A stretch of DNA of 23,316 nt, from positions 1 to 23,316 of the IMG/VR virus record IMGVR_UViG_3300017989_003100; one strand, written 5' to 3'. Within the stretch, counting starts at the first letter, position 1, and each line of letters opens with the position of its first letter. A model generated the notes under the pieces. That model was given only the letters and a program-made list of their open reading frames with translations. It did not search any database and had not been told where the DNA came from. Source of the stretch: a virus. Positions 1 through 23,316 of this stretch are shown one piece after another. The position numbers and the translations under genes are program-made.

Positions 1-1
1 C

Positions 2-622
2 TCCGCGGCTTATAAATATATGGAGGCTAGAGGATTTTCTGATGATCGTCTGCTTCTCTATGATGTTGGAGTAGCGACGAGCTTATCGAACCCTGATTAT
101 CATTTTGCTGAAGGTTGGGTCGTATTTCCTATTAGAGGACAAGATAGGCTATACGGATACCAACTACGTCAGCCGACATTCGATGATGTCGATCTTCGTT
201 ATTTAACCTTACCGGGAACAAAGTGTTCTTGGCACTTATTCGGTTATAGTCAAGCTGTCGATTCAAATTTCAGTTTTGTAATTTTAGTAGAAGGACCAAC
301 CGACGTTCTTCGTATAGGACCTCCTGCTGTGTGTATGTTTTCAAGTTCTTTATCCACGTTGCAGTTACAATTATTGTTCTCACGATGGAGTAACGGAACA
401 GTTTTGTATACTATCGACATGGACGATTCTAACTTTGAGTACAAGCAGCAGAAATTACGAGAAAAGTTGTCTGGTCAATTCGAGAACGTCATACCTTTGA
501 TGTTGGACCAAGGTCGAGATCCAGCGTCATATTCGCAGACAGAGATATGGGATAAGATTATATTTGCCCTTTCTTCTGTGAATATACCATTGGACATCAG
601 GGAGTTGCAATGTCAGATGTAG
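2..622 (+). CDS. DnaG-type primase, C-terminal part (5' end outside window)
   Basis: The frame is open to the window edge and reads AAYKYMEARGFSDD upstream of the first ATG (base 20). This matches the helical region before the TOPRIM fold of DnaG primases (pattern YL.eRG.s.e.i), so the gene very likely starts upstream and the ATG at 20 is internal. A TOPRIM signature follows: the glutamate motif LVEGPTDVL, then the acidic motif TIDMDD. DnaG-family primases make the RNA primers for lagging-strand synthesis. The zinc-binding domain would lie off the left edge. The stop overlaps the ATG of the polymerase gene (610), suggesting co-translation. A TOPRIM nuclease or topoisomerase fragment is less likely given this neighbour. 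Assignment rests on motif reading only. Confidence 0.75.
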   Translation, partial: SAAYKYMEARGFSDDRLLLYDVGVATSLSNPDYHFAEGWVVFPIRGQDRLYGYQLRQPTFDDVDLRYLTLPGTKCSWHLFGYSQAVDSNFSFVILVEGPTDVLRIGPPAVCMFSSSLSTLQLQLLFSRWSNGTVLYTIDMDDSNFEYKQQKLREKLSGQFENVIPLMLDQGRDPASYSQTEIWDKIIFALSSVNIPLDIRELQCQM

Positions 623-3225
623 CATTATTCGAGGCTGGGGATATTGCGAGAGAGATATTCAATTATTCAAATCAGTTAGACGATAGATTAGTAGAGTGGG
701 GTAGAAGGACTTTAGGGACAGTCGATGATGAGAATGATGTAATAATAGAGCATCTTTTAAACGCCATAACGCCGATTATTATTGACGGCGATCTACGAAC
801 ATTTCTTCCAGGACACCGGGCTCTCTCAGAACAGAGGGGGCCCGTTGCTTGTCCTATAATGGTCATCGGTAAGCAGCCAGGACGCCACGAGAATAATCAA
901 CAACGGTTATTCGTGGGGCCATCTGGTGTGTTTTTGACGAAGACAATTATCGATCTCGGCATTCCTATAGATGAAGTTTACTACACGAATGTATGCCGAT
1001 TTTGGCCTATAAATGGGTATAAAGACGCATATGCTAAGATGTGTTTGCCCATACTGGCGGCAGAAATTAATGCCGTAAGGCCGGACTTCATTTGGATTCT
1101 AGGCGCTCATGCTCTTAAGTTGATCTTAGGAAGTAAGTCCACATTATCGACTTATAGGAGTTCAACTATTGAGCGCGGGTCGTTTACGATTGTAGTTACT
1201 GGCCATCCAGCTGAAATTGAATATGTCCCAGAAAAGGTTGTAGATTTTCAAGCTGAAGCTGAGTATGTGGCTGGTGAGTATTTAGAGGGTTCTTGTGAAA
1301 GACACGAGTTCGAGTATACAGTCATTGATACTCCAGAACTGTTAGAACAAGCGAAACAAGAACTACTTCCCCATAATCAATACTTTATGGATCTTGAATG
1401 GTCGGGTCGGAGCTCAAAGTCTGGCGATCCAAGATCTGTTCAGATTAGCGCAAACGCTGAAAAGTCTTATGTGATCTGTTCCTTTAGTATCAATGAAAAC
1501 GGGGAAAAGGTTGAAAAGCTGTCGAGATCACAAATACATGACTTTCTTAGTGAAGTAGTTGGTAGGGACGAGGTTAGCATAATAGGCCATAACTTTAAGG
1601 CTGACCTCCATACGTTAGCTGACGGATATGGAATTGACTTGTCCCCACAATATCGTCGCGGCGCAGACACGATGTTAATGGATCATGTTCTGTTTCCAAC
1701 ACGATCACACGGATTAAAGCCATGTACGATTCGATATACGTCGTTGGGAAACTACGCTCATGAGTTGAACAAATGGATGTCAGATCATAGAAAGAGCGAG
1801 GCTGCCAGTGAATTACTAGGATTTGGAGATATTCCAGATCTCGTTTTTCTTCCATACGCGGCGACCGACCCAATTGCAACTTGTCTTGTCTACGAGCATT
1901 TAAAGCCATTGCTGGATGAGAACAGTCTGTTATCTGAAGTGTATAACAGAATAGAATTTCCAGCATCTTACGGCTTGTATCAGATGGAACGAAATGGTGT
2001 TATGTTCTCTATACAGAGGGCATTACACTATGTTCAGATGTTCCAATCTAAGCGCGATGAGATTCTAGATGAGCTTCAAAGCTTTGTAAGGCAAAAGCTA
2101 GATGAAGCGACAGCGCTTATGCACCCCAGCGCGGCTGAGAGTTTTAGGGGTATTTTTAAGGGTGGAGAGTTTAACCCGAATAGCGTTCCTCAAGTTCGGG
2201 CTGTTCTATTCGATTCGAAGATGTTGAATCTAACTCCAATTCAGACCTCAGGGAAGAATTCTCAGCCTTGGGAACAAGTTTACGGAACAGATGACGACGA
2301 AGTTGATAGCGAATATGATAGTGCTGGAACGGGAGAGACTACACTTCGGTTGCTCAGAGAGCAACACCCCATTGTAGGGAAACTTCTAGACTTTAGAATT
2401 CTGTCAAAGGTCTTAACAACGATTCTGAAGCAGACAGAAGACGGGAAGTACCAGAAGGGCAGTTTATTCTGTCATCTTGACCCAGATGAGCGTATTCGTT
2501 CGACACTACTTCAACTTGCCGAAACTGGTCGTTATACATCATCTCGACCAAATATGCAGAATAATCCGAAACGGCGGGAATCTGACTACGAACGAATCAT
2601 GGGTGAAAAGGTGGTTCTTCGTAGCGTGTTTACTGCTAGGCCGGGCTACAAGCTCGTTGAAATGGATTACAAGCAGGCTGAGTTGAATGTTCTTGCGTGG
2701 TTGTCCGGAGATCGAAAGTTTGAAACGGACGTTAATGACCACGATCTTCATAGTAAACGAGCGATAGAGATGTTTGGGTTGACATGCTCTGAAGCTGAAG
2801 TGAAGCATAATCATAAATCCCTACGGATTTGCAGTAAAACTGTGAACTTCGGCATCCCGTACGGACGAGGCGCAAGAGCAATCGTAACCGAGATCAAAAA
2901 AGAAGGCGGTCCCCCTTGTAGTGTTCAAGATGCTCGGGGCTGGATTCAGAACTTTTATGACACCTATCCGGGTGTTGCCCAGTTCATTTTTCAGTGCCGA
3001 GACTATGTTACTGACCCAGGCTATATCATAACGCCTTGGGGTAGGTATCGGCAATTTGAGCATTATGGGAATGAAGAGTTAATTATCAAGATGCAGCGTG
3101 AGGCTGCAAACTACCCTATTCAAGGGTGTGTTGCAGACGCCTTAAGCGTCGCGATAAATAACTTCATTGATTTCAAAGAAACGATGGAAGACCAGACTTT
3201 GTTCCAGTTTTTACAAATGAATTAG
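610..3225 (+). CDS. Family A DNA polymerase with N-terminal UDG-like domain; frame ends before motif C
   Basis: Replicative polymerase with three domains. Residues about 60-215 resemble a family 4/5 uracil-DNA glycosylase (GKQPGRHE, RLFVGPSG, VTGHP), an arrangement known from SPO1-like phage polymerases. Residues about 258-430 are a DEDDy 3'-5' exonuclease: MDLEW near 260, IGHNFKAD near 325, YAATD near 416. Residues about 440-870 are the polymerase domain: motif A DYKQAELNVLA near 686 and motif B R-x3-K-x3-FG-x2-YG near 739. After NYPIQG the frame runs only about 45 residues and stops at 3225. The expected motif C (HDE-type) is absent, and C-terminal-looking sequence continues in the -1 frame (separate entry). 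The start is the ATG at 610, overlapping the primase end. As read, the polymerase active site lacks its second catalytic acidic residue. Confidence 0.88.
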   Translation: MSDVALFEAGDIAREIFNYSNQLDDRLVEWGRRTLGTVDDENDVIIEHLLNAITPIIIDGDLRTFLPGHRALSEQRGPVACPIMVIGKQPGRHENNQQRLFVGPSGVFLTKTIIDLGIPIDEVYYTNVCRFWPINGYKDAYAKMCLPILAAEINAVRPDFIWILGAHALKLILGSKSTLSTYRSSTIERGSFTIVVTGHPAEIEYVPEKVVDFQAEAEYVAGEYLEGSCERHEFEYTVIDTPELLEQAKQELLPHNQYFMDLEWSGRSSKSGDPRSVQISANAEKSYVICSFSINENGEKVEKLSRSQIHDFLSEVVGRDEVSIIGHNFKADLHTLADGYGIDLSPQYRRGADTMLMDHVLFPTRSHGLKPCTIRYTSLGNYAHELNKWMSDHRKSEAASELLGFGDIPDLVFLPYAATDPIATCLVYEHLKPLLDENSLLSEVYNRIEFPASYGLYQMERNGVMFSIQRALHYVQMFQSKRDEILDELQSFVRQKLDEATALMHPSAAESFRGIFKGGEFNPNSVPQVRAVLFDSKMLNLTPIQTSGKNSQPWEQVYGTDDDEVDSEYDSAGTGETTLRLLREQHPIVGKLLDFRILSKVLTTILKQTEDGKYQKGSLFCHLDPDERIRSTLLQLAETGRYTSSRPNMQNNPKRRESDYERIMGEKVVLRSVFTARPGYKLVEMDYKQAELNVLAWLSGDRKFETDVNDHDLHSKRAIEMFGLTCSEAEVKHNHKSLRICSKTVNFGIPYGRGARAIVTEIKKEGGPPCSVQDARGWIQNFYDTYPGVAQFIFQCRDYVTDPGYIITPWGRYRQFEHYGNEELIIKMQREAANYPIQGCVADALSVAINNFIDFKETMEDQTLFQFLQMN

Positions 3226-3326
3226 GACCAATTCTTATGTCTGACAAAGTTGTCATTCCCGGTATTAATAAGTCTTTAGGTGTTGATGTAGAGATATTCA
3301 CTCATTGGGGTATTGATGAGGACTAG
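3171..3326 (+). pseudogene. Out-of-frame C-terminal remnant of the DNA polymerase
   Basis: In the -1 frame relative to the polymerase, bases 3192-3326 encode PDFVPVFTNELGP, then VVIPGINKSLGVDVEIFTHWG and a TAG at 3324-3326. Ending on a Val-Glu-x-(x)-x-W-G type strand is typical of family A polymerase C-termini. In the upstream frame the residues FKETMED correspond to the helix that normally follows motif C. Joining the two at GAC|CCA (3190-3194) would restore a continuous end. Even then about 30 residues holding motif C are missing between FIDF and KETMED. The next gene starts inside this remnant (ATG 3316), as expected if ribosomes once read through to 3326. Possible causes are real gene decay, a polymerase in an unusual state, or an assembly error. 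Confidence 0.6.
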
Positions 3327-3918
3327 CGGGCAAAAAATCCGCAGAATAAATATTTTTGGCGGGCCGTCGTGTGGTAAATCCACGGCGGCCGCCTTTCTAT
3401 ATTCAGAGCTAAAGAAAACGGGTAGAGATATAGAGCTTGTTCGAGAGCATGCTAAGCTATGGGCGTATAATCAGAAGCCAATTACACAATTTGATCAGGT
3501 TTATCTCTTCGCGAAAGAGATGCTTGATGAGAGTGTATTTCTTCAGAATGAAGGGGAAAGCCGGCTTGTTGTTACTGATTGTCCTCTTATCCTTACGATA
3601 TGCTACGCAAGGAAATACGGCTTGAAATCATGGTTATCGCTTCAACAAATAGCGAATGACTTTGAGGAATCATATCCATCTATTAATGTTGTCCTTCTTC
3701 GTAATCAAAAGGATGGGTATGATAATGCCGGCAGATACGAGACTGAAAAAGAGGCAATCGAACTTGACTCTTTAATAATTAACCATCTGAAAGAACATGC
3801 CGGTAACATACAACTAATAGAAATTCCAACCGGCAATTTGGATAGACTTCATTCGCTTATATCTTTTGTTTTAGGAGACGACGCTAATGTCTTTTACGGG
3901 AACACAAACAACGACTAA
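3316..3918 (+). CDS. P-loop NTPase, kinase-like (NadR/AAA_28 type)
   Basis: Walker A motif GGPSCGKST lies near residues 15-23, directly after the first beta strand (INIF). A Walker B-like strand ends in LVVTDCP, and an arginine-bearing GRYETEKEA segment follows near residue 135, resembling a nucleotide-kinase lid. Length (about 200 residues) and layout fit the AAA_28/NadR-type P-loop kinases often found in phage nucleotide-metabolism blocks. The substrate cannot be read; a nucleoside or nucleotide is likely given the neighbours. The start could be TTG 3313 or ATG 3316; ATG is preferred. It overlaps the polymerase remnant by 11 bases and the next gene by 32. A general ATPase role is possible. 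Confidence 0.7.
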   Translation: MRTSGQKIRRINIFGGPSCGKSTAAAFLYSELKKTGRDIELVREHAKLWAYNQKPITQFDQVYLFAKEMLDESVFLQNEGESRLVVTDCPLILTICYARKYGLKSWLSLQQIANDFEESYPSINVVLLRNQKDGYDNAGRYETEKEAIELDSLIINHLKEHAGNIQLIEIPTGNLDRLHSLISFVLGDDANVFYGNTNND

Positions 3919-4135
3919 CGAGAGATGGGGGTATACCAATACTACTAGTAATGCTACTACAACGTCTTATTATAATACCGAGCCTACCACATTTATAATA
4001 AAGATGCCGAAATTCGTTAAGAATTTTGAGGAAGAGCTTTTAAAAGAAAGAGAAATGCGGCGTAGAAAGGATATGTTTAATATTGCGCGTTCTTTCTTTT
4101 TAATTCACGATTTTATTCCGCAGCTTGGAGTGTAA
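3887..4135 (+). CDS. Small protein of unknown function, paralogue of the next gene
   Basis: 82 residues. The N-terminal third is rich in Thr, Asn and Ser, and the middle is charged and probably helical (EEELLKEREMRRRKD). The C-terminus reads MFNIARSFFLIHDFIPQLGV. The same C-terminal pattern, MFNIA-x-SFF-x3-DF-x-PQ-x2-V, ends the next gene, so the two are probably duplicates that diverged at the N-terminus. It starts at an ATG inside the end of the P-loop gene, with AGGAG about 10 bases upstream. No known family is recognised. Confidence 0.55.
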   Translation: MSFTGTQTTTNERWGYTNTTSNATTTSYYNTEPTTFIIKMPKFVKNFEEELLKEREMRRRKDMFNIARSFFLIHDFIPQLGV

Positions 4136-4137
4136 TA

Positions 4138-4281
4138 ATGATAGAACATGAGAAGGAAACACTTCGTAAAATAGAGGAAGTAATTTTAAGAATAAAAGAA
4201 AGTCTAGATAATAGATGTATGTTCAATATTGCCTTTTCGTTTTTCCAAAGTTATGATTTCGCTCCTCAAATAGAGGTATAA
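4138..4281 (+). CDS. 47-residue protein of unknown function, paralogue of the preceding gene
   Basis: A short frame of 47 codons begins two bases after the previous stop (TAA 4133-4135). It encodes an amphipathic, charged N-terminal helix (LRKIEEVILRIKESLD), then MFNIAFSFFQSYDFAPQIEV. This tail aligns position by position with the tail of the preceding gene, which is the main evidence that so short a frame is real. An SD-like GGAG lies at the end of the upstream gene (CTTGGAGTG). Function unknown. Confidence 0.6.
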   Translation: MIEHEKETLRKIEEVILRIKESLDNRCMFNIAFSFFQSYDFAPQIEV

Positions 4282-4286
4282 TAACC

Positions 4287-4928
4287 GTGGAATCATGTAA
4301 CATAGACTTTTTTACGTCAGATACTCATTTCGATCATTCGAACATCATTATCTATTGTGCCCGACCGTGGGTAAGCGAAGACGACGTTGACTTCGTTGAT
4401 GGGAAGACTCAGTTTAAAAGCGTCGAAATTCGACAACACCGCACGGAGATGATGAACGAAAAGCTCATCGAAAATTGGAACTCTGTCATAAAACCTGATG
4501 ACGGTGTTCTATTTCTTGGGGACTTGTTTGGTCCTATACGTATACACGCTGATAGATACTCGGAGATTATTAATAGACTAAACGGAAAGATCTATTGGAT
4601 ATTGGGAAATCACGACTACCCAAGAACATATACCCTTGATCGCAAAGCTGTCCGTAAAATCAGGTCTATTTCAGATCTTCAGACATTTAAGATTAACGGC
4701 AGGATTATGGTCGGGTGTCATTATGCTATGAGAGTGTGGGACCGTTCGCATTATGGATCGTATCATGTATATGGGCATAGTCATGGTCAATTAAAGGATG
4801 ACCCGCATTCTCTCTCTGTTGATGTAAGTCTGGATGCTAATAGTTATTTTCCCGTTCATTTTGATGATCTTATACATACAATAGGAGAGAAACGAAAATC
4901 TTTAGCGGGGTTAGAAGATGACAGATGA
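4287..4928 (+). CDS. Calcineurin-like metallophosphoesterase
   Basis: All metal-binding blocks of the calcineurin-type phosphoesterase fold are present in order: DTHFDHSN (residues about 11-18), GDLFGP near 78, GNHDYPR near 107, GCHYAM near 145 and GHSHGQ near 163. Such enzymes hydrolyse phosphomono- or diesters with two metal ions. The size (213 residues) matches small phage and bacterial phosphoesterases with no clear substrate. The start is GTG 4287 with GAGG about 10 bases upstream. The gene overlaps the next by 11 bases. A role in removing phosphate from nucleotides or nucleic-acid ends is plausible but not shown by the sequence. Confidence 0.88.
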   Translation: MESCNIDFFTSDTHFDHSNIIIYCARPWVSEDDVDFVDGKTQFKSVEIRQHRTEMMNEKLIENWNSVIKPDDGVLFLGDLFGPIRIHADRYSEIINRLNGKIYWILGNHDYPRTYTLDRKAVRKIRSISDLQTFKINGRIMVGCHYAMRVWDRSHYGSYHVYGHSHGQLKDDPHSLSVDVSLDANSYFPVHFDDLIHTIGEKRKSLAGLEDDR

Positions 4929-5322
4929 TCTAAGAAATTACTATATTAATCTGCGAACTATAATTTCTAATGATACATTTAGGCGTATTCAAGAAAGAGA
5001 GGACCGTAATATTATTGCAGAAATGGATAGATTTCTTGCTCAACAAATAGAGGAAAGGATTCTTCCTCGACAAACTTCTACTACTACTAATATTGCCTCA
5101 CCAATAGCATTTGAGTGGGCTTTTGAGGAGATGCGACGTGCGTCAAACGCGGTAAATGATTATATAAGGGCGTATGCAAATCGTCAGTTTAATTGGGATG
5201 ACTTCTTACCTAAAGAAAGCGTCGCGTGTCATTTGTCTCAGTCGGACAAATTAAAATATGTTATAAGTGACGTGGCCGTTTTTACTTCTGACAGATATTG
5301 TTCGCCTCAGATACTTATTTGA
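4918..5322 (+). CDS. Protein of unknown function
   Basis: 134 residues, mostly helical and charged in the first 100 (NYYINLRTIISNDTFRRIQE, then IAEMDRFLAQQIEERI), with a short Thr/Ser linker near residue 58. No catalytic motif, signal peptide or membrane segment is evident. The ATG lies inside the end of the phosphoesterase gene, suggesting coupled translation. Its stop lies three bases before the first copy of the 16-bp palindrome, so this gene probably closes a transcription block. No family is recognised. Confidence 0.6.
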   Translation: MTDDLRNYYINLRTIISNDTFRRIQEREDRNIIAEMDRFLAQQIEERILPRQTSTTTNIASPIAFEWAFEEMRRASNAVNDYIRAYANRQFNWDDFLPKESVACHLSQSDKLKYVISDVAVFTSDRYCSPQILI

Positions 5323-5325
5323 AAA

Positions 5326-5341
5326 GTTGAGCGCGCTCAAC
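5326..5341 (+). repeat. Palindrome copy 1, GTTGAGCGCGCTCAAC
   Basis: A perfect 16-bp inverted repeat, three bases after a stop codon and about 40 bases before the next start. Identical copies occur at 13116 and 22060, also directly at gene ends. It could be a dyad operator for a phage regulator, or an RNA hairpin for termination or processing. No T-tract follows this copy, so on its own it is not a standard intrinsic terminator. Confidence 0.9.
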
Positions 5342-5350
5342 ATTTGTTAC

Positions 5351-5378
5351 TTGATTTCACCTGAAAAAGGGGTATAAT
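5351..5378 (+). promoter_or_regulatory. Possible sigma-70-type promoter
   Basis: TTGATT (5351-5356) and TATAAT (5373-5378) are separated by 16 bases, close to the sigma-70 consensus. The -10 box lies only one base before the ATG of the next gene, and AAGGGG (5367-5372) is its SD. Transcription from here would therefore start inside that gene and could serve only downstream genes. TATAATA may simply be the AT-rich spacer between SD and ATG that recurs in this genome. Confidence 0.3.
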
Positions 5379-5379
5379 A

Positions 5380-5697
5380 ATGAGTGGAGCAGGTGCGGGC
5401 TACGACGATGAGCTTGCAACGGAGAAGGAGGCAAAAGATTCATCCACTGAACATCCTGATGGTTTTGGTCCAGGATTATTGCTCGGTGCTTTGGCTGGCA
5501 TACTCTTAGGCATTTTTATTGGTAATATGATGACTATGAGCAGTGTTAAGACCGGGGCCGTTGAACTTAACATAGGCAGATATCATCCGAAAGGAGGTCA
5601 ATTTCAGCTACTAAACCCAGAGAAAAAGCAGTGGCATAATTTGTCAGGAGCCGGAAGTGTTGCTACAATATCTTCCGAAGAAGAGGATTATGAGTAG
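5380..5697 (+). CDS. Small single-pass membrane protein
   Basis: 105 residues. An acidic, polar N-terminus of about 30 residues is followed by a glycine-rich hydrophobic segment (residues about 33-52: GLLLGALAGILLGIFIGN) that can span the membrane once. A soluble C-terminal region of about 50 residues ends in an acidic tail (SSEEEDYE). The Gly-x3-Gly spacing in the segment is typical of helix packing. There is no signal-peptidase site. The start is ATG 5380 with AAGGGG upstream. It sits between a palindrome-marked block end and the SSB-like gene. Function unknown; a holin-like role is possible but not supported by any lysis neighbour. Confidence 0.6.
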   Translation: MSGAGAGYDDELATEKEAKDSSTEHPDGFGPGLLLGALAGILLGIFIGNMMTMSSVKTGAVELNIGRYHPKGGQFQLLNPEKKQWHNLSGAGSVATISSEEEDYE

Positions 5698-5788
5698 TAC
5701 TTATTCGAATCGATTCGATATGACGTACTCAGGATACTTCAGAAAACAGGTCAATTCAGAACACAGTATTATGATTGGAGAAATATAA
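5690..5788 (+). CDS. Possible 32-residue peptide
   Basis: ATG 5690 overlaps the end of the membrane-protein gene and opens a 32-codon frame starting MSSTYSNRFDMTYSGYFRKQ and ending TAA 5786-5788, four bases before the next ATG. GAGG lies close upstream (spacing about 3). The tight fit between the two neighbours suggests a real coupled small gene, but no homology can be judged at this length. Confidence 0.4.
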   Translation: MSSTYSNRFDMTYSGYFRKQVNSEHSIMIGEI

Positions 5789-5792
5789 AATT

Positions 5793-7151
5793 ATGTCGTA
5801 TATGCGTCAAAGACAGCAGAACTTAGGTCGTGAATTAGGTAATAATGAATTAGTGTTGAAGCCGGAACTCGGGCTTAGCTTGTATTTTCCAAAATACGAT
5901 TCCGCTAAGCCCCTTGTTATTCGTCCTATTCCGGAAGTTAGAGATAATGAAAATGGCGCAAAAGAAATTGTGCCTTGGGTAGTTAATGATGGAGGATCTT
6001 GGGATTTATCGGGTTGGGTGTATCCAGCCGTTATAGCTAGAGGTTGGGGTAAGTCTAAAAAGTATACACTGAACGCGATTAATTCTGATTACGAAAACAG
6101 GGGTTCGGCTGTTATGGCGCTGAACGCCTTCTTCCGTCGTAACTACAAACACCCAGTTATTTCAAAATATTTTGAATATAGAGTCGGTTTCTTCTCATTT
6201 GCTAAGACGTATACTTTAATCCAATGTCTGATTAAAGCCTCCAATGGTGCCACATTCCAAAATCCTGTATACGGTGTGGCCGCCATAACGTCTACCGCTG
6301 AAAAAGATTTTGTAGAGAAGTTCACCGCTCGTAAAACGGACGATCCAAGGGTTAATGACCCGACAGAGGTTTTTGTCCACCCGAGTCCGGTTGAGCCGTC
6401 TCTCGGCTCAGTTTTGTCGTTTAGGGCAAACACAGATTTGAAGTTCTATCAGATGGAGATTAGTGGTCCGGCTCCAATAGAGCCGGAACACGCCATGCAG
6501 ATGTATATGCCATGGGATCAAATGATCTTCCAGCATGATTACGATGGTCAACTAGAAATCATCGGAGAACTTCTGTTAGACATTGATTTCGATACCCGAA
6601 ATCAAATTCTTGATTCTGTGTTTTCAGCGGATAAAGATAAGTTTAATACCGCTGTGTTTAATGATCGAAATGCCAGGGTTCCAGGAACAGAACCTACAAT
6701 GGCATACGGTCAGAATAATCAATATGTTACCCCGCCATCGGCGAATCAGGGTTACGGGTGGAATACCGGCAATCAGAGGCCGCAGCAACAACAACAGTGG
6801 CAACAACCTCAACAGTGGCAGCAGCCTCAGCCGCCGCAAGCACCACAGCAACAGCAGCCTCAATCAGTTCAAGAAGAGATTGACCGATCCTTCTTACACG
6901 ATCCGGCCGCTGCAACCCCAAATCAGCCGCCGCAAAATACAGGTAATTTTGCGCCGGCGCTTGGTGACCCTATGGCGGCACCTCAACCACAGCCGCCTCA
7001 GCAACAACCACAACAGACACCGCAACAACCACAACAACCACAACAGCCGCAGCAAGCTCAACAGCAGCAGACTGAATTGACTGCGGAGCAGCTAGAAGCG
7101 AGGTTGAATGAAATCCGCAATAGGTTTGCGGGTGGCGGTAATGGTCAGTAA
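5793..7151 (+). CDS. Probable single-stranded-DNA-binding protein with Q/P-rich tail
   Basis: About 452 residues. The first 310 form a globular domain rich in aromatic and basic residues (GWVYPAVIARGWGKSKKY, FFRRNYKHPVISKYFEY). Roughly 100 residues of low-complexity Gln/Pro with Trp and Ala follow. The tail ends in a short helix (LTAEQLEARLNEIRNRF) and GGGNGQ. A nucleic-acid-binding core plus a Q/P/G-rich flexible linker is the layout of bacterial SSBs, and the recombinase gene comes next, so a gp32/SSB-like role is inferred. No OB-fold signature is certain by eye. ATG 5793 is chosen (GGAG 12 bases upstream); TTG 5775 in the same frame has no good SD. CAA/CAG/CCA repeats at about 6780-7080 make the tail prone to length change. 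Confidence 0.55.
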   Translation: MSYMRQRQQNLGRELGNNELVLKPELGLSLYFPKYDSAKPLVIRPIPEVRDNENGAKEIVPWVVNDGGSWDLSGWVYPAVIARGWGKSKKYTLNAINSDYENRGSAVMALNAFFRRNYKHPVISKYFEYRVGFFSFAKTYTLIQCLIKASNGATFQNPVYGVAAITSTAEKDFVEKFTARKTDDPRVNDPTEVFVHPSPVEPSLGSVLSFRANTDLKFYQMEISGPAPIEPEHAMQMYMPWDQMIFQHDYDGQLEIIGELLLDIDFDTRNQILDSVFSADKDKFNTAVFNDRNARVPGTEPTMAYGQNNQYVTPPSANQGYGWNTGNQRPQQQQQWQQPQQWQQPQPPQAPQQQQPQSVQEEIDRSFLHDPAAATPNQPPQNTGNFAPALGDPMAAPQPQPPQQQPQQTPQQPQQPQQPQQAQQQQTELTAEQLEARLNEIRNRFAGGGNGQ

Positions 7152-7169
7152 TTCGTAAATTCCTTAACA

Positions 7170-7204
7170 GGCCGGGAGGAGCTTCTCCTCTCGGCCTTTC
7201 TTTT
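7170..7204 (+). terminator. Intrinsic terminator after the SSB-like gene
   Basis: A 12-bp stem, GGCCGGGAGGAG (7170-7181) with CTCCTCTCGGCC (7185-7196), contains one G-U pair and a three-base loop. TTTCTTTT follows at 7197-7204. It ends two bases before the ATG of the recombinase gene, so that gene has no SD of its own between terminator and start. Confidence 0.9.
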
Positions 7205-7206
7205 AT

Positions 7207-8517
7207 ATGAGCGGTGAAATGACAAAAAAAGAGAAGGATGATGTTGTTATAGACATCAGAAGTATTATACAGAATTCAGATAACGCAGCTAGACTCACAG
7301 CGAAATGGCATGTAGAGAATATATTCGGTATGTACTTGAGGCCTATCGTTCTTCAGTGGATTCTTGGGGCGAATATAATTCCGTTTCAAACTGTAACGGA
7401 AATAGCCGGTGAGCCCGGCACAATGAAGACGACGCTCACTTACGAAATCATGAAATGGTGTTTGGAAGATCAGGCATGGATTTCATTTATTGACACAGAG
7501 CATAAGACATCGGCTTCAATGATTTCGTCATTTTTGAAGGCGCATCTCGATAGCATCAGGTATCATAATTGCTATCATACGGCCGATTGGCAAAATAAGA
7601 TTATGGGGGAAGTTCTTCAATACAAGAAGGCGATTGCTGAAGTAATTGATGGGACCGATCTTAATGTTCCTTTCCTGCTTTGTATTGACAGTCTATATGG
7701 TTCCCAATCGAAACAGACTGTAGATAAACTTAACAAGGAAGGTGATGTCTCAGGAGCGTTCGCGGCTAACGTTGCGAAGGATATTTCACAATTCATGCCA
7801 TCCTTAAAGGGCACTCTTGAAGATAGTTGGTATATGATCGTATTTACCAACCACCTTAAAGAAGTCGGAATCGCTGGGCCTCAAATGCCGGGTATGCCTA
7901 AGAAGAAAGACACTCCTGGCGGGTTTTCCCCCAAGTTCCATGCTTCATATAGGCTACAAATAAGAAATCACGGTGACGTTAAGCGGTACGGCAACAAGAT
8001 TGTCACAGGCAAGATTTTGAGTATACGTCCTATCAAAAACGCCCACGGGCCGAGTAACCAAGATATCACTGTGGAAGTGGCTTGGAAGCGGCAGTTTGAT
8101 GAAGATACACAGGGCGTAAGACAGGATACTAGGTTTATGTGGCAAGAGGCGTTAGTTGATCTTGTAGAGAAACTAATTCCTCATGGCGATTTTAAGCCAC
8201 TTAAAGAATTTACCGGCCTCAAGAAACGTAAGAATAAATATGTTCTTGAAAGCCTATCTGAAGATGAAATGACAAAACGAGAGGCCGGCGCGTTACTGCA
8301 ATCTTCAGAAAATTTAGAAAAAATGCAGAATATGCTGGCAATTGAGAGGCGACAAGTATATATTGGTGGGAGGATTATGAATCAAGATGAATACTTCAGG
8401 ATCAAGAGTTCAGGCGTTCCTGGCTCGGACGAAGGTGAAGGAGTTTACGGAGACGAAGACGAAAGCGGAGAGGCAAACTTCGACTTCGATGAGGAAGAGA
8501 TTCCCGACATTGAGTAG
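7207..8517 (+). CDS. RecA/UvsX-like recombinase
   Basis: 436 residues. Walker A GEPGTMKT lies at about residues 68-75, a FIDTEHK strand near 98 (the RecA glutamate region), and Walker B FLLCIDS near 155. Then come an SQ-x-K stretch and a TNHLKE segment near 215, in the order found in RecA/UvsX ATPases. The C-terminus is strongly acidic (EGVYGDEDESGE to DFDEEEIPDIE), as in RecA tails that modulate DNA binding. It would form filaments on single-stranded DNA for recombination-dependent replication and repair, working with the upstream SSB-like protein. ATG 7207 directly abuts the terminator T-tract. ATG 7219, preceded by a weak GGTG, is an alternative. With no SD at 7207, either leaderless-type initiation or the 7219 start is likely. 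Confidence 0.82.
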   Translation: MSGEMTKKEKDDVVIDIRSIIQNSDNAARLTAKWHVENIFGMYLRPIVLQWILGANIIPFQTVTEIAGEPGTMKTTLTYEIMKWCLEDQAWISFIDTEHKTSASMISSFLKAHLDSIRYHNCYHTADWQNKIMGEVLQYKKAIAEVIDGTDLNVPFLLCIDSLYGSQSKQTVDKLNKEGDVSGAFAANVAKDISQFMPSLKGTLEDSWYMIVFTNHLKEVGIAGPQMPGMPKKKDTPGGFSPKFHASYRLQIRNHGDVKRYGNKIVTGKILSIRPIKNAHGPSNQDITVEVAWKRQFDEDTQGVRQDTRFMWQEALVDLVEKLIPHGDFKPLKEFTGLKKRKNKYVLESLSEDEMTKREAGALLQSSENLEKMQNMLAIERRQVYIGGRIMNQDEYFRIKSSGVPGSDEGEGVYGDEDESGEANFDFDEEEIPDIE

Positions 8518-8530
8518 GGAGCAATGTATT

Positions 8531-8836
8531 TTGAAGTTGGACGACTTCTTTGGGAATGAAAACGCCGTTCAGTTTGCCGATTTACATCGCGCTATCAAAC
8601 TTACACGAGATTTAAAATCGATACTCGAAGAAGTTCCATATCTAAAGTTGTTAGAGGAAAATTGCCACGCAGTGGTAGTAAGATGCCCAGCAGGAGATAC
8701 ATTTATAATACATGCTCTATGCCCAGATGAACATAAAGGACTTTGTAAATGGTATTTGAGGCTAATGCATGGATCGAACACATATTATCTTGAACCTCTT
8801 TCGCAATTTATCCAAGAAAACTTTAGAGAGGAATAA
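8531..8836 (+). CDS. Protein of unknown function
   Basis: About 101 residues starting at TTG 8531, preceded by TAGGGAGC at spacing 7; the open frame upstream overlaps the recombinase gene and is probably not used. The protein begins LKLDDFFGNENAVQFADLHR. A mixed alpha/beta core carries two cysteines (VVVRCPAGDTFIIHALCP) and a C-terminal helix (LSQFIQENFREE). No motif is recognised. Its position between recombinase and HTH-like genes suggests a DNA-metabolism accessory, which is inference only. Confidence 0.55.
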   Translation: MKLDDFFGNENAVQFADLHRAIKLTRDLKSILEEVPYLKLLEENCHAVVVRCPAGDTFIIHALCPDEHKGLCKWYLRLMHGSNTYYLEPLSQFIQENFREE

Positions 8837-8840
8837 CAAG

Positions 8841-9623
8841 GTGGCGCGTAGACGTAGAACAGAAACAGTTGAAGCCGAGGCTATTGAAATCGTACAGACG
8901 ACCACTCCAGAAACAATGGATGGAGTTACTGAAACAGAAGTGGTTGAAGAGCCTCAGACTGAGGAAATCGCCCTTACGCCAGAACAGATTGATGAAAACT
9001 GGCAGCAGCTAAAGACTAGAGCGGCTGAAATTCTCAATCGAGGTAAGAGACATCTAATCGAGATGTACAGAGATATGGGAACGCTAGTGATGGAACTTCG
9101 TGACGCTGGAGAAATTCGTTACGGAGCCCACAATGTCGATGATCTAGCAGACGAACTAGGTATTAAAAAGCATACATTGTTATATGCCGAAAGATTCTGT
9201 CGGCTGATTGATGATGAAGAATATCAGCATATGATTGAGTCTGATAACGTCCCAGCTTGGAGAGGAATTCAGGCTCTAATCTCAGCTAGTGACGAAGCTA
9301 GATCAGAATTACTTGCGCCGTACATCGAAGGAGAGTATAATTCAGAAGAGTTGCGGGAACAGATCCGTAACTTTGCTGATGATGAGGATGAGCCGGAAGT
9401 ACGAGAAGAGAGAACTAATGACGCGCCGGATGTAGCCTCTTCTAGATTAAGAGCGGCTGTAAGATCACTAGATACGTGTCTTCAGACCCTACAAGATCTT
9501 GAAGAGAACATCGATCATATTATCACTAATTCAGATGATTACGGTGATCTTTATTATCAATTTTTGTCCCGTTTAGCGGATGTCGGAAACAGGATTGATG
9601 CTATCACAGTCCAAGCAGAGTAA
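8841..9623 (+). CDS. HTH-containing, probable DNA-binding protein
   Basis: 260 residues from GTG 8841, with GAGGAA about 9 bases upstream. An Arg-rich start (VARRRR) precedes an acidic, Thr/Glu-rich disordered stretch to about residue 55. A helical region with a probable helix-turn-helix follows (residues about 98-120: VDDLADELGIKKHTLLYAERFC). The section from about 185 is acidic, then comes a C-terminal coiled coil (SLDTCLQTLQDLEENIDHI). The layout resembles plasmid and phage proteins built around a short HTH, such as DUF3102-type or KfrA-like regulators. PRTRC cassettes include a ParB-related gene, but this protein shows no ParB motif. Confidence 0.55.
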   Translation: MARRRRTETVEAEAIEIVQTTTPETMDGVTETEVVEEPQTEEIALTPEQIDENWQQLKTRAAEILNRGKRHLIEMYRDMGTLVMELRDAGEIRYGAHNVDDLADELGIKKHTLLYAERFCRLIDDEEYQHMIESDNVPAWRGIQALISASDEARSELLAPYIEGEYNSEELREQIRNFADDEDEPEVREERTNDAPDVASSRLRAAVRSLDTCLQTLQDLEENIDHIITNSDDYGDLYYQFLSRLADVGNRIDAITVQAE

Positions 9624-9636
9624 GCCTAGAGAGCTG

Positions 9637-9930
9637 ATGTTTGACTGTTATATCGTAGGCAAGGTGCCGGGATATGGCCAGGGCTATTATGTCCTGGCCT
9701 TTCGTTACAACCCAACCCCCGGCAGGATAACAATGATAAATAGTCAGGGACAAGAGTTTTCTATTGTGCCAGAAGTTCTTAAAATTCGAAGTGTGGCAAA
9801 CTCTGGTGGTAAACAAAAAGCGGAAATGCGAGATACAGGAGTTTGGATAAAGAATGACAATGGCAATTGGTGGTGTTGGTGTCGTGTCGAGAAAGAAAAA
9901 GTCGAAAGTGAGAAATTGCCTGAAATGTGA
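9637..9930 (+). CDS. Protein of unknown function
   Basis: 97 residues from ATG 9637 (MFDCYIVGKVPGYGQGYYV). It appears rich in beta strands, with a Trp/Cys cluster near the C-terminus (GNWWCWCRVEKEKVE). GAGAG lies a few bases upstream. The same frame could start at 9580 inside the previous gene, but that has no SD support. A strong hairpin (9676-9699) lies in the first quarter of the gene. No family recognised. Confidence 0.5.
   Translation: MFDCYIVGKVPGYGQGYYVLAFRYNPTPGRITMINSQGQEFSIVPEVLKIRSVANSGGKQKAEMRDTGVWIKNDNGNWWCWCRVEKEKVESEKLPEM
9676..9704 (+). promoter_or_regulatory. Intragenic terminator-like hairpin
   Basis: GGCCAGG (9676-9682) pairs perfectly with CCTGGCC (9693-9699) around a ten-base loop, followed by TTTCG. 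The same GGCCTTTC ending occurs after the hairpins at 7170 and 12696. It could attenuate transcription or act as an RNA-processing site. The T-tract is too short for confident termination. Confidence 0.4.
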
Positions 9931-10045
9931 TAAGCCGTTTATCACTCGCGACTTTTTTCTGTGTAAATCATGTAGACGTAAGAATGAAAGCGTCTATGAG
10001 CCAAAGAGGTATAGAATCTGTGCAGATGAAACGGATTCAGAATGA
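9884..10045 (+). CDS. Small zinc-finger protein
   Basis: A basic N-terminus (SRKKKSKVR) is followed by CLKC, PF, then CKSC 12 residues later: a CxxC...CxxC treble-clef or ribbon finger of the type common in small phage proteins (pattern C-x2-C-x-K-x-F...C-x2-C). About 53 residues from GTG 9884, or 63 from ATG 9854; the SD is weak for both. It overlaps the previous gene by about 47 bases and the possible upstream starts of the next. It probably binds zinc and nucleic acid or a protein partner. Confidence 0.6.
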   Translation: MSRKKKSKVRNCLKCDKPFITRDFFLCKSCRRKNESVYEPKRYRICADETDSE

Positions 10046-10799
10046 TAGCTTAACGACGTTAGATTTGGATAATGACGTTCAAAAGGCTATTAATAAGGTA
10101 AACCGTAGCTTTAGAACGTCCTTAACCTTATACCGAAAGCTAAAGTCGCTATACGCAGATTATGTCGCAGGAGAGTGTGAGGAAGAGGCTGTCGCAGATC
10201 TTGCTTGCGAGCTTCTTGAAATTAGCCGTACTATGTATCATACGTATATGATGGTCGCTGATAAAGATACATATCCGGCATGGCTGTGGAAGCTCGTTGC
10301 TCATAGAAAACACCTCCAATACGATATAATTCAGCCGATATTCCAAACTCAGTTATTTCCAGAGTTTGCTATAGCGGAAGTGATATTTTATAGGAACCAC
10401 CCAAGAAGGCATTACTTTAATTTCCTTACTGGGTTGCCCGCTTTAGAGTCATTCGATCCGGGAAACACTGATATTCTCAAAGTATTGTCTGCCCGCAGAG
10501 TTGATAATTTCCGCTTACTTACGGGATGTAGAGTATTAATATTTGTAGGAACCGGACTTTGTGCCGGCTTCTATGGGCTAAAAAAAGCAGCTGAGAAAGA
10601 GATGTTTGAAGACTATATACAGCTTACTCCGACGCTAGAAACTTGGAATAGAGGCATTATTCGAAGTAGGTATGAGTGTATTATTACAAACCGTAATTCG
10701 AATGATTGTATCTCTTGTCCCGAAGAGTTTGCGCGTAGTTGTAAGCATTCTCTTGTGCCTTGGAAGGAGAGATTAAGTGTCTGTAAATATACGACCTAA
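10023..10799 (+). CDS. Protein of unknown function with Cys-rich end
   Basis: About 258 residues from ATG 10023; in-frame ATGs at 9984 and 9993 are possible starts, and none has a strong SD. The N-terminal half is helical (VQKAINKVNRSFRTSLTLYRKL), then mixed alpha/beta with many aromatics. The C-terminal 50 residues hold five cysteines and a histidine (ECIITNRNSND, CISC, CKHS, SVCK), compatible with a metal site. It overlaps the next gene by 23 bases. No family recognised. Confidence 0.55.
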   Translation, partial: QMKRIQNDSLTTLDLDNDVQKAINKVNRSFRTSLTLYRKLKSLYADYVAGECEEEAVADLACELLEISRTMYHTYMMVADKDTYPAWLWKLVAHRKHLQYDIIQPIFQTQLFPEFAIAEVIFYRNHPRRHYFNFLTGLPALESFDPGNTDILKVLSARRVDNFRLLTGCRVLIFVGTGLCAGFYGLKKAAEKEMFEDYIQLTPTLETWNRGIIRSRYECIITNRNSNDCISCPEEFARSCKHSLVPWKERLSVCKYTT

Positions 10800-11106
10800 T
10801 ACTCAATCACAGTGGTATGCGCCATCTCGTGATCTTTGTCGAGTACTTCCGCATGTATTAGCGAAGTCTCTAAAGGATATTGGTGCAAATGACCCTTTTC
10901 AGGCCACTGTGGCTTGGGCAGCAAATAAGGCTACGATGGGCGAGAATGGCTCATCGTATTTATTAGAACACTTATCTGATGCGGATATACAGCGTCTAGC
11001 TGTTAGGTTCCTCATCAACATATTGGATTTTTATGAACAATCAGTTGACAGTCCTGTAAGAGAAGAGGTGAAAGGCCGTGTCGACAAACTCGGGCAGCTC
11101 AAATAG
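10777..11106 (+). CDS. Protein of unknown function
   Basis: 109 residues from GTG 10777, with GGAGAG 5-6 bases upstream. It appears largely helical (LCRVLPHVLAKSLKDIG, DADIQRLAVRFLINILDFYEQ). It overlaps the genes on both sides, as is typical for this run of small genes. No motif, membrane segment or signal peptide is seen. Confidence 0.6.
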   Translation: MSVNIRPNTQSQWYAPSRDLCRVLPHVLAKSLKDIGANDPFQATVAWAANKATMGENGSSYLLEHLSDADIQRLAVRFLINILDFYEQSVDSPVREEVKGRVDKLGQLK

Positions 11107-11302
11107 CGTTGCCCCAGACAAACTCACTAGAGTTGTCATTATTACTTTGATACTATTTGTATTTGCTTCGATGTCAGGCGTACAGTTTTTATTCTTTCCA
11201 ATTTGGTTATTGACGTTGGCGGCCGCTATTTTACCGCCTGCGGAAAATGACACAGTTGAAAAGATTCAATCTACTTGTCGATATATCTATTTTGGGGAAT
11301 AG
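11078..11302 (+). CDS. Small membrane protein
   Basis: 74 residues from GTG 11078, with GAGGTG upstream inside the preceding gene. A polar N-terminus of about 17 residues leads into two adjacent hydrophobic segments (VVIITLILFVFASMSGV and FLFFPIWLLTLAAAILPP), long enough for a helical hairpin in the membrane. A short polar tail follows. Size and topology would suit a holin, but no lysin is nearby, so function is unknown. Confidence 0.6.
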   Translation: MSTNSGSSNSVAPDKLTRVVIITLILFVFASMSGVQFLFFPIWLLTLAAAILPPAENDTVEKIQSTCRYIYFGE

Positions 11303-11303
11303 A

Positions 11304-11591
11304 ATGGTTGTTTTACTCTGTTTTTCCGAACAACCAAGCTCCGAATTTTTAGAGTCGTGTCGAGCAAAATACCCTAATCGTTTGCGTAGCGTGGGGAACA
11401 TCGAGAATATTGCTGCGGAAGAGCCCACGTTCAATCGAAGGGTCGCATCAGCATTAAACAAGCTAGGAAAAGATTGGATCGGATATATCGTAGTATCAGA
11501 TCTAGAAAGAGATGTAATCGCGGATGTTTCTAATAACACTTGTTCTGTAATGGTGATCGATGATCTCCGTGGCAAAAGCCGACCAAGGTAA
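11304..11591 (+). CDS. Protein of unknown function
   Basis: 95 residues from ATG 11304, preceded by GGGGA; the upstream in-frame start at 11247 overlaps the membrane-protein gene and is less likely. It reads as alpha/beta (MVVLLCFSEQ, then WIGYIVVSDLERDVIADV and CSVMVIDDL) and ends basic. The pattern of short hydrophobic strands might be a small Rossmann-like fold, but no motif confirms this. Confidence 0.5.
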   Translation: MVVLLCFSEQPSSEFLESCRAKYPNRLRSVGNIENIAAEEPTFNRRVASALNKLGKDWIGYIVVSDLERDVIADVSNNTCSVMVIDDLRGKSRPR

Positions 11592-12057
11592 AATAACCAT
11601 CGCTGATGGTAATCTTGGAGAGCAATTTGACGTGGAGATAGACTTTCCTTATGATTTTTCTACGACTCTCGCTGGAGACGGATGGGTCGAATGTGGCGGG
11701 TTATGGACAAAGCCTTCGATTTCATCGTTACGGAATATATGTTGTAGCCCCGTAGCTGTGACAGGGATTGTCCAGAATGTCCTACTTCATCGAGAACCGA
11801 TATGTCTTCTAGAAGACACAGAAGAAAAGGTATTTGTGCAAACTTGTATTATGTATCACATTTACCCTTTCGTTGTGTTTACATTACTAGCTGGGTATAG
11901 ATACACAAGATGCCAGCGGAATATTCTAGAAGATCTTAATCTTCCATTTAACGTAAAATACATCGGCCACTATCTGTCTCGGTCTGAGGCAATAGAAGCG
12001 AGTGTAGACTTGGTTGAGGGATTATGGGATGACGGACTTCTCAGAGTTACCATTTGA
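11560..12057 (+). CDS. Protein of unknown function
   Basis: 165 residues from ATG 11560 (GTG 11569 is possible). Beta-rich N-terminus (KITIADGNLGEQFDVEIDF), several cysteines (CGGLW, NICCSP, YTRCQR) and a hydrophobic stretch near residues 95-112 (CIMYHIYPFVVFTLLAGY) that could insert in a membrane or be a buried core. It overlaps both neighbours by about 30 bases. No family recognised. Confidence 0.55.
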   Translation: MISVAKADQGKITIADGNLGEQFDVEIDFPYDFSTTLAGDGWVECGGLWTKPSISSLRNICCSPVAVTGIVQNVLLHREPICLLEDTEEKVFVQTCIMYHIYPFVVFTLLAGYRYTRCQRNILEDLNLPFNVKYIGHYLSRSEAIEASVDLVEGLWDDGLLRVTI

Positions 12058-12331
12058 AACATATAGCTTTGACCAAGCTACTTTACGTATAGGAGAAGAC
12101 AGCTTCGATATAGGTACGGCTGTGATTGAGAGATTAGATTCTATGATGTATAGCATCTCTTGGTCAGTTTCTTTGCCAGAAGTTGTGTCCTCCACTGGGA
12201 TTACGCCAGTTTCGCTAATTGCTGATGATTATGAGATAGTGTTAATAAATTCCATTATTCGGTCAAAGAGCGCTATAGGGACAATGATTAGGAAAAAGCA
12301 AAATGCGGTTATTCAATCGAGGTCGCAATGA
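12029..12331 (+). CDS. Protein of unknown function
   Basis: 100 residues from ATG 12029, with GAGG eight bases upstream; the in-frame TTG at 12014 is less likely. Beta-rich (TYSFDQATLRIGEDSFDIG, MYSISWSVSLPEVVSS) with a basic C-terminus. It overlaps the genes on both sides. No recognisable motif. Confidence 0.5.
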   Translation: MTDFSELPFETYSFDQATLRIGEDSFDIGTAVIERLDSMMYSISWSVSLPEVVSSTGITPVSLIADDYEIVLINSIIRSKSAIGTMIRKKQNAVIQSRSQ

Positions 12332-12620
12332 GGCGGTTATGGTGCTTCTGTATAAGAAGCACCCGATATTTGCCTTTATACTCGGAGAGAAAGAATACGC
12401 TATTGTAAGACTTACTCAGTATATAGAGCAACCTACAGAGGCGCTTAAGAAGATTGAAGACAATAGTAATATTGCCATGTTAGCCACAATTATAGGTAAT
12501 AGTAACCCGGTGAGCAGATTTAGTAACGATACGCCGCTATTACCTAAATATACTTGGCTAGAAGGGCTTAATGAGGTACATGATCCAGATGGCGACTTCC
12601 AAGTCTATACAGTTAAGTAA
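12303..12620 (+). CDS. Protein of unknown function
   Basis: 105 residues from ATG 12303 (MRLFNRGRNEAV). A hydrophobic strand-rich start (VMVLLYKKHPIFAFILGEKEYAIV) is followed by a helix (EQPTEALKKIEDNSNIAMLATI). It overlaps the previous and next genes by about 30 bases each. No family recognised. Confidence 0.5.
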   Translation: MRLFNRGRNEAVMVLLYKKHPIFAFILGEKEYAIVRLTQYIEQPTEALKKIEDNSNIAMLATIIGNSNPVSRFSNDTPLLPKYTWLEGLNEVHDPDGDFQVYTVK

Positions 12621-12891
12621 AATACGAGAGTTGGAAAATGAGACGGCATATTTCTACGCGGAAATGTACCGAGCGGCTCAGATAAAGAAGAATTTCCTGC
12701 GGTGTGTGTCGCGGGCGCACACCGCAGGCCTTTCTATTCGTGAAATAGCTGCGGTATTAAATATTAATAAGGACACTGTCCATAGGATGATAAAAGCCGC
12801 GGATAACTCTGTGGAGTGGTTTTTTATTCCTATGGCCCAAACAAGAGGAATGCCGAATGATATATCTGATATCGACTCCGACTTGCGCTAA
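12589..12891 (+). CDS. Helix-turn-helix DNA-binding protein
   Basis: 100 residues from ATG 12589 (in-frame ATGs at 12571 and 12580 are less well placed after AGG). A clear HTH spans about residues 44-66: AGLSIREIAAVLNINKDTVH, then RMIKA. This matches resolvase/LuxR-type recognition helices. An N-terminal helix rich in Glu and Lys may dimerise. As the only clear small HTH in this region, it is a candidate reader of the nearby 16-bp palindrome or the GACTAGTC dyad, which is inference. A very stable hairpin overlaps the codons just before the HTH. Confidence 0.7.
   Translation: MATSKSIQLSKIRELENETAYFYAEMYRAAQIKKNFLRCVSRAHTAGLSIREIAAVLNINKDTVHRMIKAADNSVEWFFIPMAQTRGMPNDISDIDSDLR
12696..12734 (+). 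promoter_or_regulatory. Very stable intragenic hairpin
   Basis: CCTGCGGTGTG (12696-12706) pairs perfectly with CACACCGCAGG (12718-12728). Two further pairs are possible inside, leaving a loop of about seven bases; CCTTTC follows. It is markedly GC-rich for this genome and sits within the HTH gene. It may be an attenuator or an RNase-processed boundary ahead of the glutaredoxin and nrdD genes. Confidence 0.5.
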
Positions 12892-13120
12892 GTGCAAGGT
12901 CGCAAAAAAGCTTATTGAAGATAATAAATTAAGTATTATTGTCACTAATGCTCTTGAAGATACTAGAGCAGCGGCGTGGATGTCATTCTTGGGTATTTCC
13001 ACGGTCCCGGTATTAGTAAGTTACACGGATGGGGCCCCAAAACTCATATCCAGAAATGAAAACGAAATTATGGAAATATTGGAAAGCTCAGTATTAAGTA
13101 AAAAGGCGACGAATAGTTGA
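12857..13120 (+). CDS. Glutaredoxin/NrdH-like thiol protein
   Basis: 87 residues. A beta strand (MIYLIST) is followed by the redox motif CAKC (PTCAKCKVAKKLI), then helix-strand-helix and the cis-proline segment STVPVLVSY typical of the thioredoxin fold. Small glutaredoxins supply electrons to ribonucleotide reductases, and the next gene is a reductase. However, class III NrdD normally takes electrons from formate or, in some subtypes, from thioredoxin-type proteins. The thiol protein may therefore identify which NrdD subtype this is. It starts at an ATG inside the HTH gene. The stop lies inside palindrome copy 2. Confidence 0.75.
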   Translation: MIYLISTPTCAKCKVAKKLIEDNKLSIIVTNALEDTRAAAWMSFLGISTVPVLVSYTDGAPKLISRNENEIMEILESSVLSKKATNS

Positions 13121-13131
13121 GCGCGCTCAAC
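13116..13131 (+). repeat. Palindrome copy 2, GTTGAGCGCGCTCAAC
   Basis: Identical to the copies at 5326 and 22060. Here it contains the TGA stop of the glutaredoxin-like gene (13118-13120), and CATT follows as in the other copies. It lies about 85 bases before a promoter-like sequence for nrdD. Confidence 0.9.
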
Positions 13132-13216
13132 ATTGTTTGAAACCACCAAATTCACATGTTTTGGTCTTTCATAACGTCAGAAATAACAAGGCTTTACATC
13201 AGATTTGAAATGATTT

Positions 13217-13255
13217 TTGATATGGGAAAATGTTGTGCTATTATAACGACTAGTC
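13217..13255 (+). promoter_or_regulatory. Promoter for nrdD with adjacent 8-bp palindrome
   Basis: TTGATA (13217-13222), a 16-base spacer and TATTAT (13239-13244; TATAAC at 13242 is an alternative -10) lie in the longest spacer between protein genes outside the RNA cluster. A perfect 8-bp palindrome GACTAGTC (13248-13255) covers the expected start of transcription and could be an operator. The leader then carries AAAGGAGAG before ATG 13281. A hairpin ACCAAA...TTTGGT lies upstream, near 13145-13166. Confidence 0.55.
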
Positions 13256-13280
13256 ACCTACACATCGAAAGGAGAGCAGC

Positions 13281-15359
13281 ATGTCTGTACTAGTCATGGA
13301 TAGCACACACGCGGATAACACCACTGATTTGCATTTGTTGGTAGGGAATTATGAGCAGTACTCGGAATGGGATCCGAGAAGAATTAAAGATAACCTGATG
13401 TTGGAACTTCATTTGGACCCAGATACGGCGGGGGATGTAGCAGATCGGGTATCTAGCGCAATTGGAAAGCTCGATAAACAAGTAATTAGCACAACTCTTA
13501 TCAGAGAGGTCGTTAATTTAGAGCTGATTGAGCGGGGTATAGCTTCAACACCGACTACAATTGATCTGCCAAAACAGGAAATATCCCTGTTGTTAGCGGC
13601 ACCTAGCGCCGAGAATAGTAACCAAACATCATATAATCCGGAAAGCGTCTCGTTTACGCTTTCTGAGATTGTTATGAAAAGAATGGCGCTAGAGACGTTT
13701 TTTGGGGCGGCTTCGTCCCCTACTTCAGCGCATTTGAGTGGCGCTATTCATATTCACGATTTAGGTATGTTTCATCGTGTTTATTGTAGCGTTCATAGCG
13801 TTGACTACATCAAGAAGTATGGGTTAAACTTACCGGATCTTGATGTTATCTCCGGGCCGGCTAATCACTTACGAACATTGATAGGTCATATTAATACGTA
13901 TCTTAGTATTATGCAGGCCTATTATGCCGGAGCGATGGGGCTATCTTATGTGAATATAGCTTTTGCTCCATATTCCATAGGGATGTCCTATGAAGAGCTA
14001 AAACAAGACATGCAGTATTTGATGTTTAGTTTGGCTCAGTGCGCTTACAGCCGGGGAGCGCAAGTTCTGTTTTCTGACTTTAATATCCATCCCTCTGTTC
14101 CAGAATGGATGAAACCACTCCCAGCAATAGGGCCGGGTGGAGTTGAAATGGAGCAGACTTATGGAGAGTTTGAGCGGGAATCTCGACGAGTCGCTAAAGC
14201 AATATTAGAAGTTGCTAAAGAAGGAGATTATACTGGAGCTCCTTTCGCATTTCCTAAGATTGATTTTCATGTCGATCAGACAATATATTCTGATCCAGAA
14301 GCAGAAGAAGTGTATGATGCCGCGTGCGAAGTAGCTAGTAAGCATGGCGGCATTTATTTTGTGATGGATTATTCAGATGTAACTTTAGCGGCGTGTTGCC
14401 GGTTACGGACAACGCTTGATGAAGATTTAATGAATGATCCAGCATCTATTCGTTTTTGCGGCCTTCAGAATGTTACTATAAACCTTCCTCAAATTGGATA
14501 TAGAAACACAAATGCCACTTTAGAGGAATTAGTAAATGAGACTAGGGCCATAATGGATATCGCGCTTGAGGCACACATGATCAAACGTAAGTGGGTAAAG
14601 AAATTCATGGAGCCAGGCCAGTGCCTCAGTGGAATTGGCCGTGTAGGCCCTGACGGCAAGCCCTATGTGGAGTTAGACAGAGCAACGCATATCATAGGAC
14701 TTATTGGTTTGGATTCTCTTTTCTATCATTTACGTGGGCAGCATTTACACGAGTCAAACTCAGTTCTTTTAGAGTCTCTTCAGTATGTTGCGGAGCTCCA
14801 AAAGATTTGTCAAGAATACACAAATAGAACGGGATTAAAGTTCGTTCTTGAAGAGTCTCCAGCAGAATCAGCTTCGAGACGACTCGCTAAGATTGATCTG
14901 CATACCTTTAAAGAAGCGGAGAAATGTGTTCTAGGCAATATGGAGACAGAAGATGTCTATTACCCAAATAGTATTCATTTATTGCCAGACGCCGATGTTT
15001 CACTTCTTCGTAGGATTAGAGTACAGTCGATGTATCATCCGTTTATTGAAGCAGGGGCGATTATTCACGCTTTTGTCGGGGAACAGTTGCCGCCAGCGGC
15101 GTCGATTAAGCGTTTGGTACAAAACACACATAAAGCCGGTCAGTGTGCGCAGCTTACGATTTCTCCGGAATTTACAGTGTGTAAAGATTGCTCTTGTATG
15201 AATTTAGGACTTCATCAGTCGTGTCAATCTTGTGGCAGTTCGAATATATTACATCGTAGCCGCATTGTGGGTTACTTTAGTAATATTGAAAGATGGAATC
15301 CATCGAAGATTGAAGAACTTAAAGCAAGACATATAGGAGAATATTCTGTAGAGGAATAA
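13281..15359 (+). CDS. nrdD: Anaerobic (class III) ribonucleoside-triphosphate reductase
   Basis: 692 residues. It reduces ribonucleoside triphosphates to deoxy forms using a glycyl radical. The C-terminal zinc site has Cys 634, 637, 639, 648 and 651 (CKDCSC, then CQSC). The radical site is RIVGYF with Gly at about 664, near the C-terminus as in the family. The body carries the family's SAHLSGAIHIHDLG segment and the central GLQNVTINLPQIGYRN segment, typical of NrdD. ATG 13281 has GGAG 7 bases upstream. The activating radical-SAM enzyme NrdG is not in this window; the radical SAM gene at 22152 is of another family. The gene implies replication under low oxygen. Confidence 0.92.
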   Translation: MSVLVMDSTHADNTTDLHLLVGNYEQYSEWDPRRIKDNLMLELHLDPDTAGDVADRVSSAIGKLDKQVISTTLIREVVNLELIERGIASTPTTIDLPKQEISLLLAAPSAENSNQTSYNPESVSFTLSEIVMKRMALETFFGAASSPTSAHLSGAIHIHDLGMFHRVYCSVHSVDYIKKYGLNLPDLDVISGPANHLRTLIGHINTYLSIMQAYYAGAMGLSYVNIAFAPYSIGMSYEELKQDMQYLMFSLAQCAYSRGAQVLFSDFNIHPSVPEWMKPLPAIGPGGVEMEQTYGEFERESRRVAKAILEVAKEGDYTGAPFAFPKIDFHVDQTIYSDPEAEEVYDAACEVASKHGGIYFVMDYSDVTLAACCRLRTTLDEDLMNDPASIRFCGLQNVTINLPQIGYRNTNATLEELVNETRAIMDIALEAHMIKRKWVKKFMEPGQCLSGIGRVGPDGKPYVELDRATHIIGLIGLDSLFYHLRGQHLHESNSVLLESLQYVAELQKICQEYTNRTGLKFVLEESPAESASRRLAKIDLHTFKEAEKCVLGNMETEDVYYPNSIHLLPDADVSLLRRIRVQSMYHPFIEAGAIIHAFVGEQLPPAASIKRLVQNTHKAGQCAQLTISPEFTVCKDCSCMNLGLHQSCQSCGSSNILHRSRIVGYFSNIERWNPSKIEELKARHIGEYSVEE

Positions 15360-15361
15360 TC

Positions 15362-15859
15362 ATGGAAAGTTATGAACCTGCTATATGTAAAGCGTTTTTC
15401 AATAAAGATAATATTCGTATAGGACCTTTTAAGTGTATATGGGATGAGGATGTAACTGGTGAGGATTGCTTTACTTGCTATATTCACCCTTCAGAAATTA
15501 ATATGCTAAACAAAGACCAGCTTCAAAATGAGAGGGGTGTAATTTTTAGATTTAATAGCAGGGTCTTTGCGTTCTTTCCTTCTCTATGCTCGGTATTTAT
15601 AACAACTTTATCGTTAAACGGATTTTCTGATTGTTTATCTATACCGCAGCCAGATGCGTTATACGTTCGTACGACAACATCCTTAGATACGGCAGTTTAT
15701 GATAGAAAGGATGAGACGTGGTTATATAGATATATTTTTTCATGGTCTATGGGGATGGTTAAAATGTTTATCCCAGGAGTTGGTGGTTTGTATACACCTC
15801 GTAGTAATGGTGCGGCAGAGGAAGTTTGGACTAAAGATATGTCAGTTTTAAGCAATTGA
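15362..15859 (+). CDS. Protein of unknown function
   Basis: 165 residues, starting two bases after the nrdD stop and so probably co-translated. Aromatic-rich, with cysteines scattered in the N-terminal half (PFKCIW, DCFTCYIHP, SLCSVF) and a hydrophobic stretch (YIFSWSMGMVKMFIPGVGGLY) near residues 120-142. It has no radical-SAM CxxxCxxC and cannot be NrdG. Coupling to nrdD suggests an accessory to nucleotide metabolism, but no family is recognised. Confidence 0.6.
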   Translation: MESYEPAICKAFFNKDNIRIGPFKCIWDEDVTGEDCFTCYIHPSEINMLNKDQLQNERGVIFRFNSRVFAFFPSLCSVFITTLSLNGFSDCLSIPQPDALYVRTTTSLDTAVYDRKDETWLYRYIFSWSMGMVKMFIPGVGGLYTPRSNGAAEEVWTKDMSVLSN

Positions 15860-15908
15860 AATTTTCGCTGTTTCGGACTAATATATAGTGGAGTTGCAGT
15901 AATTCTGG

Positions 15909-15944
15909 AAAAGATAGAAAGTCTATTTTTTGTTTTTGTTTTTT
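15909..15944 (+). terminator. Probable intrinsic terminator after the nrdD operon
   Basis: ATAGA (15914-15918) pairs with TCTAT (15922-15926), extended by A/T pairs on both sides. A run of T residues broken by single G follows (15926-15944). The stem is weak, but the T-tract is long. A second small hairpin, GAGTT-GCAGT-AATTC (15891-15905), precedes it. It separates the nrdD operon from the RNA cluster. Confidence 0.5.
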
Positions 15945-15960
15945 AGCTACCGAGAAAGAA

Positions 15961-16036
15961 GCGGGCCGAAGGAAATGGGTTATCACCTGAAAAGATAAAC
16001 CCCCACTTCTAACAACTTGCCCGCAGATACATTTCC
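15961..16036 (+). ncRNA. Structured RNA unit 0 (no tRNA body), pseudoknotted
   Basis: Outer helix: GCGGGC (15961-15966) with GCCCGC (16019-16024). Inner helix: GGGTTATC (15977-15984) with GATAAACCC (15994-16002, one bulge), capped by a short loop. A crossing helix, GGAAATG (15971-15977) with CATTTCC (16030-16036), makes a pseudoknot. The strand order GGCCG-AAGGAAAT-GGGTTA on the left and GAAAA...AACCC on the right aligns with units 1 and 2, which have a permuted tRNA-like body where this unit has a loop. Not a family I can name. Transcription from the + strand is inferred from the neighbouring tRNA motifs. Confidence 0.55.
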
Positions 16037-16161
16037 CGAGCCGGAGTAAGAGGATTATCAATTGATACCGCTGTGTGTGGGTTCGAGCCCCACCTCATCT
16101 GGGTGAGTAGCTCAATTGGAAGAGCGGCGGAAAAATTCTCCTTTTACATCTTTTGTTCGGG
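16035..16161 (+). ncRNA. Structured RNA unit 1 enclosing a circularly permuted tRNA-like body
   Basis: The 3' half of a tRNA comes first. Anticodon-stem strand CCGC 16068-16071, variable TGTGT, T-arm GTGGG-TTCGAGC-CCCAC 16077-16093 and acceptor CTCATCT 16094-16100. The 5' half follows with no gap: acceptor GGGTGAG 16101-16107, TA, D-arm GCTC-AATTGGAA-GAGC 16110-16125, G26 and GCGG 16127-16130. All four arms pair, and D-loop and T-loop consensus bases are present. Flanking helices enclose it: GAGGATT (16050-16056) with AATTCTC (16134-16140), and CCCGAGC (16035-16041) with GTTCGGG (16155-16161). No anticodon can be read, because the loop is where the two outer ends would have to be joined. No discriminator base or CCA lies between acceptor strands. 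Confidence 0.75.
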
Positions 16162-16180
16162 TCCTACTTTTTATGTATTG

Positions 16181-16331
16181 GTTGAGCCGAGTCGAAAGGG
16201 TTACCATCAATAAACACTAACAGAGCGGTTCGAATCCGTAACTCATCGAGGACAAGCCGTCTTGATGAGACTAGTCCAATTGGAAGAGACAAGTGCGAAA
16301 AACCCACCTTTCGAGTAGTGTTTTGCTCAAC
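16181..16331 (+). ncRNA. Structured RNA unit 2 enclosing a second permuted tRNA-like body
   Basis: Same order as unit 1 with different bases in the stems. CACT 16215-16218, T-arm GCGG-TTCGAAT-CCGT 16225-16239, then CTCATCGAG 16242-16250, a ten-base loop and CTTGATGAG 16261-16269. The last two form a 9-bp hairpin that includes the acceptor stem. A D-arm follows (GTC...GAC around AATTGGAA, 16274-16290), then AGTG 16292-16295, which pairs with CACT. The enclosing helices are TCGAAA-GGGTT (16192-16202) with AACCC...TTTCGA (16301-16305, 16309-16314), and GTTGAGC (16181-16187) with GCTCAAC (16325-16331). T- and acceptor-stem edges have A-A mismatches, and the D-stem is short, so this body is less canonical than unit 1. 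Confidence 0.68.
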
Positions 16332-16368
16332 TGATATATAAATGCTCGCCTAGACGTTGCTAAATATG

Positions 16369-16401
16369 TGATATACATTTGATACACATGTGATACATTT
16401 T
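16369..16401 (+). repeat. Three tandem 11-base repeats before the ubiquitin-like gene
   Basis: TGATATACATT, TGATACACATG and TGATACATTTT follow one another with a period of 11 bases, about one helical turn, ending 51 bases before the modifier ATG. The middle copy contains the palindrome CACATGTG. This could be an iterated protein-binding site or an upstream promoter element. No convincing -35/-10 pair is seen between here and the gene. Confidence 0.6.
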
Positions 16402-16452
16402 GCTAGTAGTACAGTTTTATGTAACAAAACAAATCTTTCTCGGAGAAGCAAA

Positions 16453-16668
16453 ATGATCATCAAAAAGGGTGTGCAGCAAATGCATATGGACCTGAACGGC
16501 GCGACAAAGACGGTACAGGACGTTTTCGACGTCTACCGTTCAGTTCTCAACCTCGGAAACAACGTCAGCGTTCTCGTTGACGGTCGTGAGGCCAACATGC
16601 AGACGCAGGTCGGCGATAGCAATATCGTCGAGTTCACAGTGACAGAGGAGCTCCGCTCAAAGGGCTAA
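16453..16668 (+). CDS. Ubiquitin-like beta-grasp modifier (PRTRC protein C-like)
   Basis: 71 residues. The predicted order is beta-beta-helix-beta-beta: a strand pair to about residue 18, the helix TVQDVFDVYRSVL, strand NVSVLVDG, an EANMQTQVGDSN turn, and strand IVEFTVTEEL, ending RSKG. A free C-terminal Gly is what E1-type enzymes adenylate, so no processing would be needed. Size, fold order and a Gly end fit PRTRC system protein C and other bacterial ubiquitin-like proteins, and the next genes are E2-, JAB- and E1-like. ATG 16453 has GGAG 7 bases upstream; the open frame from 16390 has no SD. Codons favour C/G endings (GAC, GTC, CTC, AAC), unlike its neighbours, suggesting strong expression or separate origin. 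Confidence 0.75.
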   Translation: MIIKKGVQQMHMDLNGATKTVQDVFDVYRSVLNLGNNVSVLVDGREANMQTQVGDSNIVEFTVTEELRSKG

Positions 16669-16694
16669 GAGTCGCTGAGGCTACATTTTTTGTG

Positions 16695-16735
16695 AAAAAG
16701 GAAGGGAGAAATAAAATTCTCCCTTCCTTTTTTTT
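16695..16735 (+). terminator. Strong intrinsic terminator after the modifier gene
   Basis: GGAAGGGAGAA (16700-16710) pairs perfectly with TTCTCCCTTCC (16717-16727). The stem is extended by A-T pairs to about 16 bp and followed by an uninterrupted T-tract. The A-run on the other side would let it work in both directions. It sits between the modifier and the three enzyme genes, so the latter would be made by read-through or a promoter not seen here. Confidence 0.92.
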
Positions 16736-16755
16736 ATCCATCAGGAGGCTATAAA

Positions 16756-17418
16756 ATGGCCAAAAAAGCCGTTAAATCTGTTCGTAAAATAAAGCGAGTC
16801 CCGCCAGCCATCTTATCTGTTTCGTTAACTGGCAAAGATAATGATTTCGAATCGGGTAGAAGTTTTCATCTATTTGAAAATTACCCGATGATCCGCCCCA
16901 TAAAGTTTGACGGAAAGGATCACATACTACAACTTCCGTATAGCTATTACTTGATAACTGTTTATGCCACTGCAAAACAGTTTGCTATTAATTCCGTATC
17001 GATCGTTATATCTAAATCTAAGCTATTGGATTGGGAGCAACTAGTTTTGTGTATGCTTCCAAACACATACGCAGATAGCGGTCGGGTTTGTTGGGGGTGT
17101 CACGCAGTTAAGGATGTCGACATCTCGAACTTCTATGACGAAGTTGTCGCATTGTTTTGGAGCTCCGCGTTTAATCACGATATTGGGGTTAGTCCAAAAC
17201 ATTTTGACAAGACATTGCAAGAACGGCCGGGAGATTTCTCTCACATGTTCTGTGATGTTCTTTTGCGACACTTAAGATCTGCTGGCGTTGAAGAAAAGTA
17301 CGATAGAGTTCTTGCCGAAGCCGTAATTGAAGAAGCGCCGAAGAGTACTACAGCAGATAAGAAAAAGAAAACCGCGGACCCAGGAAATGACGCCGAAGAA
17401 ATTCGTGCGGCATTTTAG
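16756..17418 (+). CDS. E2-like protein (PRTRC protein B-like)
   Basis: 220 residues from ATG 16756, with AGGAGG eight bases upstream. An N-terminal beta region is followed by LPYSYYLITVYA (60-71), a strand, then LPNTYADSGRVCWGC (101-115). The arrangement of LPN, aromatic, G and C-x-G matches the E2-like fold of PRTRC protein B. Cys 112 (RVCWG) is the candidate catalytic cysteine, with Cys 115 three residues on. A helical ending with an F-x-SSAFNHDIG segment and a disordered Lys/Ala tail follow. It would receive the modifier from the E1 and pass it to a target. Assignment rests on local motif pattern and gene context, and whether Cys 112 is active is untested. Confidence 0.65.
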   Translation: MAKKAVKSVRKIKRVPPAILSVSLTGKDNDFESGRSFHLFENYPMIRPIKFDGKDHILQLPYSYYLITVYATAKQFAINSVSIVISKSKLLDWEQLVLCMLPNTYADSGRVCWGCHAVKDVDISNFYDEVVALFWSSAFNHDIGVSPKHFDKTLQERPGDFSHMFCDVLLRHLRSAGVEEKYDRVLAEAVIEEAPKSTTADKKKKTADPGNDAEEIRAAF

Positions 17419-17434
17419 TGAAAATTAGAGGTCA

Positions 17435-18391
17435 TTGAGTGTAGATATGAAACTTACAATATCGAGAGACAAACTTACAAGGTCTGAAACTCCGTATAAG
17501 GTGACTCTTATGGAAGCGACAGTTATTTACGCTAAGATGCTGGGCTGGGTGATAATCGCGGATAAAGATAGATGTCTGGTCCCTGACTGGGAAGAATTTC
17601 CGAGGATCCCGTCTTCCTGGTTCTGGTCACTGATACATGATTTGATGAAATACAAAAAAGAAGTAACGCTAGTGCTGTATATCGATACCGAGACTAAAGA
17701 GTGGAGTTTCGACGTGCCCGATCAATCGGGCAGTGGGGCTTCATGCCATTACGTAGTTCGTCGGTTTGATGATAACCGCGAGCCGTTTGGCACGATACAT
17801 ACACACCCCAATATGAGTGCGTTTCATAGTGGGACCGATCACCATGACGAGTCGGGCGAGAATAACTTAGACGGCGTACATTTCGTATTGGGATTTTCGG
17901 AATTTTCAAAATTCCAGATATCGGGTGTTTTGACTTGCAACGGTGCGAGATCAGAAATTGACATCTTTAAAGCCTTTGACATCGAGGAGATTGACTTAAG
18001 TGAAAGACTTAAGGAAGCTTCTAGCGCATACGATAACAATCCAGTCGTTAAAAAAGACAGAGCAACCAACAGAACCGTCTGCAAAGGAAGAGCCTTCTCA
18101 GCCGACGATGACGAATGGGAGTACGGATGGAAAGGATACAGCGGAGTCCCCGCAGGAGTCAGTTACGGGACTCCATATTGTCCAGGTAGGGGCGGGGGGA
18201 ATTGGAACCAAGCTGGCGGACGGAGTAGTACGCCGGTTGCAAAAGCAGGAAACGTCGTCCCTAGTAATAGTGGACGGGGACACAATAGAGCCGAGCAATC
18301 TGACAAGACAAGAGTTTACACCGATCCAAGTGGGAATGCCGAAAGCAGAAGCATTGTGCCAAGGGTTGCAAGAAAAATATCCGGAAGCTGA
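17435..18391 (+). CDS. JAMM/JAB metallopeptidase (PRTRC protein A-like) with long overlapping tail
   Basis: A complete JAMM motif lies at residues 122-135: H122-T-H124-P, seven residues after H124 to S132, then D135 (HTHPNMSAFHSGTD). These zinc peptidases cleave isopeptide bonds or trim ubiquitin-like proteins. The JAB domain ends near residue 190. The last 130 residues, from about base 18000, are Gly/Ser/Arg-rich, look disordered and are read in a different frame from the E1-like gene on the same DNA. The start is TTG 17435 after AGAGGT at spacing 5; ATG 17447 is too far from that SD. Since the modifier already ends in Gly, the enzyme more likely removes conjugates than matures a precursor. 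Confidence 0.85.
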   Translation: MSVDMKLTISRDKLTRSETPYKVTLMEATVIYAKMLGWVIIADKDRCLVPDWEEFPRIPSSWFWSLIHDLMKYKKEVTLVLYIDTETKEWSFDVPDQSGSGASCHYVVRRFDDNREPFGTIHTHPNMSAFHSGTDHHDESGENNLDGVHFVLGFSEFSKFQISGVLTCNGARSEIDIFKAFDIEEIDLSERLKEASSAYDNNPVVKKDRATNRTVCKGRAFSADDDEWEYGWKGYSGVPAGVSYGTPYCPGRGGGNWNQAGGRSSTPVAKAGNVVPSNSGRGHNRAEQSDKTRVYTDPSGNAESRSIVPRVARKISGS

Positions 18392-18941
18392 GTTGGATAT
18401 AGGATTCGTACATAAGTATGTGGGTGAAGAGTTTATCAAAGAGAACTTTAATGGCGGAAAGGTTGACCTCGTTCTTCTTGCGGTCGATTCTGACGTCACT
18501 CGTAAGTTCTTTATTGAGAGCTATGACGGGTGGATTATTTCTGGTCAAAACGACTACCAAGACGGTAGTACGTTTATTTGGCATCCAGAATTGAACCCGA
18601 ACCCCACAAAATCTCCTATTCCTGTTTATGTCGAGTTAGGTGAAAGCGGCGTAGACAGGTCGAAAATGAGCTGTCAGGAGATCTCTAATTTGGAAGGCGG
18701 AGAACAACTGAACTTCGCTAATTTTATGGCCGCAGGTTGGATGTTAGCGGCGCTGGAAGCTCTTGTCGGTAATATTCCGCTGGAGTGGAATTTCGTCTTC
18801 TTTAACCTTCAAACGGGAGAAGCCTCGTCTTCTTGGCGCGGGGTTGATGTTCGACCTAATTTGCTTCAGCCTCTTCGTAGCAGGCCTGACTTACCTGATA
18901 CAGAGGTCGAAGCGCCCGCCGAGGCCGCCGCGGCAGAGTAA
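18000..18941 (+). CDS. E1/ThiF-like adenylating enzyme (PRTRC ThiF-like)
   Basis: 313 residues. The Rossmann ATP site is GAGGIG at residues 64-69. Then come VDGDTIEPSNLTRQ (acidic, Asn and Arg-Gln residues of the E1 active site) and VGMPKAEAL with the conserved Lys. Cys 225 in SCQEISNLEGGEQ is the likely thioester cysteine. It would adenylate the modifier's C-terminal Gly. There are no ThiF-type zinc CxxC pairs. GTG 18000 has GAGGAG ten bases upstream; ATG 18108 in frame lacks a good SD. With the GTG start it overlaps the JAB gene by 392 bases in another frame. The first 55 residues are disordered and could be dispensable, but the ATP site itself still lies in the overlap. Confidence 0.85.
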   Translation: MKDLRKLLAHTITIQSLKKTEQPTEPSAKEEPSQPTMTNGSTDGKDTAESPQESVTGLHIVQVGAGGIGTKLADGVVRRLQKQETSSLVIVDGDTIEPSNLTRQEFTPIQVGMPKAEALCQGLQEKYPEAELDIGFVHKYVGEEFIKENFNGGKVDLVLLAVDSDVTRKFFIESYDGWIISGQNDYQDGSTFIWHPELNPNPTKSPIPVYVELGESGVDRSKMSCQEISNLEGGEQLNFANFMAAGWMLAALEALVGNIPLEWNFVFFNLQTGEASSSWRGVDVRPNLLQPLRSRPDLPDTEVEAPAEAAAAE

Positions 18942-19041
18942 CCCGGCGGTTGAGACGGAACAGACAAGAGAAAGCAGTATGACCAAGCTTCAAAAGCGCC
19001 GTGCTGATGCTCGGCGTGACCAGATCAGAATAATAAAGTGA
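18847..19041 (+). CDS. Possible small membrane protein overlapping the E1 end
   Basis: 64 residues from ATG 18847. A hydrophobic segment MFDLICFSLFVAGLTYLI is followed by a basic, Pro-rich cytoplasm-like tail (QRSKRPPRPPRQ) and a charged end (KLQKRRADARRDQIRIIK). It overlaps the last 95 bases of the E1-like gene and then fills most of the gap to the next gene, which speaks for a real gene. The SD is weak (GGGG). It could instead start at ATG 18979, giving a 20-residue peptide. Confidence 0.4.
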   Translation: MFDLICFSLFVAGLTYLIQRSKRPPRPPRQSNPAVETEQTRESSMTKLQKRRADARRDQIRIIK

Positions 19042-19048
19042 GGTACGT

Positions 19049-19768
19049 ATGCCAGGACAATTGCTAACAGCTAAACAGGCCGTAGAAGAATGTATCCGGC
19101 TCATGCGTATGAGGGCTGTGCGAGAGACAATCATTACGTTAAACGATAACCCGGACCAGCACTATTTTATAGCAATGTGGATGGTGCAGCAAGGCCTTCT
19201 ACGCTGGGAAACAGACGAAAACGGAAACGATCGTTTTCGGGTTATCAAGTCTTTTGCTAAGAAGCCCAGTGAAGACGACAAGCCGGTTGCCATCGGAACG
19301 CGAGAACTACGATCTGACCCCCTTCAGGGTGTAGTTCTTGCTAGTAATGGATTTACGTTGATTGGCTACCAGATTAGCGACGGCGAGAAGATCATCTCCT
19401 ATGAACCTGATATCAGGATCCCTGATAAGATGGAACATCTCGCCGCGTTTCGATATCGCAGTAAGAAATTTTTCCAGTCGTACGATAAAATGGCGTTAGC
19501 TCCAGCTGATGTCCCACCTATGTTTTGTAACGTCCCATGGACGTCAGCGCTAGAAGGAAAGGGCATTTTAGCGTTTGTACCGGCAGTTCTTTTGACACAA
19601 AACGCGATTGGGTGTGGCCTTCCGCCCCATATAAGCTCTCAAATCATGTCTGATTTTCACGATGTCGACCCTTCAGTATTTTCAGAGGAGTTTCCGTTTG
19701 ACCCAGCTCCTCCGTTTTATTTTCCTGAAGAGAACGCTGTAGCGTCTATATCTGAGGAATCGGAGTAG
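19049..19768 (+). CDS. Protein of unknown function, between the Ubl cassette and portal
   Basis: 239 residues from ATG 19049, with GAGGT about 5 bases upstream. The N-terminal helices (AKQAVEECIRLMRMRAVRETI) and a winged-helix-like stretch (FIAMWMVQQGLLRWETDENGNDRFRVI) hint at nucleic-acid binding. The middle is beta-rich, and the end is acidic and Pro/Phe-rich (FPFDPAPPFYFPEE). No catalytic motif is seen. It could belong either to the ubiquitin-like cassette or to the head module, where small terminase subunits often sit before portal; neither is proven. Confidence 0.6.
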   Translation: MPGQLLTAKQAVEECIRLMRMRAVRETIITLNDNPDQHYFIAMWMVQQGLLRWETDENGNDRFRVIKSFAKKPSEDDKPVAIGTRELRSDPLQGVVLASNGFTLIGYQISDGEKIISYEPDIRIPDKMEHLAAFRYRSKKFFQSYDKMALAPADVPPMFCNVPWTSALEGKGILAFVPAVLLTQNAIGCGLPPHISSQIMSDFHDVDPSVFSEEFPFDPAPPFYFPEENAVASISEESE

Positions 19769-19794
19769 ACAAAAACAGATGTAAATGTTATAAT
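19766..19794 (+). promoter_or_regulatory. Sigma-70-like promoter for the portal operon
   Basis: TAGACA (19766-19771, overlapping the previous stop) and TATAAT (19789-19794) are spaced by exactly 17 bases. Transcription would start near 19801, giving a leader of about 23 bases. This is the best-matching promoter in the window and marks the start of the structural genes. Confidence 0.7.
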
Positions 19795-19797
19795 AAG

Positions 19798-19825
19798 GGG
19801 AGTTCTTTTGGAGGAACTCCCTTTT
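19798..19825 (+). promoter_or_regulatory. Leader hairpin around the portal ribosome-binding site
   Basis: GGGAGTTC (19798-19805) pairs perfectly with GAACTCCC (19814-19821), followed by TTTT. The SD GGAGG (19810-19814) lies in the loop and the first base of the stem. It is either a short terminator for upstream transcripts or a structure that gates portal translation. A transcript starting near 19801 would keep only part of the stem. Confidence 0.55.
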
Positions 19826-21659
19826 GGCGATTGATCTTACGAACCCAAATCTTCAATTTGGTGATTATGACATTCTAGGCTTTCCCAATAACCCCTTCTT
19901 CGATGACCCAATCGAAGGGCAGGTTGTTAGTCTAGATAGTGTATTTAAGTGGTGCGAGTACTTTTGGAATAGAACAGATTTTGTAAGTCAGGCTATTCGG
20001 AATGTGATCGCGTATTTCATTACTGATTATGATATACCCGACATAAGTTCTGAAAAAAGAATGGCTTACAAAACTGCGCTTGACCAACAAGCCGGGATAC
20101 CACAAGCACTGATGAAGTATGGTGAAACAATGATGACATACGGGATTTCTTTTATGGTCCCGTCTATGCCATTCATTCGCTTTTTAACTTGTCAGAATTG
20201 TGGGACGATTGTGGCTATGGACCCTGTTGAACCAGTTGATAAGCTCGAATTTGACGGAGACACCGGGCAGTTAGTTGGAAAGTGCCCTAAATGTAGTCAT
20301 CATGGTAGGATGATCCGTACAGATTCAGCTATTCGAGATTTGCGCAAGATCCGTTTCATGCAACTTACCCCGTATGAAATTGAGATCGACTATAACTCGA
20401 TTTCTGGCGACAAGGTGTTCTATCGTAAGGTGCCCAATGATGTAATTAGTGGGCTGCAAAAAAGCAATCCCTTCTACCTCGCTACGACTCCGGCTATGTA
20501 CTTTAAGATCTTCCAAAAGGGAGGTCAGCCACGTCAACAATTGGCGATTTGGAACAACGATAACTTTTTCAGCTCAGCATTCGAGCCGCCAAGTGGAATT
20601 TGCTTGAATGGCTGGGGCTGGCCGCCTTTGATGAATAGTATATATTCTATTTGGAAGCACCAGCTTGTTGAGAGACAAGAGGCGGCCTTAGCCATTGATA
20701 GTCTTACTCCTATCCGTATTTTTAGCCCACCTAAAGGCACTCAGTTTGATCCTATTGCGACTGAGGGAATAGCTTCGTTTGAGGCGAAAGTCCAAAATAT
20801 ACTTCAAGTTCATAGGCAAAACCCTCAATCATCACACGCGTTACCATATGCGCTGGAATATAATGCTTATGGTGGAGACGGTAAGTCACTATGGACAGCA
20901 GATATAAAGGCACTGAGTCTCGAAACTATTCTTAACGGTATAGGAGTTCCTGTCGACTTCTTCAAACGAACTCTTACCACACAAGCAGCACCATTATCAC
21001 TTCGTCTTATGGAGCAGGCTTGGTCACCATTAACGCAGAATATGAATCAAGCTCTGCAATGGATGGTGGGTAAAATTGTACGAAGGATGCGGTGGGATAA
21101 CATTAAGATCGCGCTACAGAAAACAACTATCGCCGATGATATTGAGCGCAAGCAGCTAATTTACAACATGGCGATGGCGAAGATGATTTCGAATACAACT
21201 CTGCTAGAGATGCTAGGATTTGATTCATACGAAGAGTTGAAGAAGATTCTAGGAGAAGAGCAGGCGAGAAATATCGCTGTTATGCGTCAGCAAGCCGATA
21301 TGATGGCGCAGGAAAATGTGACGCTAGCTCAAGAGGCCGGAACTCCGACTCCATCTATGGGTGGTATGGGGGCTGGAATGGCCGCTGGTGGTATGCCTGC
21401 ACCTATGATGCCAGACGATATGGCTGGCGGAGCTGGCGGAGCTGGAGGATCTTCACCGAGTGTTATGCAGCTTGAAGCCCAAGCTATGCAAATGGCACAA
21501 GTTTTAGCATCCATGCCTCCGGGGTCCCCTGATAGGGTATCTCAGCTACGAAACCTCTCATCGCAGAATCCCACCTTACACGCTCTTGTTAAGGATCGTT
21601 TATCCGCAATAGAGCAAAATATGGCCATGCAAGGCAGGGAGGCTGTGAGAGGTGGCTGA
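19824..21659 (+). CDS. Portal-like protein with zinc-ribbon insertion
   Basis: 611 residues from TTG 19824, nine bases after GGAGG. It follows the layout of phage portals: an N-terminal segment with FWNRTDFVSQAIRNVIAYFITDY, a central domain, a long helix (SIWKHQLVERQEAALAIDSLTPIRI), then LETILNGIGVPVDFFKRTLTTQ and a crown-like helical end. It would form the dodecameric ring for DNA entry at one head vertex. Cys 123, 126, 154 and 157 (CQNC, CPKC) form a zinc ribbon, unusual for portals. The C-terminal 90 residues are Gly/Met/Ala-rich with GGAGGAGG-like repeats and look flexible. Terminase is not in view. Confidence is from sequence pattern and size only. Confidence 0.7.
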   Translation: MAIDLTNPNLQFGDYDILGFPNNPFFDDPIEGQVVSLDSVFKWCEYFWNRTDFVSQAIRNVIAYFITDYDIPDISSEKRMAYKTALDQQAGIPQALMKYGETMMTYGISFMVPSMPFIRFLTCQNCGTIVAMDPVEPVDKLEFDGDTGQLVGKCPKCSHHGRMIRTDSAIRDLRKIRFMQLTPYEIEIDYNSISGDKVFYRKVPNDVISGLQKSNPFYLATTPAMYFKIFQKGGQPRQQLAIWNNDNFFSSAFEPPSGICLNGWGWPPLMNSIYSIWKHQLVERQEAALAIDSLTPIRIFSPPKGTQFDPIATEGIASFEAKVQNILQVHRQNPQSSHALPYALEYNAYGGDGKSLWTADIKALSLETILNGIGVPVDFFKRTLTTQAAPLSLRLMEQAWSPLTQNMNQALQWMVGKIVRRMRWDNIKIALQKTTIADDIERKQLIYNMAMAKMISNTTLLEMLGFDSYEELKKILGEEQARNIAVMRQQADMMAQENVTLAQEAGTPTPSMGGMGAGMAAGGMPAPMMPDDMAGGAGGAGGSSPSVMQLEAQAMQMAQVLASMPPGSPDRVSQLRNLSSQNPTLHALVKDRLSAIEQNMAMQGREAVRGG

Positions 21660-22056
21660 TAACGAGCGGTTTAATTCTAGAGTAGCGTTCGCGGAACTAA
21701 AAGTACAGCTAAAGGCGGTCGGTGAAAAGGTCGATAGTCTTGAGGCTAAAGTTGAAGACATCCGCAATGCAAAATTATCAGAAGTTGAGTCTCAAATACG
21801 GGAATGTGCGGAACATCGTGCCGAAGTTCAAGAATCTTTATCTAAAAGTGAAAAAGCTATTAAAGACGACATATCGGATTTAAAGCTTAGTTTCACAAAA
21901 CAGATTCATGAATTGAGTGCGAGTTTTACTAATAAAGTAATTCCCATATCCGTGCGTAATAAAATTGTGTGGGCATGTATTGCGGCGATACCCGGAATAG
22001 CTCTTGTGATAGACGTTTTAGGGCGCGCTCTAGGTTGGTGGAAAAGCGGACCTTAA
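21652..22056 (+). CDS. Coiled-coil protein with C-terminal membrane segment
   Basis: 134 residues from GTG 21652, with GGGAGG eight bases upstream, overlapping the portal stop. A long heptad-patterned coiled coil (residues about 10-95: LKVQLKAVGEKVDSLEAKVED and on) ends in IVWACIAAIPGIALVIDVLG, one membrane span, then a short WWKSGP tail. The layout resembles XhlA-type phage membrane proteins and some holin partners, or a tethered head/lysis factor. The position just after portal is odd for a lysis gene. Confidence 0.6.
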   Translation: MADNERFNSRVAFAELKVQLKAVGEKVDSLEAKVEDIRNAKLSEVESQIRECAEHRAEVQESLSKSEKAIKDDISDLKLSFTKQIHELSASFTNKVIPISVRNKIVWACIAAIPGIALVIDVLGRALGWWKSGP

Positions 22057-22079
22057 AATGTTGAGCGCGCTCAACATTT
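22056..22079 (+). repeat. Palindrome copy 3 (16-bp core at 22060-22075, perfect over 24 bp)
   Basis: The core GTTGAGCGCGCTCAAC matches the copies at 5326 and 13116. Here the flanking AAAT and ATTT extend the perfect symmetry to 24 bp. It begins at the last base of a stop codon and is followed immediately by an intrinsic terminator. Confidence 0.9.
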
Positions 22080-22105
22080 GCCCTCGCCTTGGCGGGGGCT
22101 TTTTT
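22080..22105 (+). terminator. Intrinsic terminator
   Basis: GCCCTCGC (22080-22087) pairs with GCGGGGGC (22092-22099) around a CTTG loop, with six T residues following. It closes the portal transcription unit, right after palindrome copy 3. Confidence 0.93.
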
Positions 22106-22121
22106 ATTGGAGAGAAGTATC

Positions 22122-22151
22122 ATGGTTTTTATGGGAATAAGCAAGAAGTAA
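22122..22151 (+). CDS. Possible nine-codon leader peptide
   Basis: ATG 22122 opens MVFMGISKK and stops at TAA 22149-22151, directly followed in the same frame by ATG 22152 of the radical SAM gene. The leader has the better SD (GGAGAG, 8 bases upstream), while ATG 22152 has almost none. Translation of the main gene may depend on ribosomes ending the leader, or on stop read-through. Confidence 0.4.
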   Translation: MVFMGISKK

Positions 22152-23093
22152 ATGCGTCGGACGTCGAAGGCGCATTCTCACAAAGCTAAAAGTGATTATT
22201 GCTTCATCTCACGCTTCGTAGAAACTCATGGATTAATTTGCCCTACTTTTGACATTCTTCATTCAAATGTTGGGTGCCCGTTTAAGTGTGGTTATTGCTA
22301 TCTTCAATCATTACTTGCGGGAAGTACAGATCCGAGATTCTATGATAATTACGAAGATATGGTGAAGGAAATTTCGAAATGGGGTTTGGAAAATCCCAAT
22401 GGCAGGATAAAAGCCGGTGGAGTAAGTGACGGGCTAGCTTCAGGATCAGATTATTTGTTATATCTGATTCCTGTATTTAGACTGTTGCCAGACGCTAATT
22501 TGGTCGTTTTAAGTAAGGCTGGGTATGATAACGCAGAAGCGAAGAAACCTCTGCGTAAACTTTCGCCAGTTCCTAGTGTGACATTTAGTTGGACACTCAC
22601 ACCAGAAAAGTATAGGCGAGATTACGAGGCACAGACTTCCACTACCTATCAGAGAATTAAGCTTGCGCGAGCCTACGCAAATGAAGGCTGGCAGATCAGA
22701 GCTAGAATAGACCCCATTTTACATGTTGACGGATGGGAAGCCCAATATATTTCCCTATGTCAGATGATTGTCGGGTCTGGAGTTCCATTTGATCGTGTTA
22801 CTTTGTCTTATCTCAAATGGACGCCTAGACTTGTAGGGGTCAGTCGTACTCACAATATCCGATATAACTTTAGGGATGTATTTACAGATGTCACGGAATC
22901 GTTGGACGAAACAGGCGATATTGAAAAGGTCGGCCAAGACCATCATGCAAGTTCTGAAATTCGTCTTCGTTCGTATAATTTAATCCGTGATAATCTCGGT
23001 GACATCCCAGTTGCATTATGCAAAGAAACGCCAGAAGTCTCTCGGGAGTTCCATGGAGATAATCCTAGAACGCCTTGCGACTGTATGCATTAA
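22152..23093 (+). CDS. Radical SAM protein, spore photoproduct lyase-like
   Basis: 313 residues. The cluster motif CxxxCxxC is at Cys 42, 46 and 49 (GCPFKCGYCYLQ). The CYLQ that follows is characteristic of spore photoproduct lyase (SPL), as are the later VVLSKAG, VTFSWTLTP, RIKLARAYANEGW and RARIDPI blocks in SPL order. SPL uses an S-adenosylmethionine radical to reverse the thymine dimer formed in spores or dehydrated DNA. It is not NrdG-like in length or sequence. The C-terminus ends CDCMH, an added Cys pair. It may repair phage DNA or carry out a related radical reaction. Terminator 22080 isolates it from the portal unit, and no clear promoter is seen between. Confidence 0.75.
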   Translation: MRRTSKAHSHKAKSDYCFISRFVETHGLICPTFDILHSNVGCPFKCGYCYLQSLLAGSTDPRFYDNYEDMVKEISKWGLENPNGRIKAGGVSDGLASGSDYLLYLIPVFRLLPDANLVVLSKAGYDNAEAKKPLRKLSPVPSVTFSWTLTPEKYRRDYEAQTSTTYQRIKLARAYANEGWQIRARIDPILHVDGWEAQYISLCQMIVGSGVPFDRVTLSYLKWTPRLVGVSRTHNIRYNFRDVFTDVTESLDETGDIEKVGQDHHASSEIRLRSYNLIRDNLGDIPVALCKETPEVSREFHGDNPRTPCDCMH

Positions 23094-23105
23094 GGGAGGC
23101 ATCAA

Positions 23106-23316
23106 TTGACTGAAGCACCTAAGAAAATCAAAATCTTGGTTAAATTATTAGATAGAGGACGACTCCCTATTAAAGCAACAGCGGGCTCAGTTGGATTTGA
23201 TGTTGAATCTACCCAACGCATTGAATTACGTGCTAATGAGAGAAGAGTAGTCCCCATCGGTGTATGTGTAAAGTTGCCAGAAGGGTATGAATTACAGGTA
23301 AGACCTAGAAGCGGGA
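23106..23316 (+). CDS. dut: dUTPase, N-terminal part (3' end outside window)
   Basis: TTG 23106 with GGGAGG eight bases upstream. The frame runs 70 codons to the window edge. Family motif 1 appears as AGSVGFDV and motif 2 as RPRSG, with the usual strand pattern between (RVVPIGVCVKLPEGYELQVRPRSG). Trimeric dUTPase hydrolyses dUTP to dUMP, keeping uracil out of DNA and supplying dTMP synthesis. This fits the UDG-like domain in the polymerase. Motifs 3-5 lie beyond the edge. Confidence 0.92.
   Translation, partial: MTEAPKKIKILVKLLDRGRLPIKATAGSVGFDVESTQRIELRANERRVVPIGVCVKLPEGYELQVRPRSG

What the first reader, a model, noticed from the sequence alone, without database searches (positions are those of the whole stretch)
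16035..16161. Circularly permuted tRNA-like gene (unit 1)
The 3' half of a tRNA (anticodon-stem strand, variable loop, T-arm, acceptor strand) lies directly upstream of its 5' half (acceptor strand, D-arm, anticodon-stem strand). All four arms pair, spacing is canonical (variable loop 5, D-loop AATTGGAA, T-loop TTCGAGC), and the join is at the acceptor end with zero spacer. Permuted tRNA genes are known from some algae and archaea. In bacteria, gene permutation is known for tmRNA. A phage version would need an unusual maturation step to join the ends at the anticodon loop.
Basis: seen in the sequence. Interest (0 to 1): 0.92.

Follow-up and report, generated by a model that had tools for sequence, protein, structure and literature searches.

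The report
Phage Y RNA cluster mimicking tRNA
The 'back-to-front tRNA' in this virus fragment is a YrlA-type Y RNA, a known small RNA that imitates a tRNA and normally partners the ring protein Ro60; it lies in a row of three such RNAs, so it is real but belongs to a known kind.

Summary
At 16035-16161 a T-arm, an acceptor hairpin and a D-arm lie in permuted order with tRNA spacing, far beyond chance. It is not a permuted tRNA gene waiting for its ends to be joined. Its outer strands pair in a long bulged helix, the Ro60-binding stem of Y RNAs, and the whole matches Rfam YrlA (E 9e-7). A model built from 18 Ro60-linked phage YrlAs, without the window, finds it at E 3.5e-16. It is the middle of three tandem Y RNAs: a plain Y hairpin (15961-16024, profile E 3.6e-11), this YrlA, and a divergent YrlA-like copy (16181-16331). 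All three share CCG-N8-GGRTTAYCA, found nowhere else in the window. Phage Y RNAs beside Ro60 genes are common: 20 of the first 50 permuted-pattern records have Ro60 about 1 kb downstream, and 340 catalogued phages encode Ro60. No Ro60 gene lies in this 23-kb fragment, but in 4 of 15 phages with the same hairpin Ro60 lies 10 to over 100 kb away. Best mechanism: a phage Y RNA holding Ro60 and presenting a tRNA mimic, gating the ring or tethering an exonuclease. New member of a known kind.

The parts
15961..16024 (+). Y RNA 1: plain Y hairpin without tRNA-like module. Outer stem GCGGGC 15961-15966 / GCCCGC 16019-16024; Ro motif CCG-N8-GGGTTATCA 15966-15985; inner stem 15972-15979 / 16002-16009 (one A-C mismatch); 3' strand motif AACTTG 16014-16019
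   Evidence: nhmmer profile of 14 Ro60-linked phage Y hairpins, window not included: E 3.6e-11; nematode stem-bulge RNA model RF01656 E 4.4e-4 in 501 bp; motif search
16035..16161 (+). Y RNA 2 (the finding): YrlA-type RNA
   Evidence: Rfam RF02553 43.4 bits, E 9.4e-7; R1 50.7 bits, E 3.5e-16; outer stem also matches RF01656, E 0.035
16035..16054 (+). 5' strand of the Ro60-binding stem of Y RNA 2: CCCGAGC 16035-16041, internal loop CGGA, GTAAGAGGA 16046-16054, followed by TTATCA
   Evidence: sequence; pairing; motif
16139..16161 (+). 3' strand of the Ro60-binding stem of Y RNA 2: TCCTTTTAC 16139-16147, bulge ATCTTTT, GTTCGGG 16155-16161
   Evidence: sequence
16068..16130 (+). permuted tRNA-like module: closing stem 16068-16071 / 16127-16130, variable loop 16072-16076, T-arm 16077-16093, acceptor hairpin 16094-16107, D-arm 16110-16125
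   Evidence: sequence
16181..16331 (+). Y RNA 3: divergent YrlA-like RNA. Outer stem GTTGAGC 16181-16187 / GCTCAAC 16325-16331; inner stem TCGAAAGG 16192-16199 / CCTTTCGA 16307-16314; closing stem CACT 16215-16218 / AGTG 16292-16295; T-arm 16225-16239; lengthened acceptor hairpin 16242-16269; D-arm reduced to 3 bp 16274-16290
   Evidence: second-best R1 hit in the window, 11.2 bits, E 0.015 (the next, spurious hit has 10.9 bits, so the case rests on position and architecture); Ro motif; third-best Y-hairpin profile hit; repeat of the D-arm of Y RNA 2

Best explanation
A phage-encoded cluster of three Y RNAs; the finding is the middle one, a YrlA-type RNA. Shown by sequence: its 5' and 3' parts can pair into a long bulged helix with the Ro60-binding features of Y RNAs, and the apex carries a T-arm, acceptor hairpin and D-arm in permuted order, so it imitates a tRNA whose anticodon loop is replaced by the Ro stem. 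Inferred from known systems: the linear transcript is the working form, the stem binds the outside of a Ro60 (Rsr) ring encoded elsewhere in the phage or by the host, and the tRNA-like apex either gates RNA entry to the ring or tethers a 3'-5' exonuclease such as PNPase, so that phage or host structured RNAs are decayed or checked during infection. The plain hairpin (Y RNA 1) would be a Ro60 ligand without the tRNA mimic.
For: Rfam YrlA match at 16047-16149, E 9.4e-7. Model R1 from 18 Ro60-linked phage YrlAs, window excluded: E 3.5e-16; that set shows strong covariation (96.7% of cells paired, score 0.639 against 0.158 shuffled). The outer stem independently matches the nematode stem-bulge (Y RNA homologue) model, as does the upstream hairpin. 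Motif CCG-N8-GGRTTAYCA occurs three times in the window, only in the three elements; 0.01 expected. Profile of Ro60-linked Y hairpins: E 3.6e-11 for Y RNA 1, next two hits are the 5' arms of Y RNAs 2 and 3. Permuted-pattern loci lie 0.2-1 kb upstream of Ro60 genes in 20 of 21 TROVE-bearing records among the first 50. Records with the full Y hairpin carry TROVE in 15 of 20 cases, against 0 of 10 that share only the 5' motif. Three YrlA-like modules stand in tandem upstream of the Ro gene of Mycobacterium prophage prophiGD43A-5. Mechanism from Ro60/Y RNA work as reviewed in PMC6181284 and PMC8394870.
Against: No TROVE/Ro60 gene in the 23,316-bp record. The YrlA score is below Rfam's gathering score (43.4 against 69), but so were all matches in the 50 phage records searched. 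The unconstrained fold prefers another pairing inside the module by about 2 kcal/mol. Y RNA 3 is weakly supported as a tRNA mimic. No expression or binding data.
Confidence: 0.88

Rival explanations
1. A true circularly permuted tRNA gene: the transcript is joined at the anticodon loop, opened at the acceptor end, and becomes a working tRNA.
For: Order of halves, canonical spacing and paired arms.
Against: Strands on both sides of the anticodon stem run into a 9-bp plus 7-bp Ro-type helix, not a 7-nt loop with an anticodon; no bulge-helix-bulge motif by inspection; zero spacer at the acceptor end leaves no leader, trailer or CCA. Relatives sit next to Ro60 genes. Known permuted tRNA genes are from unicellular algae and one archaeon (PMC3978253).
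Confidence: 0.02
2. Same RNAs, but acting mainly as decoys for enzymes that handle tRNAs (for example host anticodon nucleases or modification enzymes) rather than as Ro60 regulators; no phage Ro60 is needed.
For: No Ro60 in the fragment; a 277-kb record with three Y motifs has no TROVE match; Hughes et al. raise a competitive-inhibitor role for YrlA (PMC7790460).
Against: Ro-binding stem features are conserved in all three elements, including one with no tRNA mimic; the window units lack an anticodon arm.
Confidence: 0.12
3. Chance remnants of two degraded tandem tRNA genes lying end to end.
For: R1 also scores junctions of tandem tRNAs in tRNA arrays, so permuted order alone is not specific.
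Against: No tRNA anywhere in the window; the two acceptor strands and the two anticodon strands pair with each other across the junction, and the Ro stem encloses the module.
Confidence: 0.01
4. Y RNA 3 is a decaying duplicate of Y RNA 2, not a working RNA.
For: Reduced D-stem, weak R1 score, minimum-energy fold does not show the Ro stem.
Against: Uninterrupted 7-bp outer and 8-bp inner stems whose sequences differ from those of Y RNA 2, and the intact Ro motif.
Confidence: 0.3

Closest known systems
YrlA (Y RNA-like A; Rfam RF02553), the tRNA-mimicking Y RNA of bacteria and phages
   Same: Permuted T-arm, acceptor hairpin and D-arm on a long bulged stem formed by the two ends; anticodon loop replaced by that stem; score (43.4 bits) within the range of Ro60-linked phage YrlAs (about 26-53 bits).
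   Different: Below Rfam's gathering score; shorter acceptor hairpin; Ro stem of the CCG-N8-GGRTTAYC type; no Ro60 gene in the fragment.
Phage Ro60 plus Y RNA loci (Mycobacterium prophage prophiGD43A-5, Microbacterium phage Big4, IMG/VR record behind L009)
   Same: Y RNAs in the phage genome, often several in a row; Big4 and L009 share the GCCGAA-N6-GGGTTATC stem.
   Different: There a Ro-like gene lies within about 1.3 kb; here the next genes are a PRTRC-like cassette.
Plain Y hairpins; nematode stem-bulge RNAs (RF01656)
   Same: Y RNA 1 matches both the phage hairpin profile and the stem-bulge model.
   Different: Very short loop, no extra hairpins.
Circularly permuted tRNA genes of algae and archaea
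   Same: 3' half precedes 5' half.
   Different: No anticodon loop, no bulge-helix-bulge, no intervening sequence; not expected to become a tRNA.

Membership tests
YrlA-type Y RNAs (bacterial and phage Y RNAs with a tRNA-like module) | T-arm, acceptor hairpin and D-arm in permuted order with tRNA spacing | tested here: met
YrlA-type Y RNAs (bacterial and phage Y RNAs with a tRNA-like module) | 5' and 3' ends pair in a bulged stem with Ro60-binding sequence features | tested here: met
YrlA-type Y RNAs (bacterial and phage Y RNAs with a tRNA-like module) | Partner Ro60/Rsr gene in the same genome, usually adjacent | tested here: inconclusive
   No TROVE in the 23-kb fragment; in 4 of 15 comparable phage records the Ro60 gene lies about 10, 19, 87 and more than 100 kb from the hairpin
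YrlA-type Y RNAs (bacterial and phage Y RNAs with a tRNA-like module) | Binds Ro60; carries tRNA-type D and pseudouridine modifications | not testable with these tools
   needs bench work; known for other YrlAs (PMC8394870)
Rfam RF02553 as curated | Score over the gathering threshold of 69 bits | tested here: not met
   43.4 bits; no match in 50 other phage records passes either, including those next to Ro60, so the threshold excludes phage forms
Circularly permuted tRNA gene | 7-nt anticodon loop formed when the two ends are joined | tested here: not met
   by inspection, the strands outside CCGC/GCGG run into the 9-bp and 7-bp outer helices
Circularly permuted tRNA gene | Bulge-helix-bulge motif at the joining site and an intervening sequence at the acceptor end | tested here: not met
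   by inspection only: internal loop of 4 and 7 nt with long flanking helices; zero spacer between acceptor strands
tmRNA, including permuted forms | tRNA-like domain plus tag reading frame | tested here: not met
   ARAGORN reports none

The most novel reading that the evidence does not exclude
The phage carries Y RNAs but no Ro60 of its own, and uses three differently built RNAs either to take over a host Ro60 ring or to act without Ro60 as tRNA decoys. This would be a Y RNA system separated from its protein partner.
Probability: 0.2. Interest if true: 0.6.

Novelty: new member of a known kind. Interest (0 to 1): 0.35.

Why it matters
It removes a seeming phage permuted tRNA and places it in the Ro60/Y RNA system. 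It also shows that phage Y RNAs are probably far commoner than annotation suggests: they fall below Rfam's threshold, at least one is annotated as a tRNA, and some lie far from the Ro60 gene. What phage Ro60/Y RNA particles do in infection is an open question that such clusters make testable.

Tried and rejected
Relatives of the window's own genes: four related-loci scans of IMG/VR (220-aa ORF, 165-aa ORF, portal-like protein, NrdD) found nothing; DNA of 15900-16400 has no match in annotated phages; only the portal-like protein (23-25% identity to Vibrio phages D69, D148, D181 and Salmonella phage Arash, 180-187 kb) and DNA polymerase have hits; D69 and Arash have no TROVE. So covariation could not be tested on close relatives of this cluster, only on the wider set. 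First Y-hairpin filter was too loose (shuffled control 55%); it was replaced by reading the 3' strands and a profile. The MAFFT alignment of hairpins slipped by a column, so no covariance model was made from it. Promoter and terminator scan not above chance. Key papers (Chen 2014, Wang 2018, Sim and Wolin 2018) are not held.

Full report
WHAT IS THERE. The window is a 23,316-bp virus record from IMG/VR with phage replication genes (UDG-exonuclease-PolA fusion, UvsX/RecA-like recombinase, NrdD, portal-like protein). Between NrdD plus a small ORF (end 15859) and the next operon (about 16450) lies about 590 bp without a convincing gene. A descriptor of these arms finds one place in the window and 0.005 per shuffled window. 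ARAGORN sees no tRNA or tmRNA.

WHAT IT IS. A scan of all Rfam families gives YrlA (RF02553) at 16047-16149, 43.4 bits, E 9.4e-7. YrlA is the bacterial Y RNA with a tRNA-like domain; reviews describe a large stem joining the 5' and 3' ends that binds Rsr/Ro60, with the tRNA-like domain binding PNPase (PMC8394870; PMC6181284). The permuted order follows from that design: the ends of the RNA lie where a tRNA has its anticodon loop. No joining of ends is needed.

THREE Y RNAs. Upstream, 15961-16024 is a plain Y hairpin. It matches the nematode stem-bulge RNA model (a Y RNA homologue; E 4.4e-4 in the 501-bp region), and the outer stem of the finding matches the same model (E 0.035). Downstream, 16181-16331 has the same plan: outer stem GTTGAGC/GCTCAAC, inner stem TCGAAAGG/CCTTTCGA, T-arm, a lengthened acceptor hairpin, a weak D-arm and a 4-bp closing stem. 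The motif CCG-N8-GGRTTAYCA occurs exactly three times in the window, once in each element; 0.01 is expected.

RELATIVES. Of 122 matches, 71 overlap ARAGORN tRNAs, mostly tandem tRNA genes, though a few are Ro60-linked YrlAs that ARAGORN misreads, so this count is only a guide. Of the first 50 records, 21 carry a TROVE/Ro60 gene; in 20 of these it lies about 0.2-1 kb downstream of the permuted module on the same strand. None of the YrlA matches passes Rfam's gathering score, so the low score of the window's copy is normal for phages. A model of the permuted module from 18 Ro60-linked loci (R1; window excluded) finds the finding at 50.7 bits, E 3.5e-16, and unit 3 as second-best hit, 11.2 bits, E 0.015, barely above a spurious hit of 10.9 bits. 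In that set 96.7% of cells pair, covariation score 0.639 against 0.158 shuffled, and sliding the partners destroys it. The D-arm and the last T-stem pairs were fixed by the search pattern and say nothing. R1 is not specific against tandem tRNA arrays; this does not matter in a window without tRNAs.

THE RO STEM. A scan for GCCGAA-N6-GGGTTATC returned chance matches and true hairpins. Of 20 records in which I read the whole hairpin (3' strand usually ...ACTTGCCCG), 15 carry TROVE; of 10 records with only the 5' motif, none does (the two groups were picked by eye before the TROVE search). A profile of 14 Ro60-linked hairpins finds the window's plain hairpin at E 3.6e-11; its next two, weak hits are the 5' arms of the other two elements. 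The distance from hairpin to Ro60 is 1.3 kb or less in 11 of the 15 records and about 10, 19, 87 and more than 100 kb in four. Thus the absence of Ro60 from a 23-kb fragment is uninformative; the nearest relatives by portal protein have genomes of 180-187 kb. One 277-kb record with three Y motifs has no TROVE match.

PRECEDENT. 340 of 50,697 phage records encode a relative of one phage Ro60, mostly in phages of Mycobacterium and Streptomyces, many annotated 'Ro-like RNA binding protein'. Prophage prophiGD43A-5 has three R1 matches in tandem upstream of its Ro gene, and an annotated 'tRNA-Thr' overlaps the first. Phage Y RNAs are in the literature (Chen et al. 2014, cited in PMC12282133; PMC7765460; PMC7824862).

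MECHANISM. Shown: anatomy, homology, association of the same RNA types with Ro60 genes. Inferred: transcription, binding of Ro60, and a gating or tethering role for the tRNA-like apex. I put 0.88 on the identity as Y RNAs of the YrlA type with Ro60 as partner, and about 0.6 on the gate or tether role. The main rival role is a tRNA decoy.

LIMITS. No close relative of this cluster was found, so its own stems have no comparative test. The unconstrained fold prefers another module pairing by about 2 kcal/mol. The primary YrlA papers are not in the library; their content is taken from reviews and my own knowledge.

VERDICT. Observation confirmed; the reading as a permuted tRNA gene that must be matured is not supported. 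It is a new member of a known kind.

Noticed in passing
L008, L010, L012, L014, L018, L019, L023, L030, L031, L034, L040, L045, L049, L058, L059, L063, L072, L080: 18 of 24 Ro60-linked phage YrlAs carry an anticodon arm in exact tRNA register (at least 4 of 5 pairs, 7-nt loops such as CTGTTAA, CTCTTAA, CTTGTAA) just 5' of the variable loop; about 10% expected from shuffles. They look like whole tRNAs permuted between positions 26 and 27. I could not check whether this is published.
   Followed up: partly
L011, L025, L044, L073, L077, L092, L093, L118 (and L007): Permuted tRNA-like modules with a CAGCAA/CCGCAA motif inside a short outer stem, several of them in tRNA-rich regions, in records (up to 385 kb) without a TROVE match: 8 of 18 non-TROVE loci against 0 of 26 Ro60-linked ones. 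Possibly a Ro60-independent class with an unknown partner.
   Followed up: partly
window 16453-18941 (+): Operon next to the Y RNAs resembling a PRTRC cassette: a 71-aa ORF (candidate ubiquitin-like protein; structure prediction too poor to judge, pLDDT 48), a 220-aa ORF, a JAB-domain protein (weak PRTRC_A match) and a ThiF/E1-like protein.
   Followed up: partly
L190 2220-2298; L185 2637-2845: Phage YrlAs upstream of Ro genes appear annotated as tRNA-Thr(tgt) and as a 'tRNA-OTHER' pseudogene.
   Followed up: partly
L210 (277-kb record): Three Y-type Ro motifs spread over 6 kb, at least one with a permuted tRNA-like module, but no TROVE gene found in the record.
   Followed up: partly
window 22152-23093 (+): Protein with weak similarity to spore photoproduct lyase, a radical SAM DNA repair enzyme.
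   Followed up: no

What the first reader, a model, noticed from the sequence alone, without database searches (positions are those of the whole stretch)
15961..16331. Three-copy RNA frame in which a tRNA body replaces a hairpin loop
Left flanks of the three units align (G-R-GCCG-AG-AA-A-GGRTTA, with ATCA-type bases after). Right flanks align as GAAAA-pyrimidine-CC-TT. Each has an outer helix (GCGGGC/GCCCGC, CCCGAGC/GTTCGGG, GTTGAGC/GCTCAAC) and an inner helix (GGGTTATC/GATAAACCC, GAGGATT/AATTCTC, GGGTT/AACCC) with different but pairing bases. Unit 0 has only a short loop where units 1 and 2 have the tRNA. This looks like a self-contained RNA module, possibly a ribozyme or processing platform that frees and joins the permuted tRNA. 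The arrangement formally resembles a permuted intron-exon, although I could not fit a group I core.
Basis: partly seen in the sequence, partly recalled or inferred. Interest (0 to 1): 0.88.

Follow-up and report, generated by a model that had tools for sequence, protein, structure and literature searches.

The report
Three phage Y RNAs in tandem
The three repeated RNA units are a small array of Y RNAs, noncoding partners of the Ro60 protein, carried by a phage; two have the permuted tRNA look-alike module already known from bacterial Y RNAs, so this is a new example of a known kind and not a new ribozyme.

Summary
In detail: three tandem RNA units (15961-16024, 16035-16161, 16181-16331) share an outer helix, an asymmetric internal loop and an inner helix. 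Units 1 and 2 replace the loop with a T-arm / hairpin / D-arm, that is, a circularly permuted tRNA body. The proposed ribozyme or permuted intron-exon is not supported. The units are Y RNAs. Unit 1 matches Rfam YrlA. It also matches, at E about 3e-15, a covariance model I built only from other viral RNAs. Of 18 viral contigs found by this RNA pattern alone, 12 encode Ro60 (TROVE domain), against 1 of 18 with ordinary tRNA pairs. Unit 0, which has no tRNA body, carries a signature (CCGAA-N5-TGGGTTATCA). Of 52 viral contigs with that signature, the 8 that also keep the closing helix and 3' YUU strand include 7 with Ro60; of the other 44 only 2 do. Mixed arrays of tRNA-bearing and tRNA-less Y RNAs occur in those contigs, for example L021, where they lie just upstream of Ro60. 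Most likely each unit docks on a Ro60 ring through its lower stem, and the tRNA mimic engages RNA-processing enzymes. The window (a 23-kb fragment) holds no Ro60 gene. New member of a known kind.

The parts
15961..16024 (+). Unit 0: Y RNA without tRNA module (outer helix 15961-15966/16019-16024; 5' Ro-site strand CCGAAGGAAATGGGTTATCA; 3' strand AACAACTTG)
   Evidence: Fold. Rfam nematode sbRNA (Y RNA homologue) model RF01656 29.5 bits, E 0.02 in the window, 4e-4 in the local search. Signature with closing helix predicts Ro60 in viral contigs
16035..16161 (+). Unit 1: YrlA-type Y RNA; outer helix 16035-16041/16155-16161, inner helix 16046-16054/16139-16147
   Evidence: Rfam YrlA 43.4 bits, E 9e-7; independent viral CM R1 54.6 bits, E 2.7e-15 for 16034-16158
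16068..16130 (+). tRNA-like module of unit 1: closing helix CCGC/GCGG (16068-16071/16127-16130), T-arm 16077-16093, acceptor-like hairpin 16094-16107, D-arm 16110-16125
16181..16331 (+). Unit 2: divergent YrlA-type Y RNA; outer helix 16181-16187/16325-16331; inner helix 16193-16202/16301-16305 and 16309-16313
   Evidence: not significant with R1 (only the T-loop, 8.5 bits)
16215..16295 (+). tRNA-like module of unit 2: closing helix CACT/AGTG (16215-16218/16292-16295), T-arm 16225-16239, long acceptor-like hairpin 16242-16269, D-arm 16274-16290
   Evidence: 0 of 20,000 shuffles; shares the D-loop CAATTGGAAGAG with unit 1

Best explanation
A phage-borne tandem array of three Y RNAs. The lower stem of each (outer helix, 5' CCGR / 3' YUU(G) asymmetric internal loop, inner helix ending in a GUUAYC-type loop) is the docking site for a Ro60/Rsr ring. 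Unit 0 is a minimal, tRNA-less Y RNA. Units 1 and 2 are YrlA-type, with a permuted tRNA mimic (T-arm, closed acceptor hairpin, D-arm) as effector domain. By analogy with studied bacterial Y RNAs, the stem holds and gates Ro60, while the tRNA mimic recruits or competes for tRNA/RNA-processing enzymes (PNPase tethering; substrate of TruB and DusA). This would steer structured-RNA decay or repair during infection. Shown here: family identity of the RNA and its genomic link to Ro60 in other viruses. Inferred: Ro60 binding, partner enzymes, effect on infection. The source of Ro60 (elsewhere in this phage, or the host's) is unknown.
For: Rfam YrlA on unit 1, E 9e-7. CM R1, built from 10 other viral RNAs with the window excluded, hits 16034-16158 end to end at 54.6 bits, E 2.7e-15. 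Contigs retrieved by RNA pattern only: 12 of 18 with permuted modules encode TROVE, against 1 of 18 tRNA-pair controls (Fisher p 3e-4). The Ro60 loci score about 29-48 bits against Rfam YrlA, the same range as the window. Unit 0: 52 viral contigs match CCGAANNNNNTGGGTTATCA; those with the closing helix next to a 3' YUU are 7/8 Ro60-positive, the rest 2/44 (p 2e-6). tRNA-less Y RNAs interleave with YrlA units in the same arrays, and their stems covary (98% of cells paired; 14 of 15 pairs with changes on both sides; slid controls 34-52%). L021 holds unit-0-like and YrlA units (4727 down to 4265) directly upstream of Ro60 (4135-3251). The nematode sbRNA model hits unit 0 and the frame of unit 1.
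Against: No TROVE protein in this record, even with a phage-derived profile at maximum sensitivity, although in most relatives it lies within about 2 kb of the RNA. The Rfam score is below the curators' cut-off (43 against 69), as it is for the Ro60-linked viral RNAs. Unit 2 is not significant with R1. The tRNA-less model R2 does not find unit 0 significantly (8.6 bits, E 5.6); its inner helix is interrupted. No expression data.
Confidence: 0.93

Rival explanations
1. A self-splicing or self-processing RNA (permuted intron-exon or ribozyme) that releases a circularly permuted tRNA.
For: Formal resemblance: 3' half of a tRNA placed upstream of its 5' half inside a structured frame.
Against: No group I/II or ribozyme family in Rfam down to E 1; unit 0 keeps the frame without any tRNA; no anticodon arm in units 1 and 2; the acceptor ends are fused by a short loop with no CCA; the same frame is tied to Ro60 genes elsewhere.
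Confidence: 0.02
2. Y RNAs used without a phage Ro60: the phage supplies Y RNAs that load onto, block or redirect the Rsr of its host (a variant of the best explanation, not an alternative identity).
For: No Ro60 gene in 23 kb around the array. Other YrlA-bearing contigs, up to 117 kb (L110), also show no TROVE match.
Against: The record is a fragment and so may be the others; most Y-bearing viral contigs do carry Ro60.
Confidence: 0.25
3. Decaying tRNA-gene debris or a cryptic permuted tRNA cluster with no Y RNA function.
For: Unit 2 has weak T- and D-stems and a different free fold; no ordinary tRNA genes in the window.
Against: Outer and inner helices are kept in all three with different bases; unit 1 scores end to end with the Y RNA model; unit 0 cannot be tRNA debris.
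Confidence: 0.04

Closest known systems
YrlA (Y RNA-like A; Rfam RF02553) of Salmonella and other bacteria and phages
   Same: Y stem plus permuted tRNA-like module in the order T-arm, acceptor hairpin, D-arm, with a short closing helix. A review describes the D, T and acceptor arms on a Ro60-binding stem (PMC8394870). My memory of Chen et al. 2014 (not held) is that likely Y RNAs lie near Ro60 in >250 bacterial and phage species, at least one per species tRNA-like.
   Different: Below the Rfam cut-off; no Ro60 gene next to it in this fragment; three copies, one tRNA-less, with divergent stems.
Nematode stem-bulge RNAs and vertebrate Y RNAs (Rfam RF01656 as proxy)
   Same: Unit 0 matches the Ro-site strands and UGGGUUAUCA (29.5 bits). 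The UUAUC motif is noted for vertebrate Y RNAs and sbRNAs (PMC4726728).
   Different: Short loop and phage context. The review states that bacterial Y RNAs are not homologous with the vertebrate clades, so shared ancestry against convergence at the Ro site is open.
Circularly permuted tRNA genes
   Same: The 3' half of the tRNA precedes the 5' half.
   Different: No anticodon arm, no CCA or junction processing signals; embedded in a Y stem.

Membership tests
Bacterial/phage Y RNA, YrlA type (RF02553) | Permuted tRNA-like module (T-arm, closed acceptor hairpin, D-arm) | tested here: met
   Unit 1. Unit 2: only. Unit 0 lacks it, as do the tRNA-less Y RNAs in relatives' arrays
Bacterial/phage Y RNA, YrlA type (RF02553) | Long stem from pairing of 5' and 3' ends with an asymmetric internal loop (Ro60-binding site) | tested here: met
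   All three units, different pairing bases; same architecture in Ro60-linked viral RNAs with strong covariation
Bacterial/phage Y RNA, YrlA type (RF02553) | Encoded near, or in the same genome as, Ro60/Rsr | tested here: inconclusive
   None in the 23-kb fragment; present in 12/18 and 9/52 contigs found by RNA pattern
Bacterial/phage Y RNA, YrlA type (RF02553) | Binds Ro60/Rsr; tRNA-like module modified by TruB/DusA | not testable with these tools
   needs biochemistry
Group I/II intron, permuted intron-exon | Catalytic core recognised by covariance models | tested here: not met
   no intron family at E <= 1 in the window or the local search
tRNA gene, including circularly permuted | Anticodon arm and separable acceptor ends | tested here: not met
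   ARAGORN 0 genes (it may not model permuted genes); no convincing 7-nt anticodon loop in unit 1 or, by reading, in unit 2; acceptor strands joined by a short loop

The most novel reading that the evidence does not exclude
A phage lineage that carries several Y RNAs but no Ro60 of its own and uses them, tRNA-less and tRNA-mimicking together, to capture or redirect the host's Ro60/RNA-decay machinery.
Probability: 0.2. Interest if true: 0.55.

Novelty: new member of a known kind. Interest (0 to 1): 0.3.

Why it matters
It adds an otherwise unplaced phage (no close relative found for its portal or polymerase) to those carrying Y RNAs. It shows that viral Y RNA arrays commonly mix tRNA-mimicking and bare Y RNAs. 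It also gives a 15-base signature plus helix rule that predicts Ro60-bearing viral contigs. What Y RNAs do for phages is open; compact arrays such as this are convenient test objects.

Tried and rejected
Ribozyme/PIE reading: no Rfam support. Relatives of this phage by portal or DNA polymerase in IMG/VR: none; portal in GenBank phages only at about 24% identity; the ThiF-like protein none. DNA similarity of the array to phages: only tRNA T-loop scraps. TROVE in the window with Pfam and with a phage-made profile: none. R2, a CM from eight tRNA-less viral Y RNAs, found further Y RNAs in the same loci and in contigs brought in by the unit-0 pattern but not unit 0 itself, so unit 0 rests on the signature-Ro60 link and the sbRNA model. 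The first tRNA descriptor missed unit 2 by one base of spacing and was loosened. Promoter and terminator scans were uninformative. The Rfam RsaD hit at 5183-5345 (32 bits, cut-off 50) was treated as chance.

Full report
What is there. The window is a whole 23,316-base virus record, probably a fragment. Between an NrdD gene plus a 165-aa ORF (ending at 15859) and a small gene at 16453 lie three tandem RNA units: 15961-16024, 16035-16161 and 16181-16331. Each has an outer helix of 6-7 pairs, an asymmetric internal loop with CCGR on the 5' strand and a pyrimidine-UU(G) on the 3' strand, and an inner helix ending at a GUUAYC-like loop. The helices use different bases in the three units. Units 1 and 2 replace the loop by a closing helix, T-arm, hairpin, D-arm and closing helix. 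A descriptor of this arrangement fits only these two places in the window and none of 40,000 shuffles.

Family. Rfam finds YrlA (Y RNA-like) on unit 1, E 9e-7. It also finds, more weakly, the nematode stem-bulge RNA family, a Y RNA homologue (PMC4726728), on unit 0 and on the frame of unit 1.

Independent test with viral relatives. I scanned IMG/VR for the T-arm / 12-20 nt / D-arm pattern and set ordinary tRNA pairs aside with ARAGORN. Of 18 contigs with a non-tRNA match, 12 encode a TROVE/Ro60 protein; of 18 contigs with ordinary tRNA pairs, 1 does (p 3e-4). The 18 were picked by eye for Y-like flanks before any protein search. A covariance model from ten of these RNAs, with no window sequence, hits unit 1 over its full length at 54.6 bits, E 2.7e-15. 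E-values of these models are rough, but nothing else in the window exceeds 9 bits.

Unit 0. The 15-base signature of its 5' strand was scanned in IMG/VR (52 contigs, mostly chance). Those in which the bases before CGAA pair with bases directly after a YUU downstream number 8, and 7 of these encode Ro60; of the other 44 only 2 do (p 2e-6). The two exceptions (L021, L042) look like Y RNAs that miss the strict rule. I had picked most of these loci by helix before the Ro60 search, but I saw the Ro60 results for three (L021, L027, L049) first, and the formal rule was coded afterwards; the window meets it with 6 pairs. tRNA-less Y RNAs interleave with YrlA units in the same arrays (L106/L180, L131/L174, L123, L167, L101, L058, L074/L179). 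Their stems show 98% paired cells and changes on both sides in 14 of 15 pairs, against 34-52% paired in slid controls; that alignment was laid out by structure, so it leans towards it. L021 is the nearest layout: unit-0-like and YrlA units in a row directly upstream of Ro60.

Unit 2. It has the Y frame and both tRNA loops in order, with a changed D-stem (GTC/GAC) and closing helix (CACT/AGTG). It is not significant with R1 and free folding prefers another structure. I call it a divergent YrlA-type unit with moderate confidence.

Mechanism. Published work on bacterial Y RNAs has the stem hold the Ro60 ring and the effector domain tether PNPase or act as a tRNA mimic (PMC8394870, PMC7790460). 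Nothing here tests that for this phage. No Ro60 is encoded in the fragment, so the partner is either elsewhere in the phage genome or the host's.

Novelty. Phage Y RNAs are known: PMC7765460 notes phages with YrlA; PMC7824862 notes TROVE proteins in jumbo phages; and, from memory, Chen et al. 2014 (RNA 20:1715, not held) reported likely Y RNAs near Ro60 in >250 bacterial and phage species. This is therefore a new member of a known kind.

Noticed in passing
L074, L083, L086, L100, L101, L106, L110, L115, L131, L156 (viral YrlA-type RNAs): Between the GUUAC motif and the T-arm there is a hairpin with a 7-nt loop like a true anticodon loop (read from alignment A1: U33 and purine 37 in 10 of 10; anticodons differ, e.g. 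GTG, GTT, GAT, GCT), so these Y RNAs seem to mimic a complete four-arm tRNA (an automatic hairpin search picks the same loop in some but not all). A pattern of this kind hits more than 100 bacterial stretches, so it is not phage-specific; whether it is described I could not check. The window units lack it.
   Followed up: partly
16453-18941: Directly downstream of the array: a 71-aa ORF without family match, a weak Prok-E2_D/PRTRC-B match, a Prok-JAB/PRTRC-A match and a ThiF-like E1, i.e. what looks like a ubiquitin-like conjugation cassette in a phage.
   Followed up: no
610-3225: Family A DNA polymerase with an N-terminal uracil-DNA-glycosylase domain in one ORF.
   Followed up: no
22152-23093: Radical-SAM-like protein with weak similarity to spore photoproduct lyase.
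   Followed up: no
19824-21659: Portal-like protein with only about 24% identity to known phages (Vibrio phage D69, Salmonella phage Arash); no close relative of this phage in the collections scanned.
   Followed up: partly
L110 (117 kb contig), L151 (98 kb contig): Contigs with clear YrlA-type RNAs but no TROVE match; possible Y-RNA-without-Ro60 phages, or fragments.
   Followed up: no
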